Positions 1 through 64,000 of a DNA stretch of 64,000 nucleotides are shown here, piece by piece. A model generated the notes under the pieces. It did no database searches, was not told the DNA's origin, and saw nothing but the letters and a program-made list of their open reading frames with translations. Source of the DNA: Pontibacter indicus (GTDB lineage Bacteria; Bacteroidota; Bacteroidia; Cytophagales; Hymenobacteraceae); the NCBI RefSeq assembly GCF_900156345.1, contig NZ_FTPP01000001.1, forward strand, positions 1,426,001 to 1,490,000, read 5' to 3'. The position numbers were made by a program, and so were the translations under genes. Position 1 is the first letter of the stretch, and the number at the start of each line of letters is the position of its first letter.

Positions 1-2
1 CA

Positions 3-122
3 AGACAGGCTATTGCTGCGCGTCTGGTTGTGCGCGATTTAATCTATAGGGCTGCAGTGTGCGTTCAGGCCTTATACGACCACGGAGAGAAAGCGGCGAA
101 GAAAACGGAAAGGGCAGAATAA
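3..122 (+). CDS. C-terminal end of an unidentified protein (5'-truncated by window edge)
   Basis: An open frame enters from the left edge and stops at TAA 120-122. It encodes 39 residues rich in Ala, Arg and Lys, ending KKTERAE. Codon use (GCG, CTG, GTG, CGC) fits the neighbouring genes. The two other plus frames stop within about 50 bases. I do not recognise the family. One other frame reads KTGYCCASGC, which resembles a short Cys motif, but it stops at base 48. The call rests only on frame openness and codon use. Confidence 0.4.
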   Translation, partial: RQAIAARLVVRDLIYRAAVCVQALYDHGEKAAKKTERAE

Positions 123-201
123 TTCGTAAATTAGCCCCAGGTATAAGTTGCTGATGCAGGTATAGATACCCCCTGCCTTATAAAATAATAACGGTCTTGT
201 G

Positions 202-780
202 ATGTACACACTATTCTTTCAGAACCTAAACAGTAAAGTCCAGCTTACGGAAGAGGAAGAGGAACAGATCAAAACCTACCTGACCCTGAAGAAGCTCCGG
301 AAGAAGCAGTACCTGCTGCAGGAAGGCGATGTGTGCAAGATGATCGCCTTTGTGGAGAAGGGGGCCCTGCGCGCCTACTCTGTGGACGAAAACAGCAACG
401 AGCACATCATCCAGTTCGGGCTGGAGGGCTGGACCATCTCCGACCTCTACAGCTTCCTGACCGGCGAGCCTGCCACCTACAACATCGACGCCCTCGAAGA
501 CTCAGAACTGGTGATCATCAGCAAGTCGGCGCACGAGGAGCTGCTCCAGACGATGCCCAAGTACGAAACCTTCACCCGCCTCAACATCACGGGCGCCTAC
601 CTGGCCATGCAGCGCCGCCTCACCTCCACCATCAGCGCCTCTGTGGAGGAACGCTACCAGGACTTCATCACCCTCTACCCGCACATTGCCCAGCGCGTTC
701 CCCAGCACATGATCGCCTCCTACATGGGCCTCACCCCCGAAACCCTGAGCCGCATCCGCAAGCGCATCTCCTCCAGGTAG
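202..780 (+). CDS. Crp/Fnr family transcriptional regulator
   Basis: A 192-residue cytoplasmic one-component regulator of the short Bacteroidota Crp/Fnr type. Residues about 20-125 form the cyclic-nucleotide-binding-like beta barrel (YLLQEGDVCKMIAFVEKGALR). Residues about 160-190 are a compact helix-turn-helix (HMIASYMGLTPETLSRIRKR) that would contact DNA. There are no Cys clusters for an Fe-S sensor, so the ligand is unknown. I chose ATG 202 over the GTG at 199 that directly precedes it. The next gene, an NADP reductase, starts 112 bases downstream in the same direction behind its own likely promoter. Such regulators often control the adjacent gene, but no operator is evident here. Confidence 0.85.
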   Translation: MYTLFFQNLNSKVQLTEEEEEQIKTYLTLKKLRKKQYLLQEGDVCKMIAFVEKGALRAYSVDENSNEHIIQFGLEGWTISDLYSFLTGEPATYNIDALEDSELVIISKSAHEELLQTMPKYETFTRLNITGAYLAMQRRLTSTISASVEERYQDFITLYPHIAQRVPQHMIASYMGLTPETLSRIRKRISSR

Positions 781-863
781 TAACCAACATTTATCACAAA
801 AGCATTGATTTAAATCAACGTCCTTTCTTGACTGGGCTCAATGATTGCGCCTGCCTATGGCCG

Positions 864-871
864 TACCTTTG
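864..871 (+). promoter_or_regulatory. Probable -7 box (TACCTTTG) for the NADP reductase gene
   Basis: TACCTTTG matches the Bacteroidota -7 consensus TAnnTTTG and lies 21 bases before ATG 893, giving a short leader. A partial -33 element (ATTG, 844-847) sits 16 bases upstream, closer than the usual 19 or so, so the call rests mainly on the -7 box. Confidence 0.45.
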
Positions 872-892
872 TATTGTTAATTATTTACCAAT

Positions 893-1555
893 ATGAAGAC
901 AAAGCAAACCATAGCCATTATAGGCGCTTCCGGTAACATGGGAGCTGCTGTAGCCAGGAGCCTGTCGAAGGGTAACTACCGGCTGCTGCTTTGCGCCAAC
1001 AACCTCGACAAGGTGCAAACGGTAGCTTACGAAATAAAGGAAAGCAACCCGGATGCCGAAGTAGAGGCATCGGACTGCTCCAAGGACGCTTCCTGGGAAG
1101 CGGACATCATCATCGCGGCCATTCCCTACGCTGCCGAAAAAGAAGTAGCCGAGAAGATCAGGGAAGTGGCTAACCAGAAGATCGTCATCAGCATTGCCAA
1201 TCCGCTGAACGATTTCTTCAATGGCCTGGTAACCGCGCCGGATACCAGCGCGGCAGAAGAGCTGCAGAAACTACTGCCCAATTCCAAAGTGATTAAGGCC
1301 TTCAACACCACGTTTGCCGCCGACTTCGCCACACCCGTGATCGACGGGAAACAGGCGGACGCTTTTATTGCCGGCAACGACCTTGACGCCCTGCAAACAG
1401 TTTCTGAACTGGTGGAAACGGCCGGTTTCAACCCACTTGTGGCCGGTGACCTGTCAGTAAGCGGAACGCTGGAGCGCATGCAGTTGCTTCTCATTCAGCT
1501 GAACATGAAGTACGACTACAACTGGCTGGCAGGCTGGAAGATCCTGCATCAATAA
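893..1555 (+). CDS. F420-type NADP oxidoreductase (Rossmann-fold reductase)
   Basis: A 220-residue protein with an N-terminal dinucleotide-binding fold (IAIIGASGNMGAAVARSL, residues 7-24) and the layout of the F420-dependent NADP reductase (NADP_oxidored-like) family. The segment IKAFNTTFAADFATP near residues 138-152 is the conserved central part of that family. Bacteroidota generally lack F420, so the in vivo electron donor is unclear; a role in NADP(H)-dependent metabolite reduction is inferred. ATG 893 follows a likely promoter. The gene is followed by yceI and doxX in the same direction, a set often seen together in redox-stress neighbourhoods. Confidence 0.75.
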   Translation: MKTKQTIAIIGASGNMGAAVARSLSKGNYRLLLCANNLDKVQTVAYEIKESNPDAEVEASDCSKDASWEADIIIAAIPYAAEKEVAEKIREVANQKIVISIANPLNDFFNGLVTAPDTSAAEELQKLLPNSKVIKAFNTTFAADFATPVIDGKQADAFIAGNDLDALQTVSELVETAGFNPLVAGDLSVSGTLERMQLLLIQLNMKYDYNWLAGWKILHQ

Positions 1556-1600
1556 TCGAATCATTCTTATATCTATAAACACTTAAATCACACACATTTT

Positions 1601-2173
1601 ATGAAAAGGTTATCCTTGATTTTATTCGCATTCCTGTCACTGACAGCTTTTACCACCCTGAACTCTGTTTGGACAAACGATGATGCGCACTCGCAGCTTG
1701 GCTTTACCGTGAAGCACCTGGGCATCTCCGACATCTCGGGCACGTTTGATGATTTCGATGTGAAAATCACCTCCACCAAGCCGGATTTCAGTGACGCCGT
1801 GGTAGAGCTGACTGCCAAGACAGCTTCCATCAACACCCGCGTAACGGACAGAGACAATCACCTGAAGAGCCCGGATTTCTTCAACGCAGAGAAATACCCG
1901 ACCATGAACTTCAAGAGCACCTCCATTAAGAAGGCTGGCAAAGACACCTACAAACTGGCAGGCAACCTGACCCTGAACGGCGTGACAAAACCTGTGACAG
2001 TGGACATGAAATACAACGGCACAGTAGAGAACGCCATGAACAAGAAGCAGACAGCCGGTTTCCAGGTAACAGGTACCATCAAGCGCTCTGACTTCAACCT
2101 GGGTAGCGGTTTCCCAGCCCCGATGATTAGCGACGAAGTGCGCATCAAGGCGGACGGCGAGTTTATCCAGTAA
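1601..2173 (+). CDS. YceI family periplasmic protein
   Basis: A 190-residue protein with an N-terminal signal peptide (MKRLSLILFAFLSLTAF) and a full YceI-like lipocalin fold. Family signatures include the start of the mature domain, WTNDDAHSQLGFTVKHLGIS, then FFNAEKYPTMNFKS, LTLNGVTKPVTVDM and the C-terminal EVRIKADGEFI. YceI proteins bind polyisoprenoid or other amphiphilic ligands in the periplasm. The length is normal. It lies 46 bases after the NADP reductase and 19 bases before the DoxX gene, so the three are probably co-transcribed. Confidence 0.9.
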   Translation: MKRLSLILFAFLSLTAFTTLNSVWTNDDAHSQLGFTVKHLGISDISGTFDDFDVKITSTKPDFSDAVVELTAKTASINTRVTDRDNHLKSPDFFNAEKYPTMNFKSTSIKKAGKDTYKLAGNLTLNGVTKPVTVDMKYNGTVENAMNKKQTAGFQVTGTIKRSDFNLGSGFPAPMISDEVRIKADGEFIQ

Positions 2174-2192
2174 TTTATATTAAGAATCAGCC

Positions 2193-2645
2193 ATGAAAAA
2201 ACTATTCAACGTGCACCAGAGTGCCAACAGCATTGATGTGGCCCTTCTGCTTACCCGGGTAGGCATTGCAGCCCTGATGCTCGTACACGGATGGCCAAAG
2301 CTGGGCATGCTGCTATCGGGTGATCCGGTTCAGTTTCCGGCCCTCTTCGGATTAAGCGCTACAGCTGTACTCGCACTGGCCGTATTCTCCGAGGTGGTTT
2401 GCTCGCTGCTGATTCTGCTTGGCCTGGGCACCCGGCTGGCCAGCATCCCCCTGATCATCACCATGGTGGTGGCGGTGTTTGTGGTGCATGCGGCAGACCC
2501 TTTTGCAAAGCAGGAACTGGGGCTCCTATACCTGCTGCCTTACATCGGGTTACTACTGACAGGCAGCGGCAGGTACTCCCTGGATTATCTGCTCCAGCAA
2601 AGGGTAATGAAACCAGCCTACGTCAAGCGATATTCTTTACAGTAA
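2193..2645 (+). CDS. DoxX family integral membrane protein
   Basis: A 150-residue protein with four hydrophobic segments (about residues 20-38, 57-78, 80-100 and 110-125). It carries the DoxX hallmark RVGIAALMLVHGWPKL near the first helix and the C-terminal GSGRYSLDYLL. DoxX/DUF417 proteins are membrane components linked to thiol or redox homeostasis; the exact reaction is not settled. It starts 19 bases after yceI and is followed by an intrinsic terminator-like hairpin, so it is probably the last gene of the 893-2645 operon. Confidence 0.85.
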   Translation: MKKLFNVHQSANSIDVALLLTRVGIAALMLVHGWPKLGMLLSGDPVQFPALFGLSATAVLALAVFSEVVCSLLILLGLGTRLASIPLIITMVVAVFVVHAADPFAKQELGLLYLLPYIGLLLTGSGRYSLDYLLQQRVMKPAYVKRYSLQ

Positions 2646-2656
2646 TCAAAAATAAA

Positions 2657-2700
2657 ATAGCTGCCTCCGGGAAGGGTTCTCTCTGGAGGCAGCTATAATT
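2657..2700 (+). terminator. Terminator-like hairpin after doxX
   Basis: A 12-bp perfect stem pairs ATAGCTGCCTCC (2657-2668) with its complement at 2685-2696, around a 16-base loop. It is followed by AATTTAA rather than a clean U-tract. It separates the doxX operon from the dioxygenase gene starting at 2714. Confidence 0.65.
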
Positions 2701-2713
2701 TAATCAGGCTGTT

Positions 2714-3595
2714 ATGCAACGGAAACAGTTTATCAAGACACTTTTAACAGGAGTAGCAGGTATGACGACCTTATCAGCTTTCAACAAATTTACCGACAAC
2801 CTGGGTGAGCAGGAGCAGCTGATGCCCGTCCTCTTTATGGGGCACGGCTCCCCTATGAACGGTATTCTGGACAACGAATTCAGCCGCAAATGGGCCCAGC
2901 TGGCCAAAGAGATTCCCACACCCAAGGCAGTGCTGGTGGTGTCGGCTCACTGGCTGAGCAAAGGCACCCGCATCACGGCCATGGATTTCCCGAAAACCAT
3001 CCACGACTTCGGCGGCTTTCCGCAGGAGCTGTTCAACGTGCAGTACAAAGCACCCGGCAGCCCGGAGCTGGCCAAGGAAACCGCTTCCATCATCAAGTCC
3101 ACGGCTGTAGAAATGGACCACGACTGGGGCCTTGACCACGGCGCCTGGACCGTTATCCGGCACATGTACCCCGAGGCCAACATCCCGGTGCTGCAGCTCA
3201 GCATCGACTATACCAAAGGGGCACAGTACCACTACGATCTGTCCAAAGAACTGGCTGCTCTGCGTAAGAAAGGCGTACTGATTGTGGGCAGTGGCAACAT
3301 GGTGCACAACCTGCGCATGGTGGCCTGGGATAAACTGAACGAAACCGAATACGGCTTTGACTGGGCGGTGCAAATGAACACGACTTTCAAAGACTTAATC
3401 CTTAACGGTCAGCACGACAAGCTGATCAAATACGAGCGACTCGGCCGCGAAGCCATGCTGGCTATACCTACGCCGGAACACTACTGGCCGCTGCTCTATA
3501 CCCTGGGCCTGAAAGGCAGCAAGGACGTCGTCTCCTTCTTTAACGACAAAGTAGTGGCCGGTTCCCTGACCATGACCTCGGTGATGATCGGCTAA
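2714..3595 (+). CDS. ygiD: 4,5-DOPA dioxygenase extradiol-like protein (class III extradiol ring-cleavage dioxygenase)
   Basis: A 293-residue class III extradiol dioxygenase (LigB/DODA family). Metal-site motifs are visible in order: GHGSPMN near residue 43, SAHW near residue 78, LDHGAW near residue 140 and GSGNMVHN near residue 195. E. coli YgiD, the closest family member I know, opens the ring of L-DOPA. The first 25 residues (QRKQFIKTLLTGVAGMTT) form an extra segment resembling a degenerate Tat signal (RK instead of RR), so export is possible. An esterase gene follows 40 bases downstream in the same direction. The in vivo substrate is unknown. Confidence 0.85.
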   Translation: MQRKQFIKTLLTGVAGMTTLSAFNKFTDNLGEQEQLMPVLFMGHGSPMNGILDNEFSRKWAQLAKEIPTPKAVLVVSAHWLSKGTRITAMDFPKTIHDFGGFPQELFNVQYKAPGSPELAKETASIIKSTAVEMDHDWGLDHGAWTVIRHMYPEANIPVLQLSIDYTKGAQYHYDLSKELAALRKKGVLIVGSGNMVHNLRMVAWDKLNETEYGFDWAVQMNTTFKDLILNGQHDKLIKYERLGREAMLAIPTPEHYWPLLYTLGLKGSKDVVSFFNDKVVAGSLTMTSVMIG

Positions 3596-3635
3596 GGCGG
3601 TATTGCGGGCCCGTTTCACTAAAAAATGATATACT

Positions 3636-4295
3636 ATGGCAACAATAGAAACGATCAAGAATGACCTGTCGCTCCCCTACCTGGTGCGACCAGGCAGCAG
3701 CGCAGCCACGCAGCCAAAGGCGGTGATTTTGCTGCACGGCGTGGGAAGCAATGAGCAGGATTTGTTTCAACTGGCTCCCTATCTGCCAGATGACTTCATA
3801 GTGATCTCACCGCGCGGGCCAATTGTGCTGGGAGCCGGACGCTATGCCTGGTATGAGGTAGATTTCGCTTCGGGCAAGCCGCAGATCAATGCGCAACAGG
3901 AGGCCAAGAGCAGAGAGGCCATTCAGCATTTCATCCGTCAGGTGAAGGAAAAGTATAACCTGGACACCGTATACCTGGGAGGCTTCAGCCAGGGCGCCAT
4001 CATGAGTTTCAGCATCGGGCTGACGCAGCCGGAGTCTGTGGCAGGTATAGTAGGGTTCAGCGGAAGAATCCTGCTGGAAATCAGGCCGCTGGTGCAGCCC
4101 AATGAAGCCTTGAAGCAGCTCAAAGTCTTTATCTCACACGGTACGCAGGACAGCACCTTGCCTGTGCATTACGCCCGCAAGGCGAAGGAGTATTTGCAGG
4201 AGGCAGGCGTGCAGCTAACGTACCATGAACAGGACATGGGCCACCAGATCAGCGGTGAGGCAATAACAAAAGTGGCAGACTGGCTACAGGTATAG
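3636..4295 (+). CDS. Phospholipase/carboxylesterase family alpha/beta hydrolase
   Basis: A 219-residue serine hydrolase of the phospholipase/carboxylesterase (YpfH-like) family. The oxyanion-hole motif LLHGVGSNEQD lies at residues 32-42. The nucleophile elbow GFSQG places Ser118, with Asp172 (GTQDSTLP) and His203 (MGHQIS) completing the triad. No signal peptide is seen, so it is cytoplasmic. It lies 40 bases after the dioxygenase gene and is probably co-transcribed with it; ring-cleavage dioxygenase plus esterase is a recurrent pairing. Its stop codon TAG is the last three bases of a CAGGTATAG word, part of the genome-wide repeat described in the findings. Confidence 0.88.
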   Translation: MATIETIKNDLSLPYLVRPGSSAATQPKAVILLHGVGSNEQDLFQLAPYLPDDFIVISPRGPIVLGAGRYAWYEVDFASGKPQINAQQEAKSREAIQHFIRQVKEKYNLDTVYLGGFSQGAIMSFSIGLTQPESVAGIVGFSGRILLEIRPLVQPNEALKQLKVFISHGTQDSTLPVHYARKAKEYLQEAGVQLTYHEQDMGHQISGEAITKVADWLQV

Positions 4296-4357
4296 CCGGC
4301 CTGCCACTTAAATTTTCACAGGTCTCCCACTACAATTTAGAGTAATCGCGCAGGAAC

Positions 4358-5221
4358 CTATCCTGCCTTTGAGGCCGCGTTCAGGCCATCGGCCACCGCC
4401 TCCGAAAGCGACGTAGTGGGTCGCCCGATGAGTTTGGAAAGTTGCCGGCTGTCATCGTACAGGTCGTTTTTCGACACGGAAATATCCCAACCTGCAATCG
4501 CCTTTGCCATTTCCTCAGGTATACCAAAGCCGGCCAGCGCAGCCGCATACTCCGCCTCAGGCAAGTTCTTGTAAGGTATATCCCGTCCGGTCTGCCGGGA
4601 CAGCTCCGCAGCGTACTCTTTGAGGGTAAATGCTTCGTCACCGGCCAGCTCGTATACCTTGCCCTCGTGTCCTTCGCTGGTCAGTACGGCAACTGCCGCC
4701 TCGGCATAATCTTCTCGCGTGGCCGCCGAAATCCTGCCCTCTCCCGCACTGCCAATAACAGCCCCGCCACCCAGCGCGCCTTGGATGGAGCCCGTATAGT
4801 TTTCGGTGTACCAGCCGTTGCGGAGGAGCGTGTGCGGAATTCCGGAAGCCTTCAGGGCCTGCTCGGTAGCGCGGTGCTCTGTTGCCAGGCTAACCGAAGA
4901 GGTGTCGGCGTGCAGCAAGCTGGTATAAACGATGCGCTGCACGCCATTCTGCTTTGCCGCGTCGATGATGTGCTGGTGCTGTTTGGCACGCTTCCCAACT
5001 TCACTTCCCGAAATAAGCAGCAGCGTGTCTATACCTTCCAGGGCGCGATTGAGTGTTTCGGGCTTGTCATAATCTGCTTCACGGGCTTCTATACCCAGGT
5101 CGGCTGCCTTTTGAGGGGAGCGAACGAGCGCAACCAGATCACCTGCGGCGCCTTTTTCTTTCATCTTTGCTACAACGAGCCGCCCAAGGTGCCCCGTAGC
5201 TCCGGTTATTCCTATTTTCAT
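4358..5221 (-). CDS. qorB: NAD(P)H:quinone oxidoreductase type 2-like (QorB/NmrA-type SDR)
   Basis: A 287-residue atypical short-chain dehydrogenase. It begins with the NAD(P)-binding motif ITGATGHLGRLVV (residues 4-16) and continues with DTLLLISGSEVGKRAKQHQ and TLLRNGWYTENY, which are characteristic of QorB/YtfG. QorB reduces quinones with NADPH. The catalytic Tyr of classical SDRs is not expected in this group. It is divergently oriented from the DUF421 gene, with about 230 bases between the starts. No HxlR-type regulator, its usual partner in other bacteria, lies next to it. Confidence 0.87.
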   Translation of the reverse strand: MKIGITGATGHLGRLVVAKMKEKGAAGDLVALVRSPQKAADLGIEAREADYDKPETLNRALEGIDTLLLISGSEVGKRAKQHQHIIDAAKQNGVQRIVYTSLLHADTSSVSLATEHRATEQALKASGIPHTLLRNGWYTENYTGSIQGALGGGAVIGSAGEGRISAATREDYAEAAVAVLTSEGHEGKVYELAGDEAFTLKEYAAELSRQTGRDIPYKNLPEAEYAAALAGFGIPEEMAKAIAGWDISVSKNDLYDDSRQLSKLIGRPTTSLSEAVADGLNAASKAG

Positions 5222-5372
5222 CCTGTCTGTTGTTTAAGTTAGACTACTAGCTTTTACGCTGAAATCATAAAATCAGGAAGCGCGCTTACTACAAATACCC
5301 ATTCACTGCCTGCGTAACCATACCTTTACCACTTCAATAACGGCATCCGCTTGCCTCTTCTGGCGTATACTG

Positions 5373-5419
5373 CACTGTTCCTCCTCGCCCTCCATCAGAT
5401 GCGGCCAGGAGGAACAGTG
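5373..5419 (+). promoter_or_regulatory. 13-bp perfect hairpin in the leader of the DUF421 gene
   Basis: CACTGTTCCTCCT (5373-5385) is the exact reverse complement of 5407-5419, with a 21-base loop. It ends 36 bases before the chosen ATG 5456 and is followed by TTTATAGAC. It could be a leader hairpin, attenuator or operator. Its presence argues against the far-upstream TTG at 5351 as the start codon. Confidence 0.5.
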
Positions 5420-5455
5420 TTTATAGACACTTCTGGTAATGATGCACTAACAGAC

Positions 5456-5956
5456 ATGGAGCTACTTCAGATAAACCTTGCCGATCTATTCCAAATCGAG
5501 AAACCTCTAGCCGAGTTGATACTGCGGGCCGTGGCGCTATACCTGGGTATCCTGTTGCTGCTGCGCATTGTGCCACGCAGAACCGGTGGCGAACTGGCCA
5601 CTATGGACCTGCTTTTCGTTTTGTTGATCTCGGAGGCAGCCACGCACTCCCTTGGAGGCTACTCCACCGTCACCGAAGGCTTTGTCGTTATCCTGACGCT
5701 GCTTGCGCTCAATTATGTCATCAACTCCCTGAGCTATTATTTCCCGGCCATAGAAAAGCTCGTTTCTTACCCGCCGCTGCTGGTGGTGAAGGATGGCAAA
5801 TTGCTGCGGCGGAACATGCGGCGTGAGTTCCTGACGGAAGAGGAACTGATGGAGCACCTCCGGAGAGAAGGTATAGCGGACATCAGGGAAGTGAAATCGG
5901 CGCATGTGGAGGCGGACGGTCACATCAGTTTCATCAGTAAGAATGGCGACCGCTGA
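5456..5956 (+). CDS. DUF421 (YetF-like) membrane protein
   Basis: With start ATG 5456 the protein has 166 residues. It has two to three membrane segments (LAELILRAVALYLGILLLLRIV, LLFVLLISEAATHSL, GFVVILTLLALNYVINSL) and then the soluble YetF-type domain (PPLLVVKDGKLLRRNMRREFLTEEELMEHLRREG). That order is characteristic of DUF421. Function is unknown; relatives are linked to spore or stress physiology. The frame extends upstream to 5351, but that part crosses the 13-bp hairpin and lacks family similarity. The downstream TetR gene is convergent. Confidence 0.85.
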   Translation: MELLQINLADLFQIEKPLAELILRAVALYLGILLLLRIVPRRTGGELATMDLLFVLLISEAATHSLGGYSTVTEGFVVILTLLALNYVINSLSYYFPAIEKLVSYPPLLVVKDGKLLRRNMRREFLTEEELMEHLRREGIADIREVKSAHVEADGHISFISKNGDR

Positions 5957-6016
5957 GAGGTATAGCCCTCCTGCCCAACCGGACGTTCAAAGGTATGGTC
6001 AGGCCCCGGCACGTTA

Positions 6017-6655
6017 TCAGGAAGGCATGGAACCAGCTTGCTTCAGCCAATCCGATACCTGGGCCCGCAGATCGGCATTGAAGTATGGGAGCAGCAGCGC
6101 CACTGTCACAGCCACGTAATGCTTGATGTGCTCTTCCTGGCTCAGGTGCCCGTACTGCGGCAGCCGCGCATACCTTACCCAGCTGTCTGACAGGATGAAC
6201 ACTTGCTCAAACAACAGCGGAAAGAGGTGAACTTCCACTTTGTCCTCAAACACGCCCTCCCGTTTGTACTGCTCAAAGAGTGCGAGAAACATTTGCCGGC
6301 GATTCTGGAAAAGCTGCTCGTAGGCCACGTATACCTTGGGGAATGTCTCGAGTATGGCCGTGGATTCAGAGAAGAAAAAGACGTAGCGGTACATGATCCG
6401 GTAAACGCTTGTCAGTGGCGCCACCAGGGTCTGCACATCGAAAGCGCTCGTGGCGCCTGTAGCGGCGGCTAGGGCGCTAATCTCCTGCTCCATCTCCGAA
6501 AAAGTGGCGTGCACGAGCTCTTCCTTCGTCTTGAAATAATACCGCAGGTGCCCGTCGCTGATCGCCAGTTCCCGGGCTATATCCCGGAGCGTGGTCTTGC
6601 TGATGCCCTTGCGGTTAAAGACCGCCACCGCCTGGTCAATGATCTTCTTTTTCAT
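6017..6655 (-). CDS. TetR/AcrR family transcriptional regulator
   Basis: A 212-residue repressor-type protein. Residues 1-50 form the TetR helix-turn-helix (IIDQAVAVFNRKGISKTTLRDIARELAISDGHLRYYFKTKEEL, written across residues 4-47). The rest is an all-helical ligand domain with many aromatic residues (YRIMYRYVFFFSES). It is divergent from the zinc-ribbon gene at 6809. A perfect inverted repeat begins one base upstream of its start codon and overlaps the promoter region of the divergent gene, so autoregulation and control of 6809-7449 are likely. Confidence 0.88.
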   Translation of the reverse strand: MKKKIIDQAVAVFNRKGISKTTLRDIARELAISDGHLRYYFKTKEELVHATFSEMEQEISALAAATGATSAFDVQTLVAPLTSVYRIMYRYVFFFSESTAILETFPKVYVAYEQLFQNRRQMFLALFEQYKREGVFEDKVEVHLFPLLFEQVFILSDSWVRYARLPQYGHLSQEEHIKHYVAVTVALLLPYFNADLRAQVSDWLKQAGSMPS

Positions 6656-6675
6656 TTTAGCTCTTTGGAGCTAAA
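6656..6675. promoter_or_regulatory. Probable TetR operator (8-bp inverted repeat)
   Basis: TTTAGCTC-TTTG-GAGCTAAA is a perfect 8-bp inverted repeat with a 4-base spacer. A further half-site TTAGCTAAAA follows at 6676-6685. It abuts the TetR start codon (6655) and lies just upstream of the -7 box at 6691 for the divergent gene. That position suits a repressor acting on both promoters. Confidence 0.65.
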
Positions 6676-6690
6676 TTAGCTAAAAGATTG

Positions 6691-6698
6691 TATCTTTG
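6691..6698 (+). promoter_or_regulatory. -7 box (TATCTTTG) for the 6809-7449 gene pair
   Basis: TATCTTTG is an exact match to TAnnTTTG. The TTTG in the operator loop (6664-6667) lies 23 bases upstream and could be the -33 element, though the spacing is a few bases long. The operator at 6656-6675 would then overlap RNA polymerase binding. Confidence 0.6.
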
Positions 6699-6808
6699 CA
6701 TAAACTCCATTGAGTAAGCCGCAATTTTTATTTCTTCGGCTATACCTTGTTTGTCAATACGTCCGCCCGTTTCAGTGCTTGCTGGGGGAAGAAGAAACCA
6801 GACTGCCT

Positions 6809-7105
6809 ATGAGTGCTACCAAAAAATGTCCAAACTGCGGCCAGTGGTCCCGTTGGACCCAAAACCCGACCGACCGCTGTGAGCATTGCAACAGCGTGCT
6901 TGACCCTGTTGCCGTTGCCCGTCAACAGGCCCGGGAGGAGCGTAAACTAGCGGAAGACGAGCATCTGTCGCTAAAATTTATTCAGATCAACCCAAACGAT
7001 CCGTGGTACAAAAGCTTCTTCAAGCGGATCGGGCTGGGATTCCAGATCGCGTTCGTGTCCATCATTTCGTTTATCTTATGGCTGATCGCCTTGCTGGCCG
7101 GCTGA
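6809..7105 (+). CDS. Small zinc-ribbon membrane protein
   Basis: A 98-residue protein. Residues 7-33 hold a zinc ribbon of two Cys pairs (CPNCG and CEHCN). A charged linker (ARQQAREERKLAEDEHL) follows, and a single C-terminal membrane helix (IAFVSIISFILWLIALLAG) ends the protein. It is probably anchored in the inner membrane with the ribbon in the cytoplasm. An upstream in-frame TTG at 6710 would add 33 residues without family character, so ATG 6809 is preferred. The next gene overlaps its last 28 bases, indicating translational coupling. Function unknown. Confidence 0.75.
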   Translation: MSATKKCPNCGQWSRWTQNPTDRCEHCNSVLDPVAVARQQAREERKLAEDEHLSLKFIQINPNDPWYKSFFKRIGLGFQIAFVSIISFILWLIALLAG

Positions 7106-7449
7106 ACTGGCGCACGCTTAGCCCCTTGTTCTGGCTGCTCACGGCGCTATACCTGGGGCACCTGGTCTGGCGCTGGCTCGAACTGCCGAGGTCCTGGTGG
7201 GTGCAGCATTACCTGGACGACCTACTTTGCCTGCCGCTGGTGCTCACGGTCACACGCTTTATTCTTCGCTTCTTCTACGGATCGCAGTTGCGCTTCTCCT
7301 GGTACCACGTGGCCTTTACGGTCGTCTACTTTTCCCTGGCCTTCGAGCTGTTCTTCCCCACTTTCATGCCCCGCTATACCTCCGATTGGGCAGACGTGCT
7401 GTGCTATACAGCAGGCGGTTTAATCTTCTACCGCTTCCTCAATAAGTAA
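7078..7449 (+). CDS. Small multi-spanning membrane protein of unknown function
   Basis: A 123-residue protein starting at ATG 7078 inside the end of the preceding gene (28-base overlap, different frame). It has about four hydrophobic segments (LFWLLTALYLGHLVW, LLCLPLVLTVTRFILRFF, YHVAFTVVYFSLAFELFF, VLCYTAGGLIFYRFL), connected by short Arg/Trp-rich loops. Similar Bacteroidota proteins are sometimes labelled magnesium-citrate secondary transporters, but no transporter motif is evident. It is co-transcribed with the zinc-ribbon protein and probably controlled by the TetR gene at 6017. Confidence 0.7.
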   Translation: MADRLAGRLNWRTLSPLFWLLTALYLGHLVWRWLELPRSWWVQHYLDDLLCLPLVLTVTRFILRFFYGSQLRFSWYHVAFTVVYFSLAFELFFPTFMPRYTSDWADVLCYTAGGLIFYRFLNK

Positions 7450-7487
7450 GAAGCTATACCTGCCTGCAGGCTCCAAAGGCGGACAGG

Positions 7488-8780
7488 CTATACCTGTACC
7501 GTGACGGCAGTGCTCTCTTCGCGGGCTTTCATTCGCTCATATTTTCTGCCGAAGTAAAGCATGGAAAAGGCGGTCAGCAGGATACCGATGGCGGAGAGCC
7601 CAATCACGCTGTTCGAGAAAAAGGTGACCCAGTTGAGCTGTACCTGAAAAATCTCCTTGCTGAACAACACGCCCACGCTGCCCACATACCCGAACGAGTC
7701 CGCCAGGTAGATCAGAAAGCCCACGTTGCCGGTATACTTAAATGTGGAGATCAGCCGGTCGAAGAAGACGGCGTTGAAGGGGATGTAGACCATGTATAGC
7801 CCCAGCCCGACGAGCATCATCCACCACACCGGGTCCAGGGACTGCGCTGCGAAAAGAGCCGTCGAAATGCCGGCGATGGCAAAGCCGATCAGAATAAAAA
7901 CGTGCGCTGTTTGCAGGGCCTTGTAATTGTTTCTGATGAGCACCATGCTGCCGATCAGCACCAGGATGATCAGGGTAATGGGCGTCTCGGTTTTCGAGAA
8001 GATGGCCGGCTGATCGAAGTAACCCAGTTCCTTCCACATTTCGGCGCCGAAGTTATCGCGTATGTCCCGGAAGATGGTGGCAAAGCAGTAGATGAGCACA
8101 CAGACCACGATGCCTGCCAGAAATTCTTTTATAAAGCGTTTCCGGTCTTCCTCGGTCATGGGCGCACGCTCGGTTCTTAGTCGAATGTCCTCCTCGCTGG
8201 GCGGCGGAATTTGCTCCATCAGGAAAACAAAAAGCAGTAGCGGCAGCGCAAATACCAAACCAGTGAAGAAAGGCACCCAGAATTCCGATACGCCAAATTC
8301 CACCATCAGCCAGGCACCCACGGACTTGACAAAGCCGGAGGCGAAAATAAAGCTCACGGCCAGCGTTGCCCCAATAAAGTCGGTGCTTCGCCTGCCCTCC
8401 ACATACGAGAAGACGACGCCCCAGAGCATGCCGAGCGGAAAACCGTTGATGAAGAGGAAAGCGATGTTGTAAGGCGGCGGCACCAGGGCAAAAAACAGCC
8501 AACTGGCCCAGGCTATAGCTGTCAGGAGGAGGATGACGGCGCCCCTACCGGTCCGTTTGAGCTCGGAGATGTACTTGATGCCGTAGAATTTGGCCAGCAG
8601 GTAGCCGAGCACCTGGCTAATCACCAGCAAGGTCTTGTAGCTATACCCGGCAATCTCAATGCCGTCGAAGGTGGCCACGGTGAACGACTTCCGGAAGCCG
8701 AAGATCATGGTATAGGCCAAGAATACCACTACGGCGGCATAAAGCCCGACTTTAAGCTGACTACTGTTTTTGTTTAGCAT
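7488..8780 (-). CDS. DUF5690 family transporter-like membrane protein
   Basis: A 430-residue protein with about 12 hydrophobic segments arranged like a major-facilitator transporter. Recognisable pieces are VFLAYTMIFGFRKSFTVATF near residue 15, INGFPLGMLWGVVFSYVEGRR and the central cytoplasmic loop PPPSEEDIRLRTERAPM. The match to DUF5690 is from memory of that family. The substrate is unknown. I chose ATG 8780 over an in-frame ATG at 8894, which would add 38 polar residues. The stop codon TAG is the end of a CAGGTATAG word. It is divergent from the gene at 8983. Confidence 0.75.
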   Translation of the reverse strand: MLNKNSSQLKVGLYAAVVVFLAYTMIFGFRKSFTVATFDGIEIAGYSYKTLLVISQVLGYLLAKFYGIKYISELKRTGRGAVILLLTAIAWASWLFFALVPPPYNIAFLFINGFPLGMLWGVVFSYVEGRRSTDFIGATLAVSFIFASGFVKSVGAWLMVEFGVSEFWVPFFTGLVFALPLLLFVFLMEQIPPPSEEDIRLRTERAPMTEEDRKRFIKEFLAGIVVCVLIYCFATIFRDIRDNFGAEMWKELGYFDQPAIFSKTETPITLIILVLIGSMVLIRNNYKALQTAHVFILIGFAIAGISTALFAAQSLDPVWWMMLVGLGLYMVYIPFNAVFFDRLISTFKYTGNVGFLIYLADSFGYVGSVGVLFSKEIFQVQLNWVTFFSNSVIGLSAIGILLTAFSMLYFGRKYERMKAREESTAVTVQV

Positions 8781-8982
8781 ACCTGCCTCTGACCTGATGT
8801 GTCCTGTTGAAATTTCACCTTCCTTTCTTGAAATGTAGTCATTCACAGCGAAATATCCTCGGAAGGAAAGCTGATTTATTCTTTTTCCCGGCAACAGGTA
8901 TAGTCAGTCTATGGATTGATAGGACTGCATTTGCGAGCAGTTTCAGCGCTAAATTCGCTAACTTGCAGATTAAGAATATCGC

Positions 8983-9462
8983 ATGACCGGACAACAAAAA
9001 AACTTGAATAATCAGATCAGAGCCATCGCGCTCTACCAAATCATCGGCGGCATTTTAGGTATAGCCCTTACCATCTGGGTGATGTTCAGCGGCGAAATGG
9101 TCGTCGATCAAATGGCGCTCCGCATCGGCCTGTTCGCCGGCGGACTTTACATCTTTTCCATCCTTTGCGGGCGCATGCTGTTCCGCAACCTCCGGCGCGG
9201 GCTTGTGCTTTCCATTATCAACCAGGTACTGCAGGTTGTGTACTTCTCGTTCGGCGCCTACGGTTTTCAGTATGTGGCAGGCCTGCGCGTCGGGGTGGGC
9301 GTGGATATGGTGGAAGGCTGGACCCTAAAATTCAGGCTGGCCCTCTCCTCTTTTCATTTCAGCATCGGCGACGACCTGGGCCTCAAATTTATCGGCGTCA
9401 ACCTGGTTGCCCTGTTCCTGATCTTCTGGCTGGAGCGGCTGCTGGAGAAGACGAAGGTATAG
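8983..9462 (+). CDS. Small membrane protein of unknown function
   Basis: A 159-residue protein with four hydrophobic segments (IGGILGIALTIWVMF, LRIGLFAGGLYIFSILCG, LVLSIINQVLQVVYFSFGAYG, LKFIGVNLVALFLIFWLE). No catalytic or binding motif is recognised. The upstream 200 bases are shared with the divergent DUF5690 gene; TAACTTGC at 8959-8966 resembles a -7 box with one mismatch. Its TAG stop is the end of an AAGGTATAG word. I infer only an integral membrane location. Confidence 0.7.
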   Translation: MTGQQKNLNNQIRAIALYQIIGGILGIALTIWVMFSGEMVVDQMALRIGLFAGGLYIFSILCGRMLFRNLRRGLVLSIINQVLQVVYFSFGAYGFQYVAGLRVGVGVDMVEGWTLKFRLALSSFHFSIGDDLGLKFIGVNLVALFLIFWLERLLEKTKV

Positions 9463-9568
9463 CAGGTCATTGAATTTTTGACAAAGGAGTTTTTGATAAG
9501 GGTCTTTTTGCAAATAACTTTTGAGACCAAGAACCCCTTCCGCATTCGGTCAACTTTCGCATGTTAAT

Positions 9569-9650
9569 GTCATTTCGAACGCTAGTGAGAAATCTGGAAT
9601 CTAGCTAAGCTCTAAAAAAATCCAGATCTCTCCATGATGTCGAGATGACA
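9569..9650. repeat. REP-like imperfect palindromic element
   Basis: The outer arms TGTCATTTCGA (9569-9579) and TCGAGATGACA (9640-9650) pair with one mismatch. The inner arms GAGAAATCTGGA and TCCAGATCTCTC, spanning about 9588-9632, also pair. This nested stem matches the style of intergenic repeats common in Hymenobacteraceae. The 452-base gap 9463-9914 holds this element, a half-element and a terminator; I see no gene in it. Confidence 0.65.
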
Positions 9651-9696
9651 AATTGGTAAGACTTAAGCCCTCAAGTAACCGGCATCAGGCCTAAAC

Positions 9697-9748
9697 CCAG
9701 ATACTGAGCCGATGTGGTTCATAACCAGGATCCTTTCAGGATGACAAA
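9697..9748. repeat. Second REP-like half-element
   Basis: The segment ends TCCTTTCAGGATGACAAA (9731-9748), the common right arm of Bacteroidota REP-like hairpins. The matching left arm is not complete here. A related fragment occurs at 55256-55274, at the broken end of an AHSA1 gene. Confidence 0.45.
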
Positions 9749-9826
9749 TAATAATAAAGGAATTGTCTTGTTTTGAACTGTCCTAGGTATAGATATAGCA
9801 ACTCTCTCACCCTTACAAAACAAAAA

Positions 9827-9852
9827 AAGCCCCGACCGTTTGGCCGGGGCTT
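9827..9852 (-). terminator. Intrinsic terminator of the efflux operon
   Basis: AAGCCCCG (9827-9834) pairs with CGGGGCTT (9845-9852), and the inner ACC/GGC positions extend the stem with one mismatch around a GTTT loop. On the minus strand the stem runs directly into a T-rich tract (complement of 9817-9828), as expected for the end of the RND gene stopping at 9915. The plus side is also T-rich, so it may act in both directions. Confidence 0.85.
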
Positions 9853-9914
9853 CTTATTTATAGCAGGATCAAAGTGTCTTTAGTCCTCTGTCTAAAATTC
9901 CTTTGTCAAAGAAA

Positions 9915-12900
9915 TCACGGATTTACATAAGCAGGATCACCACCTTCTTCATCTGGTAGGTTATCGCCTTTGGCACGCAGTTCGGCCAGGCCTTTCTTGC
10001 CGTAGGCAAGGCGCGTGATAACCACGTACAGTACTGGCACCACGAAGATCGCCAGAAAGGTAGCGGCCAGCATACCACCAATTACGACCCAACCAATCGT
10101 CTGGCGCGACACGGCGCCCGCACCGGAGGACAAGGCCAACGGAACCACACCCAGGATAAAGGCCAGCGAAGTCATGATGATCGGACGCAGACGCAGCTTC
10201 ACGGCTTCGATGGTTGCTGCGATCAGTTCCATGCCGCGGTCCACGCGTTCCTTGGCAAACTCCACGATCAGAATGGCGTTCTTGGCCGCTAGACCGATCA
10301 GCGTGATCATACCTACCTGCGCATACACGTTGTTGTCGAGTTTAGGCAGTAGTGTGAGGGCAAGTATCGCCCCGAACATACCCAGCGGAATGGCGAACAG
10401 GATTGAGAACGGTACCGACCAGCTTTCGTACAGTGCTGCCAGCAACAGGAGCACCAGAATGATGGAAAGCGAGAAGATGTAGATCGTGCTGCCGCCTGCT
10501 GCAATCTCCTCGCGGCTCAGGCCGGAGAATTCGTAGCCATACCCTGCAGGCAACACCTGCTCCGCCACTTCCTCCAAGGCCTGAATGGCCTGGCCCGAGC
10601 TGTAGCCCGGCGCTGCGCTACCGTTTATATCCACAGAACGGAACAGGTTATAGTGTGAGATAACAGGTGCATTTTCCACCACCCGGGTCGTTACCAAAGC
10701 ACTCAAAGGAACGGATTCGCCTTGGCGGTTCATCACATAGAACTGCTTCAGGCTTTCGATGTCCATGCGGTAGGCCGTGTCGGCCTGCGCCACCACCCTG
10801 AAGTTACGGCCGTAGCGGGTGAAGTCGTTCACGTAGCGGCTACCCATGTAGGTCGACATCGTGGCATAGATATCGGCAATGTTCACACCGAGGCGCTTGG
10901 CCTTTTCGCGGTCCACGTCCACGTGGTAGCCCGGCGTTTTGGCCGTGAAGAAGCTGTAAGCCATGGCAATTTCAGGACGTTGGTTAGCCGCTCCCAGGAA
11001 CTGGCCCATTACCTGTTCCAGTTCTTTCACATCGCCTGCCCGGCGTTGCTGCAACACAAACGTGAAACCACCCGAAGCACCAAGACCAGGTATAGCCGGT
11101 GGTGCCACCACCAGAATATTGGCCTCTTTTATACCGGCTACCTTTTGCTGCAGCGCAGCCATCACACCCTGCAGTTGCTCCGATTCATCCTTCCGCTGAT
11201 CCCAGGGCTGCAGCTGCACGAAGAAGGTACCACTGTTTGATTTGAACGAGAAGTTGATGGCGTTGAGGCCGGCCACCGAGGTATAGTTGCGGATGGCCGG
11301 AATGGTGGCCATCTGCTCTGCCACCTGGTTCAGAACAGCTGCTGTACGACTCGCAGAAGCGCCCTCTGGCAACTCGATCGACACGAACATGCGGCCCTCA
11401 TCTTCGGTAGGTATAAAGCCGGTTGGTTTGTTCACAAACAGGCCGAACGTGCCCACATAGAGGCATACCAGCAGGATGAGTACCAGCGGGGTCGCTTTGA
11501 TGCTCTTGCGCACGCCTACAGAGTAAGATTCGGTGGTGCGGGCAAACCAGTTGTTAAACTTGTAGAAGAACTTGTTGATGCCACGCGAGTCCTTGTTCAC
11601 GTTCATCGGCTTCAGCATCAGGGCGCAGAGTGCCGGCGTCAGGGTAAGGGCTACAAAGGCCGAGATCAGTACCGAGATGGCAATGGTGATCGCAAACTGC
11701 TGGTACAGTCGGCCCACGATGCCCGGTATAAAGCCCACCGGTATAAACACGGCCGCTAGGATAAGGGCAATCGCAATAACCGGGGCCGTAATCTCTTTCA
11801 TCGCCTTTCGGGTGGCTTCTTTAGCCGAGAGCCCCTCGTGGTCAATATTATGCTGCACCGCTTCCACCACCACAATGGCGTCGTCCACCACAATACCAAT
11901 CGAAAGCACGAAACCGAATAGTGTCAGTGTGTTGATCGTGAAGTCGAGCGGAATGAAGAAAATGAAGGTACCGACGATGGACACAGGTATAGCCAGGATC
12001 GGAATGAGCGTGGCGCGCCAGCTTTGCAGGAACAGGAACACCACAATGATCACCAGGATGAGCGCTTCTATCAGCGTCATCACCACTTCGTTGATCGACA
12101 CCTGCACCACGGACACCGTCTCAAACGAAACAATGTAGTCCACGTCGGCCGGGAAAGTCTCTCTCAGATCATCCAGTGCGGCGTAGATGCCCTCGGCTGT
12201 ACCCAGGGCATTACTGCCCGGTGCCTGGTAGATGAGCATCATGGTGGCCGGGTTGCCATTGATCTTGGATTCGCGTCCGTAGTCGAAGCGGCCAAACTCG
12301 ATTCGCGCCACATCGCGCATGTAAACTACAGAACCATCAGCGGGATTGGTGCGCACGATGATGTTGCCGAACTCTTCCTGCGTTTGCAAACGGCCTGTTA
12401 CCGTGATCGGGTACTGGAATGTCTGCGAGCTATACTGCGGCGAGTTACCCACCGTACCGGCCGCCACCTGCAGGTTTTGCTCCTGTATGGCTGCCGTCAC
12501 CTCGCTGGCTCCGATGTTGTACTGGGCCAGTTTATCCGGCTGTAGCCAGATACGCATACTGAAGTCCTGGCCGATTGAGAAAATATCGCCCACCCCGCTC
12601 ACACGCATCAAGGCATCCTTGATGTAGATGTTGGTGTAGTTGTCGAGGAACTGGATGTCGTGCGTACGCTTCGGGGAGTAAATACCGATCACCATCATGA
12701 TACTCGGGTTACGCTTGCGCACGGTTACGCCCAGTCGGCGCACATCCTCCGGCAGGGTCGGCTCCGCAATACTGGCGCGGTTCTGCACATCGAGCGTGGC
12801 AATGTCAATATCAGTCCCGATCTCGAAGGTCACCGACATGTTCATCTGGCCGGTACCCGTGCTCGTGGACGAAATATAGGCCATGCCCGGCGTACCGTTG

Positions 12901-13109
12901 ATCTGCGTTTCGATTGGCGTGGCCACCGCCTGCTCTACCGTGAGGGCATCCGAACCGGTATAGTTGGCCGACACCGAAACAGAGGGCGGCGAAATATCCG
13001 GGTACTGGGTAACGGGCAAATTCAGCATGGCCAGAAATCCCACCAATACGATCACGATCGAGATCACCATGGCGGTGACGGGCCTTCTTATAAATACATC
13101 TGAAATCAT
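9915..13109 (-). CDS. RND multidrug efflux transporter, HAE1/AcrB family
   Basis: A 1064-residue inner-membrane proton-driven pump. It starts MISDVFIRRPVTAMVISIVI, the family hallmark. The proton-relay pair Asp409-Asp410 lies in the fourth membrane helix (GIVVDDAIVVVE). The C-terminal half repeats the layout, with RLRPIIMTSLAFILGVVPLA and GWVVIGGMLAATFLAIFVVPVLYV. Two large periplasmic porter/docking loops fall between helices 1-2 and 7-8. Length is typical. It is the last gene of a TetR-TolC-MFP-RND run on the minus strand, 39 bases after the adaptor gene, and is followed by a strong terminator. It probably exports drugs, dyes or bile-salt-like compounds through the adjacent adaptor and TolC protein. 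Confidence 0.95.
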   Translation of the reverse strand: MISDVFIRRPVTAMVISIVIVLVGFLAMLNLPVTQYPDISPPSVSVSANYTGSDALTVEQAVATPIETQINGTPGMAYISSTSTGTGQMNMSVTFEIGTDIDIATLDVQNRASIAEPTLPEDVRRLGVTVRKRNPSIMMVIGIYSPKRTHDIQFLDNYTNIYIKDALMRVSGVGDIFSIGQDFSMRIWLQPDKLAQYNIGASEVTAAIQEQNLQVAAGTVGNSPQYSSQTFQYPITVTGRLQTQEEFGNIIVRTNPADGSVVYMRDVARIEFGRFDYGRESKINGNPATMMLIYQAPGSNALGTAEGIYAALDDLRETFPADVDYIVSFETVSVVQVSINEVVMTLIEALILVIIVVFLFLQSWRATLIPILAIPVSIVGTFIFFIPLDFTINTLTLFGFVLSIGIVVDDAIVVVEAVQHNIDHEGLSAKEATRKAMKEITAPVIAIALILAAVFIPVGFIPGIVGRLYQQFAITIAISVLISAFVALTLTPALCALMLKPMNVNKDSRGINKFFYKFNNWFARTTESYSVGVRKSIKATPLVLILLVCLYVGTFGLFVNKPTGFIPTEDEGRMFVSIELPEGASASRTAAVLNQVAEQMATIPAIRNYTSVAGLNAINFSFKSNSGTFFVQLQPWDQRKDESEQLQGVMAALQQKVAGIKEANILVVAPPAIPGLGASGGFTFVLQQRRAGDVKELEQVMGQFLGAANQRPEIAMAYSFFTAKTPGYHVDVDREKAKRLGVNIADIYATMSTYMGSRYVNDFTRYGRNFRVVAQADTAYRMDIESLKQFYVMNRQGESVPLSALVTTRVVENAPVISHYNLFRSVDINGSAAPGYSSGQAIQALEEVAEQVLPAGYGYEFSGLSREEIAAGGSTIYIFSLSIILVLLLLAALYESWSVPFSILFAIPLGMFGAILALTLLPKLDNNVYAQVGMITLIGLAAKNAILIVEFAKERVDRGMELIAATIEAVKLRLRPIIMTSLAFILGVVPLALSSGAGAVSRQTIGWVVIGGMLAATFLAIFVVPVLYVVITRLAYGKKGLAELRAKGDNLPDEEGGDPAYVNP

Positions 13110-13148
13110 AATATCTGTTAATCTTCTTCTGAAAGACCTGTCTCTAAC

Positions 13149-14291
13149 TTATTTGGCGGCTCCTGCCCGCGGCTTGCCCTGCTCCGGCCCGCCCAGCTGC
13201 ACCTTGGCTCCCTGGCGCAGGCGCTGTATACCTTCGGTCACGATCTGCTGCCCTTCTTTCAGGCCTTCGCGCACCACAATGCTGCTGTTCACACGCGTGC
13301 CCAGCTCCACGTTTTGCTGCACCACCGAGTCGCCCTGCACCACATACACGTAGTACTCGCCCAGCTGCTCCGTCACCGCCTTGAACGGAATCACGATCTG
13401 GTTGCCCAGGTCCTGGTTCAATACATCCAGACTCACGGTCATACCGGGCACCAATCTTTCGTCCGGGTTGGGGAACTGCACGCGCACGGTCGTAGTGCCC
13501 GAGCGGCGGCCAATGGCTCTGTCAATGGCGACCAGCTTGCCGTTGTGCTCGTACTGCTCGCCGTTGTTGAAGCGGATGGTGAAAAGCGAATCAGGCTGCT
13601 TGCCCTGCTGCAGGTTGCCGAAACGGCCCAGTTCACCCTCGTTTATCACAATATCAACCGCAATCGGGTCGGAAGAGGAAATGGTGTTGAGCAAGGGCTG
13701 CCCCGGCGACACCTGCGCTCCTACCCTTACCTGGGAGATGCCGATGGTACCGCTGAAGGGCGCGTTGATCACCGAATAGCTCAGGTCGGTGGAGGCGCTG
13801 CGTACCTGTGCCTGTGCGGCCGTCACCTGCGCGCGTGCGGTCTGCACATCGGTGCGGGCATAGTCTACCTGCTGCTTGGCGATGGCGTCGCGCTCGGCCA
13901 GGCGCTCGTAGCGCTCCAGGTCCTTCTCGGCGCGGGCCAGGTTGGCTTTGGCACTCTGCAGACTGGCTTGCGCCTGCTGTATACCTGCCTGGTACTTGTT
14001 TTGGTCTATTTCGTAGAGCTTCTGCCCTTTCTTGACACGCTGCCCGTCCTGCACAAAAATGTTGGTGATGTAGCCCGAAACCTGCGGGCGCAACTCTACT
14101 TCCTGCAGCGACACCACGGTAGCCGGGTAAGTGTCGCGACCGGTCACGCTTTCCTGTTTCACCTGAATCGTGTTCACCGGAACGGCCATGGCCATCGGGT
14201 TCATCTGCTGTCCGGCATTGTCACCGCCGCATGACACGAGCAGAGTGGGGCTGAGGATGGCTGCAAACAGCCAGGCGTACTTATTTTTCAT
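13149..14291 (-). CDS. RND efflux periplasmic adaptor (membrane fusion lipoprotein)
   Basis: A 380-residue adaptor lipoprotein. The signal peptide ends in the lipobox LVSC with Cys21. The first lipoyl half (VELRPQVSGYITNIFVQDGQRVKKGQ) precedes a coiled-coil hairpin (KANLARAEKDLERYERLAERDAIAKQQVDYARTDVQTARAQV, residues about 108-150). The second lipoyl half, the beta-barrel and the membrane-proximal domain follow. It bridges the RND pump and the TolC channel. It starts 18 bases after tolC and precedes the pump by 39 bases, so the three form one transcript. Confidence 0.95.
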   Translation of the reverse strand: MKNKYAWLFAAILSPTLLVSCGGDNAGQQMNPMAMAVPVNTIQVKQESVTGRDTYPATVVSLQEVELRPQVSGYITNIFVQDGQRVKKGQKLYEIDQNKYQAGIQQAQASLQSAKANLARAEKDLERYERLAERDAIAKQQVDYARTDVQTARAQVTAAQAQVRSASTDLSYSVINAPFSGTIGISQVRVGAQVSPGQPLLNTISSSDPIAVDIVINEGELGRFGNLQQGKQPDSLFTIRFNNGEQYEHNGKLVAIDRAIGRRSGTTTVRVQFPNPDERLVPGMTVSLDVLNQDLGNQIVIPFKAVTEQLGEYYVYVVQGDSVVQQNVELGTRVNSSIVVREGLKEGQQIVTEGIQRLRQGAKVQLGGPEQGKPRAGAAK

Positions 14292-14309
14292 TATCCAGTT
14301 TCTCTGATT

Positions 14310-15644
14310 TTATCGGTTGATGTCTATGTTTCCCAGGGCCCGCTGCAGATCCAGTTTGCTAGAGAGCACACTGTAAAGGGCATTGTAATAGTTAAGCTGA
14401 GTGGTGCGCAGCTCAGTTTCCGCCACGATCAGGTCCACGTAAGCCTTCACCCCCTCGTCGTATTGCAGTTTGATGATCTCGTATACCTCTTCGGCCATTT
14501 CCAGATTCTGCTGCACTGTGCGCCACTCGGTGTAATCGCCTTTGTAATTGGCCAGCGCCGTCTGGTATTCGGTGTTGATGGCCCGGCGCGTATCCTCGAT
14601 CTGCACATCCAGGCGGTCTTCCTGCAGCTGCGCGATCTTCAGGTTCTGGAACCTCCTGCCGCCCTGGAAGATAGGGAGCGCGACCTGCAGGCCCACCGAT
14701 GAGTTCGGGAAGTGCTGGCTATAGAGGTTGGCGAACTCGTTATTGAAGTACATGAGGTTGTAGTTGGCGAAGGCAGAAACCGTAGGCAGGAAGCTCCAGC
14801 GGTTGTAGGCTGTGTTCAGGCGGAGCAGTTCGCGCTGTGACTGCAACTGCTGCAGCTCTATCCTGCTGTCGAAAGCCAGCAGCTGGGTAGTGTCTACCTG
14901 CACTTCCTGCTCCATGCGGCCATAGTTGTAGGTCAGCTTCAGGTCCTGCTCCACCGGGTAGCCCATCAATTGCTTCAGGTAAGCAAGGTTGGCTTTTATG
15001 CTTTCCTCCACCCGCTTGCGGTCTGCCCGTATGTTAGCCAGGGTAATGGCGGCGCGCTGGTAGTCCGTCTTGTCCACCAGCCCCACTTCGTAGCGGCTTT
15101 TGGCGTCGTTGTACTGCTTTTCCTGGCGCGAAATGTTCTGGTCCAAAATGCGCAGTTGCTCCTTGGTGAGCAGCACATTGTAGAAAGCCTTGCTCACCTC
15201 CACCACCGTGTTGATGCGGGTGTCCGTCACCTGCTGCTCGAGCAGTAACCTTCTGGAGTTGGACGCTTTGGAAGCGAGGAACAGGTTGTTGTCAAAGATG
15301 TTCTGTGTGGCCTGCAGGGCGATGCTGGAGTTGTACTTCTGCCCGAAGGTGATGATCTCGCCCCCGATTGGCTGCTGTGGCCGCCTGATGTTGTAAGTGC
15401 CGCCTAAATTGGCGTTGATCTGCGGAAACCAGCCTGCCAGACTGGCTCTAACCTCTCTGTTGCCGATTTGCTCGTCGATCTGGACCTGCTCCATAGTGGC
15501 TGCATTCTCCAGCGCAAAGTGCACGACCTGCTCCAGTGTCAGGCTGTCCGTCGTTGCCGCACCCTTGTTGTCCTGGGCAAGCAGGGCGCCGGGTGCCAGC
15601 AGGCAGGCTAGCAGCAAAGGTTTAAAATAGGTTTTTAGCTTCAT
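14310..15644 (-). CDS. TolC family outer-membrane efflux protein
   Basis: A 444-residue outer-membrane channel with a signal peptide cleaved near ALLAQ (residue 23). Two repeated outer-membrane efflux domains follow (about residues 40-215 and 240-435), rich in long helices such as KQYNDAKSRYEVGLVDKTDYQRAAITLANIRADRKRVEE. The RYEVGLVDKTD and QYDEGVKAYVDLIVAETEL motifs mark the two repeats. It provides the exit duct for the downstream adaptor and pump. It begins 165 bases downstream of the tetR stop in the same direction. Confidence 0.93.
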   Translation of the reverse strand: MKLKTYFKPLLLACLLAPGALLAQDNKGAATTDSLTLEQVVHFALENAATMEQVQIDEQIGNREVRASLAGWFPQINANLGGTYNIRRPQQPIGGEIITFGQKYNSSIALQATQNIFDNNLFLASKASNSRRLLLEQQVTDTRINTVVEVSKAFYNVLLTKEQLRILDQNISRQEKQYNDAKSRYEVGLVDKTDYQRAAITLANIRADRKRVEESIKANLAYLKQLMGYPVEQDLKLTYNYGRMEQEVQVDTTQLLAFDSRIELQQLQSQRELLRLNTAYNRWSFLPTVSAFANYNLMYFNNEFANLYSQHFPNSSVGLQVALPIFQGGRRFQNLKIAQLQEDRLDVQIEDTRRAINTEYQTALANYKGDYTEWRTVQQNLEMAEEVYEIIKLQYDEGVKAYVDLIVAETELRTTQLNYYNALYSVLSSKLDLQRALGNIDINR

Positions 15645-15809
15645 GTATAGGTTTGGTATTCAGCTTTTTGGTTGAGTATTTAACGTGCAGATGCCGCAGC
15701 CGATGGTGCTCCTGCAGCTTTAGTTTTTCTTTCATGTTTCATTTAGTTGTCCGGGCATAGGATCAAGGTATAGGTATAAGCGCTGGGTTATGGTTTTGCA
15801 TTGGGCTGG

Positions 15810-16385
15810 CTAGCTGTCCTGGGCTATGCCGTTCCAGATGAGCTGTAGGATCTGGTCGAGTTCTCCGCTGTCCAGCTCCAGCCGGCCGCTGGCCGTCATC
15901 TTGGCTGTGGACAGGATGCTGCTGTGTGTGAGCGTGGCCAGAATCTTGGGGCTTACCGGCTTGAGGGCTCCCTCCTGAATGCCGCGCTCAAAAAATGCGA
16001 ACAGCACAGTATAGTACCTGTCTTCCTCTAGGGGCGGCATACCCGCACTGTAAGGGGAGCTGACGAACTGCTCAAAGAACCGGAGCAGGTCCTGATTGTT
16101 CTGGTAAAAGGTATAAAGGCCGCTCCAGAGCCGGAAGAAGCAGTCTTTGAACGGGACGTCGGAGCCACTCTCCCGCTCCACCACTGCAATGACCTGCTGC
16201 TGGGCGTAGTCAAAAAGTTCGGTGATGAGCTGCTCCTTGCTTTCGAAGTAGTGGTAAATGGTGCCCGCGGCCACCCCAGCATGCTTGGCGACCAGGCTCA
16301 TGGGCGTTCCATGGAAGCCTCGTTCTCTGACCAGCTCCATCGTGCTCTTGAAGATAGCGCGCTTCTTGTCCGACATGTGCTCCAT
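15810..16385 (-). CDS. TetR/AcrR family regulator of the efflux operon
   Basis: A 191-residue regulator. The N-terminal DNA-binding domain (RAIFKSTMELVRERGFHGTPMSLVAKHAGVAAGTIYHYFESKEQL, within residues 9-53) closely follows the AcrR pattern. The helical C-terminal half would bind pump substrates. ATG 16385 or ATG 16376 (MSDKKRA) could be the start. It is the first gene of the efflux run. A GAATG-TT-CATTC palindrome lies 17 bases upstream of the start, directly beside a -7 box, so it probably represses its own operon until a substrate binds. Confidence 0.9.
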   Translation of the reverse strand: MEHMSDKKRAIFKSTMELVRERGFHGTPMSLVAKHAGVAAGTIYHYFESKEQLITELFDYAQQQVIAVVERESGSDVPFKDCFFRLWSGLYTFYQNNQDLLRFFEQFVSSPYSAGMPPLEEDRYYTVLFAFFERGIQEGALKPVSPKILATLTHSSILSTAKMTASGRLELDSGELDQILQLIWNGIAQDS

Positions 16386-16401
16386 AAACTCCGCCCCAAT
16401 T

Positions 16402-16413
16402 GAATGTTCATTC
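16402..16413. promoter_or_regulatory. Probable TetR operator (GAATG-TT-CATTC)
   Basis: A perfect 5-bp inverted repeat with a 2-base spacer, similar to the TGAATGA/TCATTCA half-sites used by many AcrR-type repressors. It lies between the tetR start (16385) and the minus-strand -7 box at 16420-16427, where bound protein would block transcription start. Confidence 0.6.
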
Positions 16414-16419
16414 GGTTTG

Positions 16420-16427
16420 CAAAGCTA
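16420..16427 (-). promoter_or_regulatory. -7 box (minus-strand TAGCTTTG) for the efflux operon
   Basis: On the minus strand these bases read TAGCTTTG, matching TAnnTTTG, 35 bases upstream of the tetR start. No clean TTTG lies at the expected -33 distance. Confidence 0.5.
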
Positions 16428-16574
16428 CGTTTGTATCTACAATTGTAAAAGCAATTCCGCCAAAAAGCAGAATTTACTGGCCAAACGACTTCAGTAACAT
16501 GGTAAATAAACGGTATAGCAGGCCTGAACGTAAGTATAGGTATAGCGCCATTGTTTAATTTAATCCTGACAGCC

Positions 16575-17036
16575 ATGGTACTCGCAAACGAACTCCGCCA
16601 CAGCCGCCGCATCAACAGCGCCAACAACCCGGTCTGGATGGACGGCCTCAGAATCCTCCTTGGTCTTTTCCTGTTCGTAAAGGGTGTGTTTTTTCTGGAG
16701 CACATCTCCGATGTCTTCCAACTCTTCGGCGCCGTGCAGGGCATTAGCCAGACAGGCAAGGCCCATATCCTCACCAGCATGGTGCACATCGTGGGCGGCC
16801 TGATGATCGCCTTCGGGATGCTCACGCGCCTGGCCCTGCTCTGTCAGATCCCGGTCCTGGTCGGCGCGCTGCTGATTGTGGGCCCGCAGCAAAGTGGGAT
16901 TCAGCTAGCCAATACAGAACTGATACTGACGGTCTTCTTCACGGGCCTTATCCTATTCTTCATGATCAAGGGGCCCGGCCGCTACTCCATCGATAACAAA
17001 GTGCTGCGGCAAAGACAACCCGAGACGGAGGTGTAA
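16575..17036 (+). CDS. DoxX-like membrane protein
   Basis: A 153-residue protein with four hydrophobic segments (LRILLGLFLFVKGVFFLEHI, ILTSMVHIVGGLMIAFGML, LALLCQIPVLVGALLIVG, ELILTVFFTGLILFFMIKG). It ends with the DoxX-type GPGRYSIDNKV tail also seen in the DoxX protein at 2193. ATG 16575 is preferred over a TTG at 16551. It is divergent from the tetR-efflux operon, so it may share control by the operator at 16402-16413. Function unknown beyond the family. Confidence 0.75.
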   Translation: MVLANELRHSRRINSANNPVWMDGLRILLGLFLFVKGVFFLEHISDVFQLFGAVQGISQTGKAHILTSMVHIVGGLMIAFGMLTRLALLCQIPVLVGALLIVGPQQSGIQLANTELILTVFFTGLILFFMIKGPGRYSIDNKVLRQRQPETEV

Positions 17037-17048
17037 GTTCGAATCCGA

Positions 17049-17609
17049 CTAGAGCGAATCGACAAAGAGGCGCAGCTCCTGGTAGACCTCAGCCAGCTTC
17101 CGGGGCGGGAAATGCGCGTTCAGGCCGCTGGGGTTTGGCAGCACCCACAGCTTCGTGTTCCCGATGGTCTGCTCCTGCATTCCTATACCTGCAGTTGCTT
17201 TTCCGAAGGCCACTCGGTAGGCGGATATGCCCAAAAAGGCCAGCACTTGTGGTTGGTACCCCATCACTTTCTCCTCCAGCTTGAACGCTCCCTCTTTTAA
17301 CTCCGTCGCTGACAACTCAGCGGCATTGGCCGTGGCCCGGTCTACGATGTTGGTTATACCTAAGCCCAGGTTCAGTAAACGTCTTTCTTCTTCGGGCAGG
17401 TATAGCCGGGGCGTGAACCCCGCCGCATGCAGGGTCGGCCAGAAGCGGTTGCCCGGGCGGGCAAAGTGGTGCCCAACTACAGCCGTGTAGAGCCCTGGGT
17501 TGATGCCGCTGAAAAGGACTTTAAGATTAGGGGCAATGATATCAGGCAAGGTTCTCCCGCCAGCCGCCGCCAGTTCTTCTTTGGTAGGTCTTTGTCTTTT
17601 GGATTGCAT
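17049..17609 (-). CDS. mug: G/U mismatch-specific DNA glycosylase
   Basis: A 186-residue uracil-DNA glycosylase superfamily enzyme of the MUG/TDG group. The active-site motif LFSGINPGLYTA (residues 33-44) carries the catalytic-water-positioning Asn, followed by HFARPGNRFWPTLHAAGF. The second motif, LPNPSGLNAHF near residue 158, inserts into the minor groove. It removes uracil or ethenocytosine from G mismatches. Length is normal for the family. It is convergent with the DoxX-like gene and separated from the upstream cyanophycinase by 133 bases without notable structure. Confidence 0.92.
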   Translation of the reverse strand: MQSKRQRPTKEELAAAGGRTLPDIIAPNLKVLFSGINPGLYTAVVGHHFARPGNRFWPTLHAAGFTPRLYLPEEERRLLNLGLGITNIVDRATANAAELSATELKEGAFKLEEKVMGYQPQVLAFLGISAYRVAFGKATAGIGMQEQTIGNTKLWVLPNPSGLNAHFPPRKLAEVYQELRLFVDSL

Positions 17610-17742
17610 CTCCTCCTTTACTCAGGCTTGATGATTGCAGTTATATCCTGGGCTAAGTATAGCCTGGTTTCGATGTGGGATTCTCCCCCACTGGCTGAAG
17701 CTAACGCGCCTGCCCGATAGCGATTTTTTGACGGGGGCTGCT

Positions 17743-18657
17743 TCAGGCTGCTGACTTTTTCCCGCCGTTTGCCGTTTTGTTATAGGCAGGTATGGTGTAG
17801 GTTTTGCCGTCGCCCAGCAGGTGCATCTCCAGGTCATAGATGGTAAAGGGGTCTCCTGGGTCTATGTCGTAGATGTCTGTGCTGCTGATATCCATGCCAT
17901 CCAGAATGGTGACCAGACCACTGCCAACCACTTCTACCTCAATGCCGTCCTTCACTAGTATCGCCGTGTCTTCTTCCAGGCCAATGCCGATACAGCCCGG
18001 GTTCTGGGCCACGGCCTGCGCCATCCGGATGATGCGTCCCCGGTCAATAAAATGCGTATCGATGGCTACGTTCTTGAGCAGGTCCAGTCCGGCGGTCGAA
18101 CTCATCTCGTCTTTGAGCATGCCGCCCTGTGCCTCGCCTCTGTAAATCATGTTGGTCGACATGGCCGATGCCCCGGCGCTTGTGCCGGCCACCACCAACT
18201 TCGAGTTCATGTAGCGCTCTTTGATGCGCTCCAGCAACGGGCTACCGCCCAGTATGGAGGTGAGTCGGAGCTGATCACCCCCTGTGAGCATGATGCCGGC
18301 AGCTTCGTCAATCAGTTCAATCTTCTCAGGGTCTTTGGCATCGTCGCGGGTTCTGATATCCAGCTTTTTGACATTTTTCACTCCCAGTTCGTGGAATAAA
18401 TTCAAGTACTCTGCAGCGGCCGGCTCCGGGTCGCTGGAAGCGGCCGGAACGACCAATACCAAGGGATTTTTGCCACGGAGCTCCTTCACAAAACGCTTGA
18501 GTATTTGTTCGCTGATGAAACTGGTGTTCTCCTCCTGCGAATCCGGACGTTCTTCATTCTTGCTCTCTTTGCCCCCAATGGCCAGCAGTATACCTTTGGG
18601 GATGGGGTATCCGAGCTGCTGCGCCTTTTTATGGAGAGATTTATTTGCTGTCGCCAT
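17743..18657 (-). CDS. cphB: Cyanophycinase (peptidase family S51)
   Basis: A 304-residue serine peptidase. The nucleophile elbow is GTSAGAS with Ser160, preceded by LTGGDQLRL (residues 124-132), both signatures of family S51. Cyanophycinase cleaves the Asp-Arg storage polymer cyanophycin to dipeptides. No cyanophycin synthetase gene is in the window, though such pairs occur in Bacteroidota. The N-terminus (MATANKSLHKKAQQLG) has no signal peptide, so it is cytoplasmic. A CAGGTATGG word overlaps the start codon. Confidence 0.88.
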   Translation of the reverse strand: MATANKSLHKKAQQLGYPIPKGILLAIGGKESKNEERPDSQEENTSFISEQILKRFVKELRGKNPLVLVVPAASSDPEPAAAEYLNLFHELGVKNVKKLDIRTRDDAKDPEKIELIDEAAGIMLTGGDQLRLTSILGGSPLLERIKERYMNSKLVVAGTSAGASAMSTNMIYRGEAQGGMLKDEMSSTAGLDLLKNVAIDTHFIDRGRIIRMAQAVAQNPGCIGIGLEEDTAILVKDGIEVEVVGSGLVTILDGMDISSTDIYDIDPGDPFTIYDLEMHLLGDGKTYTIPAYNKTANGGKKSAA

Positions 18658-18741
18658 ACCTGAAAATGGATTTGAAAAAGCTGCTTTTCAGCAGTACGTA
18701 TACCTTCAATTGAAGGATAGGTTTCCGGCTTAGCGCTGCAT

Positions 18742-18779
18742 TCAAAAAGCCAGACAGTGTCTGCTGTCTGGCTTTTTGA
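18742..18779 (-). terminator. Bidirectional intrinsic terminator
   Basis: A 16-bp perfect stem (18742-18757 with 18764-18779) around the loop TGTCTG has A-rich and T-rich outer ends, so it could work on both strands. In context it should end the minus-strand gene at 18861-19202, upstream of the cyanophycinase gene. Confidence 0.85.
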
Positions 18780-18860
18780 CTTCCTCCCCTTTGACGATTC
18801 CAGGCAACGGCCCTTGCACAGATATGGTAAACACATACTGCCTGCCTCCCGCCTCCTCAG

Positions 18861-19202
18861 CTAGGCGACGAAGGCCCGCAAGTAGTCACCGCTTGCCTCG
18901 TGCTGTTCCAACTCCAACTCATGGAGCAGCCACTGTGATTTCACGTGCAGGGTCATCGCTTTGAATCCGTGTAAGAAAGCATGGTAGTGTTTCCCTTCAA
19001 CGATCCCTCCCATACCTTTTTGCAGAAGCGCCTCGATCAAAAGCTCACTTCGAACTTCGGCCAAGTGGCGAACGAGTCCTCCCATCACAAATTGGCACAT
19101 CAGGATGCCACCTTTTTGTCTCATCAGGAGTTTATTTCCCTTCTGCAGGCCTATAGCCAATTCCTGTAGCTCTTTCAAAAGCAAAAGCCTTATGTGTGTC
19201 AT
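18861..19202 (-). CDS. Hypothetical protein
   Basis: With ATG 19202 the protein has 113 residues and is predicted helical and cytoplasmic, with many Leu, Met and His residues (QKGGILMCQFVMGGLVRHLAEVRSELLIEALLQKG). No domain is recognised. ATG 19253 upstream in frame would add 17 residues. Support comes from the strong terminator directly after its stop and from an uninterrupted frame. The complementary strand has a short competing frame, so certainty is moderate. Confidence 0.5.
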   Translation of the reverse strand: MTHIRLLLLKELQELAIGLQKGNKLLMRQKGGILMCQFVMGGLVRHLAEVRSELLIEALLQKGMGGIVEGKHYHAFLHGFKAMTLHVKSQWLLHELELEQHEASGDYLRAFVA

Positions 19203-19368
19203 CTTTAAATTGTTTTCAGGGTGAACGAGTGACATCGCCAGTAGCATGGGCAAATGTCTTTTAGGTTGTCGCGTTTTGTGTAGGTATACGCAGTCTATAG
19301 CTGCAAAGCCGGTAATTTGTTTCCTTTAACTGACAAATTTGGAAATTTAAGGGTTTTTTGACCGACCT

Positions 19369-19418
19369 ACGTATTTAGTACTACTCCTTTAACACCAGAC
19401 ACGTATACCTGGTACTAC
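19369..19418. promoter_or_regulatory. Paired direct repeats, possible response-regulator sites
   Basis: ACGTATTTAGTACTAC (19369-19384) and ACGTATACCTGGTACTAC (19401-19418) share ACGTAT and GTACTAC with a 32-base period, three helical turns. They lie in the 476-base gap 19203-19679, upstream of the PAS kinase gene, which otherwise shows scattered AGGTATA words and no gene. NarL/FixJ-type regulators often bind TAC/GTA half-sites, and such a regulator is encoded at 23209. Confidence 0.35.
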
Positions 19419-19679
19419 GACCCGTACAAACACTAAAACCTAAGCAGGTATAAACCAATCTGTTCAGCTCATTAGCCTGTCAAGAAGAGCCCTCTTAGTA
19501 CATTTGATTGTAACAGATGCCAGGCGACAATTTCGGCGCAAACTATCCTACCTGTGCTGCAAATACCGCTCGGAGGCAGCAAGCCGTTTGCGCAGGCAGC
19601 CTGTAATTAGTAGCTTGGGAAGGCCGCGAAACTCGTCAACCATCCTTCGTCCGTTATACCTGAAAAACAAACGCTGTCC

Positions 19680-22600
19680 ATGACCTCTACCACCACGCTT
19701 CACCAGGCAGTCTTACAAGCATTCGAGCAAGTGCCAGACCTATACCTGATTCTCTCTCCTGAGCTGCAGATACTGACTGCCTCCGATGCCTACCTGCAGG
19801 CCACCGGCACCGTTCGGGAGGCAATCGTGGGCAGAGGATTCAGCGAGGTGCTGGATGGTAAGGCGATGGAAGTAGGTGCCATTGTGTCCCTAACCAGTTC
19901 GCTGCAACAGGCGCTCCAAACAGGGCAGACCCAACACTTAGAGCTGCAGCAGTGTGAGAAAGCAGATAATTCTATACCGAATGCCCCTGTCCACAAGTAC
20001 TGGAAAGTGCTCAACTCGCCGGTAACCGACGAACAGGGAGAGGTAGCGTACATCATTCACAGGCTGCAACAAGTAACAGAACAGGCCTATACGCAAAGGA
20101 GTATCGTACCCGCCACTACGCGCCGATCCACGAAAAAAACAGAAATCCCGGGTTGCTACGAGCTGGATCTTACCACCCAAAAAATAAAATTTTCAGACGA
20201 ACTCTCCCGCTTATTTGGTGAAGAGCGGCAATCTTTCGGGCCGTCTATGGATTTTGTAAACCGACGCACCCACCCAGACGACCTGCACGTGATCAAAGCG
20301 GTAATCGAGCGGGCCGTTGATCATAACACTCCTTACCAGTACACCCGCCGCATCCAACTCCCCGACGGCTCGCTGCGCACACTCGAAATACTCGGGCATG
20401 TGGTTTGCAACGACGCCGGCCAGGCCGTGAAACTGATCGGCCTGGTGCACGATGCCACCGACCGGACCAAGGCCGAGCAGGAGCTTAAGCAGAATGAGGA
20501 GCTGCTCAAAACCACCATCGACAGCTCCCTGGACATGATCCAGGTGTTTGAAGCAGTGCGGGATGAAAACGGAAAGATCGTTGATTTTAAATGGATCCTG
20601 AACAACCATACCTCAGAAGAAATCTACGGGGACGTGGTAGGCAAAAGCCTGCTGACGCACAATCCGGGTGTGCTGCGCGAGGGCATCTTCGACACGTTCA
20701 GGCAGGTAGTTGAAACAGGTATACCCGACCAGAGCGAACGGCACTACACGTATGAACAGTTTGACGGCTGGTTCCATCAGTCAACGGTTAAACTGCACGA
20801 CGGCGTAGCCACCACAACTCACGACATCACACAACGCAAAAAAGCCGAACAGGCGCTGCAGCAAAGCAAAAGCCTGCTGCAAGGCATCCTGGACGCTCCC
20901 AACGTGGGGATGGCCGTGTACAAAGCTGTGCGCGACGGGCAAGGTAACATCCTGGATTTTGTGCACGAGTTCATCAACAGACGAACGCTGGAAGCACTCG
21001 GTGGCCACGACATGACGGGGCAGCTTCTGAGCGACCACGGTGAAGCCGGATCGCTGCAGATTGCCGAGTTCTCGAGCGTGCTGGAGACCGGCCAGGCCAA
21101 CAGCTATGTCATTCAGCGGGAGCTATTGGGCTTGAACCGGTGGATCCTGATCTCCAATGCCCGGCTCGATGCAGAACGCCTGGTGCACGTTTGGGACGAT
21201 ATCACGGAGCAGAAAGAGAATGAACAGGAAGTACTGCGCCTGAAAGATGAAGTGGCGCAACAAGCGACAGACAAATACCACAACCTGTTCAACTCTATGG
21301 ACGAAGGCTACTGCATTATTCAGTTGCTTTATGATGCGTCCGGAACAGCTGTGGACTTCCAGTACCTGGAGGTGAACCAGGCCTTTGAGCGTAACACCGG
21401 ACTGCGCGCTGTCGCAGGCAAAACCATCCGGGAGTTGGCCCCTGACATTGAGCCGAAATGGATTGAGATATATGACCAGGTGGCTAAAAGCGGAATCCCG
21501 CTGCGGTTCGAGGAAGCTTCTGAGGCACTGCAGCATATTTTTTCACTCTACGCCTTCCGCATCGGAGAGCCGGAAGAACGCACCGTGGCCGTCATTTTCT
21601 CCGACATCACCGAGCGCAAAAAGAGCCAGGAAGCGCTTCGGCAATCCGAGGAGCAGTTCAGGCTGTTTGTGACGGCCAGTTCGGATATGATCTACAAAAT
21701 AAGCGCCGACTGGAGCCAACTGCACATGCTGACCGGCAGAAACTTTCTTCCGGAGCCAGAAGAGCCAACCAACTATTGGTTTGATGGCTACATCCCATCT
21801 GAAGGCAGGGCGTTTGTGACAGCGAAGGTTCGGGAAGCCATCCGGACGAAAAGCATTTTTGAGCTGGAACATCAGGTATACAAGGCAGACGGAACAGTGG
21901 GTTGGATCGCGTCGCGTGCTATACCTGTTTTGGACGAGCAGGGGAACATCAAAGAGTGGTTTGGCACGGCCAGCGACATCACGCTACGCAAACAGGCCGA
22001 ACAGCAACTACAGGAACTGAACGAATCGCTGGAGCAGCTGGTAGCGGAACGGACACATGAGCTGAACGAGAGCAAACTTTTTGCTGAGCAGATCACGGAG
22101 GCCACGCCCGACTTTATCATGATCTTCAATCTGCTTTCCAACAAAGTGGAGTTTGTGAACCAAAATCCCTACTCCGGCAACCAGGAGCGTTACCAGGAAA
22201 CACTGCAAATCGACTACGAGCAATTGATGAGCCGTTCGCATCCGGAGGACAGGCAAAAGCTTCAGGAGTTCATCGACAGGTTCAGGACAACTCCGGATCA
22301 CGAAGCCTATACCTTGGAGTACCGCGTTTCCGATGACGAAAAAGCCATTTGGTACCGCAGCCGGGGAAAAGTGTTCAGGCGGGATGATTCGGGTAAACCC
22401 ACCCATTTCATCAGCGTCGTGCAGGACATCAACGAGCTGAAAATGCTGGAAGAGGAAAACCTGCAAATGCGCCTCGACCAACAACGAACCAACCTCCTGA
22501 CGATACTCGATGCGCAGGAAGAGGAAAGAAGAAGAATTTCAGAGGGATTGCACAATGGCGTCGGGCAGATTCTATACACGGCCAAGTTACACCTGAGCCA

Positions 22601-23111
22601 CTACCTGAGCCAGCAACCCAAAAAGGACAGCCAGGCAAACCCCATCCGGCAAGTAGAACAGATACTCGATGAAGCGATCAGGCAGACGCGGGGCCTGTCG
22701 CACCAGCTTGCCCCTGCCCTGCTGGAGCAGTTCGGGCTGGAAACGGCTTTTAAAGAAATCGGCAATTTGCTCAGCAACTCCTCATTGCAGATGCAGTGCC
22801 TGGTTTACAACCTGCCCAAGCACCTGGACAAGCACCTGCAGTTGGTGGTATACCGCGTTGCCCAGGAAATGGCCAACAACATCATTCGCCACGCGCAGGC
22901 CACCGAGGCAAGTCTGCTGCTGCGGGCGCAGCGCCAATACCTTATACTTATAGCAGAGGATAATGGCCGCGGATTCAACCCCGCTGTCTCTCTGAAAAAA
23001 GGCATTGGGCTAAGCTCCATCAAGAACCGGGTGGAACTGCTGAACGGTACATTTAGCCTCAATACTGCTCCCGGCCTGGGCACCCAAGTAAAAATTACCC
23101 TGCCCCTGTAG
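19680..23111 (+). CDS. Multi-PAS sensor histidine kinase (HisKA_3/NarX-DegS type)
   Basis: A 1143-residue kinase without clear membrane helices, so probably cytoplasmic. About seven PAS/PAC units fill residues 1-930; the PAC ends are visible as HDATDRTKAEQEL, THDITQRKKAEQAL, WDDITEQKENEQEV, FSDITERKKSQEAL and ASDITLRKQAEQQL. A coiled coil (EQLVAERTHEL) precedes the last PAS. The dimerisation/phosphoacceptor domain has EEERRRISEGLHNGVGQIL with His958, and the ATPase domain has EDNGRGFNP near residue 1093 and KKGIGLSSIKNRVELLNG. This subtype partners with NarL/LuxR-type regulators; one is encoded convergently at 23209-23865, the obvious candidate. The signal sensed is unknown. Confidence 0.93.
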   Translation: MTSTTTLHQAVLQAFEQVPDLYLILSPELQILTASDAYLQATGTVREAIVGRGFSEVLDGKAMEVGAIVSLTSSLQQALQTGQTQHLELQQCEKADNSIPNAPVHKYWKVLNSPVTDEQGEVAYIIHRLQQVTEQAYTQRSIVPATTRRSTKKTEIPGCYELDLTTQKIKFSDELSRLFGEERQSFGPSMDFVNRRTHPDDLHVIKAVIERAVDHNTPYQYTRRIQLPDGSLRTLEILGHVVCNDAGQAVKLIGLVHDATDRTKAEQELKQNEELLKTTIDSSLDMIQVFEAVRDENGKIVDFKWILNNHTSEEIYGDVVGKSLLTHNPGVLREGIFDTFRQVVETGIPDQSERHYTYEQFDGWFHQSTVKLHDGVATTTHDITQRKKAEQALQQSKSLLQGILDAPNVGMAVYKAVRDGQGNILDFVHEFINRRTLEALGGHDMTGQLLSDHGEAGSLQIAEFSSVLETGQANSYVIQRELLGLNRWILISNARLDAERLVHVWDDITEQKENEQEVLRLKDEVAQQATDKYHNLFNSMDEGYCIIQLLYDASGTAVDFQYLEVNQAFERNTGLRAVAGKTIRELAPDIEPKWIEIYDQVAKSGIPLRFEEASEALQHIFSLYAFRIGEPEERTVAVIFSDITERKKSQEALRQSEEQFRLFVTASSDMIYKISADWSQLHMLTGRNFLPEPEEPTNYWFDGYIPSEGRAFVTAKVREAIRTKSIFELEHQVYKADGTVGWIASRAIPVLDEQGNIKEWFGTASDITLRKQAEQQLQELNESLEQLVAERTHELNESKLFAEQITEATPDFIMIFNLLSNKVEFVNQNPYSGNQERYQETLQIDYEQLMSRSHPEDRQKLQEFIDRFRTTPDHEAYTLEYRVSDDEKAIWYRSRGKVFRRDDSGKPTHFISVVQDINELKMLEEENLQMRLDQQRTNLLTILDAQEEERRRISEGLHNGVGQILYTAKLHLSHYLSQQPKKDSQANPIRQVEQILDEAIRQTRGLSHQLAPALLEQFGLETAFKEIGNLLSNSSLQMQCLVYNLPKHLDKHLQLVVYRVAQEMANNIIRHAQATEASLLLRAQRQYLILIAEDNGRGFNPAVSLKKGIGLSSIKNRVELLNGTFSLNTAPGLGTQVKITLPL

Positions 23112-23208
23112 ATCGTATACCTTGGTTTAGGTATAGCTGGGACATTTCGAAGTGTACGGGTATAGCTCTAGCAGGCCAAAGGTGCAGGCGTTTATACAGG
23201 ATTTTGCG

Positions 23209-23865
23209 CTAGATGATTCCGTTTTCGACAGCGTATTTGATCAGACTAGCTGTGTTTTTGGCCTGCGTCTTCTCCAGTATGTTCTGGCGGTGCGTTTCGA
23301 CGGTGCGCTTGCTGGTAAAGAGCTTGTCGGCAATCTCTACATTGGTGTAGCCCTCCGCCACAAGCGCCAACACTTCGAGTTCCCGTTTCGATAGGCCCTT
23401 GTCAGCACCGGCTTTTTGCACGTACTGCCCCTCCTTCATAATAGATTGTTCCAACAGCTGTATGGACAGGTTTCCGCTGATGTAGCGCGTGCCACTGGCT
23501 ACCAGTTTGATGGCAGCGCTCAACTCGTTGCTGTTGGCGGTTTTGGGCAGGTAGCCGGCTGCACCACTGTCGAGCATCTTCTGCACAAAGGGCAAATTAC
23601 TGTGCATCGAGAGGGCGATTACTTTCGTTTCCGGGAAGTTTTTGCGAATCTCGGCTGTGGCCTCAAAGCCATCCATCACCGGCATGTTCACATCCATCAG
23701 CACAATGTCTACCTGCTTTTCTGCGAGCAAATGGAGCACTTCACGCCCATTTTCAGCCTCACCCACTATCTCCAGATCGGTGTCTTTCTCCAACAACGCC
23801 CTGAGTCCCTGGCGCAGCACCACATGATCTTCTGCAATGATTAAGCTTATTTTCTCTTCCAACAT
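23209..23865 (-). CDS. NarL/LuxR-family response regulator
   Basis: A 218-residue two-domain regulator. The receiver domain (residues 5-125) has the acidic pocket AEDH and the phosphoacceptor Asp in IVLMDVNMPVMDG, with Lys in YLPKTA. The C-terminal LuxR-type helix-turn-helix is LSKRELEVLALVAEGYTNVEIADKLFTSKRTVETH (within residues 155-195). It is convergent with the multi-PAS HisKA_3 kinase, whose subtype normally phosphorylates NarL-type regulators, and the two 3' ends are 97 bases apart. It is divergent from purL. Confidence 0.93.
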   Translation of the reverse strand: MLEEKISLIIAEDHVVLRQGLRALLEKDTDLEIVGEAENGREVLHLLAEKQVDIVLMDVNMPVMDGFEATAEIRKNFPETKVIALSMHSNLPFVQKMLDSGAAGYLPKTANSNELSAAIKLVASGTRYISGNLSIQLLEQSIMKEGQYVQKAGADKGLSKRELEVLALVAEGYTNVEIADKLFTSKRTVETHRQNILEKTQAKNTASLIKYAVENGII

Positions 23866-24026
23866 AGGTATGGTTTCATCTCATCGGCTACATACGCAGC
23901 TATTTTTGTATACGCAATCCGGGCCTTGACGACCCACTAGCATCCTGCCGTTTTGGTTTTAGGGGCAGGAAAGCGCAAGTAGAAATGTTTTGACAACTGA
24001 AACAAGCATATCAAACAGAATAACCC

Positions 24027-24034
24027 TACATTTG
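24027..24034 (+). promoter_or_regulatory. -7 box (TACATTTG) for purL
   Basis: TACATTTG matches TAnnTTTG and lies 20 bases before ATG 24055. The leader is too short for a riboswitch. Confidence 0.55.
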
Positions 24035-24054
24035 TGTATTGAAAAAAAATAAGC

Positions 24055-27000
24055 ATGCTTCACTTCTTTTTTAGTCAACCTGACACAGTTTACGCCCTGC
24101 AAGCAAAGGGAGAACTTACCGCCACTGACATCCAAAAGTTGGAATGGCTATTCGGCAACGCCACTCTAAAGCAGGAGACTGCGCTGAGTGGCTTTTTTGT
24201 TGGTCCGCGTGCCGCCATGGTGACTCCCTGGAGCACCAACGCGGTGGAGATCACGCAAAACATGGGCATCGAAGGCATCATCCGGATCGAGGAGTTTAAG
24301 ATCGTGGCGGAGGATTTCACCAGCTTCGACCCCATGCTGTCGCAGAAGTACAATGGCCTGAACCAGGAGATCTATACCATCAACATTGAGCCGGAACCAG
24401 TACAGCCGGTAACCGATATTGCCGCTTATAACAAGCAGGAAGGACTTTCGCTGAGCGAGGAGGAAGTAGACTACCTAAACCAGCTTTCTGATAGACTGGG
24501 CCGACCGCTCACTGATTCGGAAGTGTTTGGTTTCTCGCAGGTGAACTCTGAGCACTGCCGCCACAAGATATTCAACGGCAAGTTCGTGATCGATGGCGAA
24601 GATAAAGAGAGCTCGCTTTTCAAACTAATCCGCAAAACATCCGAGACCAACCCGAACGATATCGTGTCGGCTTACAAAGATAACGTGGCCTTTATCAAAG
24701 GGCCAGTGGTGCAGCAGTTTGCCCCGAAACGTGCCGATGTACCGGATTTTTATCAGGTAACAGATTTCGAATCTGTTATCTCCATCAAAGCAGAAACACA
24801 CAACTTCCCGACCACGGTTGAGCCCTTTAACGGCGCCGCCACCGGTTCGGGTGGTGAGATACGCGACCGATTGGCCGGTGGCCAGGGTGCCTTGCCTTTG
24901 GCAGGCACAGCAGTTTACATGACGGCCCTCTCGCGCCTAGAAAAAGACCGTCCTTGGGAGCAGGCTACGCAGGAGCGCCCTTGGCTATACCAGACGCCGA
25001 TGGACATCCTGATCAAAGCCTCCAACGGCGCGACGGATTTTGGCAATAAATTCGGTCAGCCGTTGATCACGGGTTCGGTTCTTACGTTTGAGCACGACGA
25101 GAAAGCAGATGCGATTGAGTCGCCACGCAAACTGGGCTATGACAAAGTGATCATGCTGGCTGGTGGCGTGGGTTACGGCAAAGCGAGCCAGGCACAGAAA
25201 GGACACCCGAAAACCGGCGATAAGATCGTGATCCTGGGCGGTGAGAACTACCGCATCGGTATGGGTGGCGCGGCTGTATCGTCTGCCGACACAGGTGAGC
25301 ATGGTTCAGGTATAGAACTGAACGCTATTCAGCGCTCTAACCCCGAAATGCAGAAACGCGCCGCCAACGCCATACGCGGTATGGTGGAGAGCGAGCACAA
25401 CCCGATCGTTTCCATCCACGACCACGGCGCCGGCGGTCACCTCAATTGCCTCTCTGAACTAGTAGAAGAAACAGGCGGCAAGATCGACCTGGACAAGCTA
25501 CCGGTTGGTGACCCGACCCTGTCGGCCAAAGAGATCATCGGTAACGAATCGCAGGAACGTATGGGCCTGGTGATTGGCGAAAAAGATATTGAGACACTTC
25601 AAAAAATAGCTGAGCGCGAGCGTGCCCCGATGTATACCGTGGGTGACGTGACCGGCGACCACCGCTTTACCTTCCAGTCGGCCAGCACCGGCGAAAAACC
25701 GATGGACCTGGAACTGAGCGATATGTTCGGCAGCTCACCGAAAATGGTGATGACCGACCAGACCGTTGAAAGAAATTACCATCCGGTGAGCTACGACAAT
25801 GGTCAGCTCTATACCTACCTCGAGCAGGTATTGCAACTGGAAGCCGTAGCCTGCAAAGACTGGCTCACAAACAAAGTAGACCGCTGCGTAGGTGGCCGTG
25901 TGGCGAAACAGCAGTGCGCTGGTCCGCTGCAATTGCCGCTGAACAACTGCGGTGTGATGGCACTCGATTTTCAAGGTATAGAAGGTATAGCAACCTCCAT
26001 CGGTCACTCCCCTATCTCTGCCCTGATCAATCCGGCAGCCGGTAGCCGTAACGCCATCGGCGAGTCGCTTTCGAACATTGTGTGGGCTCCGCTGAAGGAT
26101 GGTTTGAAGAGCGTGTCGCTTTCGGCTAACTGGATGTGGGCTTCGAAGAATGAAGGCGAAGATGCGCGTCTGTACAAAGCCGTGGAAGCCTGCTCGGAGT
26201 TCGCAATTGCCTTGGGCATCAACATTCCAACCGGCAAGGACTCTCTTTCGATGAAGCAGAAGTATAAGGAAGAAGATGTGATTGCGCCGGGTACGGTGAT
26301 CATCTCCGCAGCGGGTAACTGTAGCAACGTGCGCCAGGTAGTGGAGCCGGTATTGCAGCGCGATGGCGGTAATATCTACTACATCAACCTGTCGAACGAC
26401 GCCTACAAACTGGGCGGATCTTCTTTTGCCCAAATCGTGAACAAGATCGGTAACGAGACGCCGGATATCACGGATGCGGAATTGTTCGGCACTGCCTTCA
26501 ACACCCTGCAGGACCTGATTAAGGCAGGTAAAATCGAAGCCGGTCATGACATTGGCAGCGGTGGTCTGATCACGACGCTGCTCGAAATGTGCTTTGCCGA
26601 CAACAACCTGGGTGCCAGCATCGACCTGAGCAGTCTGGGTGAAGAAGACAGCGTGAAAGTGCTCTTCGCCGAGAACATCGGCGTGGTGTTCCAGGCTTCG
26701 GCTGACGTAGAAGAAACTCTGAAGGCAAGCAACATTCCTTTCCATAAAATCGGTACGGCAACGGCTTCTGCCACACTGGAACTGAAGAACGGGAACGACG
26801 CCTATACCTTCGACATTGCCCAGCTGCGCGATATTTGGTTCAAGACCTCGTACCTGCTCGACATCAAGCAGAGCGGTCCGCACAGTGCCCGCGAGCGTTT
26901 CGAGAACTACAAGAAGCACGAACTGAACTATACCTTCCCGGCACACTTCGACGGCAAGAAACCAGTGATCGACAGCTCCAAGCCAAGAATCAAAGCGGCC

Positions 27001-27735
27001 ATTATCCGCGAGAAAGGAAGTAACTCGGAGCGCGAAATGGCCAACGCCATGTACCTGGCCGGTTTCGACGTGAAGGACGTACACATGACAGACCTGATAT
27101 CGGGAAGAGAAATGCTTGAGGATATCCGCTTTATCGGCGCTGTTGGTGGCTTCTCGAACTCCGACGTGCTGGGTTCGGCCAAAGGATGGGCCGGTGCCTT
27201 TATGTACAACGAGAAAGCCAAAACCGCCATCGAGAACTTCTTCAAGCGCCAAGACACACTTTCGGTAGGTATATGCAACGGCTGCCAGCTGTTTGTGGAG
27301 CTTGGCTTCATCACGATGGGCCACGACCAGAAAGCGCGCATGCTGCACAACGTGAGCCAGAAGCACGAAAGCATCTTCACTTCGCTCACCATCCAGGAAA
27401 ACAAATCGGTGATGCTCTCCAGCCTGGCTGGCAGTACGCTGGGCGTTTGGGTATCGCATGGCGAAGGCCGCTTCAGTCTGCCGCACACCGAGGACAAGTA
27501 CCAGATCGTTTCGAAGTACGCCTACGAGACCTACCCGGCCTGCCCGAACGGCTCTGACTACAACACGGCCATGATCTGCGACGAGACAGGTCGCCACCTG
27601 GTGATGATGCCACACATCGAACGTTCGCTTCTGCAATGGCAGTGGGCGCACTACCCGAAAGGCCGCCACGACGAAGTATCGCCGTGGATGGAAGCTTTCG
27701 TGAATGCCAGAAAATGGCTGGAAGCGAACCAATAG
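24055..27735 (+). CDS. purL: Phosphoribosylformylglycinamidine synthase (large, single-chain)
   Basis: A 1226-residue purine-biosynthesis enzyme converting FGAR, glutamine and ATP to FGAM. The synthase part has [14 protein letters not shown] near residue 162 and the ATP/FGAR site [30 protein letters not shown] in the 240-270 region. The fused PurQ-type glutaminase starts near residue 980 ([16 protein letters not shown]), with catalytic Cys1074 in [15 protein letters not shown] and the His/Glu pair near the C-terminus ([13 protein letters not shown]). Length is normal for the large type, so no separate purQ or purS is needed. Several AGGTATA words are embedded and bring in the rare codon ATA. 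Confidence 0.97.
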   Translation: [1226 protein letters not shown]

Positions 27736-27756
27736 GTATACGTTTTAGATTAACAT

Positions 27757-27793
27757 AAAAAAGGCACTCCGGTTTATTCCGGAGCGCCTTTTT
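27757..27793 (+). terminator. Intrinsic terminator of purL
   Basis: AAAAAAGGCACTCCGG (27757-27772) pairs with 27779-27793 around the loop TTTATT, with one A/C mismatch, and runs into TTTTTGTTTT. It sits 22 bases after the purL stop. Confidence 0.9.
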
Positions 27794-27918
27794 GTTTTCG
27801 CAGCTGATTTTTTGCCGGACTTATACTCCTAAACCTCCCAGTTGCTCAATGAAAGAGCAGTATTCGCAAGAGAAAGTACAATAGCATTCACGAAAATTAT
27901 CCCCTTGAGAGAAAAGCC

Positions 27919-28051
27919 GTTTCATTCCAGGTAATTCTCCCCTTGAGGGGAGCGAAGAGGGGTGTTTACATCTGCAAGGAGATCTCAAGTTGGCTACATA
28001 CTGGATTTTTGGCTTTGAATTTACACCCCTATAATCCCCTCAAGGGGATAG
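27919..28051 (-). mobile_element. MITE-like palindromic element (nuclease-free copy, about 133 bp)
   Basis: Read on the minus strand it begins CTATCCCCTTGAGGGG and then ATTATAGGGGTGTAAA (complement of 28020-28051). It ends with ACACCCCTCTTCGCTCCCC and then CTCAAGGGGAGAATTACC (complement of 27932-27966), plus GAATGAAAC. The same order, with about 80 percent identity in the right part, recurs at 48681-48814. A further fragment, TATCCCCTTGAGAG, lies at 27898-27911. The gap 27794-28113 contains nothing else that I can support; an open frame through the repeat is not a gene. Confidence 0.7.
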
Positions 28052-28113
28052 TTTTGCAAAGCGAAACATCCCTTAACCTCATGGTAAGAATGGAAGTACC
28101 CCAGCTATACCTA

Positions 28114-28791
28114 TCAAATCCCCTGCAACTGCTGCATATAAGAAGCACCCACCGGCACTTCGTTTCCTTTGATGCATACCTGGTGGCGTTCGATCTTATC
28201 GATCTGCTTTTTGGAAACGATGTAAGAACGGTGCACCCGCACAAAACTGTCGGCGGGTAACTGTTCGGTCAGTTCCTGTATGGTCATGCGCGAGAGCAGC
28301 TTTTTCCCGTCTGCCAGCACAAAAGTGACGTAATTGCCCGCTGCCTCCAGGTATAGGATATCATCGTAGTATACCTTCACCTGCTCGTAACCGGTCTTCA
28401 GGAAGAGGTAATCCTTGACGGGAGCAGTCGTGCCGCGCAGTTGCAGTAGCTCCTGGGCCTTGTTGCAGGCCTTGATGAACCTTGGCAGCGAAAAGGGCTT
28501 CAACAGATAATCGACCGCATCGAGCTCAAAACTCGTTACGGCGTGCTCCGAGTAGGCCGTCGTAAAAATCACCATCGGCTTTTTCTGCAGGCTCGTCACG
28601 AACTCCAGCCCGGAGATGTCCGGCATTTTGATGTCCAGGAACAGCAGGTCGACTGGTTCGTTTTGCAGGAACTCCAGGGCTTTGAAGGCGTCTGTGAAAC
28701 AGCCGACCAATTCCAGGAAAGGCACCTTGGCGGCATGGGCCCGCACCACTTCCAGGGCCATTGGTTCGTCGTCTATCGCTATTGCGCGCAT
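28114..28791 (-). CDS. LytTR-family response regulator
   Basis: A 225-residue regulator. The receiver domain (residues 1-115) has IDDEP at the acidic pocket, the phosphoacceptor Asp in LLFLDIKMPDISG, and Lys in YLLKPFS. The LytTR DNA-binding domain spans residues about 125-220 (YLEAAGNYVTFVLADGKKLLSRMTIQELTEQLP and FVRVHRSYIVSKKQID). It pairs with the LytS/YehU-type kinase at 30063, encoded upstream on the same strand but separated from it by a hydrolase gene. Its start codon lies in a CAGGTATGCG stretch. Confidence 0.93.
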   Translation of the reverse strand: MRAIAIDDEPMALEVVRAHAAKVPFLELVGCFTDAFKALEFLQNEPVDLLFLDIKMPDISGLEFVTSLQKKPMVIFTTAYSEHAVTSFELDAVDYLLKPFSLPRFIKACNKAQELLQLRGTTAPVKDYLFLKTGYEQVKVYYDDILYLEAAGNYVTFVLADGKKLLSRMTIQELTEQLPADSFVRVHRSYIVSKKQIDKIERHQVCIKGNEVPVGASYMQQLQGI

Positions 28792-28971
28792 ACCTGTTTC
28801 TTTAGCTGTATACCTGTTTAGAGTTTCCCTATTTTACTACAATTTCTGATAAAAAGCACTGTGTAAGCCGGGGAAATGAGCAACATTCACTGAATGTGAT
28901 TTGTCTCAGACTGATTGGCAGTTACTTGAAGTTGTCGGGCGGCATTTGGCAGGTGCTCACCTGCACACTTC

Positions 28972-30033
28972 CTAGTCTTCAGATTCCAGTTTTGGTAGAT
29001 CGTATTCCTTATTCAACAGAATGTGAAAGATCCCCATCACAATTTCTTTATAAGGATAATCAACCCCATTAAAGGTATAGGCAAACGTCATGTCTTGCTG
29101 CGGCATATACACCAGAAGCGATTTAAATTGGTCCATCCCTCCCATGTGGCCAATCATTTTTTCCTCCTGCAAAACTGGAATTGGGTACATGCCAATGCCA
29201 GGTTCTTTCTTCATCATCGCAAGGGAATTTTCAGATACTAATTTTCCATCTAAAAGACCGTTCATAAACTTGTTCAGATCTTCCGGCGTGGAGATGATCC
29301 CTGCCGCTCCTCGGGGAATGCTTAAGTCAATATGCACAGGTTTTTCCCACACGCCAGCTTTCTTTTCGTAGGAACTGGCAATGGTTTTTTTAGGGTTACT
29401 TTCCCCGTAATAAGTATTCTTTAGCTTAAGGGGTTTCAGGATACGCTTTTCCAGAATTTTACCAAAATCCTTCTTTTCGATGTCTTCCAGAATGAAGGAT
29501 AGTACGATGTAATTCGTGTTGGAATAGTCCCTTTTTTCCCCAGGAGAGAAGACACTGCCGTTTTCTTTAATCTTGGACAACAACTCCTCCTTGCTTCTCT
29601 TTTCTACCATCCACTCGTTGAAATTCGGGGATTTTATAATATCAAAAAGGCCACTTTTGTGCTGCAGCAGTTGCTGTATGGTTGTTCCATCTGCGTTCGG
29701 CAATTCGGGATAAAACGAAGATAGTTTGGTTTCAAATGATAATTTGCCCTCTTCAATCAGCTGCATGACGAGCGTAGCGGTTAACATTTTGGAGACGGAA
29801 CCAGTCCTATATTGTGTATCAGCCGTTGCTTTTACCTTTTTGTCTACATCGGCATAGCCGATTGACTTTTGGTACACACTTTTACCCTTGTGGTAGACCG
29901 ACAGACTGCCCATCACTTTGTCATGTTTTTCTAACATGGAAAGCAAGCTGTCCATTTTGGCTGTCTGGAAATTCTGAGCTTTTACGCCTGTCGCGAAAAA
30001 GAAAAAACCGAATAAGAACACGACTATTTTCAT
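28972..30033 (-). CDS. Serine hydrolase, beta-lactamase/class C PBP-like
   Basis: A 353-residue exported enzyme with a signal peptide ending VKAQ (residue 20). The catalytic motif SVSK places Ser79 and Lys82, YSN (in KRDYSNTNY) supplies the Tyr, and HMGG near residue 297 is the third motif. Family members are beta-lactamases, D-aminopeptidases or esterases; no specific substrate can be assigned. It lies 29 bases after the kinase stop and 180 bases before the LytTR gene, inside what is usually a tight kinase-regulator pair. Its base composition is clearly more AT-rich than either neighbour, which suggests later insertion. A GCAGGTG-CT-CACCTGC hairpin (28949-28964) follows its stop. Confidence 0.88.
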   Translation of the reverse strand: MKIVVFLFGFFFFATGVKAQNFQTAKMDSLLSMLEKHDKVMGSLSVYHKGKSVYQKSIGYADVDKKVKATADTQYRTGSVSKMLTATLVMQLIEEGKLSFETKLSSFYPELPNADGTTIQQLLQHKSGLFDIIKSPNFNEWMVEKRSKEELLSKIKENGSVFSPGEKRDYSNTNYIVLSFILEDIEKKDFGKILEKRILKPLKLKNTYYGESNPKKTIASSYEKKAGVWEKPVHIDLSIPRGAAGIISTPEDLNKFMNGLLDGKLVSENSLAMMKKEPGIGMYPIPVLQEEKMIGHMGGMDQFKSLLVYMPQQDMTFAYTFNGVDYPYKEIVMGIFHILLNKEYDLPKLESED

Positions 30034-30062
30034 GATACTGATTTTTTGATGGTTCGTAGCAA

Positions 30063-31580
30063 CTACAATTGCAGTGTCAGGTGTACAAAAAACTCTTCCG
30101 GTGTGTCGCGGATGATGAGGTCATGCCGGTCAGGGTATAGCAGGTTTAGGCGCTGCCGCACGTTGATGAGTCCTATACCCGAGGCGTCTTTCTCCGGGTC
30201 CTGCTCCGACTTCTTCTGCTTGCTGTTGTACACGTCGAAGTAGATCTTGTCCTGCTCGCTGTGCAGACTTATCCGGATCCAGGATTTGTGTTTCAGGCTG
30301 ATGCCATGCTTGAAGGCGTTTTCAATAAACGGAATCAGCAGCATGGGCGCGATGTACTTGTCCCCTACCACATCGTCAATCTTGGTCTCGATCGAGATGT
30401 TGGGCGAGGCCGAAGTGCGGAGCAACTGCAGGTCGATGTAGTTGCGCATGTATTCTATTTCGCGCGAGAGCAGGATCTTTTGCTGGTGATTTTCGTGGAG
30501 CATGAAGCGCATCATGTCGCCCAGCATCTGTATACCTTGTGCGGTGCGCTCGCTGTTTTCCTGCAGGGCGGTGCCGTACAGCGTGTTCAGGGCGTTGAAC
30601 AAAAAATGCGGGTTGATCTGGGAGCGCAGGAAATCCAGGTTGGCGCTCGTTTTGCCGAGTTCTTTCTTCAGCACCACCATCTCCTCTCTCCCCTTCATCT
30701 GGCGCTTGAACAGAAACCAGACAAAAGGAGCCGTTACCACCAACTGAAAAAGCGAGTTGAAAAAGCTCAGGCCAAAGGCATTGTCTTCGTCATGAAAGAA
30801 GGGCAGCAGCAGAAACGTCACCGGCAGATAGGCTAAGATCACAACCAACAGCGATACCAGCAGATACTTCCGCAAAGGCTTTTTAGACCGCAGTGCATTC
30901 GGGATCAGGTAATAGTAAGCACCACAGTAAAGCATTAAGGCACACAGGGAAAGTATCCCCAGGGTTACTGTGATATCCTGATCTATATCGAACACCATCA
31001 GCACAAACACACTCACCATCCAGATAATGAAGGCGGTCAGCGTTTCCCGGTTAACAAACCGATACCTGGCCGAAATAGCCGTGGCATTGGAGAGCAGGTA
31101 TAGCCCGGTGTATTTGATGAAGGTATAGATGCCGACCAGCAGCAGCAGGAACAGCGCGTGGCGGAAGCTGTCCTGGAAGATCAGACCGTAGTCCTGCTCA
31201 CCCGGAAAATTCCAGTTGATAAAATAGCTTTTGGTATAGGTGTCGAGCACGCCCGCCCCGAAGGCGTAGGCCAGGTATAAACCTAGCAGCATCAGGGAAT
31301 AGAGCGCGACATTTTGCTTTTGCATCAGTTTGGGGATGATGCGGAAGTTGAGCAGCAGGAAACCCAGGTATAGCAAGGTATAGCGGATGAGCTGCGGCCA
31401 GAAATGATGCTTGTAAAAACGATAGTGTATCCCTGCCTCTTCGAAATCCCATCGGTAGGGCTCGTCGGAGGTGGACAGCGAAAAGATGGCAAAAACAAAG
31501 ATGGCCGTAGCCGCCCAGAACTCTATTTTAGCGGTCTGGATGGGCTTTGCAACAGGATGGTCGAGGGTCATATCGTTCAT
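30063..31580 (-). CDS. LytS/YehU-type sensor histidine kinase
   Basis: A 505-residue membrane kinase. About eight hydrophobic segments fill residues 15-300, alternating with short loops. The His_kinase domain starts KKELGKTSANLDFLRSQINPHFLFNALNTLYG, with the phosphoacceptor His in NPHFLFN. The ATPase part has PFIENAFKHGIS and GIGLINVRQRL. This family partners with LytTR regulators; one is encoded downstream at 28114. ATG 31580 is preferred; an in-frame ATG at 31616 would add 12 residues. The hydrolase gene lies between the two partners. Confidence 0.9.
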   Translation of the reverse strand: MNDMTLDHPVAKPIQTAKIEFWAATAIFVFAIFSLSTSDEPYRWDFEEAGIHYRFYKHHFWPQLIRYTLLYLGFLLLNFRIIPKLMQKQNVALYSLMLLGLYLAYAFGAGVLDTYTKSYFINWNFPGEQDYGLIFQDSFRHALFLLLLVGIYTFIKYTGLYLLSNATAISARYRFVNRETLTAFIIWMVSVFVLMVFDIDQDITVTLGILSLCALMLYCGAYYYLIPNALRSKKPLRKYLLVSLLVVILAYLPVTFLLLPFFHDEDNAFGLSFFNSLFQLVVTAPFVWFLFKRQMKGREEMVVLKKELGKTSANLDFLRSQINPHFLFNALNTLYGTALQENSERTAQGIQMLGDMMRFMLHENHQQKILLSREIEYMRNYIDLQLLRTSASPNISIETKIDDVVGDKYIAPMLLIPFIENAFKHGISLKHKSWIRISLHSEQDKIYFDVYNSKQKKSEQDPEKDASGIGLINVRQRLNLLYPDRHDLIIRDTPEEFFVHLTLQL

Positions 31581-31655
31581 GTAACAATGATAGATGAAAG
31601 GGTTGAGTATAAACAATAAATGTGATGAATGCGGCTGATTTTGTGACGGGTGCTG

Positions 31656-31916
31656 CTAAAACAGGGTATCGAGCAGAAAGTGGAGCAACTGGTCCGCTTC
31701 CCACACCACATCCAAGTCGCCGGGCGGGCTTTGTCCCTCGTTCGGCTCGCTTAAAGCGCACAACAGCTCTACCAGGCGCGACATCCCGGCCCCGTTCTGC
31801 CCCAGCAACCCGTACAGCAGAAGCAGTATGGCCAGACCGGCCCGCAGCAGGCCCTGTACCTGCCTCGGGTTCGTGTTGTCGCTATTTCTGATCGTCAATG
31901 CCATCGTTTCTTTCAT
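31656..31916 (-). CDS. Small hypothetical membrane-associated protein
   Basis: An 86-residue protein with one hydrophobic helix (LLRAGLAILLLLYGLLG, residues 23-39) and an acidic C-terminus (DLDVVWEADQLLHFLLDTLF). ATG 31916 is preceded by an AAGGA sequence at suitable distance. It lies 75 bases upstream of the kinase start on the same strand and might be co-transcribed. No family is recognised. An opposing frame covers the same bases, so the call is moderate. Confidence 0.5.
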   Translation of the reverse strand: MKETMALTIRNSDNTNPRQVQGLLRAGLAILLLLYGLLGQNGAGMSRLVELLCALSEPNEGQSPPGDLDVVWEADQLLHFLLDTLF

Positions 31917-32139
31917 GTTCCTTATCTGACTTCTTCCTGGCAGACTGCCCGCCAGTTACTTTACAGGTATAAGATTAGGAAACAGGAAACAGGACTTCAA
32001 CAAAAAGTGATGAATGATCCAAAAGATGTGATAAACTGAGCACAAGTGCGCGTTGACCCCGCCAAAAAGGGACTATCGCAACTTTTATCCATAAGACTTT
32101 GCTATACCTAAAAAAACGAAAGCCAACGGCCAATAAAAA

Positions 32140-32163
32140 AACCGCTCTAGTACTAGAGCGGTT
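32140..32163 (-). terminator. Terminator: 24-bp perfect palindrome
   Basis: Positions 32140-32163 are fully self-complementary around the centre AGTACT, with arms AACCGCTCTAG. An A-run before it (32135-32140) gives a U-tract on the minus strand, fitting the end of the lipoprotein gene at 32245. The 328-base gap 31917-32244 holds this hairpin and several AGGTATA words, but no gene. Confidence 0.8.
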
Positions 32164-32244
32164 CGGTATAGGAACTTGATTGCAGGCTATACCTGCTTAA
32201 TAAAATAAGGTGGGTATCAGGTATAGCCTTTAGCACACAGTGTC

Positions 32245-33120
32245 TTACTTGACACCCCATAATGCCAGGTAGGTATAGTACATGTCGAAGTACTCGTCTC
32301 TGCTCAGCAGTTTATTCCGGTTGCGGTCCCAGCGGTCAAAAATGCCGGCCGCAAATTCAGCCTCTTTCACAAGGCCGTCGTCATTTAGGTCCCATTCGTC
32401 AAACAGGTCAAGCCTGCCCAGCCCACTCCGAAACTCTTCGATAGTCAGCACATCATTTCCGTCTTCATCCCAGGTAGTCCAAGCCTGCTTTTCGAACCGG
32501 AAATCCTTTACAAACTTTTCCCATTGGTCTTTCGGGATGCTGCTTTCCACGTTCATCATCATAAATACGCCATCGCTGAACTGCTTCTCGTTGAACTCAA
32601 TGCCATTTGTAAAGTCGAATCCGAACCAACCCCAGTCGACGAAGCTGTAGAAACTACTCTTTTGAAAGGCGTTGGCAAATTCTGTTTTGTTCAGGTCTGG
32701 CGCATGCACGGTAAGCGTGACGGAATCCTTGGCCATGTTTTGTGCTTTGTCCTTTACTTCCAGGACCAGCGAATAAGTCCCCGGTGCTGTATCGCGAGGA
32801 TAGAATGAAATTCCAAAGGTTAAGAGCTTCGTAGCCCCGGTCAGTGTGAATGGTTCTGTCACTTCACGCTTGCTCCCGTCTGCACTTACCAGAAAAGCAC
32901 GTACTCCTTCTAAGGCCTTGTCATCCGAAGCCCTGGCGCTAAAACTAACCAGATCTATAATAAGATACGTTGTGTTTTCATCCGGAGAAAGAAAGTTGAT
33001 TGTTGGCTTTTCTGTATCAGGAGCATTGTTTGTTCCAGGTGATGGAGCATCATCGTCATCCCCACACGAGGCCAGAAAGCTTAAAATCAGAAGAAACAGG
33101 AGTTTATAGATTTTTCCCAT
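32245..33120 (-). CDS. EF-hand lipoprotein with an Ig-like domain
   Basis: A 291-residue lipoprotein; the lipobox LASC gives Cys19, followed by an acidic GDDDD stretch. Residues about 38-140 form a bacterial Ig/cadherin-like beta domain (PTINFLSPDENTTYLIIDLVS, with VLEVKDKAQNMAKDSVTLTV as its end). The C-terminal half has three EF-hand loops: DEDGNDVLTIEEF, DLNDDGLVKEAEF and DRNRNKLLSRDEY, with Asp/Asn ligands at the expected positions. A Ca2+-binding surface protein is inferred. It is monocistronic, with its own terminator. Confidence 0.85.
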   Translation of the reverse strand: MGKIYKLLFLLILSFLASCGDDDDAPSPGTNNAPDTEKPTINFLSPDENTTYLIIDLVSFSARASDDKALEGVRAFLVSADGSKREVTEPFTLTGATKLLTFGISFYPRDTAPGTYSLVLEVKDKAQNMAKDSVTLTVHAPDLNKTEFANAFQKSSFYSFVDWGWFGFDFTNGIEFNEKQFSDGVFMMMNVESSIPKDQWEKFVKDFRFEKQAWTTWDEDGNDVLTIEEFRSGLGRLDLFDEWDLNDDGLVKEAEFAAGIFDRWDRNRNKLLSRDEYFDMYYTYLALWGVK

Positions 33121-33453
33121 AGCAGTAAGAAAAAGCAGAAACAGAAATAAGGAGATGCGGTGTTAAATCAGCCCATGCAACAGGGGCTGTCGTGGTATGA
33201 AGGAAAGGAGTGGTTCTTGCTTCAGGGCGTAGAAAGCAGATGTCAGGTCTGTGGTGTCCGGAACGGGCATGACCAGTGTGCTCTTAGAAGCCGACGCGCA
33301 TGTGCGGGCAGCTTGAAGCGACGTCCTATACTTTAATTTATACGCATTCGGCTTCCTTCCAGTGAATGCTGCAAAAGGGCGCGGGCTGTTATTACGTAGA
33401 TGGGCTGATTATGCCTATAGAACAGGTATAATCAGAGGTAAATTAAAATAAGC
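33121..33453. other. Intergenic stretch without a supported gene
   Basis: The 333 bases hold the upstream region of the lipoprotein gene and the 3' end of the pirin gene region. A 53-codon frame at 33175-33336 (plus) has no family character. GCATTC and GAATGC half-sites near 33345-33370 and one AGGTATA word at 33425 are the only patterns seen. Confidence 0.5.
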
Positions 33454-34371
33454 TTAAGAAAGTGCTTGCGGTGCAGGTCCGCCGCCTGCCGGTTTGGAGC
33501 GGTCGGCCGGGAGCGGTACGTATTCCAAGTTATCGTTGGGCGGGAGCAGGATGCGTCCTTCTTTCCAGTCGGCTTTCGCCTGCTCTATTCTTTCTTTGCG
33601 CGACGACACAAAATTCCACCAGATAAAGCGCTCGCCCAGCGGTTCTCCGCCCAGCAGCATTATAGTTGTAGGCTCTTTTGCAATTATGAGCGGGTCTGCC
33701 CCTTTGCTGAACACCAGCATCTGCCCCATGGTGTAAGTCCTGTGCGCGACTTCAATGCTGCCTATGGCTACGTAGATTCCCCGCTCGGCATGTTCTTTTG
33801 GCAATCCAAAACGGGCGCCTTTTTCGAGCACGACGTGCAGGTAGAACAGGGGCGAATGAGTCTTCACATCGTTCCGCAGCCCGTAGGCATCTCCGGCGAT
33901 CAGGCGCATCCACACGCCGGTTTCTGTGAAGATGGGCAGTTGTTCGGGCTTGTAATTTTCAAAGGAAGGGGCGGCTTCTTCGTCTTTCTCGGGCAGCGCC
34001 ACCCAGGTCTGTATCATTTCCAGTTCGCCGCCGGCCAGGGTGGCGGGGTCTTCAAAACGCTCGGAGTGCGCAATACCGCTACCCGCTGTCATCCAGTTCA
34101 CCTCACCCGGTCGTATGATCTGCTCCACGCCCAGGCTGTCGCGGTGGGTCACCTGCCCGCCAAACAAATAACTGACCGTGGAGAGGCCAATGTGCGGGTG
34201 CGGCAGCACGTCCATGTCGTGGGTGAGCGGGGGCTGCACTTCTACCGGACCGGCATGGTCCATGAAAATGAAGGGGCCCACCATGCGGCGCAGCCGAAAA
34301 GGCAGAATGCGGCGCACATCCATTCCGGGAGCGAGCGAGGCTTTGCGGGCCTCAATGACGATATCCAGCAT
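33454..34371 (-). CDS. Pirin family protein (bicupin)
   Basis: A 305-residue cytoplasmic bicupin. The N-terminal cupin carries the pirin metal-site pattern DVLPHPHIGLSTVSYLFGG (residues 54-72), followed by HRDSLG and MTAGSGIAHSERF with further His and Glu ligands. The C-terminal cupin includes LYLHVVLEKGARFGLPKEHAERGIYV-type sequence, in two adjoining parts. Some pirins have quercetinase activity or act in transcriptional control; the role here is unknown. It follows a PAS kinase gene on the same strand by 39 bases, so co-transcription is possible. Confidence 0.92.
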   Translation of the reverse strand: MLDIVIEARKASLAPGMDVRRILPFRLRRMVGPFIFMDHAGPVEVQPPLTHDMDVLPHPHIGLSTVSYLFGGQVTHRDSLGVEQIIRPGEVNWMTAGSGIAHSERFEDPATLAGGELEMIQTWVALPEKDEEAAPSFENYKPEQLPIFTETGVWMRLIAGDAYGLRNDVKTHSPLFYLHVVLEKGARFGLPKEHAERGIYVAIGSIEVAHRTYTMGQMLVFSKGADPLIIAKEPTTIMLLGGEPLGERFIWWNFVSSRKERIEQAKADWKEGRILLPPNDNLEYVPLPADRSKPAGGGPAPQALS

Positions 34372-34410
34372 AAAGACGAATTTAGGGGTTTCCTATACCT
34401 GTTGCAAGGC

Positions 34411-36546
34411 TTATTTACTGAGGTATACGCTGAAGGTGGTACCTTCGCCCAACTCATTCTCCACTTCTATCCGGCCGCCTGCGTTTTCCACCATGCGCTT
34501 CACCATATACAAGCCCACGCCCGAGCCCTCCACATGGTCGTGGAAGCGCTTGAACATGGTGAAGAGTTTGCTCTTCTGCACTGGGTTCAGGCCCAGGCCG
34601 TTGTCCCGCACCTGCAGCACCTGCCCCTCCTCGCGTTGCTCACAACTCACCACAATGCGGGGCTTTCTGTCCGGGTGACTGTACTTGATGGCGTTCGACA
34701 GGAGGTTGAAAAGGATGCTGCGAAGGTTTTTCTCAGAAAAGGCCATGGTCGAACAACCAGCCACATCTGTCTCGATGCTGGCACCGTATTCTACGATCAT
34801 TTTCTCCAGATCGAGCTCCACCTCCCGTAGCAGGTCTGCCACCACCACATGCTCCTGCTTGTTCAGGTCTTCTTTCTGCAGCTTCGAGATCTCCGTCAGG
34901 CTGCCGATCGTTTTCTTGAACCTGGACACCGAGCCCTGGATCATGTTGAGGATCCTTCTCACCTCCGGTTTTCCCAGGCTATCCACCGAAAGCTCAAGCA
35001 AAAGCTCGCTCAACAGCATTTCGATATTGGAGATCGGCGCCTTCAGATCGTGCGAGGCTGTATAGATAAAATTGTCGAGGTCTTTGTTGATGTAGGTGAG
35101 CTGCTGATTGGCGATGTCGAACTCTTTGTTGGCTTTCTGCAACCGCTTTTCGCTTGCCTCCACCGCCATGCGCGCCTGCACCTGTTCGGTCACTTCCAGC
35201 GCGAACACAACCAGCCCGTCGATCTGGTTCTGCTCGTTGAAGCGGGCCTGCTGAATGTAGCGGAAGTACCTGTCCTCCATCTCGCCGTCAGGTCGTGCAA
35301 ACGGAATGTACATTTCCTTTTCTTCGTGCGTGCGCCCGGTCCGGTATACCTCCAGAAATGTTTGGTGAACCGGCTTGCCTTTAATTTCGGGCAGGGCCTC
35401 GAGTATGGGCTTGCCAAGTAGCTCCCGATCCGGGAACAGCGCGGCATAGGCCGGGTTAACCAGCTCATACACCATGTCGGGGCCGTTTAGAATACAAATA
35501 GGGGCTGGCGCACGCATAAACAGGTTCTGCAACCGCTTGCTATGACTTTCGGCCTCTGCCTGCGCCAGTACCAGCTCAGAGGTGCGGCGTTTTATCACCT
35601 CCTCCAGCCCCTGGTTCAGATTTTGCAGCAAGGCGGCGCTCGACTCCGCCAGCTGTCGCGCTTTCACAAACTCAGTCACGTCCAGGGCAAAGATCAGGAT
35701 CCCGTTCACGTTTCCGGCGGCATCCAGCAGGGCCTGGTATATAAAATTCCAGTAGATGTCCTCGGCCGGCTGCCCTTCGTAGCGCGCCACCGGAATCAGC
35801 AACTCTTTCCCCTCGTAGGTGATGCCTGTGCTGTATACCTCCTGAATAATGTCGTACACTGGCTGATCCCTGAGTTCCGGCAAAGCCTCGAACAGGGGCA
35901 GGTTCAGCATCTGCCTGCCCGGGAATAGCTGCTGGTAAGCAGAGTTAATCACCCTGTAAATGAAAGTTGGCCCCTCGAGCATGGCGCATGCCGCCGGCGC
36001 CTGGTCAAAAAAACGCTCCATGCGCCGCCGCTGCTGCTCTGCCTGCGCCAGCGCCGCCTGTTCCTTCTCTCGACTTTCCTGCAGCTGCGTCTTCGTCTTC
36101 AGGGCATCCGAAATGTTCTTTGTCTCGTGCAGGATGCATACAAGTTGGGCCTGGCTGTTGTAAATGGGGGTATTGGTGGAGGCCCAGTGCCGCTCCAGAA
36201 ATTTTCCGGGTTTGTCGGGCTCAGGAATGTCATACCGCATCACTTCCATTTTATCAGGCTTGCGGGTTGCGATCGCCCGCTCGATGGAGGCTTGCAGGGT
36301 GGCCGAAGGGGTGTGGTCGGGCGTATTCGGGTTGTCCGGGAAAATAGCAAAGAGGTGCTTGCCTACGATGTGATCGCGCGTTAGGAGCACTTCACGCAAA
36401 TAAGCCTCTGAGGCACCCATAATGGTCAGGTCAGGCGAAATAAGCAGGAGCAGCCCACTTTGCGCCTCCAGCAGTTGCTGGTAAGGGATGGAATGTTCGG
36501 ACTGATTCTCCTGCGCGGAAACGTTGCTATGTAGCATACGGGGCAT
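34411..36546 (-). CDS. PAS-domain sensor histidine kinase (orphan)
   Basis: A 711-residue, probably cytoplasmic kinase. The first PAS (residues 20-150) is followed by a coiled coil (REKEQAALAQAEQQRRRMERF). Two similar PAS units (about 185-295 and 340-450) share PICILNGPDMVYELVNPAYAALF-type sequence. A HisKA domain has FIYTASHDLKAPISN with His499, and the HATPase domain has FNLLSNAIKYS and RDNGLGLNP, ending with GVGLYMVKRMVENAGGRIEVENE. No response regulator is adjacent. Its C-terminus is closely similar to the kinases at 36693 and 58334, so these are paralogues. Confidence 0.92.
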   Translation of the reverse strand: MPRMLHSNVSAQENQSEHSIPYQQLLEAQSGLLLLISPDLTIMGASEAYLREVLLTRDHIVGKHLFAIFPDNPNTPDHTPSATLQASIERAIATRKPDKMEVMRYDIPEPDKPGKFLERHWASTNTPIYNSQAQLVCILHETKNISDALKTKTQLQESREKEQAALAQAEQQRRRMERFFDQAPAACAMLEGPTFIYRVINSAYQQLFPGRQMLNLPLFEALPELRDQPVYDIIQEVYSTGITYEGKELLIPVARYEGQPAEDIYWNFIYQALLDAAGNVNGILIFALDVTEFVKARQLAESSAALLQNLNQGLEEVIKRRTSELVLAQAEAESHSKRLQNLFMRAPAPICILNGPDMVYELVNPAYAALFPDRELLGKPILEALPEIKGKPVHQTFLEVYRTGRTHEEKEMYIPFARPDGEMEDRYFRYIQQARFNEQNQIDGLVVFALEVTEQVQARMAVEASEKRLQKANKEFDIANQQLTYINKDLDNFIYTASHDLKAPISNIEMLLSELLLELSVDSLGKPEVRRILNMIQGSVSRFKKTIGSLTEISKLQKEDLNKQEHVVVADLLREVELDLEKMIVEYGASIETDVAGCSTMAFSEKNLRSILFNLLSNAIKYSHPDRKPRIVVSCEQREEGQVLQVRDNGLGLNPVQKSKLFTMFKRFHDHVEGSGVGLYMVKRMVENAGGRIEVENELGEGTTFSVYLSK

Positions 36547-36692
36547 TTAAATTTACACTGATAACGGGTGTGAGACGATACGACCGGTGGCGACCCTTAA
36601 AAAGCGCCGCCACCGCCGCATCTAACCGTGCTATACCTGAAATGTTCATTCATTTTCGCTCTGCTGTGCCAGAGCCTGTCGCTTTCCGAAGG

Positions 36693-38639
36693 TTAGTTTT
36701 TCGACTGCCGGAAGCTAACAATAAACCTGGAACCTACTCCCTCCTCGCTCTCCACCTCGATGCTGTCGCCGGCGTTGTCGAGTATGCGCTTCACCAGGTA
36801 TAGTCCTATGCCTGAGCCCTCCACATGATCGTGGGCGCGCTTGAACAGGGAAAATATTTTTCCGATCTGGCTGGGGGCAAGACCTAGGCCGTTGTCCTGT
36901 ACCGAGAGTTCGTATACTCCTTCTTCGGTGATGGTCGAGCTGATGTTGACCACCGGACTGCGCTTGGGGTCCGAATACTTGATGGCATTGGACACCAGGT
37001 TGAAGAGAATGCTCCGGAGATTTTTGCGGGAATAGCGCAGTGTGGTGAACTCCATGTTGGTGCATTGCACCAGCGCGTCAGTGTGCTCTATGTAAGGCTG
37101 CAGCCCGATCTTGATTTCTTCCAGCATGTCCTGTATCTGCACGTCCTCCGGCAATTCCTGCTCGTGGTTCAGCTTGGTGACGTCAGACAGGTCAGCGATC
37201 ACGTTTTTGAGCGTGCCGAGCGCGCTGCCCATGTAGGACAACAGCACCTCGTGTTTGGACAGGCTGTCTCCCAAATCTTCCCGGAGCGCCTGCAGCAGGC
37301 CTTCGAGGTTGGTGATCGGCGCCTTCAGGTCGTGGGAGGCGGCGTACACAAAGTTGTCAAGCTCGTTGTTGATCTTGATCAGTTCGCTGTTTTTGTGCAT
37401 CAGCTCCTCGTTTCGTCGCCGCTCGGTCAGGTCGCGTGTTACTTTGGAGTAGCCCAGCAGGCGCTTTTTGCTGTTGTAGATCGGCGTGATCACCACGTTG
37501 GCCCAGAAAGCGGTGCCGTCTTTGCGGATGCGCCAGCCTTCGTCCTCAAAGCGGCCCATCTCCTGCGCCTTCTTGAGTTCGTACTGCGGAAACCCGCTCG
37601 CGATGGACTCCCGGCTGTAGAAAGCAGAAAAATGCTTCCCGATGATCTCTTTCGGATTGTAGCCCTTGATGCGTTCGGCCCCCTCGTTCCAGCTCATCAC
37701 GATCCCCTCTGGGTTGAGCATCAGAATGGCGTAGTCCTTCACGCTGTCGATCATGAGGCGGCTTTTTTCCTCGCTCTCCCGCAGCTCCTCGTTCATCCGG
37801 AAAAGCTGCTGTTCCAACTTTAGTTTATCGGTGAGGTCGCGCGTGATTTTGGAGAAACCGATCAGCTCTTTCTGGGAATTGTAGATGGCCGTGATAACCG
37901 TATTGGCCCAGAAGGCGGAACCGTCTTTGCGGTAGCGCCAGCCTGTGTCCTCAAACCGGCCGTGCTCTTTGGCCTGCCTCAGTTCATAGTCCGGAAAGCC
38001 CTCTGCAATCAGTTCCTGGCTGTAGAACCTCGAAAAGTATTTCCCGATGATCTCGTGTGCCTCGTAGCCGTTCATGCGCCGTGCGCCGTGGTTCCAGGTC
38101 GCCACGTTACCCGCCGGGTCCAGCATGAAGATGGCGTAGTCGGTAACGCCCTCTATCAGCAATCGGAAGCGCTCTTCGCTCTCCTTCAGCTCTTCGAAGG
38201 CACGGTACAGGTCGTCCTCTGCCTTTTTGCGCTCCGACAAATCGCGCGTGATCTTGGAGAAAGCGATCAGCTGCTTGTTCTTGTCATAGATGGGGGTGAT
38301 GACCACGTTGGCCCAGAAAACAGAGCCGTCCTTTTTCACGCGCCATCCCTCCTCTTCGTATTTGCCGTCCGCTATGGCCTTGACCAGCTCCTTTGCAGGG
38401 TGGTTGTCAGCAATATCCTTTTGGGTATAGAAGGTCGAAAAATGCTTGCCTATGATCTCATCTGCTTCGTAGCCTTTGATCTGCCTGGCACCGGTGTTCC
38501 AACTAATGATGTAGCCTTCCGGATTAAGCAGAAAAATGGCGTAGTCTGTGATGCTGTCAATCAGGATCCGGTACTGCTCCTCGCCGCTGGTATCTATACC
38601 TGCTGCGGCAGCAGTAACTGGTTTTAAGTTTATGTCCAT
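36693..38639 (-). CDS. Triple-PAS sensor histidine kinase (orphan)
   Basis: A 648-residue kinase with three tandem PAS units (about residues 20-145, 150-275 and 280-405) that are strikingly alike. Each has DYAI..LNPEG, a W-N-GA-R-GY stretch, EIIGK-FS-FY, KDGS/T-FWAN-VIT-IY and a PAC end TRDL. The kinase core has FVYAASHDLKAPITN with His436, FNLVSNAIKYS, QDNGLGLAP and GIGLYLVKRILDNAGDSIEVESE. No regulator gene is near. The upstream gap to 38789 holds no gene. It lies 146 bases upstream of the 34411 kinase on the same strand. Confidence 0.93.
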   Translation of the reverse strand: MDINLKPVTAAAAGIDTSGEEQYRILIDSITDYAIFLLNPEGYIISWNTGARQIKGYEADEIIGKHFSTFYTQKDIADNHPAKELVKAIADGKYEEEGWRVKKDGSVFWANVVITPIYDKNKQLIAFSKITRDLSERKKAEDDLYRAFEELKESEERFRLLIEGVTDYAIFMLDPAGNVATWNHGARRMNGYEAHEIIGKYFSRFYSQELIAEGFPDYELRQAKEHGRFEDTGWRYRKDGSAFWANTVITAIYNSQKELIGFSKITRDLTDKLKLEQQLFRMNEELRESEEKSRLMIDSVKDYAILMLNPEGIVMSWNEGAERIKGYNPKEIIGKHFSAFYSRESIASGFPQYELKKAQEMGRFEDEGWRIRKDGTAFWANVVITPIYNSKKRLLGYSKVTRDLTERRRNEELMHKNSELIKINNELDNFVYAASHDLKAPITNLEGLLQALREDLGDSLSKHEVLLSYMGSALGTLKNVIADLSDVTKLNHEQELPEDVQIQDMLEEIKIGLQPYIEHTDALVQCTNMEFTTLRYSRKNLRSILFNLVSNAIKYSDPKRSPVVNISSTITEEGVYELSVQDNGLGLAPSQIGKIFSLFKRAHDHVEGSGIGLYLVKRILDNAGDSIEVESEEGVGSRFIVSFRQSKN

Positions 38640-38788
38640 TAAATAGAACTGTTTAGGTAAGGTGAGTAGGGAGTGAGCGGAGGTTAAGTCTTTTTGAGTT
38701 TAGTCTTGTTTGCGTCCGACTGCTGGTGAGGGACTAATGTAAGGAAAAAAATTGATTGATATCTGTCGAGGTGATAAAACAGGAAGAC

Positions 38789-39343
38789 CTATACCTCCTG
38801 TGGTTGTTTGTTAGTGTGCACTTCGCCTGGTACTACAGGCTGGTCGAGTCGTCGGATGACGCGGGCCGGGTTGCCTACCGCCACGCAGTTATCAGGTATG
38901 TCTTTCACCACAACAGAGCCCGCCCCGATGCGCACATTGTTTCCCACGCGCACCTCACCGATGATGCACACGTTAGAGCCCAACTCCACGTTGTTGCCGA
39001 TGATGGGGGAACCAGTATAGCTCCCATCCTCGCGGCGTATGTTGCCCAGGGTGGTGGAGTGGCGGAAAAAGCAGTTTTCACCGATCACGGAACAGCCGTT
39101 GATAACGAGTGCCTGGCCGTGGCCCAGGAAAAAGTTCTTGCCCACTTTGGTCCAGTGGGGCAGCTCGATGCCCATAAACCATTCTACCAGTATTTTGTAG
39201 AACATCAGGTATGGCAACCAGATAATGCGGAAAAAAGTGTTGAGACGGGCAGGATAGGCAATGCGGAACAGCAGCATCACAAGGCGACCTTTCAGGTTAC
39301 CCTTGTTTGCGTCCCAATCCTGAAAAATATATGAAAGAAACAT
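38789..39343 (-). CDS. Hexapeptide-repeat acetyltransferase, serine O-acetyltransferase/WcaB-like
   Basis: A 184-residue protein with start ATG 39343. The N-terminal helical part (MFLSYIFQDWDANKGNLKGR) resembles serine acetyltransferase and colanic-acid acetyltransferase WcaB. The left-handed beta-helix follows: VGKNFFLGHGQALVINGCSV, HSTTLGNI, PIIGNNVELGSNVCIIGEV and IGAGSVVVKDIPDNCVAVGNPARVI. The HG and GNPA motifs fit acetyl-CoA binding. The acceptor is either serine or a surface sugar; without sugar-biosynthesis neighbours I cannot decide. A small 58-residue gene lies 96 bases upstream on the same strand. Confidence 0.85.
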   Translation of the reverse strand: MFLSYIFQDWDANKGNLKGRLVMLLFRIAYPARLNTFFRIIWLPYLMFYKILVEWFMGIELPHWTKVGKNFFLGHGQALVINGCSVIGENCFFRHSTTLGNIRREDGSYTGSPIIGNNVELGSNVCIIGEVRVGNNVRIGAGSVVVKDIPDNCVAVGNPARVIRRLDQPVVPGEVHTNKQPQEV

Positions 39344-39439
39344 AGGGTTGTTTACATGTATGATTGCGCATACGCTGTGTTGCGGTCTGGCGTTACAACA
39401 TGCACGGCAGTCCTTCACTATTACGTTTTTTTACGGACG

Positions 39440-39616
39440 TTACTCCGTTTTTTTCCGGATAGCCCCGTACAGCACAGGGCTGAAATAGCGCAGATTTTCC
39501 AGCACACAGGCCACGCTGAAAAATTTCTCGGGGTCAATCTCCGGCTCTTCGGCCATGGTGGCCAGCAGCACATCTAAGGTATAGGTGAACGTGGCGTCGA
39601 ACTCTTCTTCGGTCAT
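39440..39616 (-). CDS. Small acidic protein of unknown function (58 aa)
   Basis: ATG 39616 to TAA 39440 encodes a 58-residue protein starting MTEEEFDATFTYTLDVLLA and ending LYGAIRKKTE. It is amphipathic and acidic at the N-terminus, with no signal peptide or Cys motif. Codon choice fits the host. It is on the same strand as the acetyltransferase gene and 96 bases upstream of it. I recognise no family. It is easily missed because of its length. Confidence 0.55.
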   Translation of the reverse strand: MTEEEFDATFTYTLDVLLATMAEEPEIDPEKFFSVACVLENLRYFSPVLYGAIRKKTE

Positions 39617-39698
39617 TTTAAGGTCTTTTTTGCTTTAAGCTATACCTGTAACAAATTAACGGCCAAATCATTTCACCGACCAAGTCTTTTCTGTGCCG

Positions 39699-39726
39699 GG
39701 CGGCGCATACCCCAACATGCGTCGCC
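39699..39726. other. GC-rich hairpin upstream of the SDR gene
   Basis: GGCGGCGCAT (39699-39708) pairs with ATGCGTCGCC (39717-39726), with one G-T wobble, around the loop ACCCCAAC. There is no U-tract, so it is not a typical terminator. It lies 54 bases before the SDR start and may be an operator or leader hairpin. Confidence 0.35.
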
Positions 39727-39780
39727 GGAGGCCGTACCTAATGAAGGTAGCATCTTATCACCGATAAAACAAACACGACT

Positions 39781-40890
39781 ATGAAGATCAAACTGAAACC
39801 ATTGCACGACCAGGTCATGGTCATAACGGGGGCATCGAGCGGCATTGGGTTGGCCACGGCCTTTGCCGCCGCCGAAAAAGGCGCCCGCCTGGTGCTGGCA
39901 GCCCGCAACGAACAGGCTCTGCAGGAGATTGCCCGCGAAATAAACGACAACGGCGGTCAGGCCATTGCCGTGGGGGCCGACGTAGGCCGTCAGCAGGACG
40001 TGCAGCGCATCGCCGACGCAGCCCTCTCCCACTTCGGCGGCTTCGACACCTGGGTAAATGATGCCGGTGTATCCATTTACGGCCGTCTGCTGGAGGTGAG
40101 CGACGAAGACAACCGCCGCCTCTTCGACACCAACTTCTGGGGACTGGTATACGGCTCGCAGATGGCAGCCATGCACCTGCGCAACCGCGGTGGCGCCATC
40201 ATCAACATCGGCAGTGTGCTCTCCGATACCGCCATCCCTATGCAGGGCATGTACAGCGCGACCAAACATGCCGTAAAGGGCTTTACGGATGCCCTGCGCA
40301 TTGAGCTGGAGGAGGAAGGAGCGCCTGTATCGGTTACGCTCATCAAGCCGGCCGCCATCAACACGCCCTACCCTGACCATGCCAAGAACTACACCGATCG
40401 CAAACTGACACTGCCACCACCGGTCTACGAGCCAGAGGAAGTGGCCAATGCCATCCTGCATGCCGCCACGCACCAGAAGCGCGACATTATGGTAGGCGGT
40501 GGAGGCAAACTCATGAGCCTGACGAACAAACTGGCACCGGGCCTGATGGACCTTTCCAGCGAAAAACTGATGACCGACCAGCAACTGCTCGACGAGCCAG
40601 CCCGTCACCGGGAAGGCACCCTGCACCAGCCGGGAGAGGGTGGCCGCATACACGGCCGCATCAAAGACACCATGCCGACCAGCCTCTATACCCGCGCTGT
40701 AACGAACCCGGTAGTGGCCGGGGCCGTGGTAGCTGCAGCAGGTGCTGCTGCACTGGCGCTCATGGGCAAAAAACACAAGAGCAACGGCAGCGACCAATAT
40801 AAGCAGGCCAATACCAGGCCGGAGATGGTAGAGGTGGTGGAGATCGTGGAAATAAATGAAACCCCACTCCCACCGCAGCGACCTTTATAA
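39781..40890 (+). CDS. SDR family oxidoreductase with C-terminal membrane anchor
   Basis: A 369-residue classical short-chain dehydrogenase. The cofactor motif is TGASSGIG (residues 16-23), the Asn motif NDAG lies near residue 92, the catalytic Ser is in NIGSVLSD, and the catalytic YSATK lies near residue 159. Beyond the usual 260-residue core it has an extension with one hydrophobic helix (PVVAGAVVAAAGAAALALMG, about residues 311-330) and an acidic tail. This long SDR form is common in Bacteroidota and Proteobacteria; the substrate is unknown. A terminator follows. Confidence 0.9.
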   Translation: MKIKLKPLHDQVMVITGASSGIGLATAFAAAEKGARLVLAARNEQALQEIAREINDNGGQAIAVGADVGRQQDVQRIADAALSHFGGFDTWVNDAGVSIYGRLLEVSDEDNRRLFDTNFWGLVYGSQMAAMHLRNRGGAIINIGSVLSDTAIPMQGMYSATKHAVKGFTDALRIELEEEGAPVSVTLIKPAAINTPYPDHAKNYTDRKLTLPPPVYEPEEVANAILHAATHQKRDIMVGGGGKLMSLTNKLAPGLMDLSSEKLMTDQQLLDEPARHREGTLHQPGEGGRIHGRIKDTMPTSLYTRAVTNPVVAGAVVAAAGAAALALMGKKHKSNGSDQYKQANTRPEMVEVVEIVEINETPLPPQRPL

Positions 40891-40943
40891 AACTAGCTTA
40901 GGCGACATCTAAGCCTAGTTAGGCTTACATATGAGCAGTTTAG

Positions 40944-40979
40944 AACAGGTGCAAGGGCTCCGGCCTTTGCACCTGTTTT
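40944..40979 (+). terminator. Intrinsic terminator of the SDR gene
   Basis: AACAGGTGCAA (40944-40954) pairs with 40967-40977, with a GGG/CC-rich apical part, followed by TTTTG. Confidence 0.8.
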
Positions 40980-41359
40980 GTTTGTCAGTAGATTTGTGTT
41001 TTAAAAATATATTATTATAGTACAATTTAAACATCAAAGCAACTCCGCAAGATGCTCCGCTGCCGCCTTGCGATTCTTTTCAAAACATTGCGTTATTGCG
41101 CTTGGAGCCACTTTTCATGTTAATCTCCTTTAAATACAGTTGATTTTATATTTATAATCGATAAATCACTATATCAAAAAACTACCAAAGCTCGTTGAAT
41201 TAAAGTACCTGGCTCGCTGTTAGGGATAAGTTGGCTTGACGGTGTATCGCACTGTGTGGCAGGTTGATAGAACGATTTTCAGGTATAGCGCGGCCTCTTG
41301 TTTGGCTGCTGTCATGACAGTTGATGGATCAGTAGCTGGTAGCTTTTTTTATAGAATTT
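40980..41359. other. AT-rich intergenic stretch, no gene seen
   Basis: The first half (about 40990-41190) is far more AT-rich than the flanks and includes AATATATTATTATAG. It carries no open frame of note, tRNA or rRNA. It may be the remnant of an acquired segment. The second half contains an AGGTATA word at 41282 and the leader of the next gene. Confidence 0.5.
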
Positions 41360-41833
41360 ATGTTTGAAACGATCATATATGCCTTTTTCCTAAGTATTTC
41401 CCCTTTCGGTGAAGCGCGGGCAGGTATACCGTATGCCATCCTGAACAACGTACACTTTATCCTGGCGTTTGTGATCGGAACGGTTGGCAATGCGTTAATC
41501 TACCCGTTCTTCATGTGGCTGATCGACACCTTCAGCCAGAAGTTCTGGCCCTTTAAGGTATACAAGCGCGGCGTGATCTTCTTCTCGAAACGTGCCAAGA
41601 AGCTGGTGGGCAAGGATGTGCAGAAGCACGGCTTCTGGGGACTGATGCTTTTTGTGATGATTCCGCTGCCGGGCACGGGCGCCTACATGGGTACGATCGC
41701 CGCCTCCATCTTCAAGATCGAGCGACGCCGGGCCTTCCTGGCCATCAGCATCGGGGTGGTGGTTTCTTCCCTTTTCGTAGCCCTGGCCACGCACTTCGGC
41801 CAGATCGGCATCATGCAGCTTACTTCTAAATAA
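41360..41833 (+). CDS. Small multidrug export protein-like membrane protein
   Basis: A 157-residue protein of the Sm_multidrug_ex (COG2426) type. The family start ISPFGEARAGIPYAI lies at residues 13-27. Membrane segments are FILAFVIGTVGNALIYPFFMWL and WGLMLFVMIPLPGTGAYMGTIAAS, and a last helix (FLAISIGVVVSSLFVALATHF). The PLPGTGAY motif resembles the re-entrant loop of DedA-type proteins. A transport role is only inferred from the family name. It is monocistronic, with a strong terminator. Confidence 0.85.
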   Translation: MFETIIYAFFLSISPFGEARAGIPYAILNNVHFILAFVIGTVGNALIYPFFMWLIDTFSQKFWPFKVYKRGVIFFSKRAKKLVGKDVQKHGFWGLMLFVMIPLPGTGAYMGTIAASIFKIERRRAFLAISIGVVVSSLFVALATHFGQIGIMQLTSK

Positions 41834-41854
41834 TACGATAGCATACATCCGTAG

Positions 41855-41903
41855 AAGCCCTGTTTGCACAGCCGGTCCGGCCGAAAGCAAACAGGGCTTT
41901 TTT
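41855..41903 (+). terminator. Intrinsic terminator of the small multidrug export gene
   Basis: AAGCCCTGTTTGC (41855-41867) pairs perfectly with 41887-41899 and runs into TTTTTT. A GGTCCGGCC element sits in the loop. Confidence 0.9.
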
Positions 41904-41939
41904 GATGATACAGACTTCGGCACTGAGCAAAAGAATGCG

Positions 41940-41947
41940 TAATTTTG
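41940..41947 (+). promoter_or_regulatory. -7 box (TAATTTTG) very close to the MBL start codon
   Basis: TAATTTTG matches TAnnTTTG but ends only 4 bases before ATG 41952. Transcription from it would give a leaderless mRNA. Chance occurrence cannot be excluded. Confidence 0.35.
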
Positions 41948-41951
41948 GGCC

Positions 41952-43073
41952 ATGACGCTCAAAAAAATCACGTCCTACTTTTTACTTTCTCTTCTTTTGA
42001 TCATGGGTGTAGCCGGATGCAGCTTTATGCACCTCTCGCCCCAGTTTGGCGGCGAGGCCAAAGGCGATCGGCTCAAACACATGCAGGCTTCCCCCAATTA
42101 CGAGGACGGCATTTTTCACAACCCGGTGCCCACCAACATGGACATGGGTTTTGGCGGCATTGTCAAGATGATCAACTCGCGCCTCTTCGACAAAACGGAG
42201 AACCAAGCACCTGATCGGGAACTGCCTGTTGAGAAACTGGACCCAGCAAAACTCGCCACTGCACAGGACACCGCCACGGTGCTCACCTGGTTCGGACACT
42301 CTACTTTCCTGATTGAGCTGGACGGCAAGCGCCTGCTCCTAGACCCCATGCTGGGCGACAGGGCCTCCCCGCTCAGTTTCCTGGGCCCGAAACGCTTCAC
42401 CGACGAACTACCCATCACCATAGAGGACATGCCCTTTATCGATGCGGTGCTCATCTCACACGACCACTACGACCACCTCGACTATGGCTCCATCCAAAAG
42501 CTGGCGGACAAAACCGGGCACTTTTACGTGGCCCTGGGCGTGGGCGCGCACCTGGAGCGCTGGGGTATACCTGCTGAAAAGATTACAGAGCTGGACTGGT
42601 GGGATGAAGTCAGTTACAAAGGGTTGAAATTTGTCGCGACACCGGCCCGCCACTTCTCCGGACGCGGCATCTCCGACCGGATGAAAACCCTCTGGACCTC
42701 CTGGGTGATAGAAGGTGAAAACGACAAGATCTTCTTCAGCGGCGACACCGGCTATTTCGAGGGTTTTAAGGAGATCGGTGAGAAATACGGTCCTTTCGAC
42801 ATCACGCTGCTGGAGTGCGGGCAGTACAACGAACTCTGGCACAGCATCCACATGATGCCCGAGGAAACGGTGCAGGCCCACCTCGACCTGAAAGGAAAAC
42901 TGATGATGCCGATCCACTGGGGCGCCTTCACGTTGGCCATGCACTCCTGGACCGACCCGATAGAGCGGGTAACGAAAAAAGCAAAAGAACTCGACGTGCC
43001 TATGACTACGCCGCGCATTGGGGAGCCCATCATCCTGAAAAAAAGTGTTCCTCATTCGAAGTGGTGGGAGTAG
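41952..43073 (+). CDS. MBL-fold metallo-hydrolase lipoprotein (UlaG/NAPE-PLD-like)
   Basis: A 373-residue lipoprotein with lipobox GVAGC (Cys23). The metallo-beta-lactamase fold shows LTWFGHSTFLIELDGKRLLLDP, the metal motif SHDHYDHLD (residues about 172-180), a further His in TPARHFSGRG, the bridging Asp in FSGDTGYF and the last His in PIHWGAF. The order is that of NAPE-PLD/UlaG-type enzymes acting on phosphodiesters or lactones. It is probably anchored in the periplasm or outer membrane. The substrate is unknown. The next gene starts 79 bases downstream. Confidence 0.9.
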   Translation: MTLKKITSYFLLSLLLIMGVAGCSFMHLSPQFGGEAKGDRLKHMQASPNYEDGIFHNPVPTNMDMGFGGIVKMINSRLFDKTENQAPDRELPVEKLDPAKLATAQDTATVLTWFGHSTFLIELDGKRLLLDPMLGDRASPLSFLGPKRFTDELPITIEDMPFIDAVLISHDHYDHLDYGSIQKLADKTGHFYVALGVGAHLERWGIPAEKITELDWWDEVSYKGLKFVATPARHFSGRGISDRMKTLWTSWVIEGENDKIFFSGDTGYFEGFKEIGEKYGPFDITLLECGQYNELWHSIHMMPEETVQAHLDLKGKLMMPIHWGAFTLAMHSWTDPIERVTKKAKELDVPMTTPRIGEPIILKKSVPHSKWWE

Positions 43074-43152
43074 CGCCAATACTGCTTGGCGGAAACACAC
43101 AAGGCCGCGACGCAGTAATGGAGTATAGGTATAAATTTGAAGGTAAGAATTC

Positions 43153-44970
43153 GTGAGACAGAACGAAGACAAGGCGCAGGCCCCAAAGCCCCGACGCCTC
43201 TTTGACTGCATCGACTGGCAGTTGAAAAACTTTCCGCTGGACGGCATGCTGGCCGCCAAGGAAGACGGCGCCTGGCATAGGTATAGCACCCGCGATGTGC
43301 AGGACAAGGTAAACCGCATCAGCGCCGCCCTGCTCGGCCTGGGCATCAGCAAAGGCGACGGCACCGCCGAGGGCCGCGACAAGATCGCCATCATCAGCCC
43401 GAACTGCCCGGAGTGGATGCTGGTGGACATGGCCATCCAGCAGATCGGTGCCATCTCAGTGCCCATCTACCCCACCATCAGCAACAGCGAGCTGGAATTT
43501 GTGCTGCAGGATGCCGCCGTGAAGGTGGCCTTTGTTGGCAACGAACCGCTTTACCGCAAAATACTCGGCATGCAGGATGCGCTTCCGGCCCTGCAGTCTG
43601 TTTATACCTTCAAGCCGGTCGCGGATGCCCCCCACTGGAAAGAACTGCTGGTGGAGCCCGCTACTTATACCTTGCAGCAACTGGATGTATTGCGCGATGC
43701 CGTTAACGAGCACGAACTGGCGACCATCCTCTATACCTCCGGCACCACCGGCACCCCCAAAGGCGTGATGCTCTCCCACCACAACATCCTGAGCAACATG
43801 TTCGACAGCGCCCTGATCATCCAGGAGATTGGCGTGTTCCGCAAAAAGGCGATCAGCTTTCTGCCCCTCAACCACGCCTTCGAGCGCATGGCCACCTACT
43901 GCTACTTCTACTGTGGCGTGTCGATCTACTATGCCGAAGGGATGGAAACCATTGCGGCCAACCTGCGCGAAGTAAAGCCCACCATGTTCACCACCGTGCC
44001 CCGCCTGCTCGAGAAGGTATACGAGGGCATTGTGGCCAAAGGCTCCGAGCTCACCGGCAACAAAAAGCGGATCTTCTTCTGGGCCCTGGCCCTGGCCGAG
44101 CGCTTTGAGATCAACAAACCCATGCCGCTGGGTTACCGCCTGCAGCTGGCCCTGGCCGACCGCTTGGTTTTCAGCAAATGGCGTGATGCGCTGGGGGGCG
44201 AAGTGAAAGCGATCATCACGGGCGCAGCCGCCTGCCAGGTGCGCCTGCTTCGCATCTTCACCGCCGCCGGCATTGTCATACAGGAAGGCTATGGCCTGAC
44301 GGAGGCCTCCCCCATCATCAGCGGCAACCGCTACCCGGAGGAGAACCGCATGTTCGGCACGGTGGGTCCTTTGCTCAAGAGTGTGGAAGTGAAAATTGCC
44401 GAAGACGGCGAGATCCTGTGCAAAGGCCCGAACGTGATGATGGGCTACTACCGTCGTCCGGACCTGACTGCAGAGGTGATCGATGCCGAAGGCTGGCTGC
44501 ATACCGGCGACATCGGCACGATGGTGGACGGCAAGTTTTTAAAGATAACGGACCGCAAAAAAGAGCTTTTCAAGACCAGCGGCGGCAAGTACGTGGCCCC
44601 GCAGCCCATCGAAAACAAAATGGTGGAAAGCAACTGGATTGAGCAGATCATGGTGGTGGGCGAAACGCAGAAGTTCGTGGGCGCTCTGATCGTGCCGGCC
44701 TTCAACAAACTGCGCGAGTGGTACGAAACGAAGGGCAAGTCTTATCCGGGCAACAAGGCGGTGCTGGAAGACCAGGAGGTATGGACCCTGATCAAGCAGG
44801 CCGTGAACCAATACAACCGGGAGTTCAACCCGGTGGAGCAGGTGAAGAAGTTCGCGCTTATACCGGCCGAGTGGTCCATCGAGAACGGCGAGCTCACCCC
44901 AACGCTCAAACTCAAGCGCCGCGTGATTTTGGAAAGGTATAAGGACTTGGTGAGCGGACTTTACGTGTAG
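43153..44970 (+). CDS. Long-chain acyl-CoA synthetase (AMP-forming)
   Basis: A 605-residue AMP-dependent synthetase, FadD15-like. Start GTG 43153 follows a GAAGGTAAG sequence. The adenylation signature LYTSGTTGTPKGVMLSHHN lies near residues 195-213. Other core motifs are QEGYGLTEASPIISGN, GWLHTGDIGTMVDGKFLKITDRKKELFKTSGGKYVAP (split over about residues 450-486) and the C-terminal LTPTLKLKRRVI. It activates fatty acids with ATP and CoA for beta-oxidation or lipid synthesis. It follows the MBL gene in the same direction. Several TATACC words are embedded. Confidence 0.93.
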   Translation: MRQNEDKAQAPKPRRLFDCIDWQLKNFPLDGMLAAKEDGAWHRYSTRDVQDKVNRISAALLGLGISKGDGTAEGRDKIAIISPNCPEWMLVDMAIQQIGAISVPIYPTISNSELEFVLQDAAVKVAFVGNEPLYRKILGMQDALPALQSVYTFKPVADAPHWKELLVEPATYTLQQLDVLRDAVNEHELATILYTSGTTGTPKGVMLSHHNILSNMFDSALIIQEIGVFRKKAISFLPLNHAFERMATYCYFYCGVSIYYAEGMETIAANLREVKPTMFTTVPRLLEKVYEGIVAKGSELTGNKKRIFFWALALAERFEINKPMPLGYRLQLALADRLVFSKWRDALGGEVKAIITGAAACQVRLLRIFTAAGIVIQEGYGLTEASPIISGNRYPEENRMFGTVGPLLKSVEVKIAEDGEILCKGPNVMMGYYRRPDLTAEVIDAEGWLHTGDIGTMVDGKFLKITDRKKELFKTSGGKYVAPQPIENKMVESNWIEQIMVVGETQKFVGALIVPAFNKLREWYETKGKSYPGNKAVLEDQEVWTLIKQAVNQYNREFNPVEQVKKFALIPAEWSIENGELTPTLKLKRRVILERYKDLVSGLYV

Positions 44971-44990
44971 TTCGGCAAAAACCTGATGCG

Positions 44991-45064
44991 CTATACCTAT
45001 ACCTATACCTATACCTATACCTATACCTATACCTATACCTATACCTATACCTATACCTATACCT
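44991..45064. repeat. Tandem hexamer array (CTATAC)12
   Basis: Twelve uninterrupted copies of CTATAC followed by CTG. The unit is the core of the dispersed TATACCT/AGGTATA word of this genome. It lies between the acyl-CoA synthetase stop and the next start codon (45123). Such an array is open to slippage and could vary in length between isolates. Confidence 0.97.
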
Positions 45065-45122
45065 GCGAAGACGAAACTGCCGCTGCCAGAACCCTCTGCT
45101 TTTTTTGAAAGTATGTATAGGT

Positions 45123-45545
45123 ATGAATGACGCTGAAGAAACACTGGAAGGGGCCGAAACCGTATTGCCAGCACCCGAAACGCTCGTACCGACCACGCTG
45201 AGCAAAGCGAATGTATTGTTTATTGGTCCTGTAGAAAACGGGTATTTTAAGCCGGCGCCAGATCATAAAGAGCAGCCACCCCGCTGGGAGCCGGGCCTCT
45301 ACAGCCTGGCAGCCGGCAAGTGGCCCTCGCCCAACACCACGGCCGACCTACTGGACCTTACGCCCTACAACGGACAAGCCATCCTGGTCATCGCCTCCGA
45401 CTGGAACCAGGAAGTGATCAGCGAAGCGCGTATTTTCGGCGTGCTGGATAAGGTGGCCTGCGATGTACTGCAGAAGTTCGCCTACGGGCACATGCAGGAA
45501 AAGGAGACCGAAATAGCCTCCTACATCTCCGGTATCAGCAATTAA
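45123..45545 (+). CDS. Hypothetical protein
   Basis: A 140-residue cytoplasmic protein starting at ATG 45123 just after an AGGT sequence; an upstream TTG at 45105 is less likely. It contains LFIGPVENGYFKPAPDHK and LLDLTPYNGQAILVIASDWNQEVISEARIFGVLDKVACD. No domain is recognised. The N-terminus is acidic and probably flexible. It follows the hexamer array by 58 bases, so array length could affect its expression. It is convergent with the CBM48-like gene. Confidence 0.6.
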   Translation: MNDAEETLEGAETVLPAPETLVPTTLSKANVLFIGPVENGYFKPAPDHKEQPPRWEPGLYSLAAGKWPSPNTTADLLDLTPYNGQAILVIASDWNQEVISEARIFGVLDKVACDVLQKFAYGHMQEKETEIASYISGISN

Positions 45546-45560
45546 AAAGGGAGCTGTTGC

Positions 45561-45851
45561 CTACAGCACCAGCAGCGAATTGGAGCCACCGTACTCGTTG
45601 GGGGCTTCGCCGTCGGCATCGGGATCGTTGCGCCATTCGGTGCCGTTGACCAGGTACTTAAACTCGTGCTGGGTATGGCGCGGAAGGCTCTGCACACACT
45701 CGAACACACCATCCTTCCGCTTCTTCATCGGGATAGGCGTTTCCCAGTCGTTATTAAGTCCGCGTATCTCCACTCGCTCAGCATCTGTCAGGCTCATCGT
45801 GAATTTTACTTTACACTGGTCTTTCGTCTTTAGGTAGGTTTTCTGGATCAT
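45561..45851 (-). CDS. Isoamylase early-set (CBM48/AMPK glycogen-binding-like) domain protein
   Basis: A 96-residue single-domain protein. VKFTMSLTDAERVEIRGLNNDWETPIPMKKRKDGVFECVQSLP and HEFKYLVNGTEWRNDPDA (residues 15-80) are typical of the glycogen-binding early-set fold, including the Trp and the YLVNG-W-DP pattern that contact glucans. It lacks any catalytic part. Such stand-alone domains are common in Bacteroidota and may be carbohydrate-responsive adaptors. There is no signal peptide. Confidence 0.85.
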   Translation of the reverse strand: MIQKTYLKTKDQCKVKFTMSLTDAERVEIRGLNNDWETPIPMKKRKDGVFECVQSLPRHTQHEFKYLVNGTEWRNDPDADGEAPNEYGGSNSLLVL

Positions 45852-46468
45852 TCCGTTGGTTTTTTATTCCTATCATGTTGGGTTATACGCTTCTGCACGT
45901 CAGGGCACGTCGACTACAAAAAAGACTTTCCCTCCTTTCAACCTCATATCCATCCCCGTCTATACCTGTAGCAGCCCTATCATGTACTCCGATAAAACAA
46001 ATTTTGTTAACCCCTCTTCGAATATGACTTTTCCTACCCATCCTCCTGCCCCCAATGTGGTACAGCCCCTATACCTACAGGTGGAGACAGTTTACAACTG
46101 AAACGGGCACGCCTTATACCTGTTGGCAGCAGTTGAGGCACCTGCATACTGCCTTGGTCTTTTCAGGTATAGAAATGGATGGTTGAAGCCCACATGAACT
46201 GTGCATCGCGTAATCCCGGTTTATGCCTTCCCCGTACACCTTAGAAAGCACGCTCCCGGCCTGGCTACCTCGCTGAACGCCAGAAATTTATTACATATCA
46301 GCATATATTCAGGTTAGTGCAGCCTCACTCACCCCACATACATTTACCTGAGATAAAGTCTACACTTTTCGGATATTCTGTTTAATTTAAACAGCTCAAA
46401 ACCTGTGGTTCTTTCTATAACAGGCTGTTAAACTAAACTTTACACGATTTTACCCCTGCCACTCTCTC
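45852..46468. other. Long intergenic region upstream of the AGCS gene
   Basis: The 617 bases contain four AGGTATA/TATACCT words (about 45962, 46071, 46116, 46168). There is also a 17-base palindrome, CTGTTTAA-T-TTAAACAG, at 46378-46394, 75 bases before the symporter start, which could be an operator. An 81-codon frame at 45856 has poor codon character and no family match, so I do not call it. Confidence 0.5.
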
Positions 46469-47944
46469 ATGGAAAACATTATCAGTTCGGTGAACGACAT
46501 CGTTTGGAGCAACGCACTTATCGTCCTTTGTCTGGGGGCAGGTGTGTACTTCTCGTTCGCCACCAAATTCCTGCAGATTCGCTATCTCCGCGAAATGCTG
46601 CGCCTGCTCTTTACGGGGCAGTCCTCTAACAAGGGCATCAGTTCTTTTCAGGCTTTCACCGTAGCCATTGCCGGACGGGTAGGTACCGGTAACATTGCCG
46701 GTGTCGCCACAGCTATTGCGATGGGCGGACCCGGGGCTGTGTTCTGGATGTGGGTGATTGCCTTCCTGGGCAGTTCGTCTGCCTTTATCGAGGCCACGCT
46801 GGGCCAGATTTACAAGCAGGTAAAGGATGGCCAATACCGTGGCGGCCCGGCCTACTACATCGAAAAAGGACTTGGCGTAAAGTGGTATGCAGTCGTGTTT
46901 GCTGTGGCTACCATCATCAGCATGGCCCTGTTCCTGCCGGGTGTGCAAAGCAACAGCATCGCCTCCGGCATGAGTACCGCTTTCCAGATTCCGGTGGCCT
47001 ATACGGGCGGTGCCGTTACCTTGCTGCTCGCCCTGATTATCATCGGGGGTGTTAGGCGCATTGGCAACGTGGCACAGATTGTCGTTCCGTTTATGGCGGG
47101 CGCTTATATCCTGATGTCGGTGGTGATCATTCTGATGAATATTTCGGAGGTGCCGGCCATCTTTAAGCTCATCTTCAGCTCTGCCTTCAACCTGGAGCCC
47201 GCTTTTGCCGGTGTGTTCGGTATGGCCATCGCCTGGGGCGTGAAGCGCGGCATCTACTCCAACGAGGCGGGCCAGGGCACGGCACCCCATGCGGCGGCGG
47301 CGGCCGAAGTGAGCCACCCTGCCAAACAGGGTTTTGTGCAGGCTTTCTCTGTTTACGTCGATACGCTTTTTGTTTGCTCTGCCACGGCTTTCATGATCCT
47401 GTTCACAGGACAGTACAATGTGGTAAACCCCGAAGGAGGCTTCCTGGTGGAGAACCTGCCGGGCGTGGCCTTCGGACCGGAATATACGCAGCTGGCTGTA
47501 AGTGAGCACTTCCCGGCACTGGGTAGCGGCTTCATCGCTATATCGCTGTTCTTCTTCGCCTTCACCACCATCATGGCCTACTACTACATCGCCGAAACCA
47601 ACCTAAGCTACCTGAACACCAAAAACAAAAAATGGATGCTGTGGGCGCTGCGCCTGCTTATCCTAGGTGCTACCTTCTACGGCTCCGTGAAGACGGCAGA
47701 ATCGGCCTGGACGTTGGGCGACATCGGTGTGGGACTAATGGCCTGGTTGAACGTGATCGCGATCTTCCTGCTCCGCAAGCCTGCCCTACGCACCCTGCAG
47801 GATTACCTGGCCCAGCGCAAAGCCGGCCTCGACCCGACCTTTGACCCGGAAAAACTAGGCATCAAAAACGCCGGCGACTGGAACAAAGCGATCGGTGTTG
47901 ATGAAGAGGAAACAATGGATCAAAGAGAATTGAAAGCGGTTTAG
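46469..47944 (+). CDS. Alanine/glycine:cation symporter (AGCS family)
   Basis: A 491-residue inner-membrane Na+ (or H+)-coupled amino-acid symporter. The AGCS signatures are QAFTVAIAGRVGTGNIAGVATAIAMGGPGAVFWMW (split, residues 61-95), GGPAYYIEKGL and AWGVKRGIYSNEAGQGTAPHAAAAAEVSHPAKQG in the 250-290 region. About 10-11 membrane helices are evident. The C-terminal tail is cytoplasmic. It probably imports alanine, glycine or D-alanine. A palindrome 75 bases upstream and a strong terminator downstream mark it as a single-gene unit. Confidence 0.93.
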   Translation: MENIISSVNDIVWSNALIVLCLGAGVYFSFATKFLQIRYLREMLRLLFTGQSSNKGISSFQAFTVAIAGRVGTGNIAGVATAIAMGGPGAVFWMWVIAFLGSSSAFIEATLGQIYKQVKDGQYRGGPAYYIEKGLGVKWYAVVFAVATIISMALFLPGVQSNSIASGMSTAFQIPVAYTGGAVTLLLALIIIGGVRRIGNVAQIVVPFMAGAYILMSVVIILMNISEVPAIFKLIFSSAFNLEPAFAGVFGMAIAWGVKRGIYSNEAGQGTAPHAAAAAEVSHPAKQGFVQAFSVYVDTLFVCSATAFMILFTGQYNVVNPEGGFLVENLPGVAFGPEYTQLAVSEHFPALGSGFIAISLFFFAFTTIMAYYYIAETNLSYLNTKNKKWMLWALRLLILGATFYGSVKTAESAWTLGDIGVGLMAWLNVIAIFLLRKPALRTLQDYLAQRKAGLDPTFDPEKLGIKNAGDWNKAIGVDEEETMDQRELKAV

Positions 47945-47970
47945 CTTTTTAGATAAGTATTATAAAATAG

Positions 47971-48005
47971 AAAAGAGACGCTGCTTAGGCAGCGTCTCTT
48001 TTTGT
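47971..48005 (+). terminator. Intrinsic terminator of the AGCS gene
   Basis: AAAAGAGACGCTGC (47971-47984) pairs perfectly with 47989-48002 around the loop TTAG and runs into TTTTTG. Confidence 0.92.
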
Positions 48006-48029
48006 TTAGGGGCAATGCCGTTCTTGGGA

Positions 48030-48590
48030 CTATCCCTTTGAGGGGATTATAGGGGTGTTCTTTTCGATATACAAAGCCAGCAATATGCACAATCAACCTC
48101 TCTCACAGAACTTAAAAATCCAGCCCTTTGTCTGAGTTTTAGAGCACCAGATATTAGTAAATACCAGGTATGAAAAAGAACACCATTATACCTTACAGAG
48201 AAAATCTCAAAGACAAAGCAAGGGAGCTAAGAAAAAACAGTACACTTGCTGAGGTGCTTTTATGGCAGGAAATAAAGGAGCGAAAACTAATGGGTTTCCA
48301 ATTTCACAGGCAGGTACCTATGCTAGATTATATTGTTGACTTCTACTGTCATGAATTACGACTAGCAATTGAGATAGATGGGGATAGCCATGATTACAGC
48401 TTTGACTATGATGTAAAGCGACAGTCAGAGTTGGAACGGTACTGGGTAAAGTTCCTAAGATTTGATGATATCGAAATCAAGAAAAATATCCAAAATGTAC
48501 TGCGAACATTAGAGCATTGGATCACTGAGAACAAGTGATATGGTCTGTGCATGATTACACCCCTATAGTCCCCTCAAGGGGACAATTCCG
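48030..48590 (+). mobile_element. Candidate DUF559-encoding mobile element (about 560 bp)
   Basis: The left end CTATCCCTTTGAGGGG and then ATTATAGGGGTGT (48030-48058) and the right end ACACCCCTATAGTCCCC and then TCAAGGGGACAATTCC (48558-48589) bracket the nuclease gene at 48170-48538. Each end holds a CCCCTTGAGGGG-type palindrome plus an AGGGGTGT box, in inverted orientation. The same left and right ends, without the gene, form the elements at 27919-28051 and 48681-48814. The unit lies between the AGCS terminator and hrpB. Mobility is inferred, not shown. Confidence 0.6.
48170..48538 (+). CDS. DUF559 endonuclease-domain protein (PD-(D/E)XK/Vsr-like fold)
   Basis: A 122-residue protein. RENLKDKARELRKNSTLAEVLLWQEIKERKLMGFQFHRQVPM (residues 10-51) is the DUF559 N-terminal part. 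YIVDFYCHELRLAIEIDGDSH (residues about 54-74) carries the Asp and Glu expected for the nuclease metal site, and VKFLRFDDIEIKKNIQNVL closes the domain. The fold is related to very-short-patch repair endonuclease. Composition is clearly more AT-rich than the flanking genes. It is enclosed by inverted palindromic repeats, suggesting that it acts on them, as RAYT transposases do on REPs; that role is my inference. Confidence 0.85.
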   Translation: MKKNTIIPYRENLKDKARELRKNSTLAEVLLWQEIKERKLMGFQFHRQVPMLDYIVDFYCHELRLAIEIDGDSHDYSFDYDVKRQSELERYWVKFLRFDDIEIKKNIQNVLRTLEHWITENK

Positions 48591-48680
48591 CTATTACGAT
48601 TTCCTAGTTACACGTATACACTTCCATCCTCAAAAGTAGGAAGTGACTACTTGAAATAGTCTTAAAACCGCGAGAAAAGA

Positions 48681-48814
48681 CTATCCCCTTGAGGGGATTA
48701 TAGGGGTGTAAAGTCGGCAATATGGTGCCATGAATTGGCCAATTTGAAATTTACACACAGATGCAAACACCCCTCTGCGCTCCCCTCAAGGGGAGAATCC
48801 CGTTGAATGAAACA
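48681..48814 (+). mobile_element. MITE-like palindromic element (nuclease-free copy, about 134 bp)
   Basis: It starts CTATCCCCTTGAGGGG and then ATTATAGGGGTGTAAAG (48681-48713), and ends ACACCCCTCTGCGCTCCCC with TCAAGGGGAGAATCC and GAATGAAAC (48768-48813). The internal AAGTCGGCAATATGG resembles AAGCCAGCAATATGC just inside the left end of the DUF559 unit. It is collinear with the reverse complement of 27919-28051. Confidence 0.75.
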
Positions 48815-48816
48815 GC

Positions 48817-48846
48817 CCTAACCTTGAGGGGACCACTGGGGTGTAA
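48817..48846 (+). repeat. Solo degenerate end of the palindromic element
   Basis: CCTAACCTTGAGGGG followed by ACCACTGGGGTGT is a diverged left-type end (palindrome plus GGGGTGT box), directly beside the preceding copy. It overlaps no gene; hrpB ends at 48860. Confidence 0.6.
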
Positions 48847-48859
48847 TCATTCACAAACA

Positions 48860-51316
48860 TCACTGAGCAGTCCGCTCCCACTCCACCTCCGGAAACACCA
48901 CCTCCAGTTGCCGCTTGATCACGCGGTAATTCCCTTTCCAGAAACTTGCCAGATCCGACACGGTGGTGATCGGCTTGAGCTCCGGGGTAAGCAAAGCCAG
49001 CTCTACCGTCATCTCACCATCGTCCATTGTCGGGCTTTCCTCCCAGCTCAGCACATCCTGTAATCGTATCTCCAGCCTGGGTTGAGCGCCATCCGGCTTA
49101 TACTCTAGCTCGATCGATGAACCGTCCGGCAGCGTCAGATTTGCCGGAGCCAGTACGTCTAGCCTTGCCCGTTGCTCTTCATTCAGATACTTCTTTTCCA
49201 GGATCGGCAGCAGCTCCAGTTCCATCAGCTCGTCGGGGTGCTCGATGTCGTAGAGGTAGGGCTTCAGCCAGTCCCAGTTGGTGATGAGCAGCGTGGAGGT
49301 GCTCACGTCGGGCCAGAACTCGGAGGGTCGCCATTTGCGGAGGCTCATCACGCGGTTTTGCCATTGCGTGAGCTCGTGGTTGAAGTCCAGCAGGTGCTCG
49401 CCTTCTGCTTTGATGGCCTCGGACATGGCGGGCACGCGGTGCTTCTCGTCGGGAGGTGGCAGCGGCTTGCTTTGCAGCACGATGCTGCCGATGCGCGTGT
49501 CCAGCGAGGCGGTGAGTTCGCCGTCGTTCACGTCCCAATGGTAGACTTCCTGCTGCTTGAGCAGCGGAGCCAGGTCGCGGGGATTGAGCGGCGAGGCCAG
49601 GAAAATGCGGCCGGGGTTGTCGCCGGTGCCGGCATGCATATGCGCCACGGATAGCCAGGGCTCGTGCGCCAGTTCGTCTCTGTGACCGGCGGAGGCATAC
49701 TGTCCGCTGGCCAGTTGGAACTGCGCGTTGTTGCCGGGGCGGGCGTAGGCGATGCGCTCCGGGTAGCAATGCGCCAGCAGCACACCGGTTTCATACTCGT
49801 CGAAAGTGCCGTTGTCCGGCTCCACTTCAAACAGCTGGTGGTACGAGCGGGCAATCTTCTCTATCTTGCCGAAACGCTTGCCCTGCCCCTGCTCGGCTCT
49901 ATACCTACGCAGTGCTTCCACTCTTAAATTGATGTCGATGCCGGCGTTGCGGTCCAGCGGGTCGCGCTCTTCCAGTACGGCGGCAATATCGGAGGCCAGC
50001 GGCACCTGGTCGGTTTCCTCGGCCTTGAGCAGCATGTGCGCGATGCGCGGGTGGCAAGGCAGCCGGTGCATGTTCTGGCCGTGCTCCGTGATACGGCCGT
50101 GCTCCAGCGCCTGCAGCTGGTGCAGCATGTCGGTGGCATAGGCCAGGGCGGCGCGCGGCGGCGGGTTCAGCCAGGTAAGGCCCCGGATATCGGTGATGCC
50201 CCACTGGGCCATGTCGAGCACCAGCGAGGACAGGTCGGCTTCCATGATCTCGGGGGTGCGGTGCGGGGCCATGCGCTCCTGCGTGGTTTTGCTCCACATG
50301 CGGTAAGCCGTGCCCGGACCCAGTCGCCCTGCCCTGCCGGCACGCTGGTCGGCGGCGTCTTTGGAGATGCGCGCTGTTTCGAGACGCGACAAACCGGACT
50401 TCGGGTCGAAGCGGGAAGTCTTGCCGAAGCCCGTATCCACCACCACCGAAATGCCTTCTATGGTTAAGCTGGTCTCGGCTATACTGGTGGCCAGCACCAC
50501 TTTGCGCCTGCCCTGGCGGTCGGGCATGATGGCGGCGTACTGCTTGCCGAAGGGCAGCATGCCGAACAGCGGGTGTATCTGCACGCCGCGCAGCTGCTTG
50601 CGAAGTATGATTTCAACTTTCCGGATGTCGTTTTCGCCGGGCAGGAACACGAGGATATCGCCTTCCTGCTCCTGCGCTGCCTGCTGCACCACTTTGGCCG
50701 TCATTTCGGGCAGCATGCGGTCGTCGGCGTCGCCGGTATAAATGGTGTTGATGGGGTATTGCCGCCCCATACTTTGCGCCACCGGGGCCTTGAGCAGGCT
50801 CGTGAGCTGGGGCATGTCCAGGGTGGCCGACATCACCATGATGCGCAGGTCCGGGCGAAGCGCCTGCTGCGCCTCCCGACTCAGGGCCATGGCCACATCG
50901 GCATGGATGCTGCGCTCATGAAACTCGTCGAAAATCACGATGCCGATGCCCGTCAGCGAGCGGTCGCTGTGGATCATACGGGTCAGGATGCCCTCTGTTA
51001 CGACCTCGATGCGGGTGGCGGCGGAGGTGCGGTTCTCGAAACGGATGCGGTAACCGACGGTCTGGCCTACCTCCTCGCCCAGCAGCTGCGCCAGGCGCTC
51101 GGCAATGGTTTTAGCCGCCAGGCGCCGGGGCTCCAGCATCACGATCTTCTGATCTTTCAGCCAGGGCTCGTCCAGCAAAGCCAGCGGCAGCAAGGTGCTT
51201 TTACCGGCTCCGGGAGGGGCGTTTACGATCAGCGTGTTCTGCGCCGAAAGGTGCTTCCTAACGGCAGGTATAATTTCCCGAACGGGTAAGTCTATGGTAA
51301 ATGGGTTGAAGGGCAA
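48860..51316 (-). CDS. hrpB: ATP-dependent helicase HrpB
   Basis: An 818-residue DEAH-type helicase. Walker A is NAPPGAGKSTLLPLAL (residues 33-48), motif II is IFDEFHERS, motif III is MSATLD, and motif VI is QRAGRAGRLGPGTAYRMW. The HrpB-specific C-terminal domain includes REWERTAQ-like ends and PVTLDLTWPG-type regions in diverged form. It is an RNA or nucleic-acid helicase of unsettled role. Length is typical. It starts at ATG 51316, at the border of the AT-rich island, and its 3' end abuts the palindromic repeat cluster. Confidence 0.92.
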   Translation of the reverse strand: MPFNPFTIDLPVREIIPAVRKHLSAQNTLIVNAPPGAGKSTLLPLALLDEPWLKDQKIVMLEPRRLAAKTIAERLAQLLGEEVGQTVGYRIRFENRTSAATRIEVVTEGILTRMIHSDRSLTGIGIVIFDEFHERSIHADVAMALSREAQQALRPDLRIMVMSATLDMPQLTSLLKAPVAQSMGRQYPINTIYTGDADDRMLPEMTAKVVQQAAQEQEGDILVFLPGENDIRKVEIILRKQLRGVQIHPLFGMLPFGKQYAAIMPDRQGRRKVVLATSIAETSLTIEGISVVVDTGFGKTSRFDPKSGLSRLETARISKDAADQRAGRAGRLGPGTAYRMWSKTTQERMAPHRTPEIMEADLSSLVLDMAQWGITDIRGLTWLNPPPRAALAYATDMLHQLQALEHGRITEHGQNMHRLPCHPRIAHMLLKAEETDQVPLASDIAAVLEERDPLDRNAGIDINLRVEALRRYRAEQGQGKRFGKIEKIARSYHQLFEVEPDNGTFDEYETGVLLAHCYPERIAYARPGNNAQFQLASGQYASAGHRDELAHEPWLSVAHMHAGTGDNPGRIFLASPLNPRDLAPLLKQQEVYHWDVNDGELTASLDTRIGSIVLQSKPLPPPDEKHRVPAMSEAIKAEGEHLLDFNHELTQWQNRVMSLRKWRPSEFWPDVSTSTLLITNWDWLKPYLYDIEHPDELMELELLPILEKKYLNEEQRARLDVLAPANLTLPDGSSIELEYKPDGAQPRLEIRLQDVLSWEESPTMDDGEMTVELALLTPELKPITTVSDLASFWKGNYRVIKRQLEVVFPEVEWERTAQ

Positions 51317-51449
51317 GGGGGTAAGTTATTGGTTAATTTCGTTCCTGTAGACGAATAGATTTTATTATTACTTGCAAAAGTAAAGATTGTTTAAACTTTA
51401 TAACCTTCGTAAGCACCTTATTATATTAACTTTTTATTATATTTATAAT

Positions 51450-51457
51450 TATATTTG
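51450..51457 (+). promoter_or_regulatory. -7 box (TATATTTG) for the island operon
   Basis: TATATTTG matches TAnnTTTG and lies 54 bases before ATG 51511. The surrounding DNA is so AT-rich that chance matches are more likely than elsewhere. Confidence 0.45.
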
Positions 51458-51510
51458 CACTTTTAGTATTGAAACTTCAGATTCAGTTCATACTTACAAA
51501 AACAGACTAG

Positions 51511-52683
51511 ATGAATAGTATTGCTCTTTGGTATAAAGAAAGAGAAACAGTAATTACAAATTCTACTGAATCTATAGATGACATAGTTGACCCTGCAGCT
51601 ACAGATACTACTGAGTCTGAAAATCAACAAGAATTATCAGAAAGTACAGACAGTGCACATAATATACAAAGTGGAGAAAAGTGCCCCTTAACTATACATC
51701 TCAATTATTGGCAAGTTAATGAGCGTTTAAAAAAGAGACTCTTTATCCCAAGAAGGAGAGAAATATCTTTTCTTGATGCTGGTATTTTATTAGACAAGCC
51801 AAGTCTGGTTGAAATTGTTTACATTTTTATACCTTTTAGCTCTGTATCAAATAAAATCCAAGTTGAGGATTTAGGTAAACTATTAAAAGAGAGGCCTGAA
51901 CTTGTTTATGCGATATTTAATGAGAAGTTTAAAGTTTCTGTCTCAACTGGCTCAAAAATTATAAATGTTACAGATGATTCTAGACCTGATAAAAACTTTA
52001 ATATCTATGTCCTAGATGATGCAACAGATATTGAATACGAAGAAAAGTTTAATGGAACACTTCTAAAAATCAAAGTGCCAAATGGTATTCTTCAGTCTGA
52101 AATTCCTCTTTATTTTAGGATTAGAATCAAAGGACCTTTTGTAGATACATTAAGAGTTGTTTATAGACCTAAAAATCGCTTATTTGAAAGTGGATTTTCA
52201 GAAATAGAGGTATTGGACTTTAGAGTTCAAGAAATTAGAAATCTGAATCCAACTCTATTAGAAGAAATGAGTATAAACAAATCATTTGATCTTAAGAAGA
52301 TACACTTGTTAATATTAAGAAGCGCTCGAGATGAATTGATGTTTAATAGTGGGAATCTACATTCTAGCAGAATTCTTGAAAGAGGGCTATGGAAATCTTA
52401 TTTTTCTGAAGATATAATTTTAGATGATATCTTTGCTTATCATACTAAATCGGCAAAGACTACAAACGGCTCTGCATTAGAAGATTTTATTGTAGGATTT
52501 AAGTTTAAGGTCGAAAGAGTAAGTGTAAGAACTATACTTGCGTATTTAGGAATAGCGTTAGTATTATCGTACTTTGTAGAACTTACAGCTTCAGATTTAA
52601 AAGAGATCTTATCGTATTTAGGAGAGTTAGTTCAGCAGGGATGGGCTAACATCATACGTAATTTAAATAACAACTTAAGATAA
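51511..52683 (+). CDS. Unknown protein with a C-terminal membrane helix
   Basis: A 390-residue protein. Residues 15-60 are low-complexity and acidic (Ser/Thr/Glu/Asp). Residues about 60-330 are a mixed alpha/beta region (CPLTIHLNYWQVNERLKKRLFIPRRREISFLDAG at the start) with no motif that I recognise. A hydrophobic helix near residues 340-360 (VRTILAYLGIALVLSYFVELT) would anchor it in the membrane with most of the protein on one side. It is the first gene of a likely operon; the GNAT gene begins 7 bases after its stop. Low GC marks it as acquired. Membrane-anchored partners of this sort are common in defence loci, but no function can be assigned. Confidence 0.75.
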   Translation: MNSIALWYKERETVITNSTESIDDIVDPAATDTTESENQQELSESTDSAHNIQSGEKCPLTIHLNYWQVNERLKKRLFIPRRREISFLDAGILLDKPSLVEIVYIFIPFSSVSNKIQVEDLGKLLKERPELVYAIFNEKFKVSVSTGSKIINVTDDSRPDKNFNIYVLDDATDIEYEEKFNGTLLKIKVPNGILQSEIPLYFRIRIKGPFVDTLRVVYRPKNRLFESGFSEIEVLDFRVQEIRNLNPTLLEEMSINKSFDLKKIHLLILRSARDELMFNSGNLHSSRILERGLWKSYFSEDIILDDIFAYHTKSAKTTNGSALEDFIVGFKFKVERVSVRTILAYLGIALVLSYFVELTASDLKEILSYLGELVQQGWANIIRNLNNNLR

Positions 52684-52689
52684 TTTATC

Positions 52690-53529
52690 TTGATATTGTC
52701 ACTAGACACTACTCCTTTTACTCATAATGAAGATAATGTTCTTCAATGGGATGCTCATGTGAAGTCATTAGTGAGACAAGATTTTCCAGAGTCTACCTCA
52801 TATATAAATGACGTCCTTGAGCAAGGCTACGCTAACGTTCAAAAATTGAGTGAATACCTCCTTTTCTCAGATTGTAAGTTTCATATTGACACTAATCGGT
52901 CTTCCCATTTATATCAATTTCAAAGCAAGAAAGCTTTGAATGCTAAGAAAGTGCTTTTCTACAAAACCCTTAACTCTTATAATTCACATAGCATACCAAA
53001 CCATAATGTTAATACACTTATTAATGGTACTGTAAGAGACATTTATTCTAACATAGAAAAGCCTTTCTTAAAGGCAATTAAATACGATTATCCCGAATTT
53101 GACAGATGGTTTAACAAGACCTTAGATCAAAACCGGAAGTGCTATTTTTATGAAAAGGATTCAGATATAGCAGCTTTGCTTATCTATAATATTGAAGCTC
53201 CTAAAGATCATCAGCTTGATCATATTTCTGATAAAGCTCTTAAGCTTTGTACTTTCAAAGTCTCTAATGAAGTGAAAGGTTATAAGTTGGGAGAGTCCTT
53301 TATAAGAGAGTCATTTAAGATTGCTGTCAAAAACAACTTAGATTATATTTATTTGACTGTTTTTCCAAAACATGAGTCTCTAATTTCTTTGCTTACAAAG
53401 CATGGCTTTGTAAATCATAGTAAAAATAAAAAAGGAGAACTTGTGTATATAAGACATTTGATGAGTCTCCCAACGACTTACAATATAAATTTGTTTACCT
53501 CATCAAATGGATGCTTTAATATCTATTAA
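52690..53529 (+). CDS. GNAT acetyltransferase-domain protein (PIN-GNAT-like architecture)
   Basis: A 279-residue protein. The C-terminal part, about residues 135-255, is GNAT-like: EFDRWFNKTLDQNRKCYFYEKDSDIAALLIYNIE precedes KALKLCTFKVSNEVKGYKLGESFIRESFK, the acetyl-CoA-binding motif, and LLTKHGFV. From memory this matches PIN-GNAT fusion proteins paired with ASCH proteins. The first 110 residues begin SLDTTPF like a PIN domain but lack an obvious complete acidic set. No in-frame ATG exists near the start, so a TTG (52690 or 52696) must be used, probably by coupling to the preceding gene. The ASCH gene overlaps its end by 23 bases. Confidence 0.75.
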   Translation: MILSLDTTPFTHNEDNVLQWDAHVKSLVRQDFPESTSYINDVLEQGYANVQKLSEYLLFSDCKFHIDTNRSSHLYQFQSKKALNAKKVLFYKTLNSYNSHSIPNHNVNTLINGTVRDIYSNIEKPFLKAIKYDYPEFDRWFNKTLDQNRKCYFYEKDSDIAALLIYNIEAPKDHQLDHISDKALKLCTFKVSNEVKGYKLGESFIRESFKIAVKNNLDYIYLTVFPKHESLISLLTKHGFVNHSKNKKGELVYIRHLMSLPTTYNINLFTSSNGCFNIY

Positions 53530-53920
53530 TCCAGAATATGCCTTTGCAATTTTAAGAGGAGAGAAAAAAATTGAGTTTAGAAAAAGACCTATTTCAAAAC
53601 CCATTGAACGTTGTTTCATTTATATAACGGCACCATATAAAGCTGTTTATGGATATTTTACAATTCTAGAGCAGGAATTAGATCATCCGGATAACCTCTG
53701 GAATAAATATCAAAATGTTGGCTCAATTGAAAGGCTAGAGTATAATAGCTATTTTTCAAATCATTCAATTGGATGTGCAATTCATATAGGTGAGGTATAT
53801 AAATTCTCTTCTCCTGTACTAGGAATTCTTTTTAAAAACCCCTTCACTCCTCCCCAATCTTACTTTTACCTATCTCAGATTGACAAAACATTACTAGCTA
53901 ATATTGAACAAATATCATAA
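53507..53920 (+). CDS. ASCH (PUA-like) domain protein
   Basis: A 137-residue single-domain protein. LISINPEYAFAILRGEKKIEFRKRPISKPIERCFIYITAPYKAVYGYFTI (residues 4-53) has the ASCH core G-x-K-x-x-E-x-R and the following beta-strand pattern. The C-terminal GCAIHIGEVYKFSSPV completes the barrel. ASCH domains bind RNA or modified nucleotides and are thought to act in translation control or as antitoxin-like or nuclease partners. The gene overlaps the GNAT gene by 23 bases, so the two proteins are made together. Confidence 0.85.
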   Translation: MDALISINPEYAFAILRGEKKIEFRKRPISKPIERCFIYITAPYKAVYGYFTILEQELDHPDNLWNKYQNVGSIERLEYNSYFSNHSIGCAIHIGEVYKFSSPVLGILFKNPFTPPQSYFYLSQIDKTLLANIEQIS

Positions 53921-54021
53921 GTAAAACACTATAGGTCTACTTGATATCTTAGCATACATCTTTACAAATAAAGAATTAAAATATAACCCTCTGCTACTTA
54001 ATTGTAACAGTTAAAGCTTTA

Positions 54022-54657
54022 ATGAACATAATCCAGAAAGAAATTGAAAGTCATTTTAGAATCTATGACAAGGAAATTGATAAACAATTTCTGAAGAATG
54101 CATATGATTATCTTTCTCCTAAAGATTTTGTTGAAGGGATTGAATACAGATTTCTTTGTTGGCTCAATCACATATATAAATACCCTATAAAGCTTAATCC
54201 ACCTTTTATACAAAGCCCAGAATTTCTTCAATTAGAAATCTTTAAGAGTAAATATCTTTTTTCAGATAGAAGAGAAGCCATTTTTTCAACACTAGAACAA
54301 TTTATTTTAGAAAGAAAGGAGAAGTATAAACTAAATTCTATAATAGTAAATATTGGGGGGAGCTTTACAGACCTAAATAAAGAAAACCCAAATGATATTG
54401 ACTGTGCTATCCTTGTCCCCACTGACCTTTACAACAAGGACTATGATGATTTAGAGGAAACTTATCTGTACGCTATAAGAGAAATTCCTCAGGGACTAGA
54501 TATCAAATTCTTTCAAGATGATTATAACTTAAATAAGTTTAAAGCTTATTCTAATATTGTTTGCTTAGGGAATAAAGCACAGTATACAGATGGAAAGCTT
54601 ATACCCATCAAAAATAAGTTTAAATCAATCCCTATAAAACAGATTATTATAGGTTAG
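54022..54657 (+). CDS. Nucleotidyltransferase-like protein (DUF6932-type)
   Basis: A 211-residue protein. IVNIGGSFTDLNKENPNDIDCAILVP (residues 108-133) has the GS-x(n)-D-x-D pattern of minimal nucleotidyltransferases and of DUF6932. LDIKFFQDDY further on may supply the third acidic residue. The N-terminal half is helical (NIIQKEIESHFRIYDKEIDKQFLKNAYDYLSPKDFVEGIEY). Such proteins act as toxins or antitoxins in HEPN/MNT-type systems. It lies 101 bases after the ASCH gene in the same low-GC island, perhaps with its own promoter. Confidence 0.7.
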   Translation: MNIIQKEIESHFRIYDKEIDKQFLKNAYDYLSPKDFVEGIEYRFLCWLNHIYKYPIKLNPPFIQSPEFLQLEIFKSKYLFSDRREAIFSTLEQFILERKEKYKLNSIIVNIGGSFTDLNKENPNDIDCAILVPTDLYNKDYDDLEETYLYAIREIPQGLDIKFFQDDYNLNKFKAYSNIVCLGNKAQYTDGKLIPIKNKFKSIPIKQIIIG

Positions 54658-54673
54658 TTTGTCCTCCGCTGTA

Positions 54674-54752
54674 GCGAGCTAGTAATTCGTGCCTTTTCTA
54701 TCCCACACAGCTATACATTCAGCACAAGTAACAGTACAAACTACAAGCTCGC
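54674..54752. repeat. Imperfect inverted repeat at the right edge of the island
   Basis: GCGAGCTAGTAATTCGTGC (54674-54692) is inverted at 54734-54752 (complement GCGAGCTTGTAGTTTGTAC), 15 of 19 matches, with 41 bases between. It sits where the AT-rich composition ends and may be a remnant of an insertion or a REP-like element. Confidence 0.55.
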
Positions 54753-54783
54753 ACTAGCATAAGATGAATGAGTACTATAAACT

Positions 54784-54830
54784 ATAAAAGCGGGGCTAAA
54801 AGGTTATGCACCAGCCCCGCTTTTATTTAT
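54784..54830. terminator. Bidirectional intrinsic terminator
   Basis: ATAAAAGCGGGGCT (54784-54797) pairs perfectly with 54813-54826. A-rich and T-rich flanks allow function for the island genes (plus) and for the AHSA1 remnant (minus). Confidence 0.88.
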
Positions 54831-54866
54831 ACTATTAAATAGGATCTCTTCTGCAGCTTACAGCCC

Positions 54867-55250
54867 TTAGGCCTCCTGTTTCTGAGCAGCCAATAGTTGA
54901 TCGAGATTTTCCATGGCCGCTGTCAGGCCTTCTTTAAAGCCCATCTGGATGGTAGTTTCGAGTTGTGCCAGGTCATCGAATGTGATCAGGTTCTCTACTA
55001 AGGTAACTTCTTGTTTGGGTGTAAAGCTTATCTCCCAATCTGATTGCAGCATTTCTGTGTTTACCACGCCTTCAGTATCTGCAAAACCATCCAGCGCGGT
55101 AAAACACCTTCTAGGATCAATGGTCTTGTAGTTAGCCAAGGCCCAATGCTCTTCCCCTTCCGGGCCAACCATGGCATAGTGCCAGTAGCCACCTTCCCTG
55201 AAATCCATGGTTTTGGTGCGGACTTTCCAGGGTTTAGGCGCCCTCTTTAC
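54867..55250 (-). pseudogene. 5'-truncated AHSA1/SRPBCC-family gene
   Basis: The open frame from ATG 55208 gives 113 residues (MDFREGGYWHYAMVGPEGEEHW and onward), covering only the last two-thirds of an AHSA1 domain of about 160. Upstream in the same frame the coding similarity continues (APKPWKVRTKT, 55209-55244). It then meets a TAG at 55251-55253, where an expected ELVKRWW segment is shortened and out of frame. Directly beyond lies TCCTTTCAGGATAACGAAA (55256-55274), a REP-like fragment similar to 9731-9748. The start of the gene therefore appears lost. A short product from ATG 55208 is possible but would miss part of the fold. Confidence 0.7.
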
Positions 55251-55458
55251 CTAGCTCCTTTCAGGATAACGAAAACAGAGATGGAAACGGCCCTGTCCTC
55301 AAGAGGACGGCTTTCAGAAAAGATGTGGGACAGGCACGTGCTGCAAGCTACCCCAGCGGAGGTATAGCCTGATCGGGGGACAGACCGCTGTTACACGTGG
55401 TGCCGCTCCACGGCGTCTTCCAGGCGCCGCCGCTTTGCTCATTGCCATTAGCCTTTCT

Positions 55459-55878
55459 CTAAACCGCCTTATGGGTAGGTACAGCTTTTCTGTTTGCCAG
55501 CACCAGGGCCAGGGCGATTACAAAAAACACTGACTCTATCAGCAGCCACTGGTTGCCGAAGTCGCCCAGGGCCCCTTCCGAGAAAATGGTGATGGTGCGC
55601 GACAAGGCGTAGAAGCCCCAGAGCAGGCACAGAAACAGCAGGCCGCTTTGGGTATCGCGCCACATCAGGTAGATCAGGCTCAGGAAGAGCGTCATTCCTA
55701 CCCCACCGTAAACCCCGCGGATGGAGCTGAGGGCATCGGTATTGTTGAGCTGCACGTGTACCAGGTCCATCACCGACTGCGGGTTGGCAAAGGCCATCAG
55801 GCTAACGGACAGGAGGCTGATCGCCGAGAGGAGAATAAAGCCTTTGGAGGCCAGGGTCACGGTTTTTTGCGTCTTCAT
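55459..55878 (-). CDS. DUF4345 family membrane protein
   Basis: A 139-residue protein with start ATG 55878 (or ATG 55887 adding MNV). It has four membrane segments (GFILLSAISLLSVSLMAFA, YGGVGMTLFLSLIYLMW, GLLFLCLLWGFYALSRTITIF, WLLIESVFFVIALALVLA). DSSIRGVYGG-type sequence after the first helix is characteristic of DUF4345. Function unknown. A Crp/Fnr regulator gene lies 74 bases upstream on the same strand and probably regulates it. CATCTTTG between them (minus strand) resembles a -7 box with one mismatch. Confidence 0.8.
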   Translation of the reverse strand: MKTQKTVTLASKGFILLSAISLLSVSLMAFANPQSVMDLVHVQLNNTDALSSIRGVYGGVGMTLFLSLIYLMWRDTQSGLLFLCLLWGFYALSRTITIFSEGALGDFGNQWLLIESVFFVIALALVLANRKAVPTHKAV

Positions 55879-55952
55879 AACATTCATTTGTTTATTTGAT
55901 GTTACAAAGATGGCGTGCCCCGCAAAGACTATTCTTGGTAAATACCAAGATT

Positions 55953-56537
55953 TCAGATGCGCACTTTGTTGAGCAGTTTGCTGAAGTTGGTCGGGTCGAT
56001 GCCCAGGTAGTTGGCCAGGTACTTGTGCGGCACCAGTTGCAGAATGTGGGGGCTGCGCTGCAGCAGTTTCCTGAACCGCTCCTCCGAGGTATAGCACTGC
56101 AGTTCTACCAGCCGCGCCAGCAAACCCGACATACTATGGCTCAGCCCCTCACGTATCATGGATTCGATGGACGGTCTGGTCTGCATAAGCCGCTGCAGCT
56201 CCGGGAAAGGCGCCCGCAGGAAAACGGATGGGCTTAAGGTTTCATAGTAGTAGCGGGAAGGCAACTGCAGCATAAAGGAATCGAGCACGCCGCCAAAGGA
56301 CGGGGCATAGGTGAACACCAGCGTCGCTTCCCGGTCCTGGTCGTCGAAGTAATACACCCGCTGCACCCCATCGGCCACAAAGTATAAATAATGCTCCACC
56401 TCGCCCGCCACAGTCAGGGGCTCCTTCCGTTTGGCCACATGGCGGCTCCAGACAGCCGCAAACGCCTCCCAGTCCTCGTCGGACAATGGACGAATGCCGT
56501 TTACCAGTTGCCTGAGCTGCTGCAGTTCTTGGGTCAT
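55953..56537 (-). CDS. Crp/Fnr family transcriptional regulator
   Basis: A 194-residue regulator with start ATG 56537. The sensor barrel spans residues about 15-115 (KEPLTVAGEVEHYLYFVADGVQRVYYFDDQDREATLVFTYAPSF). The C-terminal DNA-binding helix-turn-helix is HKYLANYLGIDPTNFSKLLNKVR. The ligand pocket lacks the canonical cAMP-binding Arg-Ser pair. It is followed by the DUF4345 gene in the same direction and is divergent from trehalase, so either could be its target. Confidence 0.87.
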   Translation of the reverse strand: MTQELQQLRQLVNGIRPLSDEDWEAFAAVWSRHVAKRKEPLTVAGEVEHYLYFVADGVQRVYYFDDQDREATLVFTYAPSFGGVLDSFMLQLPSRYYYETLSPSVFLRAPFPELQRLMQTRPSIESMIREGLSHSMSGLLARLVELQCYTSEERFRKLLQRSPHILQLVPHKYLANYLGIDPTNFSKLLNKVRI

Positions 56538-56707
56538 TATTGGGGTGATTGCTGTGTATACTACCTGCAATTTAACGGGACTAGGGTGATCTGCAAATTC
56601 TGATTTTAACAGGTATGCAGTTTGCCCTCACTGTCGTAAGATGCTAAATCCATCAAAACACTTCAACCCAAAAACCAGTTATCTGTGCAAAGGAAAGTCG
56701 AAAATAA

Positions 56708-58246
56708 ATGAGAGAGATAGAGACCCCACAGATATACAGCGTAGTACCCGCCATTTTACCACCCGATCAGTTGTTCGGACCACTGTTTCACGACGTGCAG
56801 ATGAATCATGTTTTTCCTGATTCCATCACGTTTGCAGACTGTTTCCCCAAACGTGCCCCCGAAGAAATCCTGAATTTGTACGAGATCGAAAAGCACAAGC
56901 AGGATTTTAAACTGAAGGATTTTGTCTGTGAATATTTTGAAATCCCCACCCCGATTCAAACCGACTACGAAAGCGACCAGCAGCTTCCCGTGACGGAGCA
57001 TATCGCGCAACTTTGGCCCCTGCTGACGCGCCAATCACAAACCAACTGCTCCATGCTGCCCGTGCCCAAATCCTACATTGTGCCCGGTGGCAGGTTCAGG
57101 GGTTTGTATTACTGGGACAGCTACTTTACCATGCTGGGCTTGCAATGTGCCGGGGAACATGAGCTGATCCGGGACATGGTAGACAATTTTGCCTACCTGA
57201 TTGATGCCTACGGGCATATTCCGAACGCGAACCGGAGTTATTACCTCACACGCTCACAGCCTCCCTTTTTTGCCCTGATGGTCCAGCTGCTGGCGGAGAT
57301 TGACGGGCCGGATGTGCTGACGGAGTACCTTCCCCACATGCAGAAGGAATATAACTATTGGATGGACGGGTACTACCGCCTTTCCGCTAAAGAAGACTGC
57401 ATCCGCAGGGTTGTCCTGATGCCCGACGGTAGTATTCTTAACCGCTACTGGGATGACCAGTCCGCCCCTCGTCCAGAGTCGTATGTGGAGGATGTGGAGA
57501 TGGCGCATCGTGCCGCTTCGGATGGCGTGGAGCCTGGCACACTCTACCGGCACATCAGGGCAGCCTGCGAATCGGGCTGGGACTTTAGCTGCCGCTGGTT
57601 CCGGGAAGAAAACAACATGGAAAGCATCCACACAACCGACATGGTGCCTGTCGACCTCAACTGCCTGCTCTATGACCTGGAAGAAACTTTAGCAGAAGCC
57701 TATGCGCACAGCTCTTTTTCTGAGCCTTCGGCTTACTTCCTCCAAAAGGCAGAGAAGCGCAAAAAGGCCATGACCAAGTATCTCTGGCATGAGGAAAAGG
57801 GCTTTTACATGGATTATGATACAAAGTCAGAAAAGTCTACGCCCATTATGTCGCTGGCAGGTATATTCCCGCTGTTTTTCAAAATCGCCAGCCCGGAGCA
57901 GGCCGGGCAGCTGCACGAGCACCTTGTCAGCAGTTTCATGAAAAAAGGCGGCCTGGTGTCTTCTCTCCACGAGAGCGGCCAGCAATGGGACTACCCGAAC
58001 GGCTGGGCGCCGCTGCAATACATCAGCTATGTGGGGCTACGGAACTACGGCTTTGACGCTACCGCCGACGAACTCAAAAAGAGATGGATCGCTATGAGCG
58101 ACCAGGCTTTTAAAGAAACGGGCAAGATGATGGAAAAATACAACGTGGTAGACCCTGGCTCAGAAGCCGGAGGCGGCGAATACCCCAACCAGGATGGCTT
58201 CGGCTGGACGAACGGCGTCTATCTCTGGATGAAGCACAATAGTTGA
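56708..58246 (+). CDS. treF: Alpha,alpha-trehalase (GH37)
   Basis: A 512-residue glycoside hydrolase family 37 enzyme splitting trehalose to two glucose units. Signature 1 is PGGRFRGLYYWDSYFTMLGL (residues about 120-139) and signature 2 is QQWDYPNGWAPLQ near residue 428. Catalytic Asp lies in YRHIRAACESGWDFSCRWF and catalytic Glu in EAGGGEYPNQDGFGWTNGV. It has no signal peptide, so it is cytoplasmic (TreF-like) rather than TreA-like. TATCTGTG upstream (56682-56689) resembles a -7 box with one mismatch. It is divergent from a Crp/Fnr gene. Confidence 0.93.
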   Translation: MREIETPQIYSVVPAILPPDQLFGPLFHDVQMNHVFPDSITFADCFPKRAPEEILNLYEIEKHKQDFKLKDFVCEYFEIPTPIQTDYESDQQLPVTEHIAQLWPLLTRQSQTNCSMLPVPKSYIVPGGRFRGLYYWDSYFTMLGLQCAGEHELIRDMVDNFAYLIDAYGHIPNANRSYYLTRSQPPFFALMVQLLAEIDGPDVLTEYLPHMQKEYNYWMDGYYRLSAKEDCIRRVVLMPDGSILNRYWDDQSAPRPESYVEDVEMAHRAASDGVEPGTLYRHIRAACESGWDFSCRWFREENNMESIHTTDMVPVDLNCLLYDLEETLAEAYAHSSFSEPSAYFLQKAEKRKKAMTKYLWHEEKGFYMDYDTKSEKSTPIMSLAGIFPLFFKIASPEQAGQLHEHLVSSFMKKGGLVSSLHESGQQWDYPNGWAPLQYISYVGLRNYGFDATADELKKRWIAMSDQAFKETGKMMEKYNVVDPGSEAGGGEYPNQDGFGWTNGVYLWMKHNS

Positions 58247-58333
58247 GGAAGAGCTCATAACTGGCACGAGCGTCAGGGTTGGCAGCAACTAAACAGACTT
58301 TGGTTTACCTTCTGTCTCTCTTCAAAACTATAC

Positions 58334-61051
58334 CTACACGGGCAGGTATACCCTGAAAGTAGTGCCTGCGTTTGCCTTGCTCTCCACCTCTATTTTGCCG
58401 TCGGCGTTCTCCACTATTTTCTTCACCATGTAAAGCCCGATGCCGGTGCCTTCCACATGGTCGTGGAAGCGCTTGAATAAGGTAAAAAGGCTTTTTCGCT
58501 GTGCAGTGGTCATGCCGAGCCCGTTGTCCGCGAAGGTCAGCACCTGGTAGTGATCCGACTGGTGGCAACTGATCTGCACGTGTGGGGTCCTGTGTGGGGA
58601 GCGGTATTTCACGGCGTTGGAAAGCAGGTTGTAGACCACGCTCCGCAGGTTTTTGCGCGAGAAGCGGACGGTTGTTTTGGGTGCTATGTCCACATCCAGC
58701 ACAGCTTGGGTCGAGGTTAACAAAGGCGCCAGGTCCAGGGTCACTTCTTCGATCACCTCCGCCACATGCACCTGCTCGGCATTGAACTCATAGGCTTGCT
58801 GGAGCTTGGCCACTTCAGTCAGACTGTCGATGGTTTTCTTGAAACGCTCCACTGAGCCTTTCATCATTTCCAGTATCGCCTCTGTATCATCTTTCTGATC
58901 ACCTATAGAGGTATGCCCATCAGTCAGGAGCGTCAGCAGGCCTTCTATGTTGAGGATGGGCGCTTTGAGGTCGTGGGAGGCGGTATAGATGAAATTATCC
59001 AGGTCGTTGTTGATGCTGATCAGGTGCCTGTTCTTGATCTCTAATGCCTCCTCGTGTTCTTTGCGTTCGTGCACGTCGGTAGCTGTTCCGTACCAGCCGG
59101 TTATGTTGCCCGCGCTGTCGCGTTGGGGAAGGGCGCGGCTCAGGTGCCAGCGGTGGTTGCCGTCCTGCATGCGAAGCCTGTGCTCTATCTCGTAGGGCGT
59201 ACCCGTTTGCACGGCCTTGTGCCAGGCTGCGGAGGTGGCCTGCTCGTCCTCTTCCAGTACCATGCTCTCCCAGTGCCAGTTGCCGTCCGGCAGTTTTCTG
59301 GCCCCGGAAAACTTAGCTACGCGTTCGTTGTAGTACGTTACCTTCCCGTCCGGTTTGGCGATCCACACGATCTGCGGCATGGCGTCGGCCAGGTTTTGCA
59401 GGTCGCGGGTGCTTTGCTCTACCTGTCGCTGGGCCAACACCTCTTCGGTTACATCAATGGCGGTGTGGTGAATGCCGTATACCTCCCCTTCTTTGTTGAA
59501 GAGCGGCTTGTAGGTAAAGTTAAAATAGCCGGGCACCAGGCGACCGTCTATTTCCAGTTCGGCTTTTTCTTTTGTGCCCACGTAGGCCTCGCCGCTTGCA
59601 TACACCTTCTCCAACAAGGCCGGGAACGGCTGGTCCTCCAATTCCGGCAGGGCTTTGCGAAATGTTTTCCCGACCACCGAACTGTCTTTTCCCCAATAGC
59701 TCAGCATGATGTCGTTGGCATATTGTATGGTCAGGTTTTCGCCCAGGTATAGGGCCGTGGCAATGGGAGCTTCTTCGATCAGGGTGCGGTAACGCCACTC
59801 GCTTTCAGCTATTCTTTCCCGCGCCTCGTTGAGCTCAGTCACATCCGCCCCCGTGTTGATGACCCCGTATACCTCACCGGCGGTATTGAACAGGGGCGTC
59901 ATGCTCAAGTCAAAAAAATGCGTCCGCAGCTCTCCGCCTACTACCAGGTCCAGTCTGTGGTTTTTGGCATGGAAAGCTATACCCGTGGTATAAACTTCTT
60001 CCAGCTGTTCGAACACCTGCTGGTTCTCCAGCTCGGGCAACACATCTTTGTACAGCTTGCCCACAATGTCGTTGCCTTTGCCCAGTCCGTCTTTGATCGC
60101 TTGGTTGGCGAACTGTATACGCATTTCGCGGCCCACATATACCCCAATCGGGTGGTGGGAGCTTTCGATAAAAGAGCGCAGCTGCAACTCGCTTTCCTCA
60201 ACCTTTTGGCGGGCCTGCACCTGCTCCGTCACATCGTGCACCACACTGAACACACCGGAGGCCACCGTGTCGCCGGGGTTGGCATAGTAGGGCTGGTACA
60301 CGAAATTGTAATAGCAAAGTTCTTCGGAGTCGTTTTTTACCAGGGTCACGGGATACTCCGCGGCATAGAATGGCTGGCCTGTATTGCGCACCTGGTCCAG
60401 GAGGTCTGGCAATCCCTGGCCTGCGGCTTCCGGAATGGACTCAAACAGCGGTTTGCCAATTATATCGGACGTTTTGCCCAGCAGGCTGAGCATTTCCCCG
60501 TTCGCGAGCTCTACCCTGTTTTCAGGGCCGGCTACAATGCACACCGCCACTGGTGCCTGCAGAAACAGGCTGTATTTTTGTTCAATTTCACGGAGGGCGG
60601 CGGCTTTCTTCTCGGCCAGTACCTGCGCTGTAATTTCAGCCGAGGTGTGCAGGATGTAGCGCAGCTTGCCTGCCACATCTAGTATGGGCTTGTTGGTTGT
60701 TGTCCAGTAGCGCTCCTCAAACACGCCGGCTTCTCCTGCCACATCATACCGCATGGTGGGTATCTGGCCGGGCTTTTTGCTTTGCATAACCCGCATGAGG
60801 GAAGCCTGCAGGTTGGATGGGCCTGAAGCGGACGCGTCTTCCGGGTTCTCGGGGTATACCTCGAACACACCTTTGCCCACTACCTCATGCCGCTCATGCC
60901 CGGTCAGGCGTAGCTGCTCGTCGCTTGCGGCCAGTATGGTAAAATGGGGAGGGTTGGGTTGCAGCAACAGGAAATTGCCTGCCAGGGAGTTGAACACTTC
61001 TTGAAAGTCCGGAGCCGGAATGTCTTTCCCGACAGAATTAGCTTGTTGCAT
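58334..61051 (-). CDS. Multi-PAS sensor histidine kinase (orphan)
   Basis: A 905-residue kinase counted from ATG 61051; an ATG at 61084 would add 11. Five PAS-type units fill residues about 15-650, recognisable by VEESELQLRSFIESSHHPIGVYVG, IAESEWRYRTLIEEAPIATALYLG and the WHWESMVLEEDEQATSAAWH PAS_3-like unit. The kinase core has FIYTASHDLKAPILN with His693, YNLLSNAVKYR, ADNGLGMTT and GIGLYMVKKIVENADGKIEVESK. No regulator is adjacent. The first PAS (LAASDEQLRLTGHERHEVVGKGVFEVYPENP) resembles those of the kinases at 19680 and 34411. Confidence 0.92.
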   Translation of the reverse strand: MQQANSVGKDIPAPDFQEVFNSLAGNFLLLQPNPPHFTILAASDEQLRLTGHERHEVVGKGVFEVYPENPEDASASGPSNLQASLMRVMQSKKPGQIPTMRYDVAGEAGVFEERYWTTTNKPILDVAGKLRYILHTSAEITAQVLAEKKAAALREIEQKYSLFLQAPVAVCIVAGPENRVELANGEMLSLLGKTSDIIGKPLFESIPEAAGQGLPDLLDQVRNTGQPFYAAEYPVTLVKNDSEELCYYNFVYQPYYANPGDTVASGVFSVVHDVTEQVQARQKVEESELQLRSFIESSHHPIGVYVGREMRIQFANQAIKDGLGKGNDIVGKLYKDVLPELENQQVFEQLEEVYTTGIAFHAKNHRLDLVVGGELRTHFFDLSMTPLFNTAGEVYGVINTGADVTELNEARERIAESEWRYRTLIEEAPIATALYLGENLTIQYANDIMLSYWGKDSSVVGKTFRKALPELEDQPFPALLEKVYASGEAYVGTKEKAELEIDGRLVPGYFNFTYKPLFNKEGEVYGIHHTAIDVTEEVLAQRQVEQSTRDLQNLADAMPQIVWIAKPDGKVTYYNERVAKFSGARKLPDGNWHWESMVLEEDEQATSAAWHKAVQTGTPYEIEHRLRMQDGNHRWHLSRALPQRDSAGNITGWYGTATDVHERKEHEEALEIKNRHLISINNDLDNFIYTASHDLKAPILNIEGLLTLLTDGHTSIGDQKDDTEAILEMMKGSVERFKKTIDSLTEVAKLQQAYEFNAEQVHVAEVIEEVTLDLAPLLTSTQAVLDVDIAPKTTVRFSRKNLRSVVYNLLSNAVKYRSPHRTPHVQISCHQSDHYQVLTFADNGLGMTTAQRKSLFTLFKRFHDHVEGTGIGLYMVKKIVENADGKIEVESKANAGTTFRVYLPV

Positions 61052-61314
61052 GCAGTGGCTGGTAAGTAATGTGGAAAGATACACAATTACGAAGCAGGAT
61101 TAATTCCATTCTGGTAGAATGTCAGTTTAAATCTGAAACTTACCTAACTTTCCCATCCGGCATATTGCCTGCAAGGTGCTTCCAAAATCAAATTTCCCTT
61201 TAGGCGCATGCAGGGGCACTGCGGGTAGATAACATAATCTTGCCGTCATGCAGCATCATTCTCCTTTATCCCTATCTTGCAGAAGAACCTCCAACCTTAT
61301 ACCTGACCAACCCC

Positions 61315-62103
61315 TTGCGTTACTTCTTTCACATCGGCTATAGTGGCACGCGCTACAAGGGCTGGCAGCGCCACCCCTATGGCGTAGGCGTGCAGCAGGT
61401 GCTGGAGGAGTGTCTGCAGAAGATTCTGAAGCAGCCAATTTCAATTGTGGGTTGCGGACGGACGGATGCGGGGGTGCATGCGAGCCAGTTCTTTTTTCAT
61501 TTGGATGTGGCGCAGCCCTGGGAGTTTGACATGCTTTTCCGGCTGAACAAAGTGCTGCCGCCCGATATTGCCGTGTTCGACATCCTGCCCGTGGAAGGCC
61601 AGCCCCACGCCCGCTTCGACGCCTGCCAGCGCAGCTACGACTACTTCATCCATACCTACAAAGACCCGTTTCTGCACGAGGCCAGCGCCCTATACCTTGT
61701 GCAGAACCTGAACCTGGATGCGATGCAGGCGGCCACTGCCCTGCTCCCCCTTTACTCCGACTACCGGAACCTCTGCCTTACGCCAGCCGAGCACGACAGC
61801 ACCATCTGCCACATCACAGAGGCTCACTGGCAGACAAACCCGCAAGGCGACCGGCTGCGCTTTCACATCTCAGCCAACAGGTTCCTGAGCCGCATGATCC
61901 GCATTCTGGTGGGTCAACTGCTACAGGTGGGCACTGGCACGCTCAGCCTCTCCGAGTTTGAAAGTTACCTGGCGCTGGAGCGAGCCCCCAAGCACCTGAA
62001 TCCAGCTTATCCGCAGGGGCTATACCTGTCCAAAGTCACCTACCCCTTCCTGGACCTACCGCCCCGAGCTTCGTTCCTGCCAGCCACACACGCATCGCTC
62101 TAG
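61315..62103 (+). CDS. truA: tRNA pseudouridine(38-40) synthase TruA
   Basis: A 262-residue enzyme that isomerises uridines 38-40 in the tRNA anticodon arm. The TTG at 61315 begins the family's conserved start (RYFFHIGYSGTRYKGWQRHP); no in-frame ATG precedes it, and a TTG at 61240 would add 25 unrelated residues. The catalytic motif GCGRTDAGVHA places Asp51. FDACQRSYDYFIHTYKDPF, FHISANRFLSRMIRILVGQLLQVG and the C-terminal GLYLSKVTYP are further family blocks. The function should be essentially housekeeping. Confidence 0.9.
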   Translation: MRYFFHIGYSGTRYKGWQRHPYGVGVQQVLEECLQKILKQPISIVGCGRTDAGVHASQFFFHLDVAQPWEFDMLFRLNKVLPPDIAVFDILPVEGQPHARFDACQRSYDYFIHTYKDPFLHEASALYLVQNLNLDAMQAATALLPLYSDYRNLCLTPAEHDSTICHITEAHWQTNPQGDRLRFHISANRFLSRMIRILVGQLLQVGTGTLSLSEFESYLALERAPKHLNPAYPQGLYLSKVTYPFLDLPPRASFLPATHASL

Positions 62104-62225
62104 CTATACCTGTCGCGCTCCTCTCCACCCCGACCCGATTTCAAGAGAATAAACAGGCGACAGAGTGCCATTCATTTTCTATCTTCACCGTACACATACC
62201 TTCTGCTCACCTAAAACCAAACGCC

Positions 62226-63257
62226 ATGCAAACACGCTTCTCCATGCGCCAGCTTTCCCCTGTCGCTTCCGAAAATGCCAGCACTTCTATACCTTCTGTG
62301 GCCGACTACCACAACTATACCGGCACGGACCACGAACTGAGCGGTGGCGCCCGCCGCATCACCATCCATACCCCGAAAGGCGATTTTTTTGTCTGGACGA
62401 AGCGGGTGGGCAACAACCCAACCATGAAGCTGCTCCTACTGCATGGCGGTCCGGGCGGCACACACGAGGCTTTTGAGTGCTTCCATAGCTACCTGCCCAA
62501 GGCTGGCATCGAGTACTATTACTACGACCAGCTGGGCTCCCACTACAGCGACAAACCCGATGATACCAGCCTCTGGGAGATTGACCGCTTTGTAGAGGAA
62601 GTGGAGCAGGTGCGCCAGGCGCTGCAGTTGGACAAGAGCAATTTTTACCTGCTGGGCCATTCCTGGGGAGGCATCCTGGCCATGGAGTATGCGCTTAAGT
62701 ACCAGCAGCACCTTAAAGGTCTGATCATCTCGAACATGATGTCGAGTGTGCCGGCCTATAACCGCTATGCCGACGAGGTGCTGGGCCCGCAGATGCCCGC
62801 CGAGGTGCTGGCCGAGATCAAGCAGATTGAAGCGGCAAACGACTTTGAGAACCCGCGCTACATGGAATTGCTGCTGCCACACTTCTATACCCGGCACGCC
62901 CTGCGCATGCCCTTGGAGGAGTGGCCGGACCCGGCCCTGCGCATGCTCGACCACATGAACCAGCAGGTATACCTGCAGATGCAGGGACCAAGCGAGTTCG
63001 GTATCCGGGGCAACGCCTCGCTCCTCAACTGGGACCGCTCCCAGGACTTGCCGAAGATCAACGTACCCACGCTCACCATCGGCGGCCAGCACGACACCAT
63101 GGACCCGCAGCACATGGAGTGGATGGCCACACAGTTTCCGGATGGCCGCTATCACCATTGCCCCGAAGGCAGCCACATGGCCTTTTACGATGATCAGAAA
63201 ATGTATTTTGAAGGACTGGTCAAGTTTATGAAAGAAGTGGACCAGGTGGGGAGTTAG
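62226..63257 (+). CDS. Proline iminopeptidase-family alpha/beta hydrolase
   Basis: A 343-residue peptidase S33-type hydrolase. The oxyanion motif LLLHGGPGGTHE lies near residue 74, the nucleophile elbow GHSWGG gives Ser146, the acid is in GGQHDTMDP and the catalytic His in EGSHMAFYDD. YDQLGSHYSD is characteristic of bacterial proline iminopeptidases. There is no clear signal peptide, although the first 30 residues are poorly conserved. It removes N-terminal proline or related residues from peptides. It is followed by a repeat-rich gap. Confidence 0.88.
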   Translation: MQTRFSMRQLSPVASENASTSIPSVADYHNYTGTDHELSGGARRITIHTPKGDFFVWTKRVGNNPTMKLLLLHGGPGGTHEAFECFHSYLPKAGIEYYYYDQLGSHYSDKPDDTSLWEIDRFVEEVEQVRQALQLDKSNFYLLGHSWGGILAMEYALKYQQHLKGLIISNMMSSVPAYNRYADEVLGPQMPAEVLAEIKQIEAANDFENPRYMELLLPHFYTRHALRMPLEEWPDPALRMLDHMNQQVYLQMQGPSEFGIRGNASLLNWDRSQDLPKINVPTLTIGGQHDTMDPQHMEWMATQFPDGRYHHCPEGSHMAFYDDQKMYFEGLVKFMKEVDQVGS

Positions 63258-63287
63258 AGAGTTAGAGAGTTAGAGAGTTAGAGAGTT
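63251..63287. repeat. Tandem octamer (GAGTTAGA)4
   Basis: Four copies of GAGTTAGA plus a partial fifth begin inside the hydrolase gene's last codons, so the stop codon TAG is part of the first unit. The tract may vary in length. Confidence 0.9.
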
Positions 63288-63329
63288 TGTGAATCTCGAG
63301 TTCTGAGTCTCGGTTGCTGGATTTCGTAG

Positions 63330-63349
63330 GGACAGGTCGCGACCTGTCC
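63330..63349. repeat. 20-bp perfect palindrome of a widespread intergenic type
   Basis: GGACAGGTCGCGACCTGTCC is fully self-complementary and preceded by GTAG. Palindromes of this type (GTAGGG-ACAGGTCGCGACCTGT) are, from memory, found scattered in many unrelated bacterial genomes. Confidence 0.7.
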
Positions 63350-63365
63350 GAATCGTGCATGGGTG

Positions 63366-63415
63366 CTATACCTATACCTATACCTATACCTATACCTATA
63401 CCTATACCTATACCT
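63366..63415. repeat. Tandem hexamer array (CTATAC)8
   Basis: Eight uninterrupted CTATAC copies followed by CTG. The unit and the flanking CTG match the array at 44991. It lies in the 406-base gap 63258-63663, which holds repeats but no supported gene. Confidence 0.97.
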
Positions 63416-63454
63416 GAGGCGATGATTTCTGAAGGTGAGGCAACCTGCGCAAAA

Positions 63455-63490
63455 GACCTCGCAGTGTCCGGAGGTCCTGCGAGTGTCTGG
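63455..63490. repeat. Imperfect repeat/hairpin around GACCTC-GAGGTC
   Basis: GACCTC (63455-63460) is inverted at 63471-63476, and CGCAGTGTCC is echoed by CGAGTGTCTG nearby. It resembles intergenic GACCTCGCAG repeats of Bacteroidota. Confidence 0.45.
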
Positions 63491-63663
63491 GTGAGCAGAA
63501 AATAGCCAAGACGCTAGGAAAGCGATTTATTCCAGAATTTATACCCTTCACATCGAGCATCCTGCTGTTCACGCGGTAATCGGGATTGTAATTCCGGATC
63601 TGCTGGATTATAGGTAAATTAGGTATTGCCGTTGATTTACTTATTCCACTAAACCATACCGCT

Positions 63664-64000
63664 ATGAAAATTTATTTACTCATTTCTTCCCTCCTGCTCT
63701 TCTCCATCATTTTGCTCTCCACACCGGTACTGAAACATCAGTCTAAAACAACTAAAAAGCCGGCTGTAAGCGCACTGCAGCAAGATCAGGAACAAATTAA
63801 GCGAGGGGAGCATCTGGTGCTTACCTCTGCGTGCCACGATTGCCACACGCCCAAAAAGATGACGGACAAAGGGCCGGTATTGGATTACGAACGCGCCCTG
63901 TCCGGACATCCGGCCAATGAACCGGCGCCTGAGGTCAACCGCAAGGAGATGGAGCAGAAAGGCTTGATTGTCACCAGTACCCTAACTGCCTGGGTCGGTC
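63664..64000 (+). CDS. Cytochrome c-type heme protein (3' end beyond window)
   Basis: The first 112 residues are visible. The N-terminal hydrophobic segment (MKIYLLISSLLLFSIILLS) is a signal peptide or anchor. RGEHLVLTSACHDCHTPKKMTDKGPV carries a heme-binding CxxCH motif (CHDCH) near residue 57. This arrangement is typical of small exported diheme or monoheme c-type cytochromes in electron transfer. The gene runs off the window, so the second part and any distal Met ligand cannot be seen. Confidence 0.85.
   Translation, partial: MKIYLLISSLLLFSIILLSTPVLKHQSKTTKKPAVSALQQDQEQIKRGEHLVLTSACHDCHTPKKMTDKGPVLDYERALSGHPANEPAPEVNRKEMEQKGLIVTSTLTAWVG

Follow-up and report, generated by a model that had tools for sequence, protein, structure and literature searches.

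The window, a stretch of 64,000 nucleotides (C8:1426001-1490000) of the Pontibacter indicus genome (G000; 4.57 Mb in 8 contigs), carries at 48170-48538 on the plus strand the gene of a DUF559 (PF04480) protein of 122 aa, P0001, a Vsr-like PD-(D/E)XK nuclease. From a reading of the open reading frames, we take its neighbours to be a sodium:alanine-type symporter gene (46469-47944) and a HrpB-type helicase gene (48860-51316, minus strand). The nuclease gene is the sole open reading frame between two inverted ends, each consisting of a hairpin and a G-rich tail: a left end at 48034-48058 on the plus strand (CCCTTTGAGGGG-ATTAT-AGGGGTGT), with the hairpin facing outward and the third-strand tail inward, and a right end at 48557-48581 on the minus strand (CCCCTTGAGGGG-ACTAT-AGGGGTGT). 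Its GC content is 37.7%, compared to 52.4% for the window. An initial sequence-only reading had described the unit as two ends of palindrome and box facing each other across a single AT-rich nuclease gene, which is correct except that the left palindrome is imperfect, with one mismatch; in sister species (L123, L147) it is a perfect CCCCTTGAGGGG.

Two gene-free pairs of ends lie in the same window. The adjacent one consists of a left end at 48685-48709 (plus strand; AYTAT spacer) and a right end at 48767-48793 (minus strand; AGCGCAG spacer), and the segment 48679-48799 folds into one long DNA hairpin (z -4.2). The distant one consists of a left end at 27939-27965 (plus strand; AGCGAAG spacer) and a right end at 28023-28047 (minus strand; ATTAT spacer), and likewise folds into one long hairpin (z -3.9); TCCCCTTGAGAG at 27900-27911, immediately to its left, is a decayed half-end. 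Gene-free versions thus exist at 27939-28047 and 48685-48793 as had been proposed, but they do not have the same two ends as the gene-bearing unit: each combines one A(T/C)TAT-spacer end with one AGCG(A/C)AG-spacer end, whereas the gene is enclosed by two AYTAT ends. A decayed rightmost end (CCTTGAGGGG-ACCACT-GGGGTGT) is found at 48822-48844 on the plus strand, and its right-hand context is that of the single end present at gene-less orthologous sites (L117, L118).

Perfect CCCCTNNAGGGG palindromes occur five times in the window versus 0.10 times expected, a number reached by 0 of 100 shuffles. The entire 4.57-Mb genome contains 14 strict ends, and none matching a reversed control pattern; one gene is flanked by them. 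When the window was scanned for inverted flanks, a score of at least 20 was obtained at 1 of 417 positions, namely P0001. Chance pairing of gene and ends is ruled out by these window and shuffle controls, together with the off-target controls given below. A known RNA family is likewise ruled out: the Rfam matches all lay below the gathering score, are taken as chance and fall mostly on the host terminator.

P0001 matches the DUF559 profile with 106.9 bits (cut-off 20.6), and its AlphaFold2 model has a pLDDT of 90.6. The model matches 3hrl, a DUF559 protein of Neisseria gonorrhoeae (Z 15.8), the catalytic domain of the homing endonuclease I-Bth0305I (3r3p, Z 12.0), which was matched by sequence profile as well (E 1.3e-6), and Vsr (1cw0, Z 9.5). 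Fourteen residues are invariant across 45 relatives (R21, T25, E28, W32, F45, R47, Q48, D57, F58, E68, D70, G71, D81 and R97), and P0001 retains all of them, including E28, D57, E68, D70, G71 and D81, as well as the nearly invariant H74. Where computable, dN/dS against orthologues was 0.05-0.10, a signature of purifying selection on the gene. Given the fold match, the conserved residues and the low dN/dS, P0001 is very probably an active, maintained nuclease, although no cleavage has been observed. DUF559 is a widespread and functionally obscure domain. One DUF559 protein of Caulobacter, VsrA, acts on genome integrity; it causes a DNA-damage response in the absence of ScmA methylation and has been proposed to be a repair endonuclease (PMC12907096). 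An anti-phage defence gene was considered and rejected, as PADLOC gave no match for P0001 and only weak matches of a paralogue to homing endonuclease and restriction models; a phage origin was rejected too, PHROG matches being weak only.

By sequence, the ends are conserved as hairpins. Among 100 distinct A-type ends (the type found in the window), the base pair outside TCCCC...GGGGA is G-C in 56, A-T in 22 and C-G in 21, with one exception, i.e. 99% paired versus 41% expected if both sides varied independently. As these copies are related, the counts do not represent independent events; three pair types have nevertheless been kept, and from this covariation we infer selection on the hairpin. 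The G-rich tail moreover mirrors the purine arm in every family listed: the arm, read 3' to 5', and the tail are GGGGA and GGGGT in family A, GGGGAGGAA and GGGGTGGTT in family C, and GGGGGAGAGG and GGGGGTGAGG in family D. A mirror tail (G.GC and A/T.AT triads) was present in 34.8% of 678 hairpin orientations versus 2.8% with shuffled tails. For 175 tail-bearing ends the tail perfectly matched its own arm in 82% of cases and that of another, equally long hairpin in 4%; these ends had been preselected for a good match, so that the contrast between own and other arms is the informative part. The tail can thus be predicted to fold back as the third strand of an intrastrand triplex. There are no folding data for these ends, but such folding was demonstrated by CD and NMR for a related Escherichia coli motif, in a study that linked these repeats to genome instability and associated no enzyme with them (PMC4666352).

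Of 150 Hymenobacteraceae genomes, 134 contain DUF559 genes, with up to eight copies each. We compared the left flank with the reverse-complemented right flank for 58 stand-alone loci of the family and obtained a median score of 37.8; mismatched flanks scored 11.5, and flanks compared as direct repeats 12.5. With 400-bp flanks, scores of at least 20 were reached at 52 of 58 DUF559 loci versus 2 of 232 off-target positions in the same loci. This score undercounts in-frame insertions, because their two ends differ from each other, and a structural test was therefore used, which requires an inverted pair of hairpins with tails of triplex architecture at most 350 bp from the DUF559 domain. Such pairs were found at 157 of 224 DUF559 loci of Bacteroidota and Proteobacteria (six sets; 50 of 58 in the family set) and at none of 923 control positions; at least one triplex-type end lay near 220 of the 224 loci versus 65 of the 923 control positions in the same loci. 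The six sets overlap slightly, a few loci of one family having been fetched twice, which does not affect the contrast. For proteobacterial loci alone, scores of at least 20 were obtained at 46 of 77 loci versus 1 of 291 off-target positions; these loci had been found with one Azospirillum protein and the sample leans to its relatives. Eight loci from annotated records were also examined: the inverted hairpins around the gene are clear in Azospirillum, Sinorhizobium, Sphingomonas, Qipengyuania and Deinococcus and weak in Neisseria and Picosynechococcus, and E. coli ycjD has no such ends. The weakly flanked N. gonorrhoeae gene (L234) is probably that of the solved structure 3hrl.

Repeats of the kind predicted on both sides of DUF559 genes by the sequence-only reading were hence found across the family and the phylum. 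That reading would have failed had the repeats been equally common away from DUF559 genes, which they are not, neither at the control positions nor in genomes devoid of the matching gene (median of 2 versus 22 copies, see below). Three features go beyond it: the third-strand tail, the occurrence of the pairing in Proteobacteria and other phyla, and copies inserted in frame within housekeeping genes. A second DUF559 gene of P. indicus (L009 1449-1967; G000:C7:1231843-1232148) is framed by different, B-type inverted hairpins (ACCTCCCCCCGGCCCCCTCCTAAAAACAGGAGGGGGAG and its inverse).

Listing the hairpins in DUF559 flanks revealed several end families, A to F and others: A, CCCCTTGAGGGG; B, CCCCCTCC-TAAAAACA-GGAGGGGG; C, CCCCTCCTT-GTCT-AAGGAGGGG; D, CCCCCTCTCC..GGAGAGGGGG; E, CCCCTCCTCAGATGAGGAGGGG; and F, CCCCTCCTCGGAGGGG. 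Mapped onto a tree of the 62 DUF559 proteins whose ends could be assigned clearly to a single family (20 of 82 loci lacking the identical family on both sides were excluded), the 10 labels required 9 changes, which is the minimum; shuffled labels required 40.2 on average, and 0 of 200 shuffles were as low as 9. Each DUF559 clade is thus tied to its own end family, to judge from the tree, and several genomes (e.g. G018) hold paralogues of different clades, each with its own ends. Orientation relative to the gene also differs by clade, with the hairpin facing out in A, E, F and G and the tail facing out in B, C and D, a difference which any single common excision mechanism must explain. B-type ends at five loci (L372, L376, L378, L384, L389) lie directly against one gene's stop codon and the end of the following gene, and the pairs there contain a terminator-like hairpin that is either carried by the unit or is the enclosed terminator of the host.

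A rival explanation holds that the ends are merely terminator-like or REP hairpins spread by an unrelated process, with small genes landing between them at insertion-tolerant intergenic sites: most ends do lie at gene ends, near terminators, and some B-type pairs enclose a host terminator. We find this explanation barely credible, given the absence of inverted triplex pairs from all 923 control positions in the same loci, the mere 14 strict ends in the genome, the perfect agreement of end label and protein tree, and the recurrence of the same framing inside coding sequence.

The number of ends likewise follows the gene. In the genus (50 genomes), carriers of an A-clade gene (defined as at least 66% identity to P0001) have a median of 22 A-type ends versus 2 in non-carriers (Mann-Whitney p = 7e-5, only a guide since related genomes are not independent samples). 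Ends without the matching gene do occur: G107 has 82 A-type ends beside a protein of no more than 57% identity, and in G111 23 C-type ends persist with no evident C-clade gene. This is expected if ends outlive genes, and ends can indeed outnumber or outlive them.

These counts also bear on the possibility that the unit is mobilised in trans by another enzyme (a RAYT or IS200-type Y1 transposase, or RecA-dependent repeat recombination), with DUF559 as a cargo that benefits. Some Y1_Tnp-like match is present in 43 of 50 genomes of the genus, the P. indicus genome having two weak ones, and loss at the window locus, described below, resembles deletion between directly repeated ends. However, three genomes (G038, G071 and G101) possess 48, 21 and 19 A-type ends, respectively, and A-clade genes without any Y1_Tnp (PF01797) match; end families follow the DUF559 tree with the minimum of changes, which is not expected of cargo; and the ends lack the GTAG tag of RAYT-associated REPs. 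Based on these data we consider mobilisation in trans unlikely, and a RAYT acting in trans is rejected as a requirement, not being needed in those three genomes. The weak Y1_Tnp-like reading frames seen across the genus are of about 180-220 aa and number one to nine per genome (e.g. G000:C7:973476-973679 and G000:C5:82761-82949).

Presence and absence at orthologous sites, a further prediction of the initial reading, was borne out at three sites: the window locus, an intergenic site and MetH. At the window locus, the unit is present in four genomes of the genus (G000, G071, G101, G111), while only one end remains in two others (G105, G046), bordered on the left by the sequence that precedes the unit and on the right by the sequence that follows the rightmost end, and neither unit nor end was found there in G091 and G099. 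In a tree of the flanking gene, G000 and G071 group with the one-end species and G101 and G111 stand apart, which requires either more than one gain or else loss through recombination of directly repeated ends; the two cannot be distinguished. G081 (L120) differs in its downstream DNA at the orthologous locus, yet retains a left end in decayed form and a right end of AGCG type. The intergenic site lies 3' of a conserved gene of 437 aa, and is occupied in species of the genus by a B-type, C-type or F-type unit, and in others by gene-free C-type pairs, a solo double-tailed palindrome, or nothing. The solo palindrome (L393, G109:C55), situated about 70-135 bp past the 437-aa gene, is nearly perfect, about 66 bp long (CCGGTTCCAACCACCCCTAACCCC...GGGGTTAGGGGTGGTTGGAACCGG) and has tails on both sides of one hairpin; it may be what remains of a C-type unit after collapse or joining of its ends.

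DUF559 was also found in frame within other proteins. According to Pfam, the hosts are MetH (in a linker and at the C-terminus), LeuRS (two sites), RecQ (N-terminus), a UvrD-type helicase, a PD-(D/E)XK protein, HsdR, HsdM and an Eco57I-type enzyme. Translation runs through the bordering ends (...PHPQPLSHGEG - DUF559 - PSPRERGQGG...), and neither a stop nor, by Pfam, an intein domain was found in the in-frame copies (MetH, RecQ, LeuRS and others). Within one genus the MetH linker is filled in three genomes (G063, G037, G022) and empty, with a length of 29 aa, in ten others; an in-frame MetH insert measures 160 aa. Almost every genome of the family has MetH (59 of 60), and the filled state is therefore derived, by insertion and not by loss elsewhere. 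The junctions of the MetH and intergenic sites showed no clear target-site duplication, though against diverged empty alleles. Together, these sequence comparisons show that the complete unit is variably present at orthologous positions, also as an in-frame insertion in MetH. The same MetH linker has been hit repeatedly in different bacterial families (L026, L027, L033, L226, L232).

Such a distribution has to be set against the view that DUF559 is a host genome-maintenance nuclease which processes extruded hairpins or triplexes in a Vsr-like repair, the flanking substrate serving as an autoregulatory or recruitment device. The Vsr-like fold, the repair role proposed for Caulobacter VsrA (PMC12907096) and the link of triplex motifs to genome instability (PMC4666352) would all suit this view. 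A copy number of one to eight that is patchy within one genus, in-frame insertion in unrelated housekeeping genes, and several clades with different ends per genome fit poorly with a fixed host function, and we regard it as quite unlikely.

Our preferred explanation is that the unit is a small selfish REP-like element, composed of a Vsr-type nuclease gene between hairpin/triplex ends built on short C/G hairpins. We hold this to be probable, with cleavage and transposition inferred, not observed. In this model the ends would become single-stranded or extruded, for instance during replication, and the nuclease would recognise the folded hairpin or triplex and nick at or near the end, thereby releasing or exposing the unit. 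A break in the target, be it a resident end or a gene end or linker, would then be repaired with the element as template, and such template repair would multiply both gene-bearing and gene-free copies. The process would resemble homing, with ends like those of REPs, and the gene-free pairs would be non-autonomous derivatives that are acted on in trans. Movement of the unit by the nuclease itself is inferred. The single-end alleles at the window locus suggest homing into a resident end. The empty MetH alleles contain no resident end, and homing into existing ends can therefore not be the sole route; insertion at naive sites must be possible. The relation of the fold to a homing endonuclease makes a cut-and-copy route plausible, and the hairpin ends, by analogy, recall single-strand transposition by RAYTs. 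We lean towards cut-and-copy over RAYT-like single-strand transposition without making a firm choice.

The unit shares much with REP/RAYT systems (REPtrons; IS200/IS605-derived TnpA-REP): short dispersed hairpins that are often paired as inverted doublets, a single dedicated gene between inverted copies of them, an enzyme family that tracks the hairpin family, and known intragenic copies. The initial proposal of REP/RAYT logic with a nuclease in place of the transposase is supported by the association, the presence/absence data and the end-copy counts. The enzyme, however, is a Vsr-like PD-(D/E)XK nuclease instead of a Y1 HUH transposase, the ends carry G-rich third-strand tails ((A)GGGG(T/A)G) and no conserved GTAG tag, and there are genomes with DUF559-type ends but no Y1_Tnp. 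As in intrastrand triplex motifs (TM/ITxF; Holder et al. 2015, PMC4666352), the order is pyrimidine arm, loop, purine arm, spacer and purine third strand; proteobacterial ends are nearly the same sequence (GGGAGAGGGTTAGGGTGAGGG type), and both occur as inverted pairs. Unlike those motifs as described, without an associated enzyme, DUF559 ends delimit a nuclease-bearing unit. CGTC-tagged REPs and Rickettsia palindromic elements, which were reported without a dedicated transposase (PMC3733652), are also short palindromes found in frame inside genes as well, but DUF559 ends carry no CGTC tag. A link to CGTC REPs was looked for and rejected, the CGTC core being near just 2 of 65 proteobacterial DUF559 loci. 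In IS/MITE pairs, too, versions with and without a gene have inverted ends in common; in contrast to these, there is no transposase, no target-site duplication was recognised between the diverged alleles, and the ends are hairpin-and-tail units, not simple terminal inverted repeats. With the EDxHD homing endonuclease I-Bth0305I and Vsr the unit has in common the fold, the profile match to I-Bth0305I and the nature of a selfish nuclease gene. It differs from homing endonucleases in having no intron or intein and standing alone in the window, and from the I-Bth0305I/Vsr group in consisting of a single small domain that lacks DNA-binding extensions, in its flanking repeat ends and in its many unrelated insertion sites. 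Matches to this Vsr-like fold (Z 8.6-9.5) extend to proteins from the mitochondrial ribosomes of Toxoplasma and Tetrahymena.

The unit is thus not a RAYT, an insertion sequence, an intein or an intron. As it fails the tests for a RAYT/REPtron (enzyme, tag), for an intron or intein (splicing) and for an IS/MITE (transposase), we rate it as a new type of element; on a stricter view, it could be called a variant of REP-like selfish systems until nuclease-driven movement is shown. REPs, triplex motifs, DUF559 and homing endonucleases are each already known separately. We know of no publication linking DUF559 to such ends, and a search of the open-access literature (subscription journals were not covered) yielded no paper that connects DUF559 to REP or triplex repeats, in agreement with the initial reading, which had regarded the pairing as undescribed. 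With only a little more belief than doubt, we propose a broad, unnoticed class of bacterial transposable element, in which a Vsr-type nuclease gene between intrastrand-triplex ends is moved by that nuclease, which would be the missing enzyme behind the abundant triplex and REP repeats of many phyla. Elements of this class would be able to enter essential genes in frame, with no need for splicing. For another REP class, the missing dedicated transposase has been stated as an open question (PMC3733652). Linking DUF559 with triplex/REP-like repeats offers a candidate role for both, and predicts, in testable form, a specific nuclease-end pairing for each DUF559 clade.

The in-frame copies in MetH, LeuRS and RecQ provide natural cases of a nuclease domain inside these enzymes, unspliced as far as can be told from sequence. 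The LeuRS insertions lie at two places (L207, L210, L370). The in-frame hosts are rich in DNA-processing enzymes (UvrD-type, RecQ, PD-(D/E)XK, HsdR and Eco57I type; L352-L358, L360-L365, L367-L369), and the same host bias has been noted earlier for intragenic REPs (PMC3733652).
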